Position numbers and translations under genes: made by a program
Source: Flavobacteriales bacterium
GTDB lineage: Bacteria; Bacteroidota; Bacteroidia; Flavobacteriales_G; JALEGO01
Direction of reading: 5' to 3'
Assembly: GCA_020631045.1 (NCBI GenBank)
Contig: JAHDHZ010000023.1
Coordinates: 1-38,866 of the forward strand
Length of the DNA: 38,866 nt
The notes under the pieces: generated by a model
Database searches by the model: none
What the model was told of the DNA's origin: nothing
Seen by the model: only the letters and a program-made list of their open reading frames with translations
Shown: piece after piece, positions 1 to 38,866 of the stretch
Layout of the letters: each line of letters opens with the position of its first letter
Position numbering within the stretch: the stretch's first letter is position 1

Positions 1-15
1 TCAACATCATCAGCC

Positions 16-30
16 AAAGACTTCGTCTTT
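16..30. repeat. Small perfect hairpin
   Basis: AAAGAC (16-21) and GTCTTT (25-30) form a perfect 6-bp stem with a TTC loop. It sits just beyond the large hairpin at 33-99, so it is the third stem-loop in a row downstream of ssrA. It may belong to the 3' end of a gene outside the window. No function can be assigned. Confidence 0.5.
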
Positions 31-32
31 AC

Positions 33-99
33 GCTTCTTTGTTTGCACAAATTTGCTTGAAAGCGTTGCTTTCAGACAAATTTGTGCAAACAAAGAAGC
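33..99. repeat. Long near-perfect inverted repeat (67-nt hairpin)
   Basis: Positions 33-55 are perfectly complementary to 77-99 (23 bp). After one mismatch (56/76) and one wobble (57/75) the stem continues with 58-64 against 68-74, leaving a GTT loop at 65-67. The arms contain GCTTCTTTGTTTGCACAA and its complement. The structure overlaps the ssrA terminator hairpin (94-126) by six bases (AGAAGC), so the two stems cannot form together. It could be a bidirectional terminator, a dispersed palindromic repeat or a remnant of one. The window alone cannot distinguish these. Confidence 0.75.
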
Positions 100-126
100 C
101 CCAAAACTCATCGTTTTGAGGCTTCT
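94..126 (-). terminator. Probable ssrA terminator hairpin
   Basis: On the minus strand, ten bases after the tmRNA 3' end, AGAAGCCTCAAAAC pairs with GTTTTGGGGCTTCT (14 bp, one G-U pair) around a GATGA loop. A T-rich but interrupted tract (TTTGTTTG) follows. This has the shape and place of an intrinsic terminator for ssrA, though the T-tract is weak. The distal arm is shared with the large hairpin at 33-99. Confidence 0.6.
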
Positions 127-135
127 GATGCTCTG

Positions 136-539
136 TGGAGTCGGAGGGGTTCGAACCCTCGTCCAAACTTAGCGTGCAAATGGCTTCTACATGCTTAGTC
201 TATATTAAAGTTTCGAAATCTACCAGGCTATAAACGGCCAAGTAAATATCTAGCTTGATTAAATTTAACAACACATCGCACAAACTGAGCTGTATTGCGA
301 TTTTGTTATCTATGATACTCTATAAGATGTACCAACAAAAAATGTACATCAAGAGCACTTGTTCGGGCTACTGTACTTCACCTCGAATTAAGCTTAGTAA
401 ACTTGGTTTATTAAGCTGCAAGAGCATAGTTAGTTTCGCCATTTAAAGGCTTGCATATTCAGATTAACGAGCAAACATACAACGCTCGACATGCTTACAC
501 ACCTACATCGATCTAAGATGTCAAATCCAAGTCGACCCC
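136..539 (-). ncRNA. ssrA: Transfer-messenger RNA (tmRNA)
   Basis: tmRNA rescues stalled ribosomes by acting first as a tRNA-Ala mimic and then as a short mRNA that adds a degradation tag. On the minus strand the 5' end GGGGTCGACTTGGATTTGAC at 539 is the conserved tmRNA start. The 3' end carries a T-arm with GGTTCGAACC and closes with GACTCCA at 136. GGGGTC pairs with GACTCC to form the acceptor stem. CCA is not fully encoded (the genome reads A-CAG), so the tail must be added after transcription. The internal reading frame codes for GETNYALAA followed by TAA, typical of Bacteroidota. Length is about 404 nt. ORF 255-446 on the plus strand is an antisense shadow of this gene. Confidence 0.96.
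411..440 (-). other. ssrA: tmRNA tag-peptide reading frame
   Basis: Within ssrA, GGC at 440-438 is the apparent resume codon. The frame reads G-E-T-N-Y-A-L-A-A and stops at TAA (413-411). The ALAA end is the usual protease-recognition tail of tmRNA tags. It has no start codon of its own because ribosomes switch onto it. Confidence 0.9.
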
Positions 540-559
540 ATAAATAAAAGAACTTTAAG

Positions 560-586
560 CAAAGTTAGAGAAAAAAAGCGGTACAA
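560..586 (-). promoter_or_regulatory. Predicted ssrA promoter
   Basis: On the minus strand TAACTTTG (567-560) matches the Bacteroidota -7 consensus TAnnTTTG. A TTG (586-584) lies 16 bases upstream, slightly shorter than the usual spacing to the -33 element. Transcription would start about 14 nt before the mature tmRNA 5' end at 539, leaving a short leader for RNase P to remove. Confidence 0.6.
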
Positions 587-595
587 TCTTTGTAC
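581..595. promoter_or_regulatory. Palindrome between divergent promoters, possible operator
   Basis: GTACAA (581-586), TCT, TTGTAC (590-595) is a perfect 6-bp inverted repeat with a 3-nt spacer. It covers the -33 TTG of ssrA and runs into the -7 box of the TonB receptor gene (593-600), so a protein bound here could affect both promoters. No regulator can be named. Confidence 0.4.
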
Positions 596-600
596 TTTTG
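593..600 (+). promoter_or_regulatory. -7 promoter box of the TonB receptor gene
   Basis: TACTTTTG fits TAnnTTTG exactly and ends 5 nt before the ATG at 606. Since the start site normally lies about that far downstream of the box, the transcript should be leaderless or nearly so. No convincing -33 TTG is visible. Confidence 0.55.
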
Positions 601-605
601 CAGGT

Positions 606-3008
606 ATGTCTTCAAGAGGCTTGATACTTATTTTAGGGCTACTTATTCTTGCCTTTTGCTCTAGTGCTCAAAGCGTTCAGCTTTTAGACATCTCTAATCA
701 AAAACCCATAGTAGGGGCAACTGCCTCTAATCAAACAACAGGTAGCACCTCTGATGTGAATGGCAATCTTAGTTTAAAAGCCTTTGCCCTTGAAGATACC
801 ATTGAAATTGGACATGTAGGATACAAAACATTATCAGGCACAAAAAAAAGATGGCTCGCTCAGCATTATGTATACCTTGAGCCTTTGGCTTTAAACTTGA
901 AAACAGTGACTATCTCTAGTTCAAAATTTGAGCAAGAACTACAAGAGGTAGCGCAAAACATTCATATAATTGACAGCAAAACTCTTGACTTTCAGAGCAA
1001 TCAAACTGCTGCAGATGCTCTAGAACAAAGCGGAAAAGTCTTGGTTCAAAAATCTCAAGGGGGTGGTGGCAGCCCCATCATAAGAGGCTTTGAAGCCAAC
1101 AAAGTGCTTATTGTAATTGATGGAGTGCGCATGAATAATGCCATTTATCGCGGCGGACACCTACAAAATGTCATCACCCTTGATAATGCCATACTAGATC
1201 GAAGCGAAGTATTGTTCGGGCCAGGGTCAATTATTTATGGTTCAGATGCTTTAGGTGGAGTGATGCATTTTGTCACTAAAGATCCTTTACTAAGTCGCGA
1301 CTCAAGTATCCGCATTCAAAACAACAGTTATATTCGATACAGCACTGTAAATAAAGAAAATAGTATACACAGTGACATTGGCATTTCAAACCAAAAATTT
1401 GGGTCACTAAGCTCTTTCACCCTCTCTTCTTTTGGTGATTTAAGAAAAGGAGCACGTTTGATGAAAAACTACTCTGATTGGGGAGCAAGAACCTTCTTTG
1501 TATTAAACCAAAATGGTGTTGATACGATTGTTCAAAATAAAGACATCAACCTTCAAAAATTCTCAGGATACACCCAGTATGATATGCTTCAAAAATTTAT
1601 ATTCAAACCCAATGAAGATCAAAAACACAAATTAAACTTTCAATACTCAACCAGCACCAACATACCAAGGTATGACCGTTTAGCACAACTCAATAATGAT
1701 TCTACACCCAAGTTTGCTCACTGGTATTATGGGCCACAAAAACGTTTTTTTTCGGCGTATTCTTTTGAAACACAAAAAAGCAGTACACTGTATGACCAAC
1801 TTATGCTTACCACTGCTTATCAACACATTGAAGAGAGCAGGTATAACCGAAGATTTCAAAATACTTTATTGGGCGCAAGAATTGAACGACTAAACATTGT
1901 AAGTTTAAATCTTGATGCGCAAAAATCGAGTGATTTCGCCCTTTTTCAATACGGCATTGAAGCCTTGCATAACCATGTAAATTCTTCTGCTTTCACTCAA
2001 GATATTATAACTGGTCAAAAAGGCGTATTAGATACCAGATACCCAGACGATGGGTCAGATTACAATAGTCTAGCAGCATACACTACTCTATCAAAAGAAT
2101 TGTCTTCTACTTTTATGCTCAAGACTGGCATAAGGTACAGCACAGTAAAAATTGATGCTCAAATCAAAGACACCACTTTTTTTGCTTTTTTAGACCGATC
2201 AATTGCCCAGCAAAACAACGCCCTAAACGGCAACTTCGCTTTGATTGGCAATCAAAATAATTACAAATTCTCTTTCATTGCCTCTAGCGGATTTAGAGCT
2301 CCGAACGTTGATGATTTGGGTAAAATATTTGAATCTGTTCAAGGCACTGTTGTTGTACCCAACACAAACATTGAACCTGAATACACCTATAACTTAGAAT
2401 TCAACCTCAATAAAATGCGTAATAAAGGACTCTTAGGGTTTCAAACCTCTTTGTTCTATACCTGGTATCGAAATGCATTAACAACTGTTGATGGCAGTTT
2501 AAATGGCAATGACTCTATCTTCTATGATGGAGTGCAATCAAAAATTGTGATGCTAGACAATGCACAAAATGCTTTTATTTACGGCGCAAATGCATCCATT
2601 GAAATTGCATTGACGCACAATACTATCTTAAGTTCTACCCTAAACTACACCTATGGCAGAATTGTTGAAGACACACTTCGTCCTTTAGATCATATTCCTC
2701 CTCTGTTTGGAAAAACATCCATCACCCACAAACGCAAAGCACTCACTCTAGAAGTTTTTGCCATGTATAATGGTTTTAAACGTACAAAAGATTACAACTT
2801 ATTAGGCGAAGACAACTTCAGTAAGGCCACACCTGATGGCACTCCCGCTTGGATGACCTTAAATTTGAGAAGCCAGTATCAAATTAACGATCAATTTTCT
2901 GTGCAGCTGAATGTGTTGAATCTACTTGATCAAAGCTACCGGGTATTTGCCTCTGGTATTCATGCTCCAGGAAGAAACATTTCGATTACTCTAAGAGCTC
3001 AATTTTAA
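606..3008 (+). CDS. TonB-dependent outer-membrane receptor
   Basis: This is an outer-membrane active-transport receptor energised by TonB. A signal peptide (about residues 1-21, ending CSSAQS) is followed by a carboxypeptidase-regulatory-like beta-sandwich (about 22-95), as is common in Bacteroidota. The plug domain (about 105-230) contains IIRGFEANKVLIVIDGVRMN and GPGSIIYGSDALGG, and the rest is a beta-barrel ending in the hydrophobic/aromatic strand ISITLRAQF. A FRAP box (SGFRAPNVDD) and an NPNL-like segment (VPNTNIEPE) resemble the haem/haemoglobin receptor branch. The histidine expected between those boxes is not obvious, so the substrate stays open. An alpha/beta hydrolase follows closely. 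The start is supported by the signal peptide and by the promoter box 5 nt upstream. Confidence 0.9.
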   Translation: MSSRGLILILGLLILAFCSSAQSVQLLDISNQKPIVGATASNQTTGSTSDVNGNLSLKAFALEDTIEIGHVGYKTLSGTKKRWLAQHYVYLEPLALNLKTVTISSSKFEQELQEVAQNIHIIDSKTLDFQSNQTAADALEQSGKVLVQKSQGGGGSPIIRGFEANKVLIVIDGVRMNNAIYRGGHLQNVITLDNAILDRSEVLFGPGSIIYGSDALGGVMHFVTKDPLLSRDSSIRIQNNSYIRYSTVNKENSIHSDIGISNQKFGSLSSFTLSSFGDLRKGARLMKNYSDWGARTFFVLNQNGVDTIVQNKDINLQKFSGYTQYDMLQKFIFKPNEDQKHKLNFQYSTSTNIPRYDRLAQLNNDSTPKFAHWYYGPQKRFFSAYSFETQKSSTLYDQLMLTTAYQHIEESRYNRRFQNTLLGARIERLNIVSLNLDAQKSSDFALFQYGIEALHNHVNSSAFTQDIITGQKGVLDTRYPDDGSDYNSLAAYTTLSKELSSTFMLKTGIRYSTVKIDAQIKDTTFFAFLDRSIAQQNNALNGNFALIGNQNNYKFSFIASSGFRAPNVDDLGKIFESVQGTVVVPNTNIEPEYTYNLEFNLNKMRNKGLLGFQTSLFYTWYRNALTTVDGSLNGNDSIFYDGVQSKIVMLDNAQNAFIYGANASIEIALTHNTILSSTLNYTYGRIVEDTLRPLDHIPPLFGKTSITHKRKALTLEVFAMYNGFKRTKDYNLLGEDNFSKATPDGTPAWMTLNLRSQYQINDQFSVQLNVLNLLDQSYRVFASGIHAPGRNISITLRAQF

Positions 3009-3031
3009 TCAAGTTGAGTGCTTCAGTACAT

Positions 3032-3916
3032 ATGACCAATCATACTCTTGATCTTGAGCATTATACGCTAAACATCACCAGCTTTGATTCGTCTAACATA
3101 AAGGCGCAATGCCACGCACTTGTCTTAATACATGGAGCCATTGAAAATGCCAAAATCTTTTACTCTAAATCTCAAAAAGGATTGGCGCCTTTTTTAGCCT
3201 CAAAAGGGTTTCACGTATTTGTGCTAGACATGAGAGGCAAAGGCAAGAGCAAACCAAAAATATCTAAGCACAGCACTTTTGGCACACTTGATCAAGTACA
3301 GCACGATTTTACAGCTCTTTATAGCTTTGTAAAAACCCACACCAATCACAAACCTCAAGTTTGGCTTGCCCACTCATGGGGAGGCGTGTTGCTCTTACAT
3401 TTTTGGGCTAGGTTTCACAAAACAATGCCCATTGAGAAAATGGTGTTTTTTGGCTCTAAACGCAGAATTTCAGTCAAAAGCATAAAAAAATGGTTGATGA
3501 TCAACTTTTTCTGGAGATACTTGGGCACTTTACTTGCCAAAATTTATGGTTATTATCCATCCAAAACCTATAAACTTGGTTCAGAGAATGAATCAACTGA
3601 AAGCTTTCTAGAAATGGATAGAATGGTCTTAAAAAAGGCATGGGTAGATGTTGATGGATTTGATTATCATAAGTATTTCAAAGCCCATCCAATTGACATT
3701 CCTATTTTTTCAATGACTGGACAAAACGATGATGTACTTGGTCATGCCCATGATTGTAAAGCCCTGTTAAAAGAAGCTGGCGCAACAAAATCCCTATTTA
3801 AAGTGATCGGTAAACAAACGGGTTACAAGGTCAATTATGATCATATCAATTTATTGACACATCCAAAAGCAAAAGAAGAACACTTTTTAGAAGTAATTGA
3901 TTTTATTCAATCATAA
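3032..3916 (+). CDS. Alpha/beta-fold hydrolase
   Basis: A serine hydrolase of the alpha/beta fold, probably a cytoplasmic esterase or lipase-like enzyme. The oxyanion region LVLIHGAIENA and DMRGKGKS are typical of the fold. The nucleophile elbow reads AHSWGG, with serine about residue 115, so the first glycine of G-X-S-X-G is alanine. A late Asp (GQNDDVLG) and His (YDHINLL) complete a plausible triad. The ORF track starts at a TTG (3014), but ATG 3032 is preferred because TTG starts are uncommon here. The gene lies just after the TonB receptor and may be co-transcribed with it. Its 3' end overlaps the convergent phosphatase gene by 14 nt. The substrate is unknown. Confidence 0.8.
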   Translation: MTNHTLDLEHYTLNITSFDSSNIKAQCHALVLIHGAIENAKIFYSKSQKGLAPFLASKGFHVFVLDMRGKGKSKPKISKHSTFGTLDQVQHDFTALYSFVKTHTNHKPQVWLAHSWGGVLLLHFWARFHKTMPIEKMVFFGSKRRISVKSIKKWLMINFFWRYLGTLLAKIYGYYPSKTYKLGSENESTESFLEMDRMVLKKAWVDVDGFDYHKYFKAHPIDIPIFSMTGQNDDVLGHAHDCKALLKEAGATKSLFKVIGKQTGYKVNYDHINLLTHPKAKEEHFLEVIDFIQS

Positions 3917-5738
3917 GACCAGCAATAAGAATATCATCTACTTGTTCTAAATCGCCTTTCCAAGCTTGAAACTCACTCTCAAGCAGCTTTTTTTGAACAG
4001 ATGCGTCTTGCACTGATATCTTTTGCAAGAACTCTTTAAACTTACGGTATTTGTATTTTTTACCTTTCTCTCCTCCGAACTGATCAGGAAATCCATCCGA
4101 AAAAATATATACCTTATCTCCGCTTTGCAATTTTACGGTATGATTGGTGAATTTTTCTTCTTTATTGCCGTAATGAATGCCCACCGGAAATTTATTGGGT
4201 TTAATCTCATTGAGCGCTCCATCCCTAAAGTAATACAATGGGTTAAATGCTCCTGCATACTGCAATTCTTTTTTCTCAAAATCAATGGCACAGATCGCAG
4301 CATCCATACCATCTTTAATGGTTTGCTCTTCAAGACCGTGTTGAGAAAAGGTATTTCTCACCTCTGTATTCAAAGCATCTAATACTGCCGCTGGAGTGAG
4401 TTCATCAACCATCTTCACAGCTTTTGTCAATCCATTATACCCAATAATAGTCATGAAAGCCCCCGGAACACCATGCCCAGTGCAATCAATCGCTCCGTAA
4501 AAGACCTTAGATTTCTCTTTAAACACCCAATAAAAATCTCCACTCACAATGTCTTTGGGCTTAAAGTAAAAAAAGGCATTGGGCAAGACTTTGCTGACAT
4601 AACTATCGGTAGGCAAAATTGCATCTTGAATGCGTTTTGCATAGACAATACTATCTGTAGTGTGTTTCAAAAGCACTTCGATTTCTTCTTTTTGCTCTTC
4701 AATGGTTGCAGTTCTATCTTTTACTTTTTGCTCTAAGTCAGAAGTCAATTCAAATAAATCTTTACGCATCGTTAGAAGGGATTGACCCAATAAGTCTTGA
4801 TCACTTAAAGGGGTGAATTCTGCCTTAAAATTGCCTACCCCGACTTCAGTAGCGAAGTCTTTTGTTCTATTGAGACCTTTAGAAAGATTATCAAGAGCTT
4901 CAGTCATTTCGTTAAGCTCTTTAAAATTAGTCTCAACCTTATTTTTAGGCATAATTCCTTTACCTAAAAGCGTAAGTTGATTCTTTACTTTTTGTACTGG
5001 ATTTGTAATGGTTCTAATCGTAAAAACTGCAATTAAAATACCAAAAATCAAAAGTCCCCAACCAGCGTTTAAAACAAGTTTAAACTGGTTAAATGAACTT
5101 GAAATCTCATCTTGATTTTCAATTCTGTGTTTGTCATGAAGGTCAATTAACCGATCTAAATCGGTAGAAATTTCAGCCTTTTTGGGTGGAATCACATCAT
5201 CGACAATACTTCTAGGAGTTGTTCCGCCAGAACTAATTTCATCTGCTAAACCTTCAAAAGCATCAAAGCCTTCTAAAAGTAATTCAGTATTTTCAACTCT
5301 ATAAAACTCATAATCTTTGATGTCTTTTAACTGAGTCATAATAATTTCATACTGACTAAATAAATCTTCAATCTTAACAAAAATGTTGTCAATATCAGAA
5401 TACTCTTTTTTGTTCCATTGATTTGAATAATCAATTAAACTCGATTTAATATTTGGGTAGTCTTCGTTGATTATTTTTTGAAGCTCTTGTTTGCGTTCAT
5501 GTCGAACATCAACTTCATTTTCAACCCAGAAAATTGCTAACGGTAAAGATCTATCAACCGTTTCTCTCAGTTCGACAAGAGCATTGAGCGAAGGCAGCCT
5601 CAAATGATTTAGTTGCCAAATCTGAGCTTCGCTTTTATTGAGTGAGTTTAGTGTTCTTAAATTTAAGAATGCTAAGAAAGCAATGAGAATACCAAAGCCC
5701 AATCCAATGATGAGTCCTATTGAAAATTTACGTTTCAA
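3903..5738 (-). CDS. HAMP-domain SpoIIE-family (PP2C-type) serine phosphatase
   Basis: A membrane-bound signalling phosphatase. TM1 (about 7-29) and TM2 (about 224-243) flank an extracytoplasmic helical sensor region. They are followed by a HAMP linker (about 243-300), a coiled coil rich in E/K/Q (about 330-360) and a SpoIIE/RsbU-type catalytic domain to the C terminus. Metal-binding motifs visible are GDFYWVF, DCTGHGVPGAFMT, DGMDAAICAID and FSDGFPDQFGG. Such enzymes usually dephosphorylate anti-anti-sigma or similar partner proteins; no such partner is in the window. It is the last gene of a minus-strand set with a TPR protein (19 nt upstream) and a YfiR-like protein, suggesting periplasmic input feeding a phosphatase output. 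Confidence 0.9.
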   Translation of the reverse strand: MKRKFSIGLIIGLGFGILIAFLAFLNLRTLNSLNKSEAQIWQLNHLRLPSLNALVELRETVDRSLPLAIFWVENEVDVRHERKQELQKIINEDYPNIKSSLIDYSNQWNKKEYSDIDNIFVKIEDLFSQYEIIMTQLKDIKDYEFYRVENTELLLEGFDAFEGLADEISSGGTTPRSIVDDVIPPKKAEISTDLDRLIDLHDKHRIENQDEISSSFNQFKLVLNAGWGLLIFGILIAVFTIRTITNPVQKVKNQLTLLGKGIMPKNKVETNFKELNEMTEALDNLSKGLNRTKDFATEVGVGNFKAEFTPLSDQDLLGQSLLTMRKDLFELTSDLEQKVKDRTATIEEQKEEIEVLLKHTTDSIVYAKRIQDAILPTDSYVSKVLPNAFFYFKPKDIVSGDFYWVFKEKSKVFYGAIDCTGHGVPGAFMTIIGYNGLTKAVKMVDELTPAAVLDALNTEVRNTFSQHGLEEQTIKDGMDAAICAIDFEKKELQYAGAFNPLYYFRDGALNEIKPNKFPVGIHYGNKEEKFTNHTVKLQSGDKVYIFSDGFPDQFGGEKGKKYKYRKFKEFLQKISVQDASVQKKLLESEFQAWKGDLEQVDDILIAGLMIE

Positions 5739-5757
5739 AGTATTCTTTCTTCTGAGT

Positions 5758-6651
5758 TTATTTACCTTCTAACTGTTTGACTTTTTCATTAAATGACTCA
5801 GATTTTTCTATATCATTTAAACTGTAGTAAATCCCTGAAAGCCCTATGATCGGCTCTTTTCTATTGGGCTTTAACTCATATGCTCTTTGCATGTAAGGTA
5901 GTGCTTTCTGAAATAAAGCTACACTCTCGTCTTGAATTAATCCTACCGCGACAATATCTAAATCGTATTCAGCAACTTTAATCTTATCTACAGCCTCGTT
6001 GTAATAATGAATCCCTAAGTTATAGTTTGCACTCCAATTCATTGAATCTACTTTTAAAATAGATTGATAGGTTTCAATAACCTCTTCAAAAAATTTGTTG
6101 CCTTTGGTGTTTTCTCGGTGCTGCTCATAAAGCTCTGAGTAGACCTGTCCTAAAACAAGTTTGTATTGCAATTCAATTGAATTTAGTTGGCTTGAAAGCT
6201 CATATTTTTCACACAAGGTTTTGTATTGATTAAAAAGCGTTCTTGAAGTTTGATAATTTTCTTTATTTAAGGTTTTAGCAGCATCATTGTATATTGTTTT
6301 TGATAAATAATCTAAACTCTTCATAACAGAAGCTTTCAATTTCTCATCTTCATTTTTTTCTAAAAATCTTTGATAATAATCAATTGATTGGGTTCTGTAA
6401 TCTGAATTTACATCGCTTGAATTTAAATTGTAGAGCTCTTTTAAAATAATGCCTTTATAATACAAGGTTGAAGGGTTTTTAACCGTTTGCTCATGCTGCT
6501 CGGCTAAATTGATGTATTTCAAAGCCGATTCAAAGTCTTGCTGTTGGTATGCATTAATGGCATTTCTGATATTTTCATTTTGAGCAAAGAAATTATTGCT
6601 CAACAGAACAACTAAAAAACAAATTACAATATGATCAATATGAGCTTTCAT
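5758..6651 (-). CDS. TPR-repeat exported protein
   Basis: A signal peptide (about 1-23, ending NNFFAQ) is followed by helical repeats. INAYQQQDFESALKYINLAE near the N terminus and WSANYNLGIHYYNEA and EPIIGLSGIYYSLNDIEKSE near the C terminus are tetratricopeptide-like. It is probably a periplasmic protein-interaction module. Its start overlaps the stop of the YfiR-like gene by 4 nt (ATGA), so translation is likely coupled, and the SpoIIE phosphatase follows. The specific function is unknown; context suggests it connects the YfiR-like protein with the phosphatase sensor. Confidence 0.8.
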   Translation of the reverse strand: MKAHIDHIVICFLVVLLSNNFFAQNENIRNAINAYQQQDFESALKYINLAEQHEQTVKNPSTLYYKGIILKELYNLNSSDVNSDYRTQSIDYYQRFLEKNEDEKLKASVMKSLDYLSKTIYNDAAKTLNKENYQTSRTLFNQYKTLCEKYELSSQLNSIELQYKLVLGQVYSELYEQHRENTKGNKFFEEVIETYQSILKVDSMNWSANYNLGIHYYNEAVDKIKVAEYDLDIVAVGLIQDESVALFQKALPYMQRAYELKPNRKEPIIGLSGIYYSLNDIEKSESFNEKVKQLEGK

Positions 6652-7178
6652 ATAACTATGGCCAATTTCAAAAGATTTCCGCTTACTGTAAGATTGTGTG
6701 ATGAAATATTACCTTTATTTAATTCAAACTTTTGCTTTTGGTTCACTACTACAAAGTTGATTCCTGATCGAGTGCCAACACCGGGCTTTTCAGTAACCAA
6801 CAAGGTGCTTGAAGCCTTAATTTTACTTGAGCATTCAGAAACTTTAGAAGTCATGGCAGTTGGCAAAAGCAGCATATGGCATTTTTGAACTTCACTGGCA
6901 GAACTGTACTTAACTATTTTAATAGATTGATTAAATACTTTTTTGACTTTTGCCATGGCTTGTAGGTTTTGATATACTGGTGTTTCTCCTACTACTCCAA
7001 TAACAAAGTCACCTGTTTTGTAACTCGAAGGCCATTCTATATACTTGGCAAAATTATACATGTAAAGGGCTTTGATCTTAGCATTTACATCGTACTTAGG
7101 GGCGACTGAAGTATTCAACACCAAATAAATAATGATGTAAAAAAATCTCGCTACTCTATGTTGAAATACCCTTTGCAT
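6648..7178 (-). CDS. YfiR family protein (DUF4154-like)
   Basis: YfiR proteins are small periplasmic regulators; in Pseudomonas YfiR restrains the diguanylate cyclase YfiN. The family pattern is recognisable: an N-terminal hydrophobic export segment (about 8-26), then KIKALYMYNFAKYIEWPS, FVIGVVGETPVYQNL, CHMLLLP and LLVTEKPGVGTRSGINFVV. A TATATTTG box 14 nt upstream (7200-7193) supports the start. It is first in the operon ahead of the TPR and HAMP-SpoIIE genes. No diguanylate cyclase is nearby, so in this organism the output is more likely phosphatase signalling. The family call is fairly secure; the partner assignment is inference. Confidence 0.82.
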   Translation of the reverse strand: MQRVFQHRVARFFYIIIYLVLNTSVAPKYDVNAKIKALYMYNFAKYIEWPSSYKTGDFVIGVVGETPVYQNLQAMAKVKKVFNQSIKIVKYSSASEVQKCHMLLLPTAMTSKVSECSSKIKASSTLLVTEKPGVGTRSGINFVVVNQKQKFELNKGNISSHNLTVSGNLLKLAIVI

Positions 7179-7192
7179 AAGCGCTAGCTTCT

Positions 7193-7200
7193 CAAATATA
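7193..7200 (-). promoter_or_regulatory. -7 box for the YfiR-TPR-SpoIIE operon
   Basis: On the minus strand TATATTTG matches TAnnTTTG and lies 14 nt before the ATG at 7178, inside the short gap after the pseudouridine synthase stop codon. No clear -33 TTG is seen. It would let the operon be transcribed independently of hldD. Confidence 0.45.
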
Positions 7201-7205
7201 TAATT

Positions 7206-8027
7206 TTATTTTTTATAGACACTCATCTTTAAAAGCCTGATTTCTTTATCATTTAAGTATCGAAATTTACCTCTCAAAATATTCTTTTTTGTAAGCTCAC
7301 CATAAGCGACTCTATCTAACTTAAGAAGGTTGTATCCTAACTTTTCTAACATAAGTTTTATGGCCTTATTACTCGAATGATGAACTTCTATACCCAATTC
7401 ACTTTTTGCCTTACCTTGAAGAAAAGAAACTTCATCAACCCTATAATGAACTCCTGCAATCATCATGCCATCTGTGAGTTTTTCAAAATCAGCTTTTCTA
7501 AAATTTTTATCTAGATGCACATAATAAATCTTTTTGATGGCATATTTAGTACTGGTAATCTTAGTGGTGAACTCTCCATCGTTGGTCAATAAAATCAAAC
7601 CCGTCGTATTGCGCTCTAAACGGCCAACAGGATAAACTCTTTGTTTGGTTTGACCTGCGACCAATTGCATAACCGTCTTTCTGTTTTTGGGATCTTTAGA
7701 AGTGGTTAAATAATCTTTGGGCTTATTTAGTAAAATGTACACTAGTTTTTCTGTTTTGAGCCTCTGATCTCCTACCGAAACATGATCTGAAGGCATCACT
7801 CTTGTTCCAAGTTTGGTAACTACTTTACCATTTACTTTAACCGCTCCAGTTTCTATAAGTGTATCAGCTTCTCTTCTTGAGCAAATTCCTGCATTTGAAA
7901 TGTATTTATTTAGACGAACAGATCCATCATTTTCTTTTTTAGGCTTTGCCTGCTTTGGAGCCCACTTCTTTTTAGCACCAAAAGCGGTTTTTTGCTTGCC
8001 ATCATTTTTTTTATACTTCTTATGCAT
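7206..8027 (-). CDS. RsuA/RluB-family pseudouridine synthase with altered catalytic motif
   Basis: The protein resembles enzymes converting specific rRNA uridines to pseudouridine. A lysine-rich tail (about 1-36) is followed by an S4 RNA-binding domain (VRLNKYISNAGICSRREAD, about 37-90). The catalytic domain includes YILLNKPKDYLTTSKD and RVYPVGRLERNTTGLILLTN. In this family the catalytic residue is the Asp of GRLD. Here it is glutamate (E138, codon GAG at 7616-7614), while the surrounding motif is intact. The reading frame is otherwise full-length. It overlaps the 3' end of hldD by 8 nt and is probably co-transcribed. Activity is uncertain; the family assignment is not. Confidence 0.87.
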   Translation of the reverse strand: MHKKYKKNDGKQKTAFGAKKKWAPKQAKPKKENDGSVRLNKYISNAGICSRREADTLIETGAVKVNGKVVTKLGTRVMPSDHVSVGDQRLKTEKLVYILLNKPKDYLTTSKDPKNRKTVMQLVAGQTKQRVYPVGRLERNTTGLILLTNDGEFTTKITSTKYAIKKIYYVHLDKNFRKADFEKLTDGMMIAGVHYRVDEVSFLQGKAKSELGIEVHHSSNKAIKLMLEKLGYNLLKLDRVAYGELTKKNILRGKFRYLNDKEIRLLKMSVYKK

Positions 8028-8976
8028 GTGTTTTTTGTTCTAAATAATCAACGTATAATTTCACGCCTTTTTCTATTGAGGTAAAGGGCTTTGTATATCC
8101 AACAGACTTTAATTTATGCATGTCAGCCTGCGTAAAATATTGATACTTATCTCTTATATCTTTAGGGATATCAATATAATTTATATACTGTTTTACATTT
8201 AAAGCTGCAAAAATACTATAAGCTAAATCATTAAAAGTTCTTGCCTGACCAGAACCCAAATTGTATATATCTGAGTGCTTTCTTAAATGCATTAGAAACA
8301 TACATACCTGACAAAGATCTTTAACGTAGATGAAATCTCTTTTTTGCTCGCCATCTAAGTAATTTTCTTTGTGCGATCTAAAAAGATTTAATTGTCCAGT
8401 TTTTTTTATTTGATGATATCCATGGTATACCACTGATGCCATTCTTGACTTGTGCTCTTCTCCGGGGCCATACACATTGAAAAATTTTAATCCTGCCCAA
8501 AAAAATGGCTTTTTATCTTGAGTTAAAATCCACCTGTCAAATTCATTTTTAGAAACTCCATATGGATTCAAAGGCTGTAGTAATTCAGATAAAGAATGAT
8601 CGTCTTTATAACCCAAAGATCCATCTCCATAAGTAGCCGCAGAAGATGCGTAAATGATAGGAACTGCAAAAGAAGTGCACAATTCAAAAAGCTGTTTACT
8701 ATACTCTAGGTTTAACCTCTTGAGCACTGAATAATCAAACTCAGCTGTGTCAGTTCTAGCGCCCAAATGAAAGATGAACTGTACAAATCTATGATGTGCT
8801 TTTAACCAAGAAAAAAACTCATCTCTGTGTATTTTTTGAGCATTTAACTCTTTAAGATCATGCTTTTTGTTATCAGAAAAATCATCAACCAACACCAAGT
8901 CTAAATACCCATTTTCATGAAGCATTCTTGAGAGATTCGAACCAATAAATCCGGCTGCTCCGGTAACTACGATCAT
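8020..8976 (-). CDS. hldD: ADP-L-glycero-D-manno-heptose 6-epimerase
   Basis: HldD epimerises ADP-D-glycero-manno-heptose to the L-glycero form used in the LPS inner core. The N terminus MIVVTGAAGFIGSNL carries the Rossmann nucleotide-binding glycines. FHLGARTDT, SSAATYG with the downstream YGVSK, FFNVYGPGEEHKSRMASV and DGEQKRDFIYVKDL are all characteristic of this subgroup of sugar-nucleotide epimerases. The ORF track adds 15 residues upstream, but that extension contains the promoter box, so the ATG at 8976 is the right start (318 aa). The gene is divergent from the pterin synthase gene. It overlaps the following pseudouridine synthase gene. Confidence 0.92.
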   Translation of the reverse strand: MIVVTGAAGFIGSNLSRMLHENGYLDLVLVDDFSDNKKHDLKELNAQKIHRDEFFSWLKAHHRFVQFIFHLGARTDTAEFDYSVLKRLNLEYSKQLFELCTSFAVPIIYASSAATYGDGSLGYKDDHSLSELLQPLNPYGVSKNEFDRWILTQDKKPFFWAGLKFFNVYGPGEEHKSRMASVVYHGYHQIKKTGQLNLFRSHKENYLDGEQKRDFIYVKDLCQVCMFLMHLRKHSDIYNLGSGQARTFNDLAYSIFAALNVKQYINYIDIPKDIRDKYQYFTQADMHKLKSVGYTKPFTSIEKGVKLYVDYLEQKTHA

Positions 8977-8981
8977 AAGAA

Positions 8982-8989
8982 CAAATATA
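8982..8989 (-). promoter_or_regulatory. -7 box of hldD
   Basis: TATATTTG on the minus strand ends 5 nt before the hldD ATG (8976), predicting a leaderless or nearly leaderless mRNA. It is 32 bp from the facing TATATTTG of the divergent pterin synthase gene. Confidence 0.6.
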
Positions 8990-9021
8990 GAATTTAAACC
9001 ACTTCTAAATGATACTATCAC

Positions 9022-9029
9022 TATATTTG
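9022..9029 (+). promoter_or_regulatory. -7 box of the PTPS-folE-fabD operon
   Basis: TATATTTG matches TAnnTTTG and lies 18 nt before the ATG at 9048. Because the box falls inside the longer ORF of the track (start 9009), it supports the downstream start. Confidence 0.6.
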
Positions 9030-9047
9030 TTGAGCAATAAAAAAATT

Positions 9048-9458
9048 ATGATCTACTTAACCAGAAGAGAGCGCTTTAACGCAGCTCATAAATTGCACAA
9101 CCCAGATTGGGACGATCAAAAAAATCATGAAGTATTTGGCAAATGCTCAAATCCGAATTGGCATGGACACAACTACATCATGTATGTTACTGTAAAGGGA
9201 GAGGTGAATCCCGAAACAGGTTGGGTAATTGATTTAAAAGACTTGAGTAAAATCTTAAAAGAGCATGTTATTGAACAGCTTGATCATAAAAACATCAATG
9301 TTGATGTTGAATTCATGAAAGGCAAGTGGGCTTCAACAGAAGTATTGTGCATTGAAATCTGGAAGGTCATTGAGCCTAAAATCAAAGCTTTAGGAGCTGA
9401 TTTACACTGCATAAAATTAGAAGAGACTGAAAATAATTATGTAGAATACTATGGCTAA
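9048..9458 (+). CDS. 6-pyruvoyl-tetrahydropterin synthase family enzyme
   Basis: These enzymes act on 7,8-dihydroneopterin triphosphate, the product of FolE, which is the next gene. [11 protein letters not shown] supplies the first zinc histidine (about H14), and [11 protein letters not shown] supplies the catalytic Cys (about C33) and two further zinc histidines. The spacing is C-X5-HGH, which marks the tetrahydrobiopterin-type PTPS rather than QueD (C-X3-HGH). [10 protein letters not shown] and [16 protein letters not shown] also resemble the animal enzyme. The start is set at 9048 because the upstream promoter box excludes 9009 (136 aa, normal family length). Automatic annotation may call it QueD. 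The stop overlaps folE by 8 nt. Confidence 0.88.
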
Positions 9459-10050
9459 TTACAAAAAAGAAGAATTCTACAACTCAAAAACAACCAAGTC
9501 AATTGCTGAGCATTTCAAACAAATCATCGGTTTAATTGGTGAAGACTCAAAAAGAGAAGGGCTTTTAAAAACTCCAGAGCGCGCCTCAAAAGCCATGCAG
9601 TTTTTAACTCAGGGGTATGATCAAAATCCAGAAGAAATCTTAAAATCTGCCATGTTTAAAGAAGACTATAGTCAAATGGTATTGGTTAAAGACATTGAGG
9701 TGTATTCTTTGTGTGAGCATCATATTTTACCTTTTTTTGGAAAGGCCCATATTGCCTATATTCCAAATGGGCACATTGTCGGGTTGAGTAAACTCCCTAG
9801 ATTGGTCGATTGCTTTTCTAGAAGACTACAAGTTCAAGAACGCTTAACTGATCAAATTACAGATGCGATAAATGACACACTCAAACCACTAGGTGTTGCT
9901 GTTGTAATTGAGGCTAAGCATATGTGCATGCAAATGAGAGGTGTACAAAAACAAAACTCAGTTACCACAACTTCTGCTTTCAAAGGAGAGTTTTTAAAAG
10001 ACACCACACGAAAAGAATTTATTAGGTTAATTGGCGCAAAACTTCATTAA
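9451..10050 (+). CDS. folE: GTP cyclohydrolase I
   Basis: FolE converts GTP to 7,8-dihydroneopterin triphosphate, the entry to folate, biopterin and queuosine. [13 protein letters not shown], the zinc site [20 protein letters not shown] (C88, H91), [20 protein letters not shown] and the second zinc cysteine in [11 protein letters not shown] (about C159) are all present. The length of 199 aa is normal. It overlaps the PTPS gene upstream and shares a base with the fabD start, so the three are almost certainly co-transcribed. The pairing with a C-X5-HGH PTPS suggests that at least part of the flux goes to tetrahydrobiopterin. Confidence 0.96.
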
Positions 10051-10937
10051 TGAGTAAAACAGCATATGTATTTGTGGGCCAAGGAGCTCAAAAAACAGGA
10101 ATGGGCCTTGAGCTTTACCAAAATTTTGAGCAAGCCAAAGCTATTTTTCACCAAGCTGATGAAATTCTAGGTTTTGAGCTTTCTAAAATCATGTTCAAAG
10201 GCACTGATGAACAACTCAAACAAACAAAAGTGACTCAACCTGCTATCTTTACATATTGTGTTGCAAAAATGCTCTGTCTATCAAAAACAAATCCGAGTGC
10301 TGTAGCTGGTCATTCTTTAGGTGAATTCACTGCTCTTGTGGCCTGTAAGGCTATTGAGTTTGAAGATGCTTTAAAGCTCGTACAAGCAAGGGCTCTAGCC
10401 ATGCAAAAAGCCTGTGAAGAAAACCCTTCAACCATGGCGGCTATACTAGGGCTTGAAGATGGTATTATTGAGCAAACATGCAAGAACATAGATCAAATTG
10501 TTGTTGCAGCCAATTATAACTGTAATGGCCAAGTTGTGATCTCAGGCACGCACAAGGGTATTGATCAAGCTTGTGAAGAATTATTGTCAAAGGGTGCTAA
10601 AAGAGCTTTGAAGCTGAATGTCTCTGGAGCATTTCATTCCCCTTTAATGCTAGGTGCAAAACAAAGTTTAGAAGCGCAAATCAAGCAAACTGTTTTTAAA
10701 GATCCGATCTGTGAGATCTATCAAAATGTTGATGCAAAAGCAAATTCTAATGCAAAGAGTATCCAGAAAAACTTAATTGATCAATTAACCAGCGCAGTTA
10801 AATGGAAGCAGAGCATTGAAAATATGATAGCTCAAGACATCACAAATTTCACAGAAATTGGTCCTTCTAAAGTACTTTCTGGAATGATCAAAAAAATTGA
10901 TCGGCAGGTTACTACTACTCAACTAGAAATTCATTAA
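10050..10937 (+). CDS. fabD: Malonyl-CoA:ACP transacylase
   Basis: FabD loads malonyl units onto acyl carrier protein for fatty acid synthesis. The N terminus FVGQGAQKTGMGLEL, the nucleophile motif AGHSLGEFTAL (S89), the carboxylate-binding arginine in VQARALAMQ (about R114) and the catalytic histidine in SGAFHSPLM (about H196) are in their expected order. At 295 aa it is a complete stand-alone enzyme. Its ATG overlaps the folE stop by one base (TAATG). The gene converges with the PHP phosphatase gene, with a 4-nt overlap. Confidence 0.95.
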   Translation: MSKTAYVFVGQGAQKTGMGLELYQNFEQAKAIFHQADEILGFELSKIMFKGTDEQLKQTKVTQPAIFTYCVAKMLCLSKTNPSAVAGHSLGEFTALVACKAIEFEDALKLVQARALAMQKACEENPSTMAAILGLEDGIIEQTCKNIDQIVVAANYNCNGQVVISGTHKGIDQACEELLSKGAKRALKLNVSGAFHSPLMLGAKQSLEAQIKQTVFKDPICEIYQNVDAKANSNAKSIQKNLIDQLTSAVKWKQSIENMIAQDITNFTEIGPSKVLSGMIKKIDRQVTTTQLEIH

Positions 10938-11683
10938 AGGGTTTTGTTTAAAATCTGAGGCTGCTGAACCAATTCTTGAAAAAGAGGCAATTTTCTCACA
11001 TAATTTGTGAGCTCTACATGATTTAAGTGATGGCAATCTGATCCCACAAAGTCATACATTTTTTGTTCTACCATGTACTCAGCAGCTTTTTTAACGCCTG
11101 GGCCATAATGCTCGGTCAAAGAATTTGTATTAAGCTGAAAGAGCACTCCTTTATCTTTTAAGGCGTGAAAGTGATCATAGTTGACATGCCAATAAGGATA
11201 GCGTTCGACATGCGCCAAAACAGGCCTGTAGCCCTTCACCTGCATTTCAAAAATAGCTTTGTGCAATAATTTAGGTTCATTGATAAACGAGAGTTCAAAC
11301 AACACCATATTCTCTGAAAAAGTAAGAATGTCATCTTTTTCTAATAAACTCATAAAATGTTCATCTAAATAGTATTCAGATGCTGCTTCAACTTCAATAT
11401 CAATAGACTGTTTTTTAAGCTCGCTTTTCAATGTTTTTAGTCCATCTAAAATAATCTTAGAACTATTCTTATAATAGTCATACATGATGTGCGGAGTGGT
11501 AATGATTTTTTGATATCCCATTGCTTTTAACTCAGAGATCAACTCAATAGATTGCTGCATGTTTTGAGCCCCATCATCAATACCTGGAATCAGATGAGAA
11601 TGCACATCAGCAAATAACACCTGCATGTCTACGGGAGCTAAAAGTCTTGGCTTTTTTTGAAAAAAACGTCTAAATAGTTGCAC
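10934..11683 (-). CDS. CpsB/CapC-type (PHP family) protein-tyrosine phosphatase
   Basis: Manganese-dependent phosphatases of this family dephosphorylate bacterial tyrosine kinases that control capsule or exopolysaccharide. The PHP metal motifs are clear: FADVHSHLIPGIDDGA, IITTPHIM, LAHVERYPYWH and VGSDCHHL. The length of 249 aa fits. It is the last gene of a minus operon with rsmD (2 nt upstream), so its co-expression is with housekeeping genes rather than with a capsule cluster, and no kinase is seen nearby. The function is inferred from family. Confidence 0.88.
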   Translation of the reverse strand: MQLFRRFFQKKPRLLAPVDMQVLFADVHSHLIPGIDDGAQNMQQSIELISELKAMGYQKIITTPHIMYDYYKNSSKIILDGLKTLKSELKKQSIDIEVEAASEYYLDEHFMSLLEKDDILTFSENMVLFELSFINEPKLLHKAIFEMQVKGYRPVLAHVERYPYWHVNYDHFHALKDKGVLFQLNTNSLTEHYGPGVKKAAEYMVEQKMYDFVGSDCHHLNHVELTNYVRKLPLFQELVQQPQILNKTL

Positions 11684-11685
11684 GG

Positions 11686-12231
11686 CTACGAAGATGTGAC
11701 TTTTTTAAAAAAAGAAAAAGCCACATTGCCATATTGTTTTTGATTTTGAAAAAAATCAAACTGTTCAAATGATCTTTTTGAGCTATGTTCAAGAATAAAC
11801 AAGTTAGAAGCACTCTTTAAAAGATGAGTGCACACATTGTCAATCAACTGATCGTAAGAAGCAAAATCATATGGTGGATCAGCAAAAACTAAATCAAAAT
11901 CTAAAGGCTTAGATGTATATTTTAAAGCATCTTGACAGACTACAGAAAGCCCATCAAAATTTAATTGCTCTTGAGCTGTATGCTTAATAAACTTTAAGCT
12001 TTTAAAATGCTGATCAACACAAGTTACTCTACTTACACCTCTTGATATAAACTCATAAGAAATATTACCTGTTCCTGAAAATAAATCAAGTATTGAAAGC
12101 CCATGAAAATCTATTTGATGCATCAATACATTAAACAAGCCCTCTTTAGCAAAATCTGTAGTAGGTCGTGCTGGTAAGTTTTTTGGCGCAACAATGCGTT
12201 TAGATTTATATGTTCCTGAGATAATTCTCAA
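11686..12231 (-). CDS. rsmD: 16S rRNA (guanine-N2)-methyltransferase RsmD
   Basis: RsmD methylates G966 of 16S rRNA (E. coli numbering). MRIISGTYKSKRI and PARPTTDFAKEGLFNVL are the family N terminus. LDLFSGTGNISYEF is the SAM-binding motif, and FADPPYDF is the catalytic DPPY motif of N-directed methyltransferases. At 181 aa it is full-length. It lies 1 nt after the DUF3822-like gene, a pairing common in Bacteroidota. Confidence 0.93.
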   Translation of the reverse strand: MRIISGTYKSKRIVAPKNLPARPTTDFAKEGLFNVLMHQIDFHGLSILDLFSGTGNISYEFISRGVSRVTCVDQHFKSLKFIKHTAQEQLNFDGLSVVCQDALKYTSKPLDFDLVFADPPYDFASYDQLIDNVCTHLLKSASNLFILEHSSKRSFEQFDFFQNQKQYGNVAFSFFKKVTSS

Positions 12232-12232
12232 T

Positions 12233-12928
12233 TTAATTACTCATTTGCATATGAAAAAACTGATTGAATTCTTGCACTCTGACTCTTTTAAAATAATGCT
12301 TTAAATCAGCATGTTCTTCTTTAAAATCAGACAAATAATTCAACAACAAGCATTCTAGAGTTGATCGATCTACTTGTAATTGTTTCTGCACTGCTAAAAC
12401 ATAATACACCACATCTTGCGGAGATTTGTAATCAAAAGAATTAACCAGTTCTATCAGGCCATTCTTTTTTTGAAATATTTGAACGACAGAAGGCGTTTTC
12501 AATACAATTAAACCCTGTGAAGATTTTTGAGCCAACAAATATTCAATAATCAATGCAGCAGCACTTTTTTTATACGCTACTGGTAAAGTATCAATAGTTT
12601 CATAAAATTGTTGATGAAAATTAGTCAACAAAACTGATTTTAAGCTGGGTAATTCTTCTGAAATAATTTCTAGAGCATCAGAGCCGAAAGTAGTTTGCCA
12701 GACTTCTTGTAAAGAATACTGATCTAACAGTAACTTAGGGGCTAAAACAAAATAATTAGGCACATAACAAAGGGCAGATTTTGAACTAGTTGATACTTTT
12801 TGTTTTAAAAAAGCTTGTTGAGATGATAAATCTGCATGAACCTCACGCTCAAAACTCTCTCCCTTAAGCTTGCCTTCGGCAGTTTGCCCTAAAAAATGTG
12901 TGTTGTGAGAAGAAACAACAAGCTGCAT
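12233..12928 (-). CDS. DUF3822-like protein
   Basis: A 231-residue soluble protein with no signal peptide or membrane segment. The position directly before rsmD and the overall size and character match the DUF3822 proteins of Bacteroidota. Recognisable stretches include ALCYVPNYFVLAPKLLLD and VVYYVLAVQKQLQVD. No catalytic motif is visible and the function is unknown. It sits 9 nt after the membrane protein gene, so the two probably share a transcript. Confidence 0.72.
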   Translation of the reverse strand: MQLVVSSHNTHFLGQTAEGKLKGESFEREVHADLSSQQAFLKQKVSTSSKSALCYVPNYFVLAPKLLLDQYSLQEVWQTTFGSDALEIISEELPSLKSVLLTNFHQQFYETIDTLPVAYKKSAAALIIEYLLAQKSSQGLIVLKTPSVVQIFQKKNGLIELVNSFDYKSPQDVVYYVLAVQKQLQVDRSTLECLLLNYLSDFKEEHADLKHYFKRVRVQEFNQFFHMQMSN

Positions 12929-12937
12929 GTTGCTGTG

Positions 12938-13705
12938 TTATTCCCAGTTTCCGTTCAAACCAGGATCTTGCGTTGAACCAAATTTCAAATCTTTGAAAGA
13001 AGCATAAAAATTCTTACTCCACTCAGGAAACACCTCTTCATTAGGCGCTACAACCTCTAGAGTTTTTACTTTTAAATTATTTTTTTCAACCTCTCCAGCA
13101 GTCATTCTAAATTTCTTTTGGTCTGTTGTAGGAATATACTCTAATGAATCTACCGAAACACTATGGTCTCTTGTGCTCATGTATTTATCATTAAAAATAC
13201 TCGACTTAGCAGAAATCATTTTCACTTCTTTTTTATAGTATCCCCCATCGATGGCTTCTTGCTCAGTCATTCCATCAGGAATATTTCCTACAGCTTTCAT
13301 TACAGGCACCTGCCCCTGAGCAATAAATGCATTCAAAGAATCAAATGAAACAGCATACTTTCTATTCACACTTTTGTAAGCCTTTTGAGCTTCTCTAATG
13401 TCTTTTAGTCTTTGGGTAATTTTTAAAAAACGTTCTTTTTTCACCTTCTCAAAAGCCAAAGGCTCTTGAATTGAGTTGTAATCTAAAAAAGAGAACAACC
13501 CCGCAGCCAAAGCAGCAAAAACGGTAATGGCAATTTTACTTGATTTTGTCAAACTCGTATTTTGAGCTAAAAGCACGATGATTCCTGCCAACAGAACCAT
13601 AAATCCACCCAGCTTAAACAACATATTTTGATCATACATAAAGGCATAACCAAGAAGAATTAAAGCAATTAAAATCAATGAAATGGGAAAAAGAGCTCTT
13701 TGCAT
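12938..13705 (-). CDS. Membrane protein of unknown function, three TM segments
   Basis: Three hydrophobic helices near the N terminus (ALFPISLILIALILLGYAFM, GGFMVLLAGIIVLLA and IAITVFAALAAGLFSFL) are followed by a hydrophilic domain of about 165 residues. That domain has a helical KITQRLKDIREAQKAYKSVN segment reminiscent of a membrane-proximal coiled coil. The ORF track starts at a TTG (13726), but that codon lies in the -7 box. ATG 13705 (MQRALFPI, 255 aa) is therefore chosen. It is the first gene of the minus operon ending with the PHP phosphatase. I do not recognise a function. Confidence 0.75.
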   Translation of the reverse strand: MQRALFPISLILIALILLGYAFMYDQNMLFKLGGFMVLLAGIIVLLAQNTSLTKSSKIAITVFAALAAGLFSFLDYNSIQEPLAFEKVKKERFLKITQRLKDIREAQKAYKSVNRKYAVSFDSLNAFIAQGQVPVMKAVGNIPDGMTEQEAIDGGYYKKEVKMISAKSSIFNDKYMSTRDHSVSVDSLEYIPTTDQKKFRMTAGEVEKNNLKVKTLEVVAPNEEVFPEWSKNFYASFKDLKFGSTQDPGLNGNWE

Positions 13706-13723
13706 ATCTGGGAAATTTTTAAT

Positions 13724-13731
13724 CAAAAGTA
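13724..13731 (-). promoter_or_regulatory. -7 box of the membrane protein-DUF3822-rsmD operon
   Basis: TACTTTTG on the minus strand matches TAnnTTTG and ends 18 nt before ATG 13705. It overlaps the TTG that the ORF track uses as a start, which argues against that start. Confidence 0.5.
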
Positions 13732-13767
13732 ATACTTTTTTCGTAATACTAACCCATCATATTTTAC

Positions 13768-13775
13768 TAGGTTTG
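13768..13775 (+). promoter_or_regulatory. -7 box of the FAD oxidoreductase operon
   Basis: TAGGTTTG matches TAnnTTTG and ends 5 nt before ATG 13781. The GTG used in the ORF track (13775) begins on the last base of the box and is unlikely to be transcribed as a start. Confidence 0.55.
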
Positions 13776-13780
13776 TGCAC

Positions 13781-15121
13781 ATGTCAAAGCATATCGTCAT
13801 TATAGGAAACGGAATCGCTGGTGTGAGTGCGGCCAGAGAAATCAGAAAACACTCTGATTTTAAGATTACCATCATCTCTGAAGAAACCAAATACTTTTTT
13901 TCAAGAACAGCCTTGATGTACATCTATATGGGGCATATGCGCTTTAAAGACACTCAACCCTATGAACCCTCTTTTTGGATTAAAAATAAAATAGAACTTA
14001 TTCAAGACCGCGCTTTGAGTATTGATTTTTCAAAGAAAAACATCGCTCTTAAAAACAATTCAAGCGTTACTTACGACAGTTTGATTTTAGCTACCGGTTC
14101 AAAACCTAACAAATTTGGCTGGAAAGGCCAAGACCTCAAAGGTGTGCAAGGCTTATATAGTTATCAAGATCTTAAATTACTTGAAGAAAACACTAAAAAA
14201 GGCATCAACAGAGCTGTCATAGTCGGTGGAGGACTCATCGGCATAGAGCTTGCCGAAATGTTACACTCCAGAAATTACCCTGTTACATTTTTAGTTAGAG
14301 AACAAAACTTTTGGGGCAATGTGCTTCCCAAAGAACAATCTGAAGTCATTGTCAAACACATGATAGACGATTACCATATTGATTTGAAATGCTCTACTGA
14401 ACTTGACGAGATTCAAGCAAATGATCACCAAAGAGTCACATCCATCACGACTAAATCGGGCACAAAAATCGACTGTGAATTGGTAGGACTGACTGCTGGA
14501 GTTTCTCCGAACATTGATTTTTTACGATCGACTAATTTAAAGGTCAACAGAGGCATTCTGGTTGATGAATATTTGCAAACCAATATTGAAGATGTTTATG
14601 CCATAGGCGATTGTGCAGAGTTTGTAAAGCATCCAAAAACTGACAGGCGCAACATTGAGCAAGTTTGGTACACTGGCAAAATGATGGGGCTGACTGTAGG
14701 CAAAACCATCAGTGGTCAAAAAACTTCCTATCAACCAGGACATTGGTTCAATTCAGCCAAATTTTTTGACATTGAATACCAAACCTATGGATGGGTATTT
14801 GCTCAGCTACAAGCCCATCAAGAAAAATTTTTCTGGAAGCACCCTGAGAAAAACATCAACATCTACATGGTTTTTGATAAAGCTTCCCGAAAATTTATTG
14901 GCATCAACACCTTTGGTTTAAGACTCAGACACGAGCTTTTTGACAGATGGCTTACAGAAAAGCGAACCATAGATTACATTCTTGAGCATTTGAAAAGCGC
15001 CAACTTTGATCCTGAATTCTATGCTACCCAAGAAGCTTCAATCATCAATGCATTCAACAAACAGTTTAACACCAATCTCTCTGTGAAAGCCAAAAGCTGG
15101 AAATCAATTTTAAATTTCTAA
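13781..15121 (+). CDS. NAD(P)/FAD-dependent oxidoreductase
   Basis: A pyridine-nucleotide:disulfide-type flavoprotein. It has an FAD-binding GxGxxG near the N terminus (IVIIGNGIAGVSAARE), the ATG motif in LILATGSKPN, an NAD(P)-binding motif (AVIVGGGLIGIELAEML) and a second FAD motif (VYAIGDCAEF). No active-site CxxC is seen, so it is more like rubredoxin/ferredoxin reductases or NADH oxidases than disulfide reductases. A C-terminal extension of about 100 residues follows the core. The next gene, 4 nt away, encodes an Fe-S membrane protein, so the pair probably passes electrons between NAD(P)H and the membrane. The start at ATG 13781 rests on the promoter box. Confidence 0.88.
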   Translation: MSKHIVIIGNGIAGVSAAREIRKHSDFKITIISEETKYFFSRTALMYIYMGHMRFKDTQPYEPSFWIKNKIELIQDRALSIDFSKKNIALKNNSSVTYDSLILATGSKPNKFGWKGQDLKGVQGLYSYQDLKLLEENTKKGINRAVIVGGGLIGIELAEMLHSRNYPVTFLVREQNFWGNVLPKEQSEVIVKHMIDDYHIDLKCSTELDEIQANDHQRVTSITTKSGTKIDCELVGLTAGVSPNIDFLRSTNLKVNRGILVDEYLQTNIEDVYAIGDCAEFVKHPKTDRRNIEQVWYTGKMMGLTVGKTISGQKTSYQPGHWFNSAKFFDIEYQTYGWVFAQLQAHQEKFFWKHPEKNINIYMVFDKASRKFIGINTFGLRLRHELFDRWLTEKRTIDYILEHLKSANFDPEFYATQEASIINAFNKQFNTNLSVKAKSWKSILNF

Positions 15122-15125
15122 TCTC

Positions 15126-16688
15126 ATGCACTTCATTCAAAAAATCGGAATATTCGTCTTTCTCATTGCCCTTGGCATTTTTACGGCCAGCTCTTTTTTG
15201 GGTAATTTCTATTTTGAACAAGGCCAGCTTAAAAGTCAAATCAATGCAAAGGTTTATGAAAATATTGGTCCAGAGCTCGAAAAAGCTATAGAAAATCAAT
15301 TGTTTTCAGGTACAGCAACGGCCATTCAAACCATCAGTTCAATATACAATAAGGCCAATGCCAAATTCATCGAAAACCAAGAGTGGGATAAAAAAATGCA
15401 TCAAAGTGCCAATGAATTTGCCTTTGGTTTGCTACAAAAAAATGCTGTTGGTGTATTTGTCACAAACCCTTGGTTAATGTTTTTACTCACCTTTGGGCTA
15501 GGCATTTTAGGAGCACTACTCTACATCGTGCCTACCGTTTATACCTTGGGGCCTGCAGGCATTAAAAACAATGGCCTTTTTCAATCTTCAGCTACCTATA
15601 GAGGATTTATTGGCTATACTGCTTTCATCTATTTAGTAGGATTTTATATCGTGCTATACTTTGCCCCTGCATATCTAACCAATCAGATTAAAATTGTTGA
15701 TCCTATCAGTAAATCTTTGAGTGGCAACGATGCTGGTCAGTGGTTTTTATATGGCTTTCTATACTGTGTTGTAATGAGTGTGATGGCTATTAAGATGTAC
15801 ATCAAGTACCGCCACAACATGTACCAAATTATAAGAACTACTAGTGTGTTATTTTTTCAAATTGCTTTTGCGTTTTTGATTCCTGAAATTTTGATGCGCT
15901 TAAACATGCCGTATTACGACTTTAAAAACGCTTGGCCCTTAGATTATGATTTCTTTTTTGATTGGAACATCAACAGTTTGATGGCTTCTGGAAAAATGGG
16001 CATTTTCATGTTGTTTTGGGGCATATTAATGGTGGTGGTCATTGTGCCTGTAATGGTCTATTTTTTTGGCAAGCGTTGGTATTGTTCTTGGGTGTGTGGA
16101 TGTGGAGGCTTAGCTGAGACCTTGGGTGACCCTTACCGTCATTTGTCTAACAAGAGCCTCAATGCTTGGAAGATTGAGCGCTATTTGATTCATGGCGTAT
16201 TGGTCTTTGCTTTTATTATGACGGGCTTTACGCTGTATTCATTTTTTACCAGCAAATCTTCCATTTTAGGCATTCAGACTTATTCATTACAATCTACTTA
16301 TGGATTTTTGGTTGGATCTATTTTTTCAGGGGTCATTGGCACAGGGTTTTATCCTGTTTGGGGCAATCGCGTTTGGTGTCGGTTCGGGTGCCCTCTGGCC
16401 GCTTACATGGGACTGGTTCAACGCTTTAAATCGCGTTTTAGAATTACCACTAACGGTGGTCAATGCATTTCTTGTGGAAATTGCTCAACCTATTGTGAGC
16501 AAGGCATTGATGTGAGAGCTTATGCCCAGAAGGGGCAGAATATTGTGAGAAGTTCGTGCGTGGGTTGTGGCGTATGTGCAGCGGTTTGTCCAAGAGGCGT
16601 TCTAAAACTTGAAAATGGTCCTGAGCAAGATCGCATTAATGATGATCCCATTATGATTGGATCAGGCAAAGCAGAGCTTAGGGCTTGA
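15126..16688 (+). CDS. NosR/NapH-like 4Fe-4S membrane protein
   Basis: A polytopic membrane electron-transfer protein: a hydrophobic N-terminal helix, an extracytoplasmic loop, then several helices between about residues 110 and 420. Two cysteine motifs lie at membrane edges (WYCSWVCGCGG and WCRFGCPL), as in NosR/NapH/CcoG-type proteins. The C-terminal ferredoxin part has two 4Fe-4S sites, CISCGNCSTYCEQ (last Pro replaced by Glu) and CVGCGVCAAVCPRG. Together with the upstream flavoprotein it suggests a small NAD(P)H-linked redox module. No nitrous oxide or nitrate reductase gene is near, so the terminal partner is unknown. Confidence 0.87.
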   Translation: MHFIQKIGIFVFLIALGIFTASSFLGNFYFEQGQLKSQINAKVYENIGPELEKAIENQLFSGTATAIQTISSIYNKANAKFIENQEWDKKMHQSANEFAFGLLQKNAVGVFVTNPWLMFLLTFGLGILGALLYIVPTVYTLGPAGIKNNGLFQSSATYRGFIGYTAFIYLVGFYIVLYFAPAYLTNQIKIVDPISKSLSGNDAGQWFLYGFLYCVVMSVMAIKMYIKYRHNMYQIIRTTSVLFFQIAFAFLIPEILMRLNMPYYDFKNAWPLDYDFFFDWNINSLMASGKMGIFMLFWGILMVVVIVPVMVYFFGKRWYCSWVCGCGGLAETLGDPYRHLSNKSLNAWKIERYLIHGVLVFAFIMTGFTLYSFFTSKSSILGIQTYSLQSTYGFLVGSIFSGVIGTGFYPVWGNRVWCRFGCPLAAYMGLVQRFKSRFRITTNGGQCISCGNCSTYCEQGIDVRAYAQKGQNIVRSSCVGCGVCAAVCPRGVLKLENGPEQDRINDDPIMIGSGKAELRA

Positions 16689-16715
16689 CAGATATTGTTT
16701 AAGCTGCTAACTTTG
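16685..16715 (+). promoter_or_regulatory. Promoter of the MORN-repeat gene
   Basis: TTGACA (16685-16690) and TAACTTTG (16708-16715) form a complete Bacteroidota promoter, with 20 nt between TTG and TAnnTTTG. The box ends 7 nt before ATG 16723, so the 5' UTR is very short or absent. The -33 element overlaps the end of the preceding gene. Confidence 0.65.
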
Positions 16716-16722
16716 CAGAGCA

Positions 16723-17511
16723 ATGAAAAGATTGTTGTGCATAGTTTCTCTTTTTTTACTCTTGCCTTCTTTCACTGAAGATCCGGGTTTGTGTGAGGCA
16801 AAACGCGTTGCTAAATATTATCAGAACAATGTGATTGGTTCTGAAGGATTTGAAAAATGTGGCGTGAAAGTATTGAAGTGGAAATACTATTATGAAGATG
16901 GCACTTTAAAATCTGAAGGCACTTATGACAACGGCAAAAGAGATGGTGCGTGGAAGCTCTATCATCCCAATGCGAAACTCAAAAAAGAGGGCAGCTACAA
17001 GAATGATTTGAAGTATGGTTTATGGAAACGCTACAACCGCAAAGAAGAATTGGTTGAACAAGGTAGTTTCAAGCATGACATCAAAGTTGATGCCTGGAAA
17101 ACGTACTACAATGCTGATCGTCTGGCGAGCGAAGGCAGTTATGATAAAAAAGGGTTGAAAATTGGCTTTTGGAAGTTTTATTTTGAGAACGGCAAGCTCA
17201 AAGCTGAAGGAAATTACGAGAAAGGCAAGCGCTCAGGTAAATGGACACGCTACTATAAAAATGGCTTCAAATGTGAAGAAGGAGCATTTGTCAATGGATT
17301 AAAACTTGAAGTTTGGAAAGAATTCGACAAAAGAGGGGTTTTAAAACGTGAATTGTCTTACAACAAAAAAGGCATTGCTACGGGCTATTGCAGAGAATTT
17401 CATCCGAACGGAAAACTCAGGGCTGACGGCAAACTCAAAGGAGGCAAAAAAGTAGGCACCTGGAAAGTCTACGACGTCTTAGGACAAGCTAGAAAAGTTG
17501 CCAACTTTTAA
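16723..17511 (+). CDS. Exported MORN-type repeat protein (YwqK-like)
   Basis: A signal peptide (about 1-18) precedes about eight tandem repeats of roughly 22-23 residues. Examples of the pattern are YYEDGTLKSEGTYDNGKRDG, FYFENGKLKAEGNYEKGKRS and EFHPNGKLRADGKLKGGKK, each followed by W and an aromatic residue. These are MORN-2 repeats, found in many exported Bacteroidota proteins. Databases often label such proteins 'YwqK family antitoxin'; nothing here supports a toxin-antitoxin role. Its own promoter lies directly upstream. The function is unknown, plausibly a surface or periplasmic binding scaffold. Confidence 0.83.
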   Translation: MKRLLCIVSLFLLLPSFTEDPGLCEAKRVAKYYQNNVIGSEGFEKCGVKVLKWKYYYEDGTLKSEGTYDNGKRDGAWKLYHPNAKLKKEGSYKNDLKYGLWKRYNRKEELVEQGSFKHDIKVDAWKTYYNADRLASEGSYDKKGLKIGFWKFYFENGKLKAEGNYEKGKRSGKWTRYYKNGFKCEEGAFVNGLKLEVWKEFDKRGVLKRELSYNKKGIATGYCREFHPNGKLRADGKLKGGKKVGTWKVYDVLGQARKVANF

Positions 17512-17587
17512 AAATCTATTTAAACTACTGTAACAAAACCTTGTTTTTTACGTCTAAAGAAGCTAAACACACAAGTTTCTTTAAACA

Positions 17588-20353
17588 ATGAAAAACATAT
17601 TCTTTACCGTCTTACTAGCTTTTACTACAGTTTTCTCAACACACAAGACTTATGCTCAAGCAGGTAATTTCACCTTTGTAGATGTCAATGGCAACTCTCA
17701 TGACCTCTACGCTTACCTCTCTCAAGGTAAACTTGTCTTTATAGAAGCCTGGAGCACTACTTGTGGTATTTGTATGTATAACATTCAACATGTAGAACAG
17801 TTGTACCAAGATTACAATCAAAACAACGGTGATGTGGTAGTCTTGAGTTTAGAGATCAATGCACATGACGACCAAGACATTATTGATGTTTTGGGCGGAA
17901 ACAATTCTTACGGAAACATAGGCAACTACCCAGGAATTGGCGGAGAAAACAATACTTACCCTCCTTTTACTGGTGGATTTAGTGTGAACTATTATCACAG
18001 TCAAAATTTATCAGCTCATTCAGGAGGCAGTGGTTTGAGTAAAACCTACATCATCAAACCAGGCCCTGGCAACGATGCCACTCAAAACGAAGTTGTTTAC
18101 GGACATTCTGGCTTGTATTCTCCAGGAAATTTATACACAAATGTAAAACCAATTTTAGATTCTTTGATCAATGCACAAGGTGGTGGAGGCAGTTCAAATC
18201 CTCCTGCTGATTGTTCTACATTGATTGTCAATGCTGGTGCTGATGCTACCATTACACAAGGCCAAACAGCTAATTTAGGCGGTAGTCCTTCTGCATCTGG
18301 AGGATACGGCTCTTATAGTTATGCTTGGACGCCTTCTAACAGTTTAAACGCAGCAACTGTTTCAAATCCTATTGCTAGCCCTAGCGCTTCTCAATGTTAC
18401 ACCCTTCAAGTAACAGATGATTCTGCCTGTGTGCAAACAGCTCAGGTATGTATCACTGTAAACCCTGACTGTAGTACCATAAATGCTGATGCAGGTGCGA
18501 ATCAAACGATTGTAGATGGCCAATCTACAAGTATTGGAGCAGCCCCGACTGGCAGTGGCGGTCAAACTCCCTACACCTATAACTGGTCAAATTCATCAAG
18601 CTTATCTAGTGCTACTGTTGCCAATCCTTTGGCGAGTCCCACTTCAAATCAATGTTATGCCCTTACCGTTACTGATGCCAATGGCTGTAGCGCAACTGAC
18701 CAGGTATGTGTAAATGTGAGTGCCAACTGTAACAGCCTTCAACTCGATGCCGGAACAGGTTCTACTATCGATGAAGGATCAAGCGTTTCATTGGGAGGCT
18801 CTCCTACAGCTCAATCTGGGTACGCGCCCTACACGTTCCAATGGACTCCGAGCTCCACCCTCAACAATTCAAGCTCCTCCAACCCCGTAGCCACCCCCTC
18901 TAGCTCAACTTGTTACTTTGTTACAGTCACCGACAATCAAGGTTGTTCTGCAAGCGATTCTATATGCATTACAGTACAACCCAATGTAAATTGCAATGCT
19001 TTAACAGCTGATGCAGGACAAAATACCACCATCAATCAAGGACAATCTTATGTTATTGGAGGGGTACCCGCAGTAAATGGCGGAACAGCACCTTATGTTT
19101 ACAGTTGGTCAAATGCCAGCAGCTTAAATGCCTCAAACATTGCTAATCCTAGTGCTACTCCTACTACAAATACTTGCTACACTTTACAAGTGACAGATGC
19201 CAATAACTGTAGTGCTACAGACCAAGTGTGCATTGATGTGAATGTTCCTGTAGATTGCTCAACACTATCAGCCAATGCTGGAAATGATGCTACAATTACT
19301 CAAGGAAATTCTATCAATTTAGGTGGTGTTCCTAGTGCAAGTGGCGGACTAGCTCCTTACAGCTATCTTTGGTCACCCGCCTCATCGATCACTAATAGTG
19401 CCAGCTTTGCAAACCCTAATGCTTCACCTGCGAGCAATACGTGCTACACCCTACAGGTAACCGATGCAAATGGATGTCAGAGTAGTGATACCATATGTAT
19501 TACTGTAAATGCAGCTATTGACTGTAGCAGTTTAATGGTGAACGCTGGTCAAAATACCTCTATAGATTTAGGTGATACTGCAAGTCTTGGAGGAAATCCT
19601 AGCGCAAGTGGTGGATACGCTCCTTACACTTACAGTTGGAGTGGAGCAAGCATTGCCTCATCAAATTCAGCTGCAAGTGTTTTAGTAAATCCATCCAGCA
19701 ACGCCTGTTATCAATTGAACGTTACTGATAACCAAGGATGTACTGGTTCTGACTCTGTGTGTGTCGACGTACAGACTGCTGCCCCTCCAAGTATGCTGAC
19801 TGAACTTGATGGCCAATACTGTAACAGTACGGTAGGTGCAAATGACATCATACACTGTGTTGAAGTATCAAATGCCACAGCCTATCAATGGAGAGTTACC
19901 AATACTTCTAATAACCAGGTACATGAATATACAAGAGTTATTCCGCACACTGGTTTTGAGCTTGGGTGGATTCAAAACATTCAGCCTAATTTCAACTACA
20001 ACATAGCTGTAAGAGCTGAAGTAAATGGCGTAATGGGCAATTACGGAAATGAATGTGCTGTGTATTTGGCTGACCTTTCTTCAAGTACGCACGTAAGTCT
20101 TGATCAGTTAAATACGATTAATGTCTACCCTAACCCTGCACGAGAAACACTCTATTTTGACCTAACCAATCAAAATATGAACATGCCATTCGCTGTGCTA
20201 AAAAATATTATCGGACAAACTGTTATGCAACAACAAGTTAACAATGGAATCAACGAAATACAACTCAATCAAGAGCTTGAATCTGGCATGTATGTTTTAG
20301 AAATTAGAGATCAAGGTCAGGTGCTGTTCTCTAAAAAAGTGATGATTCAATAA
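17588..20353 (+). CDS. T9SS-secreted protein: thioredoxin-like domain, six Ig-like repeats, sorting domain
   Basis: A 921-residue modular secreted protein. A signal peptide (about 1-24, ending TYAQ) leads into a thioredoxin/redoxin-like domain (about 25-195) with the CxxC in WSTTCGIC (C59, C62). From residue 209 to about 732 there are six tandem repeats of 86-89 residues. Each opens with a Cys (for example CSTLIVNAGADATITQG) and contains GYxPYxYxW-like, CYTLQVTD and CIxV segments. The C terminus (about 840-921), with VYPNPARETLYFDL and LESGMYVLEIRDQGQ, is a type A T9SS sorting domain. The protein should be exported across both membranes and attached to the surface or released. A CxxC redox domain on a secreted repeat protein is unusual. 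No promoter is evident. Confidence 0.9.
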   Translation: MKNIFFTVLLAFTTVFSTHKTYAQAGNFTFVDVNGNSHDLYAYLSQGKLVFIEAWSTTCGICMYNIQHVEQLYQDYNQNNGDVVVLSLEINAHDDQDIIDVLGGNNSYGNIGNYPGIGGENNTYPPFTGGFSVNYYHSQNLSAHSGGSGLSKTYIIKPGPGNDATQNEVVYGHSGLYSPGNLYTNVKPILDSLINAQGGGGSSNPPADCSTLIVNAGADATITQGQTANLGGSPSASGGYGSYSYAWTPSNSLNAATVSNPIASPSASQCYTLQVTDDSACVQTAQVCITVNPDCSTINADAGANQTIVDGQSTSIGAAPTGSGGQTPYTYNWSNSSSLSSATVANPLASPTSNQCYALTVTDANGCSATDQVCVNVSANCNSLQLDAGTGSTIDEGSSVSLGGSPTAQSGYAPYTFQWTPSSTLNNSSSSNPVATPSSSTCYFVTVTDNQGCSASDSICITVQPNVNCNALTADAGQNTTINQGQSYVIGGVPAVNGGTAPYVYSWSNASSLNASNIANPSATPTTNTCYTLQVTDANNCSATDQVCIDVNVPVDCSTLSANAGNDATITQGNSINLGGVPSASGGLAPYSYLWSPASSITNSASFANPNASPASNTCYTLQVTDANGCQSSDTICITVNAAIDCSSLMVNAGQNTSIDLGDTASLGGNPSASGGYAPYTYSWSGASIASSNSAASVLVNPSSNACYQLNVTDNQGCTGSDSVCVDVQTAAPPSMLTELDGQYCNSTVGANDIIHCVEVSNATAYQWRVTNTSNNQVHEYTRVIPHTGFELGWIQNIQPNFNYNIAVRAEVNGVMGNYGNECAVYLADLSSSTHVSLDQLNTINVYPNPARETLYFDLTNQNMNMPFAVLKNIIGQTVMQQQVNNGINEIQLNQELESGMYVLEIRDQGQVLFSKKVMIQ
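18212..19783 (+). repeat. Six tandem coding repeats (258-267 bp units)
   Basis: Within the T9SS protein the units begin at 18212, 18470, 18728, 18992, 19256 and 19523, each at the codon for the leading Cys. Unit length is 258, 258, 264, 264 and 267 bp, and the last unit ends near 19783. Conserved parts encode NAG/DAG, GGxPSASGGxxPYxYxW, NPxAxPxxxxCYTLQVTD and a closing VCIxV. DNA identity is patchy, indicating an old duplication rather than recent expansion. Confidence 0.85.
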
Positions 20354-20379
20354 ACCTTAATCAGATTATAAACAGCTTC

Positions 20380-22992
20380 TTATTCTTTGATGATTTTGAA
20401 GACTTGTTTTCTCTGAGCTGAATAAACCACAAGCGTATAGATCCCCTGACTAAGATTTGAACTATTTAATTGTTCTTGCTTACTACTTAAAGATTTGTCG
20501 ACAACCAATGCCCCTGTGATGTCAAAGATTTGAGCATTGGTCAGATTTTCTTCAATACTTTTTAATTGTATAATCGATTTAGTTGGATTAGGAAAAACCT
20601 GAATTTGGCCTGTACTCAAACTTTGTTCAACACTGTTGGGATACGCAATAAAACAAGTGTATAGCTCCCAATTGGTAAGTTCACCTCCATCGCCTGAAGC
20701 CTGGTCATCTATGTACAGTTTCCAAGTACCAGAAAGGGGTTTGTTTGAGAATATATCTAAGGCATCTGAAGCAAAAACAGTTTGCCCATCATCAAAAGGA
20801 CAAGCAATGTTCGCTAAAGCCAAATCAGAAAATGAAACATTGAAATTAAAACTACTCCCTCCGCAAATATCAGCAAACAAAGTAGCTTGTGTTTGGTCAG
20901 GATGTTCTAAATACAAATGTAAATCTGCCATAAATGTATGATTTCCTGTTACATTGCGCACCTCAATTTTTGAAATTGTTCCTGATTGACCAATTGGCAA
21001 TTCAGATATGTTCATATTGGCAGGACCTGATGATATGAGTAGCGGCAAATCTGTAGCTGAATAACTCACACATAACTCATTGGCTGTAGTAAAACTGATC
21101 AGCTCTGAAAAATTAGATTGTGCACATTTGTTTTGTGACAACACACGTGCGTAATACTGTGTATTTGCCTGTAAACCAGCTAAACAATTTGAATCAGACA
21201 CTAGAGTGTCTAAAAAGAGATTTGAAAACATCGAATCTAATGCAATTTGTAATCGATATTGCTCAGTAGTTTGAACAGCATTCCAAGTTAATTGAAGTGT
21301 GGTAAGTACATTTTCTTGTTGATTTGCAGGAAAAGTAAATGTTGTTGAAGGCAACTGATCTTCTAAGAGATAGACTGATAATACTTCTGTATAGGTTTCT
21401 GACGAATCACTAGCCTGAATTAAAATATCATTTTGCCCAAAATTCAGTGAACTTGTTTCTATGTTTAATTGTGTGCTCAAGCCAACCTGTAAGGTATCGT
21501 CTTGAAATGCATAAACAATAGAGGTGTCTTGAAGGCTTAAATAAACAGTGTCTGAAAAATTCACGCCAGCTGTAATGTCTATCACTAAAGTGCTGTCTTG
21601 ACAAACTACGTTTAATGATGGGCTGAGTGAGAACAACAGGCAAGAGGTATTGAATTTTCCGTCTAAAACACTTAGTCCAAGTGAGAGTGGATCAAGCCAA
21701 TCTTTTAAACGACTGGTTGAATCACCCTGACCTTCCCATGACTTGTGAAACCATCCATAAGCATCTGGATCATCGTTACCACAAGCAGCAGTACCTCCAA
21801 ATAATTGCCCTACAACTCTTTTATCTTGATTAAAAAGGGGTGAACCTGATGACCCACCTTCTGTGGTTCCTAAATCCCAGTCAATGACTTTCAGATAATT
21901 TCCGTTCGCGTTCTCTTGGCGGTTGGCATCAGAGATTACTAAAGCATCATTTTCAAAGCTAATGCGTTTTTCTTCACTTCTAGGGTGGTGAATCGCAATG
22001 GCTGAAGTGGGTACATCAGCGCTTCTATCCCAGCCTGCAAAAAAACAGTTTGCTGTTTCTAATACTGGGTCATCTAATTCAAGTAAGGTAAAGTCAGTCA
22101 GTGATGAAGTTGCTCTTAAAACTGATCCTGAGTTAAATTCTATGAGTTGTCCATCACCATTTGCCCCACTAGCTGCTGATCCGACAGGCCTACAAATACT
22201 GTTCTGATAATTCCAATAAGCTACTAAAGTAGAAGCAGAAGCCGCCGTAAAATTACAATGGTCAGCAGTCATAAAATAAGGCCTACAATCTTGAGCGGTG
22301 TTATTTACCAAAAAACCTGTACAACTTGATACGCCATTTTTTGTAGTTGTTGCAACCGATTGAATGATGTCTCTGTAATTGTCTACTTGTGCAAATCCAT
22401 CAACATCAGAACAGGCTACATCAAGATTGCAACTACCAGAAGCTTGTGAAGAGGCTTTTGCGAATCCCATAAAATCGTGGTTCAAACTTGACAATTGAAG
22501 CTTAACTTGCTGCTTTTGTTGCTGCTCTACACTTAAAATTACATACAGCGCATCTGAATGTACAATGGGTGTCCATAACTGCTGATGAACTTCATTGTCT
22601 TTTGATGTAAAGACAGGAAGTCTTGATTTCAAATCTGCACTTATGATTTCTAAAGATGCAGAGCTAGGCAATCGAAATTGGGTAAATCCAAGGTTTAAAG
22701 AATGTGCATTTGATGAAATAAGTTTGATGACCCAATGAGTTTTTCCATGTTCACCCATGACCCAAACACCACTGTTTAAAGGATTTAAATCTACATGTTG
22801 TGCTTTAGCAAAATAGATTTCTGAGCTCTTGCCTTGACTTGTTCTTCTTTGGAGTTCTCTTTGTTTAAGAATTGCATTGTCTAATAAGGGCGCTACAAAT
22901 GACGGAACCTCTGAAAGATCAATGCCTCTGTAAACTTGAGCATTGAAAGAAATAGAAAAACCCCAAAAACAAATTGCAAAAAATAGACGCAT
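20380..22992 (-). CDS. T9SS-secreted trypsin-like serine protease with P domain
   Basis: An 870-residue secreted protease. A signal peptide (1-19, ending FNAQ) and a long prosegment (about 20-185) precede an S1 domain resembling lysyl endopeptidases. The triad residues are His in FMTADHCN (about H245), Asp in SSLTDFTLLEL (about D300) and Ser in TEGGSSGSPLF (about S382), with many cysteines that probably form disulfides. A fibronectin-like stretch (about 555-635) follows. Then comes a proprotein-convertase P domain (PIGQSGTISKIEVRNVTG to SGTWKLYIDDQASGDGGELT, about 650-775). The C terminus is a type A T9SS sorting domain (FPNPTKSIIQL, LSQGIYTLVVYS). It converges with the preceding gene and has a TATCTTTA near-consensus box upstream (23013-23006). 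Confidence 0.9.
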   Translation of the reverse strand: MRLFFAICFWGFSISFNAQVYRGIDLSEVPSFVAPLLDNAILKQRELQRRTSQGKSSEIYFAKAQHVDLNPLNSGVWVMGEHGKTHWVIKLISSNAHSLNLGFTQFRLPSSASLEIISADLKSRLPVFTSKDNEVHQQLWTPIVHSDALYVILSVEQQQKQQVKLQLSSLNHDFMGFAKASSQASGSCNLDVACSDVDGFAQVDNYRDIIQSVATTTKNGVSSCTGFLVNNTAQDCRPYFMTADHCNFTAASASTLVAYWNYQNSICRPVGSAASGANGDGQLIEFNSGSVLRATSSLTDFTLLELDDPVLETANCFFAGWDRSADVPTSAIAIHHPRSEEKRISFENDALVISDANRQENANGNYLKVIDWDLGTTEGGSSGSPLFNQDKRVVGQLFGGTAACGNDDPDAYGWFHKSWEGQGDSTSRLKDWLDPLSLGLSVLDGKFNTSCLLFSLSPSLNVVCQDSTLVIDITAGVNFSDTVYLSLQDTSIVYAFQDDTLQVGLSTQLNIETSSLNFGQNDILIQASDSSETYTEVLSVYLLEDQLPSTTFTFPANQQENVLTTLQLTWNAVQTTEQYRLQIALDSMFSNLFLDTLVSDSNCLAGLQANTQYYARVLSQNKCAQSNFSELISFTTANELCVSYSATDLPLLISSGPANMNISELPIGQSGTISKIEVRNVTGNHTFMADLHLYLEHPDQTQATLFADICGGSSFNFNVSFSDLALANIACPFDDGQTVFASDALDIFSNKPLSGTWKLYIDDQASGDGGELTNWELYTCFIAYPNSVEQSLSTGQIQVFPNPTKSIIQLKSIEENLTNAQIFDITGALVVDKSLSSKQEQLNSSNLSQGIYTLVVYSAQRKQVFKIIKE

Positions 22993-23048
22993 CTTTAAAA
23001 AAATTTAAAGATATAAGATACGTATTTTATGCCAGATGAACGTATTTG

Positions 23049-24290
23049 TTAAACAGAAGCACTTAATTTTTGCTCAGACTGCAACTTTTTAATAAAGTCT
23101 TTGAGCTTTACAAAGGCCTCAATGGTTTGTTCAACATCTTTAAGACTATGAGCCGCCGTAGGAATTAACCTCAATAAAATCATGCCTTTAGGAATCACTG
23201 GATACACCACCATTGAAGTAAATATACCGTGGGTATCTCGTAGTTCTTTTACAATGATTCTGGCATCTTCAATTGATCCTTGAATGTATACAGGAGTCAC
23301 ACAACTATTGGTGTTGCCAATATCAAAACCAGCGCCTTTCAATCCATTTTGTAAGGCATTGGTAATTTCCCAAAGCTTTGCTCTATAAGATGGATTCTCT
23401 TGAATAAGCTTCAACCTAAACAGGGCACTTTCAACAAAAGGCATAGGCAAAGATTTGGCAAAAATCTGCGAGCGCATCGTATATTGCAAGTGTTGCACAA
23501 TTTCTTTGGTAGATGCTACAAATGCTCCAATGGAGGCAAATGACTTAGCAAATGTTGCAAAGTATACATCAATATCATCTTGAATACCTTGTTCAAAGCC
23601 AGCTCCTTTTCCACCCTCTCCTAACACACCAAACCCATGAGCATCATCAACCATCAACCTAAAGTCATAGTTTTTTTTAAGTGCCACAATCTCTTTGAGT
23701 TTGCCTTGATCGCCACGCATTCCAAAAACTCCTTCTGAGATCACTAAAATACCACCACCTGTTTCGTTGGTGATTTTCTTCGCACGCTCAAGGCACTTTG
23801 TCAAGCTTTCAATATCGTTATGCTTAAAAGTAAACTTCTTACCCAAATGCAGAGACACGCCATCTACAATACAGGCATGAGATTCGTAATCATATACAAT
23901 TACATCATGACGATCAACCAAACTCTGCACAATAGAAACAATGCCCTGGTAGCCAAAGTTTAATAAAAAGCTTGCTTGCTTGCCTACGTGCTTGGCCAAT
24001 TCGTTTTGAAGCTTCTCATGCGATGAGGTATGCCCTGACATCATGCGAGACCCCATTGGATAGGCCAAGCCCCACTCCTGGGTAACTTTGGTGTCATTTT
24101 CTCTCACTTCAGGAATGTTTCCAATGCCCAAGTAATTGTTGATGCTCCAACAAATTACTTCTCTGCCATGAAACTGCATTCTTGGGCCAATTTCTCCTTC
24201 TAGTTTAGGAAACATATAATACCCTTCACTTGATGCCGCATAATCTTTTAAAGGGCCTTGTTTAATCGCGATTTTTTCAAATAAATCCAT
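23049..24290 (-). CDS. Alpha-oxoamine synthase, CapA/serine palmitoyltransferase-like
   Basis: These PLP enzymes condense an amino acid with an acyl thioester, losing CO2. Visible are the PLP-stacking His in YESHACIVDG (about H138), DDAHGFGVLG (D215, H218) and the Schiff-base Lys in FATFAKSFASIGAF (about K249). Also present are NNYLGIGN and SRMMSGHTSSHEKL. Closest in kind are the serine palmitoyltransferases and cysteate acyltransferases of Bacteroidota. It is the last gene of a four-gene cluster containing a CysK-like enzyme, an SDR and an acyltransferase-like protein. The CysK-like neighbour favours cysteate as substrate, giving 3-dehydrocapnine for sulfonolipids. Serine (sphingoid base) or a 2-amino-3-ketobutyrate ligase activity remain alternatives. 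A possible internal promoter lies 22 nt upstream. Confidence 0.85.
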   Translation of the reverse strand: MDLFEKIAIKQGPLKDYAASSEGYYMFPKLEGEIGPRMQFHGREVICWSINNYLGIGNIPEVRENDTKVTQEWGLAYPMGSRMMSGHTSSHEKLQNELAKHVGKQASFLLNFGYQGIVSIVQSLVDRHDVIVYDYESHACIVDGVSLHLGKKFTFKHNDIESLTKCLERAKKITNETGGGILVISEGVFGMRGDQGKLKEIVALKKNYDFRLMVDDAHGFGVLGEGGKGAGFEQGIQDDIDVYFATFAKSFASIGAFVASTKEIVQHLQYTMRSQIFAKSLPMPFVESALFRLKLIQENPSYRAKLWEITNALQNGLKGAGFDIGNTNSCVTPVYIQGSIEDARIIVKELRDTHGIFTSMVVYPVIPKGMILLRLIPTAAHSLKDVEQTIEAFVKLKDFIKKLQSEQKLSASV

Positions 24291-24312
24291 AATCTGTAGA
24301 ATTAAATCAGTG

Positions 24313-24320
24313 CAAATTTA
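24313..24320 (-). promoter_or_regulatory. Possible internal promoter for the alpha-oxoamine synthase gene
   Basis: TAAATTTG on the minus strand matches TAnnTTTG, 22 nt before ATG 24290, in the 39-nt gap after the CysK-like gene. This is the only real gap in the cluster, so separate expression of the last gene is possible. Confidence 0.35.
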
Positions 24321-24329
24321 AGAAACACT

Positions 24330-25313
24330 TTAGACTTCTGAAGCTTGTTTGGGCTGCAAAGTACTTGAAAAGTGCTTGTTAAGGTATTTTAAGCCATGAT
24401 CTGCAAAAATGAGCACAACTTGATCGGTAGTTTTTAATTTAGAAGCATACTGATCTAAAGCATGTAAGACTGCTCCTGAACTACCTCCACAAAACACACC
24501 TTCTTTTTTTAGTAACTCCTGCAAAAGTTGTTCGCTTCTTTCATCATCAATTGTGTACACATGATCAATCAAATCTGATTTAAAAATACTGGGAATAATG
24601 TCTTTTCCTACACCTTCTAACTTGGTCTGTTTTTTGAGCTGATCATTAAACTGACCAGTTTCTACATAAGGCTTTAAAACAGATCCTTTTGCATCAGCAC
24701 AAATGATTTGTATATCGGTATTCTTAGACTTTAAAAAATTGGCTATTCCTGAAATTGTGCCTGTAGTACTTGCACTTGAAAACACGTGGGTTAATAGACC
24801 ATTTGTTTGTTCATATATTTCTTTGCCTGTCGTTAAATAATGAGCCTGAGCATTTTGTTGATTGTGATTTTGATTTAAATAAAAATAAGACGAATTTTGA
24901 TCTGACAAACGCTTTGCCACTGAATAATAAGATTCAGGATGATCGTGTTTCACAACTGCTGGGCACAGTATTACCTCAGCTCCGTAAGCCAACAGTTGAT
25001 CAATTTTAGCTTTTGCTGAACTATCTTTTACTGTCAAAATGCATTTATACCCTTTAGCCAATGCAATTTGAGCGATCGCTAGCCCTGTATTTCCACTAGT
25101 CGCATCGACCAAAGTCATGCCAGGTTTGAGCTGCGCAGTTTTTTCAGCTTGTTCTATAATGTACTTAACAATGCGATCTTTAATTGAAAGAGAGGGGTTA
25201 AAACACTCCAATTTAGCTAAGACCTCACAACCATATTTATCAGAAAAGTAAGGCAATCGTACGATTGGAGTGTTGCCTACCAAGTCTAATATGCTATTGT
25301 AAATCTTAGCCAT
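24330..25313 (-). CDS. CysK/CBS-fold PLP enzyme, candidate cysteate synthase
   Basis: A fold-type II PLP enzyme of the cysteine synthase/cystathionine beta-synthase group. DLVGNTPIVRL is the usual N terminus, the PLP Lys is in NPSLSIKDRI (about K45), the substrate loop is ATSGNTGLAIA and the phosphate-binding loop STTGTISGIANFLK. GVFCGGSSGAVLHAL is the C-terminal PLP motif. There is no regulatory CBS domain. The family makes C-S bonds by beta-replacement on serine derivatives. With sulfite as nucleophile this gives cysteate, the precursor of capnine. Its place between an SDR and an alpha-oxoamine synthase supports that role; ordinary cysteine synthase remains possible. The start overlaps the SDR stop by 8 nt. 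Confidence 0.85.
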   Translation of the reverse strand: MAKIYNSILDLVGNTPIVRLPYFSDKYGCEVLAKLECFNPSLSIKDRIVKYIIEQAEKTAQLKPGMTLVDATSGNTGLAIAQIALAKGYKCILTVKDSSAKAKIDQLLAYGAEVILCPAVVKHDHPESYYSVAKRLSDQNSSYFYLNQNHNQQNAQAHYLTTGKEIYEQTNGLLTHVFSSASTTGTISGIANFLKSKNTDIQIICADAKGSVLKPYVETGQFNDQLKKQTKLEGVGKDIIPSIFKSDLIDHVYTIDDERSEQLLQELLKKEGVFCGGSSGAVLHALDQYASKLKTTDQVVLIFADHGLKYLNKHFSSTLQPKQASEV

Positions 25314-26046
25314 CTAGAGATACTTTTTTACGCATCAAATGTACATAAAGACCAGGGAAATACTTATTCAACACGTAAGATAACCGAGCTGTTTTCCCTA
25401 AAAACAGTCTGTTTTTTCTTTTGATTTGAGCCTGCACCATTTTTTGAGCAACGTATTCAGCGCTCAATACTTCATTTACTGTTTGATTTGATGTTGCTGC
25501 TTTTCGAATATCGGTTTGTACAAAAGTAGGATAAGTCATCATTACATGTAGACTAGGGCGTTCTGCCTGCAATACCTTGTAAAATCCTTCTAAGGCAAAC
25601 TTCGAAGCGCAATAAGCCGCTCTACCAATGACAGGTGCATAACCAGCAACTGACGAAACTACCACCACACTTCCTTTTCTTTGTTCAAGCTCTTCTAAAA
25701 ACAATTGTGTTAAATAAGTACTGCCTTTATAGTTGATGTCTGCAAGGCGCGAAATTTGAGTAACATCAAAACCTTCACCCAAGCGCTGGATGTAGCTCAC
25801 TCCGGCATTGTTGATCAACACATCTATACTTTGAGCATACTTTTCATACAGTGCTTTGCATTGATCTAAATCAGCAACATCACACTGTGCTATTTCTGAA
25901 TTTGGGCCTAAGCTTTTTTGCAGGGCTTGTAATTTTTGAAGGGCTCTTCCAACCAAAACAACAACAAAATCTTCTTTGAGATAAGCTTCTGCCAAAGCAC
26001 GACCAATGCCTCCATACGCCCCGGTAATCAACACTTTCTTTTTCAT
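25306..26046 (-). CDS. Short-chain dehydrogenase/reductase, candidate 3-ketolipid reductase
   Basis: A classical SDR of 246 aa. The cofactor motif is TGAYGGIG, NNAG is at about 79-82, and the catalytic Ser, Tyr and Lys lie in VVSSVAGYAPVIGRAAYCASK (about S132, Y145, K149). Arg in LVGRALQK after beta-2 fits NADPH preference. A C-terminal stretch with YVLNKYFPGLYVHLMRKK is basic and amphipathic, suggesting membrane association. It overlaps the acyltransferase-like gene by 4 nt and the CysK-like gene by 8 nt, so it is in the same operon. The likely job is reduction of the 3-keto group made by the alpha-oxoamine synthase (CapB-like, or 3-ketosphinganine reductase). Confidence 0.83.
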   Translation of the reverse strand: MKKKVLITGAYGGIGRALAEAYLKEDFVVVLVGRALQKLQALQKSLGPNSEIAQCDVADLDQCKALYEKYAQSIDVLINNAGVSYIQRLGEGFDVTQISRLADINYKGSTYLTQLFLEELEQRKGSVVVVSSVAGYAPVIGRAAYCASKFALEGFYKVLQAERPSLHVMMTYPTFVQTDIRKAATSNQTVNEVLSAEYVAQKMVQAQIKRKNRLFLGKTARLSYVLNKYFPGLYVHLMRKKVSLDG

Positions 26047-27230
26047 CTCAATTCAATTTTTTGGCTGATAGGCATGCGCTCAAATGGGGCATTTCGATCA
26101 AGTAAATAACGATAAGTATGATGTGTTTTCACAATTTCAACCTCTCCCATTGACTTGACCATAGCAATCATTCTGGGGTTAAAATCACCCACCCAATTCA
26201 TTTCAATGGTTTTGTAAGCCATCTTTTTTAGGTCATTGTGTGCAGTTAAAACCATGGCCTGCACCACACCATCTCCTTTAAAAGCAGGATCAACCCCAAA
26301 AACCAAGCCCAACATTTTTGAGGGCTTGTAAATGGTTTTATAGAACAAAAACTTGAGTTTTGAAAACAGACCAAAGTCACCTTTTAGGTATTTAAACCAC
26401 TGATTAATCTCAGGAATATTTACAAAAAAACTAATCGCTTCACCTTTAAAATAGCCAAACCAAATGATGCGTTTATCAATGATTGGCTTGAGCTGACGCA
26501 TGATTTTCAAGGCTTGCTGTTCAGACATTTCTGACACGCCAATATGTTGCGCCCAAGCTTTGTTGTAAACTGATCGAAAGTCATTTGCAGCTCTCAAAAG
26601 CGATTTGCCTTTTAAATTCTCGAAGCTATAATCAGAATTCTTTAAAATTTCTTTTGCTTTGCCGGCAAATTGCTCATCAATTTTTATGCTGGTAGAACTC
26701 GCAAAAGTATACTGCTTAAAATAAAGCTGAAATCCAAACCGCTCAAAAAGATCTTTGTAATAAGGCAAATGGTAATTGCTTTGATAATTAGGCGGCAAAT
26801 CAAATCCATCAACCAACAAGCCCCACCATTTATCACGTGCTCCGAAATTAATGGGTCCATCAATGGCTGTTACCTTTTTTTGTTTGAGCCACTTTAGAGC
26901 CACTTCAAACAACTCATTTGCTATGGCTTGATCATTCACGCACTCAAAAAAACCTATCGATCCTATTATTTGATCAGTTTCTTTATAAGCAGTATCAGGA
27001 TTTATGAATGCAGCAATGCGTCCTAAAGGTTGTTGATTTTGATTATAAATAACCCACCGTTGAGCCTCGCCTTTTTTTTGAAATAATTTATTTTTTTTTT
27101 GATCAAAAATACCTTCAACATCTTGTTTCAGAGCAAACACATAACTTACATTGTCTTTATAGAGTAACTGTATTACTCTGTGAAAATCTGAAATACTTTG
27201 TTTTGACTGAACGATTTGAAGCCTGATCAT
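26043..27230 (-). CDS. GNAT-fold acyltransferase-like protein, candidate lipid N-acyltransferase
   Basis: A 395-residue soluble protein that looks like a tandem acyl-CoA N-acyltransferase fold. WVIYNQNQQPLGRIAAFINP and IGSIGFFECVNDQAIANELF resemble a GNAT core. DGPINFGARDKWWGLLVDGF and YYKDLFERFGFQLYFKQY are signature stretches I associate with a Bacteroidota family usually annotated as hypothetical. It is the first gene of the cluster and overlaps the SDR gene. By position it may N-acylate the long-chain amine, as the GNAT-type bacterial ceramide synthase does in Caulobacter. A near-consensus promoter lies directly upstream. The fold call is moderate and the substrate is inferred. Confidence 0.7.
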   Translation of the reverse strand: MIRLQIVQSKQSISDFHRVIQLLYKDNVSYVFALKQDVEGIFDQKKNKLFQKKGEAQRWVIYNQNQQPLGRIAAFINPDTAYKETDQIIGSIGFFECVNDQAIANELFEVALKWLKQKKVTAIDGPINFGARDKWWGLLVDGFDLPPNYQSNYHLPYYKDLFERFGFQLYFKQYTFASSTSIKIDEQFAGKAKEILKNSDYSFENLKGKSLLRAANDFRSVYNKAWAQHIGVSEMSEQQALKIMRQLKPIIDKRIIWFGYFKGEAISFFVNIPEINQWFKYLKGDFGLFSKLKFLFYKTIYKPSKMLGLVFGVDPAFKGDGVVQAMVLTAHNDLKKMAYKTIEMNWVGDFNPRMIAMVKSMGEVEIVKTHHTYRYLLDRNAPFERMPISQKIELR

Positions 27231-27237
27231 TGGCCTA

Positions 27238-27268
27238 CAAAGGTGCTGATTTTGAGCTTGTCAAACAA
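27238..27268 (-). promoter_or_regulatory. Predicted promoter of the lipid-synthesis cluster
   Basis: On the minus strand TTG (27268-27266), 20 nt, then CACCTTTG (27245-27238; one mismatch to TAnnTTTG), ending 7 nt before ATG 27230. The -33 TTG lies inside a small inverted repeat, CTTGT-CAA-ACAAG (27257-27269). Confidence 0.45.
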
Positions 27269-27294
27269 GTGACATTTCTTAGAAAGTGTTTACT

Positions 27295-27302
27295 TATCTT
27301 TG
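27295..27302 (+). promoter_or_regulatory. -7 box of the fumarylacetoacetase gene
   Basis: TATCTTTG matches TAnnTTTG and ends 14 nt before ATG 27317. It lies inside the N-terminal extension of the ORF track entry (TTG 27230), which shows that the extension is not translated. Confidence 0.55.
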
Positions 27303-27316
27303 AACAAATTTATTTT

Positions 27317-28576
27317 ATGCCCTTATCTGCAAACGACCCTTCTAAAAAAAGCTGGCTTGAAATTTCTAAAGACCACGATTTCTCAATTCAAAACCTTCCG
27401 TTTGGCATTTTCTCTACGCCTGAAAAAACCAAACGCGTAGGCGTTGCTCTGGGCGATTACATCATTGATTTGGCAGAACTTTCAAAAGCTGGATACTTAG
27501 ATGTTCAAGCAGATGTATTAAACCAAGATGTGTTAAACCCTTTTATTAAACTTGGCAAGCAAACTACAAGAGCAGTTCGAAATCAAATCTCAGATCTTTT
27601 TTCAACAGATTCTGTGCTTAAATCTGATACTGAAGCGCAAAAAAATATTCTAGTAGATCGACTCTCTGCTAAAATGCACATGCCTTTAAGGGTGGGCGAC
27701 TATACCGATTTTTACTCTTCTAAAGATCACGCTACCAATGTAGGCACCATGTTTAGAGACCCTGAAAATGCCTTGTTGCCCAATTGGAAGCACTTACCTG
27801 TGGCCTACCACGGCAGAGCCTCTTCGATTATTGTATCGGGCCAAGATATTCACCGCCCTAAGGGGCAACAAAAGCCTAATGATGGCCCGCCTGTTTTTGG
27901 GCCCACTAAGTTGCTTGATTTTGAACTTGAAATGGCTTTTATCACATATGATGGAAAGCCTTTAGGGCAGTCTATCTCAACTAGTGAGGCTGAAGAACAC
28001 ATTTTTGGCATGTGTCTGTTCAACGATTGGTCGGCACGAGACATTCAAAAGTGGGAATATGTACCTTTAGGACCTTTTTTAGCCAAGAACTTTGCCTCTT
28101 CGATCTCGCCTTGGATTGTTACCCTAGACGCCCTTGAGCCTTTTAGAGTAAAAGGTGAAACCCAAGAGCCCGAAGTGCTAGATTACTTGAAGTTTAAGGG
28201 CGATAAAAACATTGAGATTAACCTTGAGGTATTTATACAACCTGAAAACCAACAAGAAAATTTGGTGTGCAGCTCAAACTACAAGCACATGTACTGGAAC
28301 ATGAATCAACAATTGGCACATCATACCGTTTCGGGATGCAACATCAATGCGGGTGATATGATGGCATCGGGCACGATCAGTGGGCCTACACCTGAGAGTT
28401 ATGGATCGATGTTAGAGCTTTCTTGGAGAGGTACTAAACCTTTGAGGTTGAGCGATGGGTCAGAGCGTAAATTTATTTTAGATCACGATACGGTTATCAT
28501 GCGTGGATGGAGTGAGAAAGATGGAGTGCGCGTGGGCTTTGGAGAGGTCAAAACCAAGGTCTTACCCGCTATATAA
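27317..28576 (+). CDS. fahA: Fumarylacetoacetase
   Basis: The enzyme hydrolyses 4-fumarylacetoacetate to fumarate and acetoacetate, the last step of phenylalanine/tyrosine breakdown. Conservation with the animal enzyme is striking: DYTDFYSSKDHATNVGTMF, LPVAYHGRASSIIVSG, DFELEMAF, NDWSARDIQKWEYVPLGPFL, HHTVSGCNINAGDMMASGTI and SYGSMLELSWRGTKP. It contains the metal and catalytic Asp, Glu and His region. From ATG 27317 the protein is 419 aa, the usual length. The rest of the pathway is not in the window, but the upstream PTPS-FolE operon could supply pterin for phenylalanine hydroxylase. It is divergent from the lipid cluster. Confidence 0.95.
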   Translation: MPLSANDPSKKSWLEISKDHDFSIQNLPFGIFSTPEKTKRVGVALGDYIIDLAELSKAGYLDVQADVLNQDVLNPFIKLGKQTTRAVRNQISDLFSTDSVLKSDTEAQKNILVDRLSAKMHMPLRVGDYTDFYSSKDHATNVGTMFRDPENALLPNWKHLPVAYHGRASSIIVSGQDIHRPKGQQKPNDGPPVFGPTKLLDFELEMAFITYDGKPLGQSISTSEAEEHIFGMCLFNDWSARDIQKWEYVPLGPFLAKNFASSISPWIVTLDALEPFRVKGETQEPEVLDYLKFKGDKNIEINLEVFIQPENQQENLVCSSNYKHMYWNMNQQLAHHTVSGCNINAGDMMASGTISGPTPESYGSMLELSWRGTKPLRLSDGSERKFILDHDTVIMRGWSEKDGVRVGFGEVKTKVLPAI

Positions 28577-28611
28577 GCTGTTCAAAACTTCTTTTTTTTG
28601 TGGATAATCTG

Positions 28612-28633
28612 GTGCTGAGCACTGAGTTTTTTT
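28612..28633 (+). terminator. Possible terminator after fahA
   Basis: GTGC-TGA-GCAC (28612-28622), which wobble pairs may extend, is followed by TGAG and seven Ts (28627-28633). The stem is short, so efficiency is doubtful, but the place, 36 nt after the stop codon, fits. Confidence 0.4.
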
Positions 28634-28670
28634 GACGCATTATCAATAGCTTAGAGAAAAATCTTCTCAT

Positions 28671-29690
28671 ATGCGTTGTTTCATGCTTCTTTTCTTTTTG
28701 GGTGGATGGATTTCATCTGTTGCACAAACTCCTAATTTGATATACATCAATGATGGCAACAATGACATTTACACGGTAAATCCTGAAAATTGCTCTAAGA
28801 CCTTGGTTGGCAACACTGGTACTGGATCTACTACTTTTTTAGACATTGCCATTGATCCTACTACGGGTATTATGTACGGCATAAGCAACGGAATGGGTGA
28901 TTTGTATACCATCAACACTAGCAATGCAAGTGCCAATTTCATTGGTACTACAGGGCTTGAAAACGCTACTTCACTAACTTGTGATGCAAACGGAACACTC
29001 TACGCCGCAATTGGCGCTACAGGCATTACCAACGATTTGTACACTATCAATAAAGCCACAGGTTCAGCCACTTCGTTAGGTAATTTAGGAGCGGGCATTT
29101 TCTCAGCAGGAGACCTCACCTTTATAAACGGATCGCTCTATTTAGCAGGTGCTGACAGTACCCTAATTCAAATTGATATTGACAATCCATCAAACAGTGA
29201 GGTGATTGGTTTGTTTGAAAACCAGGTGCGCATGTTTGGTATTTTAACCCACAATGTGAATTGTGCTTATGAGGTGTATGCCTTTGCTGGCAATGACATG
29301 TACAGCTTAAACCAACAAAATTTGATCAGCAACGAGTTGTTGTGTGAAAACCTTACAAATTCAAGTATTTTCGGAGCTGCCTCGATCAGTGAAGACACCC
29401 CTCCTTGTTTTGACTCCTTGAGCCTTCCGAACATCTTTACTCCGAACAATGACAATTTCAATGAGGTCTTTCGTTTACAAGAACTCACTGGCATTGACGA
29501 ATTTGAATTAAAAATTTACAACAGATGGGGTAAGTTGATTTATGAAACCTTAGACAAAAACTTTCAATGGAGCGGTGTGAATCAAGAAGATCAACAAATG
29601 CAAGACGGCGTTTTTTATTGGACTGCTAGCTTTTCTACTTTGCAAGGAGATCAAAAATCTGACAAAGGTACTGTTACCTTGATAAGGTAA
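28671..29690 (+). CDS. Secreted protein with gliding-motility-associated C-terminal domain
   Basis: A signal peptide (about 1-18, ending SSVAQ) is followed by a beta-propeller-like region (about 20-240). Repeated blades include NDIYTVNPENCSKTLVG, GDLYTINTSNASANFIG and NDLYTINKATGSATSLG. The C terminus (about 252-339), with LPNIFTPNNDNFNEVFR, FELKIYNRWGKLIYE and DGVFYWTASF, is the gliding-associated (type B) sorting domain of T9SS cargo. Proteins with this end often depend on a PorP/SprF-like partner for export; none is adjacent. The ligand is unknown. The gene converges with the vWA gene, with a 5-nt gap. Confidence 0.88.
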   Translation: MRCFMLLFFLGGWISSVAQTPNLIYINDGNNDIYTVNPENCSKTLVGNTGTGSTTFLDIAIDPTTGIMYGISNGMGDLYTINTSNASANFIGTTGLENATSLTCDANGTLYAAIGATGITNDLYTINKATGSATSLGNLGAGIFSAGDLTFINGSLYLAGADSTLIQIDIDNPSNSEVIGLFENQVRMFGILTHNVNCAYEVYAFAGNDMYSLNQQNLISNELLCENLTNSSIFGAASISEDTPPCFDSLSLPNIFTPNNDNFNEVFRLQELTGIDEFELKIYNRWGKLIYETLDKNFQWSGVNQEDQQMQDGVFYWTASFSTLQGDQKSDKGTVTLIR

Positions 29691-29695
29691 ATTGC

Positions 29696-31357
29696 TTACT
29701 TTCTTGAATGCTCTTTGATCAAGTCAAGCAACTTTGTCTTAGCCTCTTGAGCAGAGTCAATGGTTACAAATGCTCCATTACCATATTTAGCCATCTTCTT
29801 TAACCCATCTTCAACCACATAAGGGCTTTTCACTCCAATGGTTGATAAGCGAATGCCTTTTTCAGCAAAAGCTTTGACTTTAGGTACTACCTTAGAATTG
29901 TTTCCACCCATATTAAACGCCCCATCAGTCACGACAATCACCTCGTTGTTGCCCCCTTGAATAAATGCATTTTCAGCCAGTTCATATGCTTTTTCTACTC
30001 CACTTACCCCAGCGGTCAATCCACCCGCCGAAAGCTCATAAACTTGCTCTGCAATTAAAGCTTTGTTTTGAGCAGATGTTGAACTCAATAAAATATTCAC
30101 ATCGGTATCATAAACAATCAAAGCTACCTTGTCTTCAGCTCTTAAAGGAGTCAGCAATTCAATCATAGAGCTCTTCAATAAATTCAGTCTATTTTCTTGT
30201 GCCATTGAAGAAGATTTATCAATTAAAAACACAATGTTGTTCGGTTTGTAAAGATTAGACAAGACCTTATTGACTGTTTTGGGCTCAGATACTTCTTTTG
30301 TTTGAGTGATTACCTTAGCAGTTTTCACGGGCTTTTCTTTTTTAATGGGCTCTAAATAAATGGTCACAAAATTGTCTTTCTTATCATATTCTGTTAGCCT
30401 GTAATCATCTACAGGCGAATAATCTAAAGCAGAGGCCTGTATACGATAATCTTTCTCAGAAGAATAGGTGGGGTAAAAAACAATCCCACTTTGGTTGGTC
30501 TTCGCATTGTATTGAGTCTTGCCTTGTTGTAACACCACAACATCAGCTTTTGAGATGATGGCATTGGTAAACTTGTCTTTCACCAAGATGGTCAACTCTT
30601 CAGTAAGGGGCCATACCGCTACCTTTTTATTGAGTCTAAACAACACATGGTTCTTTCCTAAGTGCAAGCTCTCTAAACGACTTTGTGTTTGATAGCCTTC
30701 TTTTTTAGCTTCAAAAAAGTACTTGCCCAACAACTCAATTTTAGTTGAATACTTGCCTTTAGAATCCGTGAGCTCTTTTTTGATTTGCCAAGGATTGTTG
30801 TGGTATTCAATGGCTGCTTTTTCAATCGGGGCATTGTTTTCTGCATCAACCACTTCAATGATCAATTCAGAGGTTTGTCTTTTTTGATAAGGCTTTGATT
30901 TAAAACTCGGACAAGCTTGCGAAGCTTTTGTATCAGTGTACTGCGTTTCGCCCTTTAAGGTCAGCATGATGGGTTTAGACATCGCACTGAAATACACAGG
31001 AACATTGAGCATAAAACGCCCTTTTTTTCTTGAAATATATTTTACACGAATAAACTCAGAGCTGCCCGGTTCAATGGTTTTAGATGAAAACTTCACATCA
31101 GCCGATGGGCTTTGTTGCGCCCTTAGAATAAATATTCTTTTTGACGAGGTGTTTTCAACCACAAAATCATGATACGCTCCACCCTGAGCTGCATCATAGA
31201 CCACACCCAACTCAACCTTATCTTCCTCGATCACCACCTGTGCCCCTGCCCCACCAACACTCAACAGACCAAAAACCATCACCAAAGCTACTTTTAACAG
31301 ACCGTTTCTTATTATAGATGGTTTGCTAAAAGCAATATGACCGAAAAGTTTAATCAT
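29696..31357 (-). CDS. Exported von Willebrand factor A protein with Ig-like domains
   Basis: A signal peptide (AFSKPSIIRNGLLKVALVMV to GAGAQ) supports ATG 31357; the upstream 46 residues in the ORF track are unlikely. Next comes an N-terminal DUF1573/ASPM-like beta-sandwich (VELGVVYDAAQGGAYHDFVV, about 45-145). Two carboxypeptidase-regulatory-like domains follow (EVVDAENNAPIEKAAIEYHN and VKDKFTNAIISKADVVVL). The C-terminal vWA domain (about 380-553) has the MIDAS motif in FLIDKSSSM (DxSxS) and VVTDGAFNMGG. It is probably periplasmic or on the surface, binding protein ligands through a metal. It is divergent from a PhoB-like regulator gene; a CATCTTTG near-consensus box lies at 31382-31375. 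Confidence 0.85.
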   Translation of the reverse strand: MIKLFGHIAFSKPSIIRNGLLKVALVMVFGLLSVGGAGAQVVIEEDKVELGVVYDAAQGGAYHDFVVENTSSKRIFILRAQQSPSADVKFSSKTIEPGSSEFIRVKYISRKKGRFMLNVPVYFSAMSKPIMLTLKGETQYTDTKASQACPSFKSKPYQKRQTSELIIEVVDAENNAPIEKAAIEYHNNPWQIKKELTDSKGKYSTKIELLGKYFFEAKKEGYQTQSRLESLHLGKNHVLFRLNKKVAVWPLTEELTILVKDKFTNAIISKADVVVLQQGKTQYNAKTNQSGIVFYPTYSSEKDYRIQASALDYSPVDDYRLTEYDKKDNFVTIYLEPIKKEKPVKTAKVITQTKEVSEPKTVNKVLSNLYKPNNIVFLIDKSSSMAQENRLNLLKSSMIELLTPLRAEDKVALIVYDTDVNILLSSTSAQNKALIAEQVYELSAGGLTAGVSGVEKAYELAENAFIQGGNNEVIVVTDGAFNMGGNNSKVVPKVKAFAEKGIRLSTIGVKSPYVVEDGLKKMAKYGNGAFVTIDSAQEAKTKLLDLIKEHSRK

Positions 31358-31454
31358 TATTAAATAAAGGTTAACAAAGATGGTGATAAGATCAATGATA
31401 CAAAAAAAGGGCCATTTTTTAATATCTTTACTCATAAGGTATTCAAGCAAAGAT

Positions 31455-32129
31455 ATGCAGTACAAAGTTCTATTGGTAGACGACGAACCAGACATTCTAG
31501 AATTTCTGAGTTATAATCTTAAAAAAGAAAATTACATCGTTTCAACTGCTTTAAATGGCCAGTTGGCCATTGAGCAAGCCAAAAAAGATGCTCCTCACTT
31601 GATCGTACTTGATGTAATGATGCCCGGAATTGATGGCATAGAGACCTGCAAAGAACTCAAAAAAATTGATGGCTTAAAAAATACCCTGATTGTCTTTTTA
31701 ACTGCGCGCGCCGAAGACTATTCTATGATTGCAGGGCTTGATGCCGGGGCTGATGATTACATCTCAAAGCCTATCAAACCTAGAGTATTTACAGCAAAAA
31801 TAAGCTCTATTTTAAGGCGTTTAAGCCCAACTCCCCTTACCCCAAGCAGTGCAGATCAGACAGGATTATTCATTGACAAAGAAAGCTATATTGTTGTATT
31901 TGAAGGGCAAAAAATTACAATGCCAAGAAAAGAGTTTGAACTTTTAGATCTTTTACATTCAAAGCCAGGAAAAGTCTTTAAAAGAGATGAAATACTTTCT
32001 AAAGTTTGGGGTGATGATGTGATTGTAGGTGATCGCACCATCGATGTACACATTAGAAAACTAAGAGAAAAACTAGGCAGTCAAATCATCAAAACTGTAA
32101 AAGGTGTAGGATACAAATTTGAAGTATAA
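31455..32129 (+). CDS. OmpR/PhoB-family response regulator
   Basis: A DNA-binding regulator activated by phosphorylation. The receiver domain (about 1-118) has the acidic pair in LLVDDEP, the phospho-acceptor in LIVLDVMMPGIDG (about D53), FLTARAED and the Lys in YISKPIKP (about K105). The winged-helix output domain (about 130-224) has KEFELLDLLHSKPGKVFKRD and VGDRTIDVHIRKLREKLG. The ORF track starts 25 codons upstream; ATG 31455 (MQYKVLLVDDEPD) is the natural start. The partner kinase gene follows after 5 nt. The pair resembles the PhoB/PhoR-like systems common in Bacteroidota; the signal is unknown. Confidence 0.93.
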   Translation: MQYKVLLVDDEPDILEFLSYNLKKENYIVSTALNGQLAIEQAKKDAPHLIVLDVMMPGIDGIETCKELKKIDGLKNTLIVFLTARAEDYSMIAGLDAGADDYISKPIKPRVFTAKISSILRRLSPTPLTPSSADQTGLFIDKESYIVVFEGQKITMPRKEFELLDLLHSKPGKVFKRDEILSKVWGDDVIVGDRTIDVHIRKLREKLGSQIIKTVKGVGYKFEV

Positions 32130-32134
32130 TTCAA

Positions 32135-33145
32135 ATGAAATCACAAAGCCCAAGCCTTATTGTTTTTCTTACTAGCTTAATCAGCAGTCTGACCTTTTTG
32201 CTATTATTTTTCTTTGCTACCCATCAAATAGAGAAGGCCATTGAGTATGCTGCTATTTTCTGGGCCATTAATTTTGTGTTGAGTTACTTTTTTTTCAGAA
32301 CTTATATTTTAACTAAAATTGCGCAGGTTTATCGACTGGTTTTCCCTCAAAAAAAACAATTGATTTCAAAAATGATGCATGCAGACGGCATCGATCAAAT
32401 GCATCAAGAGATCGAGGCTTTTAATGAAAAAAAGCGCCAAGAGCTCAGCTCTTTGAAAGAGAAAGAAGTTTTTCAAAAAGAATTCATTGGCAACTTAGCA
32501 CATGAATTAAAAACTCCAGCATTCAACATTCAAGGGTATATTTTAACACTTTTAGAAGGCGGACTTGAAGATGCCAGAATCAACGAAAAATATCTTCAAA
32601 GAGCAGCAAAAAGTGTCGATCGAATGATTCAAATCTTAGATGACTTAGATACTATTTCTAAGTTTGACCATCAACAATTAACCCTTGAAATTAAAGCTTG
32701 TTTTTTAAACGAACTCTTGCTTGAAGTGATTGATGAGTTTAAGCTTGCCATAGAACAGGCTAAGGCAAACATCATTTTAGAGATTGCACCAGAAATTAAG
32801 GTCTTGGCAGATAAAAAGCGCATCAAACAAGTTTTCATCAATTTGATCAACAACTCTATTAAATACAGCTCTGAAAATGTTCAAATCAACATTAAAAGTA
32901 TTGTTGTTGACAAACAAATTATGATCAGCATTAAAGATAATGGTCCAGGAATTGCACCTAAACACTTAAACAGACTGTTTGAACGATTTTACAGAGTTGA
33001 AGAGAGCAGATCAAGGCATTTGGGTGGATCTGGTCTTGGCCTTTCTATTGTAAAAAGCATCATTGAAAAACATGGATCACAAATTACTGTGAGCAGTACC
33101 TTAGATGAAGGCACTAGTTTCTCTTTTCAATTAAACAAAGCTTAG
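32135..33145 (+). CDS. Sensor histidine kinase
   Basis: The partner of the upstream regulator. Two adjacent TM helices (about 8-29 and 38-57) leave almost no periplasmic loop, so the signal is probably sensed in the membrane or cytoplasm. The HisKA motif FIGNLAHELKTPAFNIQGYI places the phospho-acceptor at about H123. The ATPase part has NLINNSIKYS (N box), KDNGPGIAP (G1), LFERFYRVEE (F box) and GGSGLGLSIVKSI (G2). There is no PAS domain. At 336 aa it is compact and complete. Confidence 0.93.
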   Translation: MKSQSPSLIVFLTSLISSLTFLLLFFFATHQIEKAIEYAAIFWAINFVLSYFFFRTYILTKIAQVYRLVFPQKKQLISKMMHADGIDQMHQEIEAFNEKKRQELSSLKEKEVFQKEFIGNLAHELKTPAFNIQGYILTLLEGGLEDARINEKYLQRAAKSVDRMIQILDDLDTISKFDHQQLTLEIKACFLNELLLEVIDEFKLAIEQAKANIILEIAPEIKVLADKKRIKQVFINLINNSIKYSSENVQINIKSIVVDKQIMISIKDNGPGIAPKHLNRLFERFYRVEESRSRHLGGSGLGLSIVKSIIEKHGSQITVSSTLDEGTSFSFQLNKA

Positions 33146-33201
33146 AAACTGCTTAAATTTCGGTTGCTCAAAATAGCTACTCCTTTAAAATTTTGGCTGG
33201 A

Positions 33202-33519
33202 TTATTGATTTAAGCTCTCGACATCAAGACATTGAAGAATAACTGGAATACCTTGAAAACAAGGGTGATCTTCAGGACTAATTCTGAATGAATAACGCAC
33301 TTTTTGTTCATTAAAAATGGGCAATCCAAACTCAAGAATATTGACAGGAACTAAAATCTCTTTGCTCTGGTCAGCCTCAATAATAAGCGTGCATCCTTCT
33401 AAACCTAAAAAGTCTTTTACAACTCCAGTTTGCTCGCAAGGATTTTCAAGCGTACTACAAGAAGACAAAAAAGCAACAGCTAATAGACCAGTCTGATTAG
33501 CTATTCGCTTTCTTGACAA
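33202..33519 (-). CDS. Small putative lipoprotein, TTG start
   Basis: The ORF track shows a 157-aa frame here, but its first half only shadows the RRM gene. Starting at TTG 33519 (or the adjacent TTG 33522) gives MSRKRIANQTGLLAVAFLSSC, a good lipoprotein signal with lipobox LSSC. The mature domain of about 85 residues contains CEQTGVVKDFLGLEGCTLII and SPEDHPCFQGIPVILQCLDV, with four cysteines that could pair. The start overlaps the 3' end of the RRM gene by 23 nt, which suggests translational coupling. The function is unknown. It converges with the histidine kinase gene across a 56-nt gap without a convincing terminator. Confidence 0.7.
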   Translation of the reverse strand: MSRKRIANQTGLLAVAFLSSCSTLENPCEQTGVVKDFLGLEGCTLIIEADQSKEILVPVNILEFGLPIFNEQKVRYSFRISPEDHPCFQGIPVILQCLDVESLNQ

Positions 33520-33736
33520 CAATCTCTCTTTCCATAAATTCTTTTCCGTCAAGTGCTTCAATTGCCTGAAGACCATCAGCTTGATTTTCAAATTCAACGA
33601 ATCCAAAACCTTTACTACGAGAAGTTTCACGATCAAAAATAACCTTAACAGATAAGACTTTTCCATACTGCTCAAACAAACGCTCTAAATCTTCAGAACT
33701 TGTTGAGTAATTTAAACGGGCTACAAAAATTTTCAT
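33497..33736 (-). CDS. RRM-domain RNA-binding protein
   Basis: A single RNA recognition motif in 79 residues, like the small Rbp proteins of cyanobacteria and Bacteroidota. RNP2 is KIFVARLNY at the N terminus, and RNP1 is RSKGFGFVEF (about 44-53). The end EFMEREIVVKKANS completes the fold, with no glycine-rich tail. Such proteins bind single-stranded RNA and are often cold- or stress-induced. The promoter box ends 5 nt before ATG, so its own mRNA is probably leaderless. Confidence 0.92.
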   Translation of the reverse strand: MKIFVARLNYSTSSEDLERLFEQYGKVLSVKVIFDRETSRSKGFGFVEFENQADGLQAIEALDGKEFMEREIVVKKANS

Positions 33737-33741
33737 TAGCG

Positions 33742-33749
33742 CAAAGGTA
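33742..33749 (-). promoter_or_regulatory. -7 box of the RRM gene
   Basis: TACCTTTG on the minus strand matches TAnnTTTG, 5 nt before ATG 33736. It is one of four genes in this window with the same 5-nt spacing. Confidence 0.6.
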
Positions 33750-33834
33750 GTGTATTCAAAACTAAATATAGGGCAAGATGACCTCTAAAAACCTGAAATT
33801 ACTTACTTTTACTGCTGAAAATCAAAATCTTTTT

Positions 33835-34626
33835 ATGAAATCAATTAAAATCAATGCTTTTTTTCTTGCTAGCATCTTCTTTTTTGCCTGCAATTCTTCT
33901 TCTGACTCATCTAAAATTGCTCAGCAAGCTGCCGCTGAAATTGAACAAGAGTCATCAGTATTAAAAATTTATCCCGCCAACAGTGAAGTTGATTATCCAA
34001 AGGCTTCATTGAAACTCAATAAACATCAAAAAAATGACAGTGATTATACGTTTAATTACCAAGTTGAAAACTACGAACTACAGTCTCAAACTACTGACGC
34101 TACGCATCAATCATGTGCCAACTCAGGAAAAGGCCAGCACATTCACTTTATTGTAAACAATGCTCCTTACAAAGCTAAATACACTGCTGAGTTTAATGAA
34201 AAACTTTCTGCTGGCACCAATGTTATTTTATCATTTTTATCTCGTTCTTACCATTTGAGTGTTAAAAATAAAAACGCCTTTGACTTATCTGTTATTGAGT
34301 CTTCAGATGTAAAAACTATAGATTTTGATCGCAATGCTGCACACCTTTTTTACAGCAGACCAAAAGGGACATACAAAAAAGCTGATGCTCAAAAAGTTTT
34401 AGTAGACTTTTATTTAATCAATACTACTTTGAGCAGCGATGGCAATAAAGTACTCTTATTGGTTGATGGCGAAGAGTTTTTACTAGATTCTTGGCAACCT
34501 TATTTTATAGAAGGACTTTCTCAGGGCGAGCATAGAATTCAGATCAAACTTGTTGACAATGATGGTCAATTTATTGACGGACCGTTCAACGATTCTAAAG
34601 AACGCATCATTACAATTGAGCAATAG
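33835..34626 (+). CDS. Lipoprotein of unknown function
   Basis: ATG 33835 gives a lipoprotein signal (KINAFFLASIFFFAC), whereas the longer ORF track version adds 19 unlikely residues. The mature protein (about 245 aa) looks all-beta. SCANSGKGQHIHFIVNNAPY and FLSRSYHLSVKN are the most distinctive stretches. The C terminus (LLLVDGEEFLLDSW, GEHRIQIKLVDNDGQFIDGP) resembles an Ig-like or cupredoxin-like sandwich. Similar Bacteroidota proteins are sometimes labelled 'phosphopeptide-binding', without support that I can see here. The histidines in GQHIH might bind a metal. It is probably anchored to the outer membrane. Confidence 0.75.
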   Translation: MKSIKINAFFLASIFFFACNSSSDSSKIAQQAAAEIEQESSVLKIYPANSEVDYPKASLKLNKHQKNDSDYTFNYQVENYELQSQTTDATHQSCANSGKGQHIHFIVNNAPYKAKYTAEFNEKLSAGTNVILSFLSRSYHLSVKNKNAFDLSVIESSDVKTIDFDRNAAHLFYSRPKGTYKKADAQKVLVDFYLINTTLSSDGNKVLLLVDGEEFLLDSWQPYFIEGLSQGEHRIQIKLVDNDGQFIDGPFNDSKERIITIEQ

Positions 34627-34634
34627 TTAGATGC

Positions 34635-34657
34635 TTCTAAACGTTTAAGCGTTAGAA
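34635..34657 (+). promoter_or_regulatory. Stem-loop abutting the sprE start codon
   Basis: TTCTAAACG (34635-34643) and CGTTAGAA (34650-34657) pair with one bulged A around a TTTAAG loop. The stem ends on the base before ATG 34658. It might limit initiation or end the upstream transcript, though there is no T-run. Confidence 0.35.
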
Positions 34658-37219
34658 ATGACAAATAAGCTTCTTGTTTTCATAAGTTTTGTTGCTTTAT
34701 TGAGTGCATGTTCAACTAAGGTTAACAAGTTCACCAACAGAACATATCACCAAACCACTACAAGGTTTAATGTATTATTCAATGGTCAGCAAAGTCTCTT
34801 TTCAGCTCAACAAGCGCTACTAGAAAGTCAAGAGCAAGATTACGATTCATTGTGGGGATTATTTCTCTATCCTAAAGACACAAATGAGGTATCTAGCATT
34901 AAAGAACACCTTGAAAAAGCAGTAAAAAAAGGTGAGAAAGCCATTCAGCGTCATTCAATGTACATTAAAAGAAAAGAACGCAATAAATATATTGATGAGG
35001 CTTATATGCTCATTGCCAAGGCAAAACTTTACAGCTTAAATTATAAAAAGGCAGAAGAAGTGTTTAATTATCTAGGCCGGGCATACAAGAAACAAGAAGA
35101 GGGTAAACTTGCAAAAATATGGAAAGCCCATGTTTTGACTGAAAAAAACAAAACCTCACAGGCTTATGATATTTTCAAAGACTTAGATGAAGACTTAAAA
35201 ACACTTGGTGCTCCTACCAAACAGTTTTATTACAAATCATTTGCCCATCTAAACATTAAAGAGGGAGACTATGAAAAAGCAATTGAGCACTTAGAAAAAG
35301 CTATTAAGTTCACAAAAAAGAAACAAGAAAAAATTCATCTCCATTTTTTAATTGCTCAACTCTATCAAGCAGAAAATAACGTGAGCTCTGCTGCCACTTA
35401 TTTTGATAAAGTGCTTGATTTAAAACCACATTATGACTTAATGTTAAACACCAAACTACAGAAAGCAGGAGGCAATTTAGGCTCTGCAGAATCTGAGAAA
35501 GAACTTCTAGACTTACTTAAAAAAGCCCCTAGCGGAGACGCCAAAAGTCAAATACTTGGTTCTCTTGCGCAAATACAACTCAACAAAGGCAAAGAAAACA
35601 AAGCATTAGAATACATGAAAGCTTCTGCTAATGAAGCGAAAAAAGCCTCTAGTAAAAAGAAAGCTTTCTTACAATTGGCTAAATTTCATTTTAACAAAAC
35701 CCATTTTGAACAATCAAAACTTTATTACGATTCTACCTTGTTACATGTTCAGAGTTCTGATCCAAATCACACTAATTTACAAGAAACTCGAAATACACTT
35801 GCGCGATTAGTGAAAAATCTTCAAGTGATCGCCTTGCAAGATTCATTAATTAATTTGGCTCAAATGAGTGAAGAAGATAGAATTAGTGCTATTCAACAGC
35901 AAATTAAAAAAGATGAAGCTCAAAAGGAGGCACTAGCTCTGCAAAAACAAAATGAGCTTGACAACAAATTAAATAGTGTTACTTCTAATACAGCTCCACT
36001 AACAGCCTCTTTAGATAAAAAAAACGATTGGTATTTTTTAAACACTACCACACTTGAATTTGGTCGAACTGATTTTTTAAAAATATGGGGTGAACGCAAA
36101 TTAGAAGATCATTGGAGAAGAACAGAAAAAAGTGCTTTTTTCAGCCAAGATCAAAGCGACTTACAAGAAGACGACTTGACCAACAACAATGAGTTTAAAC
36201 GTTATTTGAAAGACATTCCTCTTACAGATAAACAAATGGCTAGCTCAACAAAAAGCTTAACAGAAAGCTTATATGATTTGGGCATTGTTTATAAAGAAAA
36301 ATTAGATCAACCCAAAAAAGCGCTTCAATTAGGCTTTGACCGAATTGTATTTGAGCATGACACCTCTAAGCTAGCTGCATCTTCTGCTTACTTTTGTTAC
36401 TTAATTGCAAAAGAAGATGCTAGTCTAAATGCTGAGAAATACCGCAAAATTATCTTAGATAAATATGCCGAAACTGAATATGCTAAAATTGTTTTAAACC
36501 CCAATTATTTTGCTGAGAAAAAAGCCAGTGCGCTTTCAGTACAACCTTTATATAAAAAGGCTTATTTACTTTACAAAGAAAAGAACTATACCGAATCACT
36601 TACTCAAATTGAATATGCTTTAAAACAATATCCCAAAACTGAACTTAAGCCAAAATTGCTATTGCTTGCCTCTTACAATAAAAAAGATTTATTTGATCAA
36701 GCAGGCTTTAAAAACACACTTCAGGAATTGGTGAAATCACACCCTAAAACAGAACAGGGCGAACTTGCACAAAAATTATTGCAACAAAAAAGTGATTTCT
36801 TTACCCCCAAATCCCTTGACTATAAAATTAAAGGTCAAAACGACAGTTTATACACTATAGAAGACTCGTTAAATCTTAATTTTATTGTTGCCATCCCTAA
36901 GTCTAATAACTTGAACCTGAAAATCTTTGAAACAAAATTAAACGTATTCAATAAAAAGTATTTTAAAGCTTCTAATTTAAGTGTCAGTGAACTCCCATTT
37001 AAAAACAAATACCTTTTCTTAAAGGCTGAAACTTTTTCTTCACTAAAGTTAGCCCTAGAGTATCATCAATCATTTTTAGATAACAAAAACATACTTAAAA
37101 ATTTAAATGACAAAGGATTTTACAGCTTTATTATATCTCAGAACAACCTCAACACACTGCTGACTCAAGAATCCATTGAGCCTTATAATGTTTTTTATTT
37201 GTCTGAAATAAAGAAATAA
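34658..37219 (+). CDS. sprE: SprE/PorW-type TPR lipoprotein of the T9SS and gliding machinery
   Basis: SprE (PorW) is an outer-membrane TPR lipoprotein required for T9SS secretion and gliding. The lipobox LLSAC is followed by STKVNKFTNRTYHQTTTRFN and VLFNGQQSLFSAQQAL, the family signature region. TPR-like helices run through about 110-370 (KAEEVFNYLGRAY, DYEKAIEHLEKAIKF, NVSSAATYFDKVLDL) and again at about 620-700. The length of 853 aa matches the family. The window also encodes three T9SS cargo proteins, consistent with an active system. A bactofilin gene follows 61 nt downstream. A stem-loop sits directly before the start codon. Confidence 0.85.
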   Translation: MTNKLLVFISFVALLSACSTKVNKFTNRTYHQTTTRFNVLFNGQQSLFSAQQALLESQEQDYDSLWGLFLYPKDTNEVSSIKEHLEKAVKKGEKAIQRHSMYIKRKERNKYIDEAYMLIAKAKLYSLNYKKAEEVFNYLGRAYKKQEEGKLAKIWKAHVLTEKNKTSQAYDIFKDLDEDLKTLGAPTKQFYYKSFAHLNIKEGDYEKAIEHLEKAIKFTKKKQEKIHLHFLIAQLYQAENNVSSAATYFDKVLDLKPHYDLMLNTKLQKAGGNLGSAESEKELLDLLKKAPSGDAKSQILGSLAQIQLNKGKENKALEYMKASANEAKKASSKKKAFLQLAKFHFNKTHFEQSKLYYDSTLLHVQSSDPNHTNLQETRNTLARLVKNLQVIALQDSLINLAQMSEEDRISAIQQQIKKDEAQKEALALQKQNELDNKLNSVTSNTAPLTASLDKKNDWYFLNTTTLEFGRTDFLKIWGERKLEDHWRRTEKSAFFSQDQSDLQEDDLTNNNEFKRYLKDIPLTDKQMASSTKSLTESLYDLGIVYKEKLDQPKKALQLGFDRIVFEHDTSKLAASSAYFCYLIAKEDASLNAEKYRKIILDKYAETEYAKIVLNPNYFAEKKASALSVQPLYKKAYLLYKEKNYTESLTQIEYALKQYPKTELKPKLLLLASYNKKDLFDQAGFKNTLQELVKSHPKTEQGELAQKLLQQKSDFFTPKSLDYKIKGQNDSLYTIEDSLNLNFIVAIPKSNNLNLKIFETKLNVFNKKYFKASNLSVSELPFKNKYLFLKAETFSSLKLALEYHQSFLDNKNILKNLNDKGFYSFIISQNNLNTLLTQESIEPYNVFYLSEIKK

Positions 37220-37280
37220 ACTTTTGTTGTATTTTATTTTTTCGTAATTTACATTCAAATCAATTAAAACAGACATCTTT

Positions 37281-37703
37281 ATGTTCAGTAATAAACAGGA
37301 AAATCAAGGTTTTAACGAATTAGATATCAATTCACACAATACTATTGGCGCAGGAACCATTATCAGCGGAGAGATCAACATTGAAGGAAACGTTCGCATA
37401 GACGGAACCATTAAAGGCAATGTCATTTCTAAAGGAAAGATCGTATTAGGTAATACTGGCGTAATTGAAGGTGAGATTGAATGTCAGCACGCCTATGTGT
37501 CTGGTAAGATCAAAGGAAAAATCATCGTACATGAAGTACTTTCAGTAAAGTCTTCTGCTGAATTAGATGGAGATGTTTATTATTCTAAAATTGAGGTTGA
37601 CAACGGTGCTACCATTAATGGTTCATTGATTGCCAACAACTCTAATTCAAACAAAAAAGTAGCTTCAACAGCTAAAAAAGAAGTTGTTTTTAGTGAAAAC
37701 TAA
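37281..37703 (+). CDS. Bactofilin (polymer-forming cytoskeletal protein)
   Basis: Bactofilins polymerise without nucleotide into filaments that scaffold cell-wall or envelope machinery. The central region (about 20-118) has the repeating hydrophobic/glycine pattern of a right-handed beta-helix: GTIISGEINIEGNVRIDGTI, GNVISKGKIVLGNTGVIEGE, and YVSGKIKGKIIV. Short unstructured tails flank it. The position between sprE and atpZ is suggestive of an envelope-linked role. The length of 140 aa is typical. Confidence 0.93.
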   Translation: MFSNKQENQGFNELDINSHNTIGAGTIISGEINIEGNVRIDGTIKGNVISKGKIVLGNTGVIEGEIECQHAYVSGKIKGKIIVHEVLSVKSSAELDGDVYYSKIEVDNGATINGSLIANNSNSNKKVASTAKKEVVFSEN

Positions 37704-37706
37704 TTT

Positions 37707-37931
37707 TTGAGTAATTCTAAAAAAAAATCTAGCAGTGCCCTGAAAAAATTCATGGGCGCTGGTATTCAAATGGCGCTGATTATTTGCCTGGGTATTTTCA
37801 CTGGTAAAACTTTAGATGTTTATCTTGAACAAGAAAAAACCTTCACTATTATCTTTACACTTGGAGCCTTATTTTTAGCCATTGGTTTTTTCATCATTAA
37901 AGCCCTTAAGATCACTAACGATGATGCATGA
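37707..37931 (+). CDS. AtpZ/AtpI-family ATP synthase accessory protein
   Basis: A 74-residue membrane protein with a lysine/serine-rich N terminus and two TM helices (GAGIQMALIICLGIFTGKTL and IIFTLGALFLAIGFFIIKAL), typical of AtpZ proteins encoded before atpB. The start is TTG 37707, 3 nt after the bactofilin stop. The first ATG (37752) would cut into the first helix region, so TTG is preferred. These proteins assist F0 assembly or magnesium/calcium transport near the ATP synthase. Confidence 0.8.
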   Translation: MSNSKKKSSSALKKFMGAGIQMALIICLGIFTGKTLDVYLEQEKTFTIIFTLGALFLAIGFFIIKALKITNDDA

Positions 37932-38256
37932 GCTTTTCAAAGTAAACTTATTTGCTCTGTTTGTTCTTTTGGGTGGATTCACACTAAACTATTTGGGGGT
38001 TGAAACTTCAATGACTGCCCAGATATTCTTATACGCACTTACAACGCTTTTATTGAGTCTTGCTATTTGGGTCAAATATGTAAATAAAGAGCTACTTAAT
38101 TTCTATGTATTGTTTGGAGTACTTGTAAAATTTATGGCCGTGTTGATTTTTTTAATGCTGGTGTCATTAAGTAAAGTAGAGATTGGCGTATTTTTCATCT
38201 TTTACTTTATTTACTTGGTGGTGTATTCAGTAGGGATGTATCGAGTGATTAATTGA
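37921..38256 (+). CDS. Small AtpI-like membrane protein
   Basis: A 111-residue protein with four hydrophobic helices (FKVNLFALFVLLGGFTLNYL, FLYALTTLLLSLAIWVKY, FYVLFGVLVKFMAVLIFLML, VFFIFYFIYLVVYSVGM). In Bacteroidota such a protein commonly lies between atpZ and atpB. The start MMHELF at 37921 overlaps the atpZ stop; the ORF track's earlier ATG (37882) would bury 13 more codons in atpZ. Here atpB does not follow. Instead the gene ends at a palindrome and a convergent hemB. Confidence 0.72.
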   Translation: MMHELFKVNLFALFVLLGGFTLNYLGVETSMTAQIFLYALTTLLLSLAIWVKYVNKELLNFYVLFGVLVKFMAVLIFLMLVSLSKVEIGVFFIFYFIYLVVYSVGMYRVIN

Positions 38257-38260
38257 AGTG

Positions 38261-38429
38261 GATTTGAAATTGTTTTTCTCGCTCATCCCAAAAAAAGCCT
38301 AGAAAAATTAGCAAACCCTCTTAAAAAATTGAATTGCTTCGCCCATTTTTTTTTGGCGCACAAACCCCTCGCCGCTTTGCTATTTTTCTGTCATTTTTTG
38401 AAAATTCGCTCAAAAAATAATTTCAAATC
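38261..38429. repeat. Long imperfect palindrome between convergent genes
   Basis: The left arm (38261 to about 38320) and the right arm (about 38369-38429) are inverted copies with small gaps. Both begin GATTTGAAATT and contain CAAAAAA, AGAAAAAT and TAGCAAA in the same order when the right arm is reverse-complemented. The centre holds CGCC-CATTTTTTTT-GGCG (38340-38358), another small stem. It fills the 181-bp gap between the AtpI-like gene and hemB. It could be a bidirectional terminator or a decayed miniature inverted-repeat element. No target-site duplication is obvious. Confidence 0.65.
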
Positions 38430-38437
38430 AGCTTCGA

Positions 38438-38866
<429 letters not shown>

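Follow-up and report, generated by a model that had tools for sequence, protein, structure and literature searches.

What does a YfiR-like periplasmic protein control when the HAMP-type membrane protein encoded beside it ends in a phosphatase instead of a cyclase? The question is raised by a contig of a Flavobacteriales bacterium (GCA_020631045.1, JAHDHZ010000023.1), which was analyzed over its whole length of 38,866 nt (hereafter the window). A sequence-only reading of this DNA had picked out three adjacent genes, for a YfiR-like protein, an exported TPR protein and a SpoIIE phosphatase, and had proposed that they join the sensory front end of a cyclase system to a different output. We combined domain searches and structure prediction with a survey of gene order across Bacteroidota to examine what this cassette senses and which proteins it may act on.

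The gene trio and its conservation

All three genes lie on the minus strand, downstream of a pseudouridine synthase gene. The first (6648..7178, ATG start) encodes a YfiR/HmsC-like (DUF4154) exported periplasmic protein of 176 aa. Its residues 34-173 match PF13689 (Pfam, 8e-32; 110.7 bits against a gathering cut-off of 24.9), and the NCBIfam YfiR-like TOL_0243 family matched at 7.6e-28, below that family's cut-off. Sequence search returned no solved-structure relatives of this protein, which is too distant from solved YfiR. The second gene (5758..6651, ATG start) encodes an exported protein of 297 aa with a hydrophobic N-terminus (residues 5-23). Its best TPR family match in Pfam is weak (1.2e-4, below cut-off), but the assignment made from the sequence agrees with its relatives, which match TPR families at up to 2.8e-17, and with a confident TPR superhelix model (pLDDT 90.6) that has consensus-TPR proteins among its PDB matches. 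The third gene (3903..5738) encodes a two-TM membrane phosphatase of 611 aa (PF07228, 1.6e-16) with the layout TM1, helical sensor, TM2, HAMP, coiled coil and SpoIIE/PP2C domain; its TTG start is supported by an alignment in which homologues begin at the same residue. The YfiR and TPR reading frames overlap by 4 nt (ATGA) and a gap of 19 nt separates the TPR and phosphatase genes, so that the tight spacing first noticed was exact to the base, and the YfiR-like and SpoIIE identities proposed with it hold in Pfam. Downstream, a convergent alpha/beta hydrolase gene overlaps the end of the phosphatase gene. Elsewhere in the window, a tmRNA gene (tag GETNYALAA) occupies positions 135-539 of the minus strand.

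Had the trio been rare elsewhere, the idea of a shared pathway would have lost its footing. Instead, the YfiR-TPR-phosphatase order recurs at 33 non-redundant loci across Flavobacteriales, Cytophagales and other Bacteroidota, a count that takes in contig-cut loci (four of them lack the phosphatase or have it truncated by a contig end) and places the order well beyond chance. Spacing remains tight throughout (YfiR-TPR -26 to +67 nt; TPR-phosphatase -4 to +55 nt), and a scan of named genomes found further cassettes in Cytophagales, Crocinitomicaceae and other Bacteroidota. Within the window's order, 21 of 42 genomes encode any YfiR, and the trio is present in every one of these 21 (including G003, in which it runs off the contig end past the TPR gene). 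A profile of the phosphatase sensor region (profile A4) matched the identical 21 genomes and none of the remaining 21; as related genomes are not independent samples, neither these co-occurrence counts nor the cassette counts are to be read as probabilities. Across the phylum, YfiR was detected in 42 of 393 genomes, and the strong sensor matches (n = 5) all fell in YfiR-positive genomes, among which G090 and G227 carry both genes in non-adjacent positions. Conservation and co-occurrence together rule out a chance adjacency of the three genes. Gene order by itself is never proof that genes work together, and three adjacent genes on one strand could merely be co-transcribed envelope genes with no pathway in common. 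We regard this explanation as very improbable, because the cassette is kept across several Bacteroidota orders while its outer neighbours change, and because YfiR and the sensor co-occur perfectly and YfiR is also found fused to SpoIIE domains.

Sensor and catalytic domains of the phosphatase

The two TM segments of the phosphatase (residues 7-25 and 221-239) flank an extracytoplasmic sensor domain (residues 26-220; 5079..5663, minus strand) that is predicted to be all-helical. The AlphaFold model, built from 25 sequences (mean pLDDT 79, pTM 0.44), contains helices at residues 7-73, 81-105, 110-136 and 175-259 and zero strands, with low confidence at residues 152-170. The Pfam scan found no CHASE8 match in the window phosphatase, and the HMM search and the all-helical model together rule this domain out. 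YfiN, the receptor partnered by YfiR in Pseudomonas, has a periplasmic PAS domain (PMC3375315). The helical model is unlike this PAS domain, which suggests that the sensor differs even though YfiR has been kept. Of the supposed common front end, YfiR is thus shared, whereas the receptor's sensor is not.

Behind TM2 lies a HAMP-like linker (about residues 240-292; 4863..5021, minus strand) that is sub-threshold in the window copy: the Pfam scan did not report PF00672, and residues 219-293 are covered only by partial histidine-kinase matches. Seven other cassette phosphatases were scanned, with a clear HAMP domain in five, a sub-threshold one in another and none listed for L071, so the HAMP domain read from the window sequence is clear in most relatives and faint in the window itself.

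The catalytic domain (residues 388-609; 3912..4577, minus strand) is SiaA-like. Its best PDB sequence match is the PP2C domain of SiaA (6k4e, E 1.1e-40), far ahead of the next best (7e-4), and Foldseek superimposed the two with a TM-score of 0.89 by target length. D401, D418, G421, D548, G549 and D601/D602 lie at the active-site positions given for SiaA in PMC7647112 and are invariant in 25 aligned cassette phosphatases. Against the NCBIfam SiaA equivalog model, however, the phosphatase scored 210.6 bits over residues 288-607 only, short of the 700-bit cut-off, and most of the nine other SpoIIE phosphatases of the window genome match the SiaA model too. The similarity is therefore general to the SpoIIE set of this genome, not specific to the cassette, and we make no claim of orthology with SiaA.

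YfiR beside other receptors and outputs

The TPR gene sits between those of YfiR and the phosphatase and is present in all 33 cassettes, which would fit an arrangement in which YfiR partners the TPR protein only, with the phosphatase never touching YfiR and taking its input from the TPR protein or some other signal. Loci without a TPR gene make this unlikely. At ten of them YfiR adjoins receptors with the same sensor, whose outputs are GAF/PAS (e.g. L143, L169) or MCP domains (L161, L167); YfiR thus appears to track the sensor rather than the output. In other proteins, YfiR is fused directly to the output with no TPR protein between them. The window genome itself encodes a further YfiR fused to SpoIIE as a single membrane protein of 624 aa (L020:10236-12110) that comprises a signal sequence, YfiR, a TM segment (residues 323-341) and a PP2C domain 44% identical to that of the cassette. 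Seven such fusions occur in the window's order, six of them outside the window genome (G001, G002, G003, G020, G023 and G024), and in other Bacteroidota families large histidine kinases carry a fused YfiR at their N-terminus (L128-L133). A YfiR that contacts the receptor directly is the reading that we carry forward.

Elsewhere in the phylum, the neighbours of YfiR are mostly HAMP histidine kinases. Among 15 separate kinases adjoining Bacteroidota YfiR that were scanned with Pfam, 13 match CHASE8 with an E of at most 0.001, and three of those 13 matches fall short of the curated cut-off. A quick YfiR tree, in which many forks are weak, groups the cassette YfiRs with those of helical-sensor partners and places most YfiRs of CHASE8 kinases elsewhere; the three exceptions branch close to the root of the half that holds the cassette YfiRs.

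Another YfiR gene lies between genes for an OmpA/PD40 protein and a penicillin-binding protein (PBP; transglycosylase/transpeptidase) at L019 (G000, contig C57, 216-4489), L067 and L075. This arrangement is found in three genomes of the family, with PBPs 66-72% identical, and the YfiR at these loci may contribute to cell-wall synthesis.

A SiaB/SiaC link in genomes without a cyclase

The window genome (98.6% complete) contains no GGDEF domain, and GGDEF is present in only one of the 21 cassette genomes. The search itself works, as 8 of 14 control genomes gave matches, and a lost or distant cyclase partner is thereby ruled out. The suspicion that this cassette operates without a cyclase, with SpoIIE/PP2C in its place, accordingly extends to the whole genome.

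The STAS or anti-sigma partners sought have counterparts in this genome: the partner search covered SiaB and SiaC and found both. Besides ten SpoIIE proteins, the window genome encodes five SiaB-like kinases and five SiaC phosphoproteins, all SiaB/SiaC genes lying away from the cassette. In four Cytophagales (L145, L148, L151, L153), by comparison, the cassette continues directly into genes for SiaB, SiaC and a coiled-coil/two-TM protein, forming a six-gene operon. SiaC scored above cut-off in 20 of the 21 cassette genomes vs 11 of the 21 others; the sole cassette genome lacking it (G022) is only 78% complete. In a sample of 15 SiaC loci, which covers 15 genomes (G041 plus 14 with the cassette), SiaB is always adjacent, and the position of the T68 phosphosite of SiaC (PMC7647112) holds Thr or Ser in 8/8 aligned SiaC proteins.

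PF07228 phosphatases often serve STAS-type partners. The cassette phosphatase might likewise control a sigma factor through an RsbV/SpoIIAA-type STAS protein, or might have yet another phosphoprotein, not SiaC, as its substrate, the more so as SiaB and SiaC are not encoded in cis in a genome that holds ten SpoIIE proteins. We give such substrates only a small chance, given how far SiaA leads the PDB matches, the SiaB-SiaC genes that follow the cassette in four Cytophagales and the presence of SiaC in nearly all cassette genomes. SiaC probably is the substrate, a view that rests on the SiaA-like catalytic domain as well as on these gene linkages, and the nine other SpoIIE phosphatases of the window genome compete for the role of dephosphorylating it.

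The protein encoded after SiaC in the Cytophagales operons (168-187 aa; L145:11577-12083, L148:7197-7706, L151:11636-12199, L153:11601-12113) is a candidate SiaC target. It shows no relation to SiaD, and a PDB search gave no convincing match. As an effector common to all cassettes it is rejected, as a profile search of the window genome returned zero matches. The C-terminal part of the Cytophagales protein recurs in a G033 protein (L177) for which two PAS-like regions are predicted. At three loci in three genomes of the family (L027:5003-7592, L179, L180), a tandem SiaB-SiaC-SiaB-SiaC array is followed by genes for an FtsE-like ATP-binding protein and a glycosyltransferase-like protein, which might hint at a SiaC target. 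The window genome further encodes a SpoIIE protein with a propeller-like N-terminus, with a SiaB-like kinase gene directly after it (L024:5240-8993).

Proposed mechanism

We hypothesize, with moderate confidence, that the trio is an envelope-sensing operon in which periplasmic YfiR gates the SiaA-like membrane phosphatase and so sets the phosphorylation of SiaC. That YfiR gates the phosphatase is quite probable, given the operon conservation at 33 loci, the co-occurrence in 21 of 42 genomes and the YfiR-SpoIIE fusions. YfiR would bind the helical sensor domain of a dimeric phosphatase. The exported TPR protein is a tentative input adaptor that may pass a signal from the cell envelope on to YfiR; in Pseudomonas YfiB binds or sequesters YfiR, and the TPR protein might do likewise. 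To judge by the domain architecture and by YfiN, the change would travel from TM2 through the HAMP domain and coiled coil to the PP2C domain, and YfiR might either repress or activate the phosphatase. The similarity to SiaA and the operon linkage in relatives suggest that the phosphatase would then strip from SiaC the Thr/Ser phosphate put on by a SiaB-like kinase. Dephosphorylated SiaC would act on some target other than a diguanylate cyclase, as the genome has none.

A wider generalization, which we offer as possible rather than probable, has two parts. YfiR could serve generally as a periplasmic co-receptor, gating dimeric HAMP receptors of any sensor fold (PAS/CHASE8, helical bundle) and any output (cyclase, kinase, phosphatase, chemotaxis domain), and in cyclase-free Bacteroidota it could control a SiaB/SiaC phospho-switch with a target unconnected to c-di-GMP. 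If so, YfiR and SiaABC, pathways known separately from c-di-GMP biofilm control, would be linked in bacteria that have no c-di-GMP synthesis genes, and both would be able to run without c-di-GMP. This raises the question of what SiaC does where there is no cyclase; the fused YfiR-SpoIIE proteins and the six genes of the Cytophagales operon would serve as compact test constructs.

Comparison with known systems

The cassette resembles YfiBNR of Pseudomonas aeruginosa (PMC3375315, PMC4655355) in that a YfiR/DUF4154 gene lies beside that of a two-TM HAMP inner-membrane receptor, with a possible additional envelope input protein. It differs in the receptor's sensor (an all-helical bundle vs PAS/CHASE8 in YfiN) and in its output (PP2C phosphatase vs GGDEF, in a genome with no GGDEF protein). 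A TPR protein with no YfiBNR counterpart replaces the OmpA-like YfiB, although an OmpA-YfiR pair exists outside the cassette, on contig C57. With SiaABCD of the same species (PMC7647112, PMC12834913), the cassette shares a two-TM HAMP-PP2C phosphatase whose catalytic domain is the closest in the PDB, SiaB and SiaC (encoded in the window genome, and next to the cassette in relatives) and the phosphosite position. Unlike that system, the window genome has neither SiaD nor any GGDEF protein, its SiaB and SiaC are not in cis, and YfiR and TPR genes precede the cassette phosphatase.

The modularity of YfiNR was described by Malone et al. 2012 (PMC3375315): the YfiR-YfiN[PAS] core is conserved, and kinases, Hpt, GGDEF-EAL or MCP domains can serve as its output. 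The main text of that paper makes no mention of a SpoIIE or PP2C output, and our literature search, which reached few subscription journals, found neither PP2C nor SiaA/SiaBC connected with YfiR in any paper. Like those variant systems, the cassette pairs YfiR with an exchangeable cytoplasmic output; unlike them, its PP2C output falls outside their list and its sensor lacks the YfiN[PAS] core. Exchangeable YfiR outputs have therefore already been proposed; what the cassette adds to the modular YfiR systems is the phosphatase output together with the SiaBC link.

Follow-up and report, generated by a model that had tools for sequence, protein, structure and literature searches.

A putative four-gene sulfonolipid cassette in a Flavobacteriales genome, with a candidate N-acyltransferase of the bacterial ceramide synthase family

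A capnine pathway consisting of CapA, CapB, and CapC was reportedly described by Liu et al. in 2022. These enzymes have been assigned in Capnocytophaga ochracea and Ornithobacterium (PMC10191378; PMC12927429), and a different cysteate synthase is in use in Alistipes (PMC10191378). Several 3-ketocapnine reductases are known, with genes that lie apart from cfat in C. gleum and A. finegoldii, and identity among 3-ketocapnine and 3-ketosphinganine reductases is itself low (PMC11211663). For the N-acylation of sulfonolipids, the accessible literature names no gene; key subscription literature was outside this scope, so no priority is claimed here. For ceramides, YghO is the named counterpart of the Caulobacter ceramide N-acyltransferase CC_1154 (PMC9386255).

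The window analyzed here, i.e., the whole stretch of DNA under study, comprises 38,866 nucleotides of contig JAHDHZ010000023.1 from the Flavobacteriales bacterium assembly GCA_020631045.1. Its minus strand carries four complete genes at positions 23049–27230, with open reading frames that match the coordinates of the initial annotation exactly. In the order of transcription, these are a GNAT, an SDR, a CysK-fold enzyme, and an alpha-oxoamine synthase:

26043–27230, minus strand: GNAT, 395 aa; YghO/bacterial ceramide synthase (bCerS) family; proposed capnine or 3-ketocapnine N-acyltransferase
25306–26046, minus strand: SDR, 246 aa; classical SDR; proposed 3-ketocapnine reductase (CapC/KCR role)
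24330–25313, minus strand: PALP/CysK-fold PLP enzyme, 327 aa; CysK/CBS fold; divergent CapA relative; proposed cysteate synthase
23049–24290, minus strand: alpha-oxoamine synthase, 413 aa; assigned by sequence as a cysteate fatty-acyltransferase (CFAT/CapB/SulA)

Four genes on one strand, the first three overlapping by 4–8 nt, had been described in the initial annotation, and the open reading frames, the overlaps (4 nt for GNAT/SDR and 8 nt for SDR/CysK-like), and the Pfam folds agree with this layout. A gap of 39 nt separates the CysK-like gene from the synthase gene. The Pfam families are PF00106 for the SDR, PF00291 for the CysK-fold enzyme, PF00155 for the synthase, and, as a weak match exactly at the cut-off (20.7 bits), PF00583 for the GNAT. 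The identical four-gene order is present in two further Bacteroidota MAGs (loci L002 and L003), both labelled Flavobacteriaceae, with protein identities to the window cluster of 45–46%, 49–52%, 56%, and 72% across the four genes. Because these two loci share all four genes with the order kept, the grouping is not due to chance. Where 1.3 kb or more of upstream sequence is available (69 CFAT loci), a CapA-like gene is directly upstream in 19 loci and an SDR gene in 13. Three enzyme roles are common to the CapA-CapB-CapC pathway and the window cassette, and the consecutive accessions of CapA and CapB in C. ochracea resemble the adjacent CapA-like and CFAT genes in the window. However, the window cluster also holds a reductase and a GNAT, and its CysK-like enzyme is divergent.

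In the intergenic region 24291–24329, upstream of the CFAT gene, TAAATTTG (window positions 24313–24320) resembles the Bacteroidota -7 box TAnnTTTG. Given this -7-box-like element, the CFAT gene may have its own promoter in addition to transcription with the cluster. Adjoining the cassette, positions 20380–22992 and 17588–20353 encode large proteins bearing C-terminal signals for type IX secretion. One has a trypsin-like domain, the other SprB and PKD repeats; these neighbors may be set beside the link between sulfonolipids and gliding in the same phylum. A fumarylacetoacetase gene (27230–28576) is divergent from the cassette. The TTG listed as its start meets that of the GNAT gene, and translation probably begins further inside the gene. 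The same-genus genome G001 retains the fumarylacetoacetase gene without the cassette.

Based on its sequence, the synthase can be firmly assigned as a cysteate fatty-acyltransferase (CapB/SulA). It scored 577 bits against the cysteate-C-fatty acyltransferase 28eh (62% full-length identity) and 514 bits against SulA of A. finegoldii (PDB 7U7H; 57%), both of which have solved structures, compared with 215 bits against the best-scoring serine palmitoyltransferase (SPT; 3A2B). As the initial annotation had anticipated, it groups with characterized CFAT/SulA proteins rather than with SPT, KBL, or BioF: in the maximum-likelihood tree, it is placed inside a CFAT clade (support 100/100) with 7U7H and 28eh, apart from SPT and KBL/BioF. 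The roles of the active-site residues, including that of Lys281 in separating SulA from SPT, have been described previously (PMC9304779). In SulA numbering, Lys281, Lys251, His140, Asp217, His220, and Arg376 are all kept in the window protein, in which the PLP lysine is K249 (SulA K251) and the CFAT-specific lysine is K279 (SulA K281); SPTs have Ala at SulA position 281. The likeness to 7U7H and 28eh extends over the full length and all listed active-site residues including Lys281, whereas the window CFAT differs from Alistipes SulA in sitting in a four-gene cassette. Against the SPT model NF047600, the synthase scored 286 bits, below a curated cut-off (640) that every SPT of the sampled genomes also missed, such that the tree and Lys281 are better tests for SPT identity.

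The window CFAT groups with five proteins from Flavobacteriaceae-labelled MAGs. Constraining it with same-order CFATs was rejected (AU test, p=1.4e-6), and vertical inheritance of this gene was rejected on this basis. CFAT is absent from the same-genus G001 and the same-family G002, while a fragment of CFAT in the same-family G003 falls among the CFATs native to the order. For most of the same-order CFAT loci examined, the neighbors were read by eye as BamD, an omega-like protein, and CoaBC. Because the window CFAT does not group with those of its own order and a same-genus genome lacks CFAT, the cassette was probably acquired horizontally. The GC content (37.6% for the cluster and 36.8% for the window) provides no base-composition sign of a recent transfer, suggesting that the transfer was old or from a similar genome.

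By sequence, the GNAT is a full-length homolog of the YghO/bacterial ceramide synthase family. It shares 23% identity over 381 aa with YghO of E. coli BL21 (BLASTP; E=4e-24), and a profile built from 49 close GNAT relatives alone finds YghO at 2.9e-43. An alignment of 30 family members including YghO contains ten invariant residues (e.g., N47, G125, P126, Y158, N223, P273, G312, and N351). In BL21, yghO is four genes from spt. The kinship to the Caulobacter-type ceramide synthase suggested in the initial annotation is thus backed through this E. coli homolog. Linkage to a long-chain-base synthase is common to the GNAT and the bCerS proteins (Caulobacter CCNA_01212/CC_1154, BL21 YghO, and B. 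fragilis BF9343_4218), and the likeness measured on YghO alone consists of full-length homology and invariant residues common to both. The differences are the 23% identity to YghO, the partner (CFAT rather than SPT), and a C-terminal extension particular to the CFAT-linked branch. A phmmer search of the PDB with the GNAT gave no match, the family profile matched only small GNAT domains in the PDB, and no NCBIfam model covers the family. An AlphaFold model of the GNAT, based on three input sequences, had a pLDDT of 46.8, which is too low for a fold search.

The genomic linkage of this family to SPT was assessed in 64 Bacteroidota genomes, each from a different genus and none from the window's class, including 61 with an SPT scoring at least 459 bits. 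In 39 of these 61 genera, a GNAT homolog directly follows SPT in the same orientation, with a gap of 38–262 bp, compared with an expectation of about 0.02 under random placement. Because the genomes were hand-picked from a list with the GNAT in 363 of 396, its presence is not a free test, whereas its adjacency is. For CFAT, a distant family member lies tail to tail with the gene in seven of 13 loci of the flavobacterial family f7 (less than 100 bp apart in six), such that, together with the window-type cassette, the GNAT family adjoins CFAT in two different arrangements. In the GNAT tree, SPT-linked homologs are found in several basal branches, apart from a CFAT-linked branch (support 97/90) that includes the CFAT-adjacent f7 GNATs, those of CFAT-bearing same-class genomes, and the window group. 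CFAT and an SPT-like synthase occur together in many genomes of f27. In ten of these, a second GNAT falls inside the CFAT branch, and the SPT-adjacent f27 copies are inside an SPT branch. None of the second copies adjoins CFAT; adjacency to CFAT was found neither in f27 nor in same-class genomes with comparable coordinates. Some f27 genomes (group g84) have one GNAT only.

Several other GNAT loci may be noted. The second, CFAT-branch GNAT of f27 has a conserved neighborhood away from CFAT (L227–L237), with SurE-, PanB-, and FabZ-like genes (read by eye) and an alpha/beta hydrolase. In the f27 genome G411 (L218), another alpha-oxoamine synthase is located about 5 kb upstream of a CapA-CFAT pair, and an SPT-adjacent GNAT is elsewhere. 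The CFAT-carrying G331 has a tandem duplicate (L140:1489–3858), whose copies share 42% and 38% identity with the window GNAT. Very distant members of about 340 aa (21–23% identity; L089, L090, and L091) are present in G021, G025, and G015, respectively, which are same-order CFAT carriers.

The kinship to YghO, the adjacency to SPT and CFAT, the partner-matched tree, and the second copies in the CFAT branch make the GNAT the leading candidate for the enzyme that N-acylates sulfonolipids, in line with the role that the initial annotation had suggested. The further idea that the last step is shared between sulfono- and sphingolipids holds at the level of one GNAT family but not of one enzyme, given the separate SPT- and CFAT-linked branches. 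One Bacteroidota GNAT family would thus serve both long-chain-base pathways, with some branches occurring alongside SPT and another alongside CFAT. It is likely that the GNAT represents the sulfonolipid N-acyltransferase that is absent from the published pathway, that the family is split into SPT-ceramide and CFAT-sulfonolipid branches, and that the pathway can occur as a mobile four-gene cassette.

Alternatively, the GNAT may acylate something else, such as an amino acid or a peptide, and be in the cluster by chance. GNATs are functionally diverse, the Pfam match is weak, and not every CFAT carrier has the GNAT. In a set of 31 genomes of close relatives including the window's own, 28 have CFAT, and only 11 gave any match to the GNAT family in a profile search, weak or distant ones included. 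The family was undetected by profile in 17 of the 28 CFAT carriers, which must have another enzyme, free capnine, or a version too distant to detect; no genome among the 31 has the GNAT without CFAT. This explanation is nonetheless improbable given the relationship to YghO, the adjacency to SPT in 39 of 61 genera, and the two separate arrangements with CFAT. Even less plausible, to the point of being nearly negligible, is that the synthase is an SPT or KBL and that the locus yields ordinary sphingolipids. The synthase has the fold and PLP site of SPT, but Lys281, the tree, and the bit scores all point to CFAT, and such an identity was rejected. For the CysK-like enzyme, a role as a sulfur-supplying variant of cysteine or cystathionine synthase, with cysteate coming from elsewhere, has more in its favor. 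Its best NCBIfam model is CapA (NF053679), yet it scored 357 bits, short of the curated cut-off of 600 (L002, 355; L003, 373; 9k2p, 625), and a second CysK-like enzyme of the genome (L202, contig 65) scored higher (425). Moreover, its phosphate cup is STTGT, compared with mostly ASTGGT in its subclade and GTGGT in 9k2p, a CapA-family enzyme of solved structure. Against such a role, CapA remains the best model, the genome owns another CysK-like enzyme, and the cassette enzyme groups with CapA-like enzymes (SH-aLRT 98; CBS separate), every member of this group being directly beside CFAT (gaps of -3 to 127 bp). In the same tree, the paralog L202 is near the base with its placement not resolved. 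The sulfur-supplying role is thus unlikely, and the enzyme is likely a cysteate synthase, mainly from context rather than sequence. The claim in the initial annotation that this enzyme points to cysteate is backed by the CFAT-adjacent homologs more than by the CapA score. As for the housekeeping cysteine synthases considered there, the cassette enzyme groups with CFAT-adjacent homologs, and the genome carries an additional CysK-like gene elsewhere.

The SDR superfamily is huge, and substrate specificity is unreadable from sequence. The window SDR has the classical cofactor and catalytic motifs (TGAYGGIG, NNAG, and YCASK as YxxxK), and a role as the 3-ketocapnine reductase may reasonably be inferred from its class, motifs, and cluster position. 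Compared by class and motifs, it resembles the 3-ketocapnine/3-ketosphinganine reductases (CapC, KCRs, and BT_0972), which are classical SDRs with TGxxxGxG and YxxxK. Sulfonolipids may be made with the GNAT acylating 3-ketocapnine first and the reductase acting afterwards, as proposed for Caulobacter ceramides, in which bCerS would precede the reductase (PMC11087976); the order in sulfonolipids has also been called unsettled (PMC9304779). However, the SDR shows almost no relationship to CerR, the epimerase-like enzyme encoded in the E. coli sphingolipid cluster (E=0.006 over 38 aa), and its N-terminus starts directly in the nucleotide-binding fold with no signal peptide evident by eye, such that cytoplasmic reduction before acylation is possible. 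Acylation before reduction is a serious possibility, but not the favored one.

In the proposed pathway, the CysK-like enzyme would produce cysteate, with O-phosphoserine and sulfite as the substrates by analogy with CapA. The SDR would convert the ketone to capnine, as its class and position suggest. Based on homology and linkage, the GNAT would join a second acyl chain to the amine, either before or after the reductase acts, yielding N-acyl-capnine of the sulfobacin type. The four genes likely constitute a self-contained cassette for sulfonolipids, probably acquired horizontally, in which the GNAT adds the second acyl chain. The pathway itself is already known; what appears to be new is the arrangement of the four genes, the divergence of the CysK-like enzyme, and a bCerS-family GNAT as the candidate for the final step. 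Gliding motility is supported by sulfonolipids, which also induce choanoflagellates to develop rosettes and have effects on inflammation in mammals (PMC9304779; PMC3463246). A specific GNAT family and a compact cassette that could be rebuilt in E. coli would open the final step, and the question of whether reduction precedes acylation, to direct testing.
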